A stretch of 5,589 nt of DNA, taken from positions 1-5,589 of the forward strand of contig JAUUYK010000082.1 of assembly GCA_030588285.1 (NCBI GenBank), read 5' to 3'. The notes under the pieces were generated by a model. The model searched no databases and was not told the origin of the DNA. It saw only the letters and a program-made list of their open reading frames with translations. This stretch comes from Kiritimatiellales bacterium. GTDB lineage: Bacteria; Verrucomicrobiota; Kiritimatiellia; Kiritimatiellales; Pontiellaceae. The translations under genes were made by a program, and so were the position numbers. This document shows, piece after piece, positions 1 to 5,589 of this stretch. Position 1 is the first letter of the stretch; every line of letters starts with the position of its first letter.

Positions 1-137
1 AGATAAATTACCCCCGTTTTTGAATTTTTAGATGAATAGAGTGAGGTCAGACGAAAATATGCGATCCGGCTACGGCGGAGCGACCGTTCGGTGAAACCAT
101 AACAGTGGAGCCTCCAAAATGATCAAAAGGTTAGCAA
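1..137. other. Leader region upstream of the first gene; no gene recognised
   Basis: This stretch holds only very short open frames, for example 20 codons from the ATG at 32 and 28 codons from the ATG at 118. Neither resembles a known peptide. A short purine tract (AAAAGG, 125-130) serves as a plausible ribosome binding site for the ATG at 138. No convincing sigma-70 promoter pair stands out. It may be the tail of something outside the window, but nothing here shows that. Confidence 0.4.
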
Positions 138-542
138 ATGAATACATTAATCCCTCTTTTTCTGTTTCTTGGCTTTGTCATCATCATTGGTGCAATGCAT
201 TTCTTTGATGGCAAGTGGAGCGCATTGGCTGAAGATTCCAGCTATCCAGAGTCTCCTATAGAAAGTACCGGTTGGGTTTCTGTGTGGATGAATGGATTGT
301 TGCTAAAGCACTCTGTTAAGATCAGTTTTTTTTCAGACAGGCTTTGTCTCAAACACCTTCTTCCATACAAAAGGGTGCTCGTAATTCATTATTCAGAACT
401 GAAAAATTTTAAGAATGTGCCATCGTACAAAAATGACTTCACCATCTTTCGGAATGGTTCAACACATACCATCTCCCTGCGGAAGACTGAGGCCCAATTA
501 TTGGCTAGATTGATAAGAATCGCAGAAACGAATACACGATAA
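138..542 (+). CDS. Small membrane-anchored protein of unknown function (134 aa)
   Basis: I do not recognise this protein. Residues about 3-22 form one uninterrupted hydrophobic segment (LIPLFLFLGFVIIIGAM), which is either a transmembrane anchor or an uncleaved signal. The remaining ~110 residues are soluble and look like alternating beta strands ending in an amphipathic helix (TEAQLLARLIRI). That outline, with strands such as VKISFFSDRLCLK, VLVIHYSELKNF and TISLRK, is loosely like a bacterial PH-type domain, but this is only an impression. The ATG at 138 has AAAAGG about 7 bases upstream. It is the only rightward gene in the window and is followed by a long non-coding stretch, so it seems to be transcribed alone. 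It probably faces the cytoplasm or periplasm from the inner membrane; the side cannot be decided. Confidence 0.6.
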   Translation: MNTLIPLFLFLGFVIIIGAMHFFDGKWSALAEDSSYPESPIESTGWVSVWMNGLLLKHSVKISFFSDRLCLKHLLPYKRVLVIHYSELKNFKNVPSYKNDFTIFRNGSTHTISLRKTEAQLLARLIRIAETNTR

Positions 543-555
543 ACTGGTGGATGCA

Positions 556-568
556 GTGGAGGGTGCGG
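556..568 (+). repeat. Left arm of a 13-bp inverted repeat
   Basis: GTGGAGGGTGCGG matches the reverse complement of 866-878 at all 13 positions. A match of this length within ~320 bases is not expected by chance. The arm also resembles the 5' acceptor strand of a tRNA (GGAGGGT), but no D-arm follows it. Confidence 0.7.
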
Positions 569-865
569 AAATTCATCCGCGCCGGAAATGACTGGGAAAT
601 AAGGGCGAAGTGAATGAAATTTTCGAGGCGAGTGTACCGCCAATGGGAATTTGAGAGCAGAAATCAGGTGTTCGGATTTGGGTTTTTCGAGTACAAATGG
701 TGTCCGAAATATGTCCGCAAACTTGCGGAGAAAACAGAGAAAGGAAATTGTGTTAAATCACTTCCTTTTTCCGATTTCGCGAGCGGCCTGATAATTTTCC
801 CCAATACGTTTTAAATCAATGAGATGCAAGGACGGTCAAAAGCAGAGAACGGTTGTGTTTCGAGA

Positions 866-880
866 CCGCACCCTCCACCA
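866..880 (+). repeat. Right arm of the inverted repeat, ending in a tRNA-like CCA
   Basis: CCGCACCCTCCAC (866-878) is the partner of 556-568. With the preceding TTCGAGA (859-865) and the ending ACCA (877-880) it looks like a tRNA 3' end. The local 5' strand of a T-arm (TGTGT at 854-858) pairs badly, and no matching acceptor strand lies 65-90 bases upstream. It is therefore not a normal intact tRNA gene. The terminator hairpin starts 12 bases downstream. Confidence 0.55.
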
Positions 881-891
881 TTTTTTGGTGG

Positions 892-937
892 AAAGCCTTG
901 CGGTTGGATTAAATCCCAATCGCAAGGCTTTTTTTTT
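892..937 (+). terminator. Strong rho-independent terminator (rightward)
   Basis: The left arm is AAAGCCTTGCGGTTGG (892-907) and the right arm CCAATCGCAAGGCTTT (916-931). They form a 16-bp stem with a single G-U wobble and an 8-base loop, followed by nine T residues (929-937). It would end rightward transcription coming from the 138-542 gene or from an RNA made across 558-880. Read leftward it is flanked by As rather than a long T run, so it is a weaker terminator for the peroxidase gene arriving from the right. Confidence 0.9.
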
Positions 938-980
938 AATGGCCCGCAAAAACAGTCCACCCCAGCACGCATTCGAACCC
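938..980. other. Spacer between the terminator and the peroxidase stop codon
   Basis: No gene or hairpin is seen here. The leftward strand contains GGGGTTCGAAT, which resembles a tRNA T-arm, but no pairing 3' strand follows. Confidence 0.4.
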
Positions 981-1550
981 CTACCGCACAAGGGCCGCCT
1001 GCAAAGCCGTCGCAAGCGTTTCATCGTCGGGGCTAATCCGACTCCCGAAACGGCCGATCACCTGCCCATCGCGAGCAATAAGGAATTTATTAAAGTTCCA
1101 GCTGATTCTCCCGGCAAACTCGGGATTAGATTTTTTAGAGGTTAAATAGGTGTAGAGCGGATGTTGATTTTTCCCTTTCACCGAGATTTTCCCAAATAGA
1201 GGAAATGTGACCCCATAATTGGTTTTGCAAAACGATTCGATCTCCTCATTCGTGCCCGGTTCCTGTCGCAGAAAATCGTTCGCCGGAAAACCAAGCACAA
1301 CCAACCCCTGGTCCTGATTCGTTTCGTAAAGATGCTGCAACCCAGCATACTGCCCCGTAAAACCACACTTGCTCGCCGTGTTAACAAGCAGCAGCACCTT
1401 GCCCCGATACTCCTCCAACCGAATAGACTCCCCGTCGATGGTTTCCACTTCGATGTTATATAAATCCCCCACCGGAACCTCCTTTTTATACGCAATGCAC
1501 CCCGTTGCCAAACCCACACAAACCATCAAACTCATCCACTTAAATTTCAT
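981..1550 (-). CDS. Glutathione peroxidase family thiol peroxidase, lipoprotein form (189 aa)
   Basis: This enzyme reduces hydrogen or organic peroxides with a thiol donor; bacterial members usually take electrons from thioredoxin rather than glutathione. The family signatures are all present: NTASKCGFTGQ with the peroxidatic cysteine Cys62 (codon TGT, so cysteine and not selenocysteine), GFPANDFLRQEPG with Gln96, and SWNFNKF with Trp151 and Asn152, completing the C-Q-W-N catalytic set. Cys108 in FCKTNYGVTFPLF sits where thioredoxin-type members keep the resolving cysteine. The N-terminus has a charged start, a hydrophobic stretch and LATGC, so Cys18 is a likely lipidation site and the protein would be anchored in the cell envelope. 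The ATG at 1550 has a strong GGAGG 7 bases upstream. The core length is normal for the family. It is separated from the rloB-like gene by ~95 bases and is probably transcribed on its own. Confidence 0.95.
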   Translation of the reverse strand: MKFKWMSLMVCVGLATGCIAYKKEVPVGDLYNIEVETIDGESIRLEEYRGKVLLLVNTASKCGFTGQYAGLQHLYETNQDQGLVVLGFPANDFLRQEPGTNEEIESFCKTNYGVTFPLFGKISVKGKNQHPLYTYLTSKKSNPEFAGRISWNFNKFLIARDGQVIGRFGSRISPDDETLATALQAALVR

Positions 1551-1557
1551 GACCCAT

Positions 1558-1562
1558 CCTCC
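1558..1562 (-). promoter_or_regulatory. Ribosome binding site of the peroxidase gene
   Basis: Read leftward, GGAGG ends 7 bases before the ATG at 1550. It supports this start and therefore the lipoprotein signal peptide. Confidence 0.8.
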
Positions 1563-1644
1563 CTAAGGAAATAGTCCCGCGCTGCAGGTGTTGTTATAAT
1601 CGTTCAATCCCTTTCCGCACCATGGGGCGACCCTATTTCTACTT

Positions 1645-2240
1645 TTATTTCCCCGCATCTAAAATCCGCCCCACCAACCGATATACCGTGGTTCCTATGA
1701 GGCGAGGCCAATCTTCGCAGGGCGGGCGATCCCGCTGTTCTGCGCGGTTGACGGCGGCTTGAATCATTTCGGCCGTCAGCTTCCGGGGATTAAATCCTTT
1801 GTCGTAGTCCGGTAGGTGCTGGGCAAGCTTCTGCGAACATTGCCGCCCTGATGCAATGCCGGTTCCATCTTCAAAGTGGAGTAGCAACCAATATTCAACT
1901 TGGGATTGCTCAAGGCAAACCCGAACTCCTCCTTGTTTTCCGACCAAGCAAAAAGCTCGGCCAGTTGCTCGTCGGACCACTCGTCCTTATCGACCACCAA
2001 CCATGCTTCATCCCCCTTGCGAAGCCGTTCTTTTTTCAACCGTTTTTCCATACGAGCCAATACATGCGGCGGAGCACTGGCATGGCCGCCCTTGATGCAA
2101 GAGATGTGGATCGTCGCATACTGGCTATCCAATAGACGGAAATACGTCGGTTCGGTTTTGGCTCCCTCGGAGGCTATTAAAAATAGCTTTCTATAACGCC
2201 GGGTGTTGGCCGTTCGGCTGAATTTACGACGGGGAGCCAT
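1645..2240 (-). pseudogene. rloB: RloB-like Toprim-type protein, interrupted by a one-base frameshift
   Basis: RloB-family proteins are partners of RloA/AAA15 ATPases in AbiL-like defence pairs and are thought to be nucleic-acid cleaving effectors with a Toprim-like core. The first frame (from 2240) gives SEGAKTEPTYF (about residues 24-34), matching the family's EGxKTEpxYF, and then AWLVVDKDEW with a D-x-D (Asp84, Asp86). It continues through GFALSNPK near residue 114 and then leaves the family pattern. The family pattern resumes in a second frame: EYWLLLHFEDGTG, HLPDYDKGF and a C-terminal helix, ending with TAA at 1645-1647. The switch lies at about 1896-1902, where one base is missing (AAGTTGAA instead of a full NPK-x-EYW coding string). 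Repaired, the product is ~198 aa, the usual RloB length. The ATG at 2240 overlaps the ATPase stop. No classic slippery site is present, so this is a mutation or a sequencing error. Confidence 0.8.
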
Positions 2241-2255
2241 CAGGCCGATCCTCCT
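2238..2255 (-). promoter_or_regulatory. Coupled stop/start and ribosome binding site between the ATPase and rloB
   Basis: The ATPase stop and the rloB start share a base in TGATG (2238-2242). A strong AGGAGG (2250-2255) inside the end of the ATPase gene stands 9 bases before the ATG at 2240. This selects that ATG over the upstream in-frame TTG at 2261 and indicates translational coupling. Confidence 0.85.
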
Positions 2256-3571
2256 GCCCAATCAGCCATTCTGCCGTGAGCATGAATTCGAGGAGTGCCC
2301 CCCAACCGGCCTTGCAAATAGCTCTTCCGGATATCCTTGTCGTATCGGACATCCCCATATTCGCTAAAGGAAAGAAGCTGGGAACATCCATCGAGATCGC
2401 GCTCGGCCACCCACATCTCGTCCCGGCGGAAAAGGTGCTGATCCATCAACGACACATCATGCGTGGTAAACAAAAGCTGGGAACGGCTTTTCGGCGTAGT
2501 GCTTTCCAGAAAACCTTCAAGCAGGCGGCGGGTCAGTTGGCTATGTAGACTTCGATCCAACTCGTCGATAACATAGACCTTTTTCGCGCGGGACAGGCTC
2601 ATTTCTAGAAAGGCGGGCAACAGATCAATTACGCGCTGGGAACCATCGGATTCCTGCTTCATTTCAAACGGGATTTGGGTTCCGTCTTTACAGGCGTGCA
2701 TCGTGACCAATTTTTTGGCCACTAGCTCCCCGTTCCGGCGGGTAATCACGAGACGTTCGTTTGCCAAATCATTGAACATCTTAACCGCCATGCCTTCCTT
2801 TACATCCTCTTGGAGGCGGGTTTTGATAAACTCCGGAAGCGACAGGGCCGAAAAGGAAACCTCTTCGACCCCCAGATGGGCAATGCCGGTATCCAGCAAC
2901 GGCAACATACCATTCATGGTTGCATAGAGCGGGTGGTTCTCGTCCAGAAACTCCTCAAAGGGTTCAAAACGAGAATCCGGCGCAATCAATTCCAGCGAAT
3001 CCTTGAACCAGTCATAGACCGGTTTGAACTTTTCCACCTGCTGGGATACCGAGTTGGTTAGAAATAGCTGGTTTTCCCGGGTTCCCTGAAAGGCAAACTG
3101 TAAAAACTGGTCCCCCTTGAGCGATTCGTCGAAATGGGGTTTACCCTCTTTTCGGTGATACAGAGTTTTTTCGCTCGAGCTGGTCACCAGCACCAGCTTT
3201 TCCTCAACAACCGCCTGAGCCGTAACGGAAAAACTAAATTCATACATGCGCTCATCAATCAAAAGTTCAAAAGAAAAGCAGGCGGGATGCTGCATCATGG
3301 AGGGATCGAGGCGGAAACGCTCCACCGGAATAAGGCTCTGGGGCTGGGTTCCCTTTACAATGAGCATCTTGGCAAAATTCAACGCTTGGAAAAAATTGGT
3401 TTTTCCCGAGGCGTTACCGCCATATATTGCGGCGACTGGAAGCACCCGCATCTGGTATTTTCCAACCTTTGGAACCCGCTCCCCATGCTGGCGTTCCTTG
3501 GTTGCCACCATTGAAAAAACGGCCTCGTCTCTAAACGACATCCAGTTTTTAAAACTAAATCTAACCAGCAT
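2240..3571 (-). CDS. rloA: AAA15 / RloA-like ABC-type ATPase (443 aa)
   Basis: This is an SMC/ABC-like ATPase of the AAA15 (RloA, AbiLi-like) family. It would act as the sensor or motor of the two-protein system with the RloB-like protein encoded next. Features in order: an N-terminal strand motif [17 protein letters not shown]; Walker A GGNASGKT (51-58); a long variable middle region (about 100-290); the ABC signature-like ESDGSQR (307-313); Walker B VYVIDELD (332-339) with Glu337 as the catalytic base; and a switch histidine in FTTHD (His371). The C-terminal block [21 protein letters not shown] (about 405-425) is typical of RloA-type ATPases. The ATG at 3571 has AAGGAGG 6 bases upstream. 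The frame is complete and all ATPase motifs look intact, unlike its partner. Any promoter must lie in the short region holding the 16-bp palindrome. Confidence 0.9.
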
Positions 3572-3577
3572 AATGAG

Positions 3578-3584
3578 CCTCCTT
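3578..3584 (-). promoter_or_regulatory. Strong ribosome binding site of the ATPase gene
   Basis: Read leftward, AAGGAGG lies 6 bases before the ATG at 3571, which fixes the start of the ATPase. Confidence 0.85.
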
Positions 3585-3629
3585 CTTCCTTAATATCGAG
3601 CACGTACCTTACCGGCCTCATCTTATATC

Positions 3630-3666
3630 TCAATGCATAACGAGATATTTTCTCGTTATGCATTGA
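3630..3666. repeat. Perfect 16-bp palindrome upstream of the ATPase gene
   Basis: TCAATGCATAACGAGA (3630-3645) and TCTCGTTATGCATTGA (3651-3666) are exact reverse complements around the 5-base spacer TATTT. After one mismatch, three more pairs extend the arms. It sits 59 bases upstream of the ATPase start and 10 bases from the broken end of the RAYT duplicate at 3677. A possible -10 (TATAAG, 3621-3626, leftward) lies directly next to it, so an operator is possible. Other readings are a terminator-like hairpin or a transposon end. No long T run follows on either strand. Confidence 0.8.
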
Positions 3667-3676
3667 AATAAAAAGC

Positions 3677-3849
3677 CCAGCACTGCTCCACCAGTCGGCC
3701 CAACTCATTGGGCATCATCTCGCATCCCTCCACCTGCCCGAATAGAGGCTGATGGTAATCCGCGCCCAACGTAACGAAGTACCATCCCGGCCGAGAATAA
3801 TCGCGACCGTTCATCCGCAACTTCTGCGACATGCTTTTTTTGAATTCGC
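3677..3849 (-). pseudogene. Truncated second copy of the RAYT transposase 5' end
   Basis: These 173 bases match 4762-4934 without gaps and with five differences (about 97% identity). They encode the N-terminal ~58 residues of the neighbouring RAYT, for example KSMSQKLRM, YSRPGWYFVTLGADYHQ and EMMPNELGRLVEQCW, and then stop abruptly before the HUH motif. Three of the five differences change the protein (Asp to Asn, Gln to Arg, His to Pro relative to the intact copy), which is consistent with drift in a dead fragment. The fragment has its own upstream sequence, so it is not simply a tandem copy of the whole locus. Confidence 0.9.
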
Positions 3850-3999
3850 TCTGCTTCGTATGGATCAAAAAAGCGATGTCTTTGGCTTAGCGCCCTTCAT
3901 CAACTCGTTGAGCGGAATTCCTTTTTTCGAAACAGGAGACCCTCTACCGTCATCGATCCCATTAATCGGCCGCAAGTCCCAGTCGTAAGCCGCCAACGG
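3850..3999 (-). pseudogene. Remnant of an unrecognised protein, with a T-run frameshift
   Basis: Read leftward from about 3999, one frame gives a natural-looking sequence including YDWDLRPINGIDDGRG, KKGIPLNELMKGAKPKTSLF, then a TGA at about 3864-3866. Removing one T from the run of six just before that TGA continues the frame as DPYEAER up to the edge of the RAYT duplicate at 3849. This looks like a gene fragment cut off by the duplication and damaged in a homopolymer. I do not recognise the family. The leftmost codons overlap the REP-like hairpin at 3982-4007, so the true upstream limit is uncertain. It could also be a chance open frame. Confidence 0.35.
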
Positions 4000-4007
4000 C
4001 TAAGGAC
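3982..4007. repeat. REP-like imperfect palindrome just after the RAYT stop codon
   Basis: The sequence reads GTC-n3-AGCCG-CCAA-CGGCT-n3-GAC: an inner 5-bp stem with a 4-base loop and an outer 3-bp stem separated by a 3x3 internal loop. It lies 4 bases past the RAYT stop (4012-4014). RAYT transposases typically act on short GC-rich hairpins of this general shape found next to their own genes. The hairpin is short and could be fortuitous. Confidence 0.45.
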
Positions 4008-4011
4008 GGAT

Positions 4012-4941
4012 TCATCTTTTTTCGACGTGCTCCTCTTCAGATGAACAAAACTGACTCACCCAGCGGTTAGCCTGCTCGCAACGGGCACGACTAACCTCCG
4101 TCGCATCATCAGGAAAAGCCGAAAGCCAAAGCGCACGATTTTCTAAAAAAGCATCCGTCCAGCCCACCGGGATCGTTTGCGGCATTTTTATAGGAAGCAC
4201 CCATATAATCCGCGCAGAACCAACTTGCAATCGACTCAAACAGGCCCGCTCTCCTGCGGAAAGAAAAGTACTACAAACGGTACCTTCAAACGTAGAAAGC
4301 TCATCCTGCAACTGCTCAATATCCGCTTCCGAAGCTCGTCGAGAAATACGCAGTGCTCTGCACGGCTCCTTGCTCTTTAGCAACGCTTTATTGCCCCGAA
4401 ACCGACTTTGCTTAATCCGACCCTCCGGCACATCACGCAGTGCCCAACGTCGCGGATTTGCCCACACATAGTTTTCCCGAATCGCCAGCTCTTCTGCATC
4501 AAAGCAAATCACATCCCAATAATTCGGCGCCCATACCCGGACTTTCTCGCCAGCACCTTGCTCTTTCCCGCCATGGCGAGAATCTTCATAAGCCCCCTGC
4601 GACCGCCGCCACTCGCGCGTCACCGAACCCTTGAACATATTGATGACCTCACCCAGCCCACTTCCACCCGGCTGGACAATCCGGATCAGCCCGTGAAAGT
4701 GGTTTGGCATCACCTGCCACGCCCCCAATTCGATAAGGCTATAATGCTTCGGAATCTCGCTCCAGCACTGCTCCACCAGTCGGCCCAGCTCATTGGGCAT
4801 CATCTCGCATCCCTCCACCTGCCCGAATAGATGCTGATGGTAATCCGCGCCCAACGTAACGAAGTACCATCCCGGCTGAGAATAATCGCGACCGTCCATC
4901 CGCAACTTCTGCGACATACTTTTTTTGAATTCGCGCCCCAT
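4012..4941 (-). CDS. REP-associated (Y1/HUH) transposase with a DprA/SLOG-like C-terminal extension (309 aa)
   Basis: RAYTs are single-strand-specific HUH tyrosine transposases that recognise REP hairpins. The catalytic domain fills residues about 9-170: the opening strand GWYFVTLGADYHQ (24-36), the metal-binding HFH in VMPNHFHGLI (81-83), the helix GEVINMFKGSVTREW (97-111), VWAPNYWDVIC (136-146) and ENYVWANPRRW (156-166) with Tyr158 as the candidate nucleophile. Typical RAYTs end shortly after this. Here residues about 183-300 add a second region: GNKALL, ISRRASEADI, STFLSAGERACL, IIWVLPIKMP, ENRALWLSAFPDD and SRARCEQANRWVS. Its order of motifs recalls DprA/SLOG-type Rossmann domains, without their final strand. 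The ATG at 4941 has only weak upstream purines. An internal ATG at 4917, inside the part shared with the truncated copy, is an alternative start. Confidence 0.85.
   Translation of the reverse strand: MGREFKKSMSQKLRMDGRDYSQPGWYFVTLGADYHQHLFGQVEGCEMMPNELGRLVEQCWSEIPKHYSLIELGAWQVMPNHFHGLIRIVQPGGSGLGEVINMFKGSVTREWRRSQGAYEDSRHGGKEQGAGEKVRVWAPNYWDVICFDAEELAIRENYVWANPRRWALRDVPEGRIKQSRFRGNKALLKSKEPCRALRISRRASEADIEQLQDELSTFEGTVCSTFLSAGERACLSRLQVGSARIIWVLPIKMPQTIPVGWTDAFLENRALWLSAFPDDATEVSRARCEQANRWVSQFCSSEEEHVEKR
4762..4934 (-). repeat. Source copy of the 173-bp direct repeat
   Basis: It matches 3677-3849 at a constant offset of 1085 bases with five substitutions and no gaps. Both copies begin at GCGAATTC just upstream of the internal RAYT ATG, suggesting this is near a real element boundary. 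Confidence 0.9.
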
Positions 4942-5143
4942 CGCCTTTTCCCCTCTTCTCTCTCGCTACAGCGAGATGGCCCGCACAGCCGGACTCCCTA
5001 CGCCTCTGCTTACAAACCTCCGACAAGGTCTTTAGAAAGATTTTCCGTTCCTTATCGTCCTGAAGAATCTGTTCGCGACGACTCCCCCGACACATTACAT
5101 GGTAGAGGGCTCTCGCATATTCAACTCTTGGCTTTCGTCCCGT
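4942..5143 (-). pseudogene. N-terminal relic of a second, different Y1 (IS200-like) transposase
   Basis: Reading leftward from 5143, the frame gives GRKPRVEYARALYHVMCRG, then SRREQILQDDKERKIFL and KTLSEVCKQ. This is the classic opening of REP-family Y1 transposases (RVEYAxxLYHVMxRGxRRExIfxDDxDRxxFL). It then departs from the family at about residue 47, before the HUH motif could appear. The usual ATG appears as ACG (5141-5143), an in-frame TAG lies four codons upstream (5153-5155), and no ribosome site is visible. The following stretch GCAGHLAVAREKRGKGDG resembles a glycine-histidine segment from the C-terminal end of some members, so an internal deletion is possible. It is clearly a different lineage from the RAYT just downstream, which starts at 4941. 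Confidence 0.75.
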
Positions 5144-5223
5144 AAATAAAAACTATGCAATCTTCGCAAAACAATTCATAAAATCGTTCAAATGTCCATA
5201 CTGGCAATTTTTTCTGTTTCAGC
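5144..5223. other. Short AT-rich spacer, nothing recognised
   Basis: No hairpin with a T run and no clear promoter is visible between the stop of the rightmost gene and the transposase relic. Confidence 0.4.
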
Positions 5224-5589
5224 TTATGGAAGGTTCACAAAATTGACGCCAATACGCGATTTATGGCCACTGAGCATATTCAAAAATCGGCAGGCATATT
5301 CATACCGCATTTGCCCAACAACCCTGAACTCGGCGTCATGAAGGCTTGTAGTCTCTGCGGCAACTACAAAACTCTGAACAACCACCTTTTCATTATCAAA
5401 AACACCATTGTTTTGTGCATAAAACACTTCATAATGAGGGTTATCTTCTCGGTTCGCATAACTTAAAGCTATTTTTATCCCCCCATCTGAAATAAACACA
5501 AAACGACCCTCTTCCGCATTTTCCAAAGGAGACCTGATGCACGCTCTCTTTATCAACTTCAGCGCGGTAAAGGGTTGCCACCCACTCAT
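5224..5589 (-). CDS. Unknown protein, possibly 5'-truncated by the window edge (at least 121 aa)
   Basis: An uninterrupted leftward frame runs from the window's last base to a TAA at 5224-5226. The ATG at 5587-5589 is the very edge, so it may be the true start or an internal methionine; no ribosome site can be inspected. The sequence is soluble, with alternating strands (GRFVFISDGGIKIALSYA, HYEVFYAQN, EKVVVQSFVVAAE) and a helical segment (AEFRVVGQMRYEYACRFLNML). I see no signal peptide, membrane segment or catalytic motif and do not recognise the family. It reads toward the transposase relic and is probably the last gene of a unit lying to the right. Confidence 0.6.
   Translation of the reverse strand: MSGWQPFTALKLIKRACIRSPLENAEEGRFVFISDGGIKIALSYANREDNPHYEVFYAQNNGVFDNEKVVVQSFVVAAETTSLHDAEFRVVGQMRYEYACRFLNMLSGHKSRIGVNFVNLP

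Follow-up and report, generated by a model that had tools for sequence, protein, structure and literature searches.

What might a RAYT-type transposase do with a second folded domain behind its catalytic core? RAYTs are widespread domesticated transposases, of a kind that cuts single-stranded DNA. The gene considered here lies in a window of 5,589 nt, the whole stretch of DNA that was analyzed, from a Kiritimatiellales bacterium (contig JAUUYK010000082.1). An earlier note, made from the sequence alone, had proposed that the HUH catalytic domain is complete by about residue 170, and that the ordered motifs in the remaining residues resemble those of DprA/SLOG-type Rossmann domains. The gene and its two parts are placed as follows.

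4012..4941, minus strand: gene for a RAYT-like HUH/Y1 transposase that ends in a DprA-like domain (309-aa open reading frame, ATG start)
4417..4890, minus strand: HUH/Y1 catalytic domain, residues 18-175 (H81, H83, Y158)
4015..4416, minus strand: DprA-like Rossmann tail, residues 176-309

The best family for the protein is NCBIfam NF047646, REP_Tyr_transpos (E 4.9e-14). Because the score of 52.4 bits falls short of the cut-off of 80, the protein misses the curated NCBIfam threshold for a REP-associated tyrosine transposase, and we therefore call it RAYT-like. The Pfam Y1_Tnp match is also below its cut-off (E 0.0091). The protein carries the class 2 RAYT signature, an HUH motif together with a single putative catalytic tyrosine in Y-xxx-NP. 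In the predicted model the H81-F-H83 motif and the Y158-xxx-NP helix are both whole by about residue 170, which confirms the first proposal, and all six motifs that had been quoted from the tail are present in the order given.

The tail, about residues 176-309, is not a chance product. Over residues 181-300 the mean pLDDT per ten-residue block is 96-98 in the predicted model, and the tail is under purifying selection, with a constraint weaker than that on the catalytic part. The median dN/dS is 0.236 in the tail (27 of 105 pairs with dS <2; highest pair 1.01) and 0.125 in the HUH part (residues 18-113; 45 of 105 pairs).

Occurrence beyond one protein had been set as a test of the proposal, and the tail is indeed present in many relatives. 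A protein search gave 205 proteins including the query, and a search with the tail region alone gave 36, again including the query. The phylum of Pontiella sulfatireligans was sampled with 387 genomes, and 134 of them contain a match to the family profile. Matches that cover both parts (from model position 20 or earlier through 285 or later) number at least 26 in at least 22 of the 387 genomes, one of them with an internal stop codon. The 18 named loci belong mostly to Pontiella and other Kiritimatiellales or Kiritimatiellae, with one record each titled Akkermansia muciniphila and Victivallis vadensis. Two types of tail occur among these relatives. Complete tails possess a further strand-helix unit, whereas those of the window clade end at the helix of the second DNA-binding motif described below. 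Among 17 aligned distant loci, seven (L033, L036, L039, L042, L044, L047 and L048) have the further unit, which includes a GHLNPxGML-like motif. No full-length relatives were found on plasmids, phages or viral contigs: the best plasmid match covers 50% of the query and the phage match 36%, and of 27 stretches on viral contigs that fit the pattern, none was confirmed.

A Rossmann fold in the tail had likewise been made a test beforehand, and comparison of the predicted models with solved structures reveals a fold of the DprA type. Sequence searches with the single protein return nothing for the tail from Pfam, NCBIfam, the PDB, PHROGs or PADLOC, and profiles of distant relatives were therefore needed. 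The Pfam DprA family (PF02481) does not match the window tail, and two relatives match it below its cut-off, at E 0.036 and 0.11. With E values up to 1 allowed, it matches two of the 19 tails. With a profile of 19 diverse tails, the hhalign value is 88.9% for ten DprAs from related genomes and 99.1% for two stand-alone DprA-like proteins. The values against DprA are low with two profiles that are both narrow, 0.3% for the full-length family (alignment A2) and 16.5% for seven complete tails (A4). At E <=0.1 the 19-tail profile matches a single PDB sequence, that of Streptococcus pneumoniae DprA (E 8e-4, residues 99-221). Support from sequence for the apparent DprA likeness of the tail thus stands apart from that of the predicted structure.

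The original proposal is thus supported, and among SLOG families it is DprA that is favored. LOG and YspA-like SLOG proteins are ruled out as the nearest family by hhalign, at 0.3% against four LOG proteins from related genomes and 0.1% against the YspA-like SLOG. The Rossmann domain of LOG proteins carries the motif PGGxGTxxE, which is absent from residues 176-309. The list of structures matched by the window model contains no LOG entry, an absence that by itself rules nothing out. The superfamily relation of the tail to SLOG stands. The tail might be a SLOG-type sensor that regulates the nuclease on binding a nucleotide, in the manner of SLOG domains from other conflict systems, and we consider this quite improbable.

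Seventeen candidate stand-alone relatives of the tail were examined. Several are truncated RAYTs and the remainder are possibly fragments, and only L066 (174 aa) and L072 (307 aa) were counted as separate DprA-like proteins, with PF02481 matches under the cut-off (E 4.5e-6 and 2.9e-5). The RAYT tails resemble these two proteins more than they resemble the DprAs of related genomes.

The structural comparison also introduces another possible role. The top match for both models (VIA-align) is ShosA, and the PADLOC model for PsyrA matches six of the 19 tails (best E 3.4e-7). ShosA and PsyrA are DprA-like antitoxins, described as proteins in their own right whose partner is a PRTase or a helicase that has a PRTase domain. 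A tail of this kind might sense foreign or damaged DNA or restrain a partner, which would place the protein in defense or its control. An AbiL/Rlo-type pair shares the window (1645-3571, minus strand), consisting of an AAA_21 ATPase (PADLOC AbiLi, E 2e-78) followed by RloB (PF13707). Against such a role, a Pfam scan of seven other stretches of the window recognized no PRTase or helicase, and neither the window tail nor P0001 is matched by PADLOC. We give an antitoxin-like function little credence. The rloB gene appears to be frameshifted because RloB is split over the overlapping frames 1776-2261 and 1645-1980. The window also contains a glutathione peroxidase gene (981-1550, minus strand; PF00255, E 1.3e-39).

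If the tail is a DprA-type domain, the residues by which DprA contacts single-stranded DNA offer a clue to its function. Two sites are relevant.

4339..4344, minus strand: Ser200-Arg201, matching the last residues in DprA ssDNA motif 1 (HMMER tail profile against 3uqz)
4066..4068, minus strand: Asn292, counterpart of the Asn in DprA ssDNA motif 2 (81 of 81 rows of alignment A2, 19 of 19 rows of alignment A5)

Motif 1 of DprA is reported to end in arginine, R52 in Helicobacter pylori and R115 in S. pneumoniae (PMC4489622; PMC4066776), and Gly50 to Arg52 belong to it in the H. pylori protein (PMC9769556; PMC4489622). Motif 2 is given as F/L/Y-X-X-R-N/D (PMC9769556). In the HMMER alignment S200-R201 falls on S114-R115 of the S. 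pneumoniae protein. The Ser-Arg pair occurs in all 81 rows of the close set. Before it the window protein has Ile and the consensus has Val, where H. pylori DprA has Gly. The motif 1 arginine is found in 17 of the 19 diverse tails (the other two have Gln) and in 53 of 69 rows of the complete-tail set, and the motif 2 asparagine in every close and diverse row and in 68 of the 69. This partial retention of the DprA site makes it likely, as judged from sequence, that the tail binds single-stranded DNA.

Several observations speak against a tail that holds single-stranded DNA. From motif 2 the window clade has kept the Asn alone (81 of 81 rows), preceded by Ala in 79 rows and Cys in two, and has lost both Phe and Arg; among complete tails, the motif 2 arginine is present in 22 of 69 rows. 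With 20 K+R and 18 D+E residues, the tail is not strongly basic, and for S. pneumoniae DprA it is reported that R115 alone is insufficient and that a lysine patch is also required (PMC4066776). The incomplete conservation of the motif 1 arginine in complete tails (53 of 69) and the low hhalign values of the narrow profiles point the same way. The tail may have kept the DprA fold only as a scaffold that dimerizes or stabilizes the enzyme, with DNA binding lost. What the window clade has lost, both in motif 2 and at the C-terminal end of DprA, fits such a scaffold, as do the near-neutral charge and the higher dN/dS of the tail relative to the HUH part. We nonetheless regard it as rather unlikely, since Ser-Arg and Asn are invariant in the 81 close rows, which is the pattern expected of a retained binding site. 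The window clade is unlikely to load RecA because its protein stops at the helix after motif 2, short of the region that holds M238 in S. pneumoniae DprA.

If single-stranded DNA is bound, what might its source be? Two palindromes associated with the gene supply a candidate.

4566..4581, minus strand: in-frame 16-nt palindrome, coding SRHGGK (seven Watson-Crick pairs and one G-T)
4961..4976, minus strand: palindrome with a matching stem, exact TCTCGCNNNNGCGAGA, 19 nt upstream of the start codon

The case for these palindromes rests on relatives because a search of the window alone is no better than chance (three matches to the pattern at <=3 mismatches, 2.35 expected). A 16-nt palindrome is present in frame zero at the same place in 19 of 19 close rows, namely the window and 18 rows from 17 loci, and this site is a linker of low model confidence that joins helix alphaC to strand beta4. 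With wobble counted, 16 rows have all eight pairs and three have seven. The set keeps the incomplete or disrupted genes L011, L015 and L016 and two copies from L001. It omits L028 (more distant; seven of eight pairs at best, in another frame), L017 and L029 (a frameshifted gene), L018 (tail only), and L019 and L021-L027, which repeat loci already counted.

The stems vary together, as TCTCGC/GCGAGA, TCCCGC/GCGGGA, TCTCAC/GTGAGA and GCTCGC/GCGAGC. In a covariation test, 98.0% of cells are paired as opposed to 88.8% in shuffles, and changes on both sides occur in 18 cells and four pairs (4.9 and 1.8 in shuffles). Sliding the partner reduces pairing to 39.5-57.9%. Further pair types are at the level of shuffles (7 vs. 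6.2, attained by 124 of 500). When the encoded residues were held fixed and codons were drawn from the same genes, 2000 trials gave a mean of 84 and a maximum of 103 Watson-Crick pairs, compared with the observed 147 of 152. A census of stems with at least eight pairs, from which the window gene was left out, found 18 in 18 close genes (2.2 after synonymous shuffling; maximum 6 over 100 shuffles) and 29 in 17 distant genes (2.6; maximum 7 over 100 shuffles). For 34 neighboring open reading frames, the same census gave eight palindromes vs. 5.5 expected. The reading frames were taken from stop to stop and hence include some upstream non-coding sequence.

Folded as a single strand, the window palindrome reaches -4.2 kcal/mol and is not more stable than shuffles (z -0.58). 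The conserved symmetry may therefore equally reflect recognition of a double-stranded dyad.

Related palindromes lie upstream of some genes, as at 4961-4976 of the window and in an array in Pontiella. Inner and outer stems match in the window and in L001. They do not match in L016, which has two upstream stems of the TCCCGC type but a TCTCGC stem inside the gene, or in L002, where the internal stem is TCCCGC and a downstream stem TCTCGC. The array, in Pontiella genome G001 (C2:1794653-1795280), consists of six TCCCGCTGTAGCGGGA palindromes directly upstream of a RAYT-DprA gene, five of them spaced at 121 bp and the sixth 128 bp further. The distant RAYT-DprA genes L030, L031, L032, L034, L035 and L040 repeatedly contain or adjoin palindromes of the GGCGGCCATTATTGGCCGCC, GCGGCAATAATGCCGC or GGCGGGCATTCTTGCCCGCC kind, with the loop in both orientations.

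The cognate palindrome of a RAYT would be expected in many dispersed copies in a genome, and we asked where copies of these palindromes lie. The TCTCGCNNNNGCGAGA pattern (TCTCGC) has eight matches in 13 genomes, seven of them within the RAYT gene; the evidence is in their location, as the count is not far above the four matches of the reversed control. Of the ten TCCCGC-type palindromes in Pontiella, nine lie within its two RAYT genes or on their upstream side (control 1). Across 11 genomes the TCCCGC pattern gives 45 matches vs. nine in the control, with 34 of the 45 in G001 and G005. In distant members the palindrome is inside the gene in three of three cases in G348, two of two in G209, one of one in G082 and two of three in G011, and the controls give none. 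These counts refer to exact patterns, which miss diverged copies, in genomes other than that of the window. A cognate palindrome in many dispersed genome copies was not found in the genomes searched, and the palindromes mostly remain with the gene. The canonical GT[AG]G foot occurs on the 5' side of two of the 19 in-gene palindromes and on the 3' side of none. Subclasses 2.1, 2.3, 2.6 and 3 are likewise described as being without this foot (PMC6006769). Dispersed canonical REPs are thus unsupported as the cognate element, with the copies lying mostly in or beside the gene and the foot mostly absent.

Two genomes contain copies in other settings. G005, which holds locus L010, has 24 scattered TCCCGC(ATTC, GACT and others)GCGGGA palindromes, with none in the reversed control. 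Because the family RAYT in this genome carries a TCTCGC stem, we tentatively read the scattered copies as belonging to another element, of which they are possibly the REP population. In G001 (C2:1775951-1776625), two GGCGACANNNNTGTCGCC palindromes flank another RAYT match (1776301-1776603), and three more are found elsewhere.

Two further features of the window lie downstream from the gene.

3677..3849, minus strand: second, truncated copy of the RAYT gene 5' end (blastn, 173 nt, 97% identical)
3623..3673, minus strand: long near-perfect hairpin adjoining the end of the truncated copy (23-nt arms, 91% complementary)

Another comparison extends the truncated copy to 3677-3858 (182 nt, 95%). The hairpin folds as DNA at -18.8 kcal/mol (z -8.75). 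It may mark a deletion or insertion end, and may be no part of the RAYT system. Directly upstream of the RAYT gene is an open frame (4793-5140, minus strand) that matches nothing in Pfam or NCBIfam. Its first part may resemble the start of another RAYT subclass, in which case the RAYT-DprA gene would adjoin a broken second RAYT.

How might the two domains work together? On balance, we lean modestly toward a RAYT-type HUH endonuclease/ligase whose DprA-like tail holds the single strand that leaves the palindrome hairpin. Such an enzyme would have arisen when a DprA-family Rossmann domain took the place of the RAYT C terminus or was added to it. From the family to which it belongs, we infer that the N-terminal part would recognize a DNA hairpin and cut and rejoin one strand by means of Tyr158. 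The conserved Ser-Arg loop would most likely contact the strand exiting the hairpin, and the tail would hold or shield the substrate and set specificity or processivity. In doing so it would replace the function of the short C-terminal tail of Escherichia coli TnpA_REP, residues of which are reported to contact the GTAG guide and whose partial removal lowers or raises activity (PMC8266576). The most likely substrate would be the family's own palindrome, in frame in the genes and sometimes upstream. Against this choice of substrate stand the absence of a GT[AG]G foot from 17 of 19 palindromes, the unremarkable single-strand folding, and the pair types at shuffle level. A broader idea, which we put forward tentatively and hold to be doubtful, is that a RAYT lineage absorbed a DprA-type ssDNA module, so that a single protein would "cut, hold and rejoin" DNA, mainly at palindromes kept within its own coding sequence and close to its gene. 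The element would then be self-targeting, self-regulating or homing rather than a mobilizer of dispersed REPs.

A DprA-type domain provides a direct handle on whether RAYTs hold or protect single-stranded DNA at forks or in recombination, in the form of point changes at residues whose role has been measured in DprA. The compensated in-frame palindromes in or beside the gene make the pairing of enzyme and palindrome testable without a genome-wide REP population. The recurrence of the fusion in related bacteria suggests that the cutting and holding of a DNA target may be combined in one protein, and it shows DprA-like domains outside transformation proteins and toxin-antitoxin pairs as well.

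The RAYT/TnpA_REP family has been divided into three classes and 12 subclasses, with C-terminal domains described as helix-turn-helix-like or unassigned (Quentin et al. 2018, PMC6006769). The words "DprA," "Rossmann" and "Verrucomicrobia" are absent from the main text of that paper. In the open-licence literature searched, no paper joins RAYT or TnpA_REP with DprA or with Pontiella, and none of the titles listed under broader terms names such a fusion. This agrees, outside the unassigned domains of PMC6006769, with the suspicion voiced at the outset that no RAYT subgroup of this kind had been described.

Among known systems, TnpA of the IS200/IS605 type differs in its Y motif, Y-xxx-Q (PMC6006769) rather than Y158-xxx-NP. 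Subclass 2.1 RAYTs resemble the fusion in joining a RAYT core to a conserved C-terminal domain, which is described as helix-turn-helix- or DnaA-like there and is a Rossmann fold here. REP insertion in frame has precedents among RAYTs of subclass 2.4 (PMC6006769) and among other genes (PMC3733652), and the palindromes described here are similarly REP-like and within the gene. Subclass 2.4, however, is listed without a tail domain (Table 1 of PMC6006769) and has its insertion between beta3 and alphaC, whereas the present proteins have a DprA-like tail of about 130 residues and an insertion between alphaC and beta4 (helix 96-114 to strand 141-147 in the model). Compared with class 2 TnpA_REP/RAYT systems, they also have no general GT[AG]G foot, and their palindromes are mostly in or beside the gene. 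ShosA and PsyrA are not fused to a transposase as the DprA-like domain is here, and PADLOC leaves the window tail unmatched. DprA (Smf), a DNA recombination mediator, is not itself joined to an HUH transposase, and the window tail departs from it in further ways: PF02481 does not match, motif 2 is without its Phe and Arg, and the C-terminal part is missing. With DprA, the tail nevertheless shares the Rossmann fold, the GN..LL..SR opening, the motif 1 arginine and the motif 2 asparagine, in an alignment that extends over residues 99-221 of the S. pneumoniae protein.
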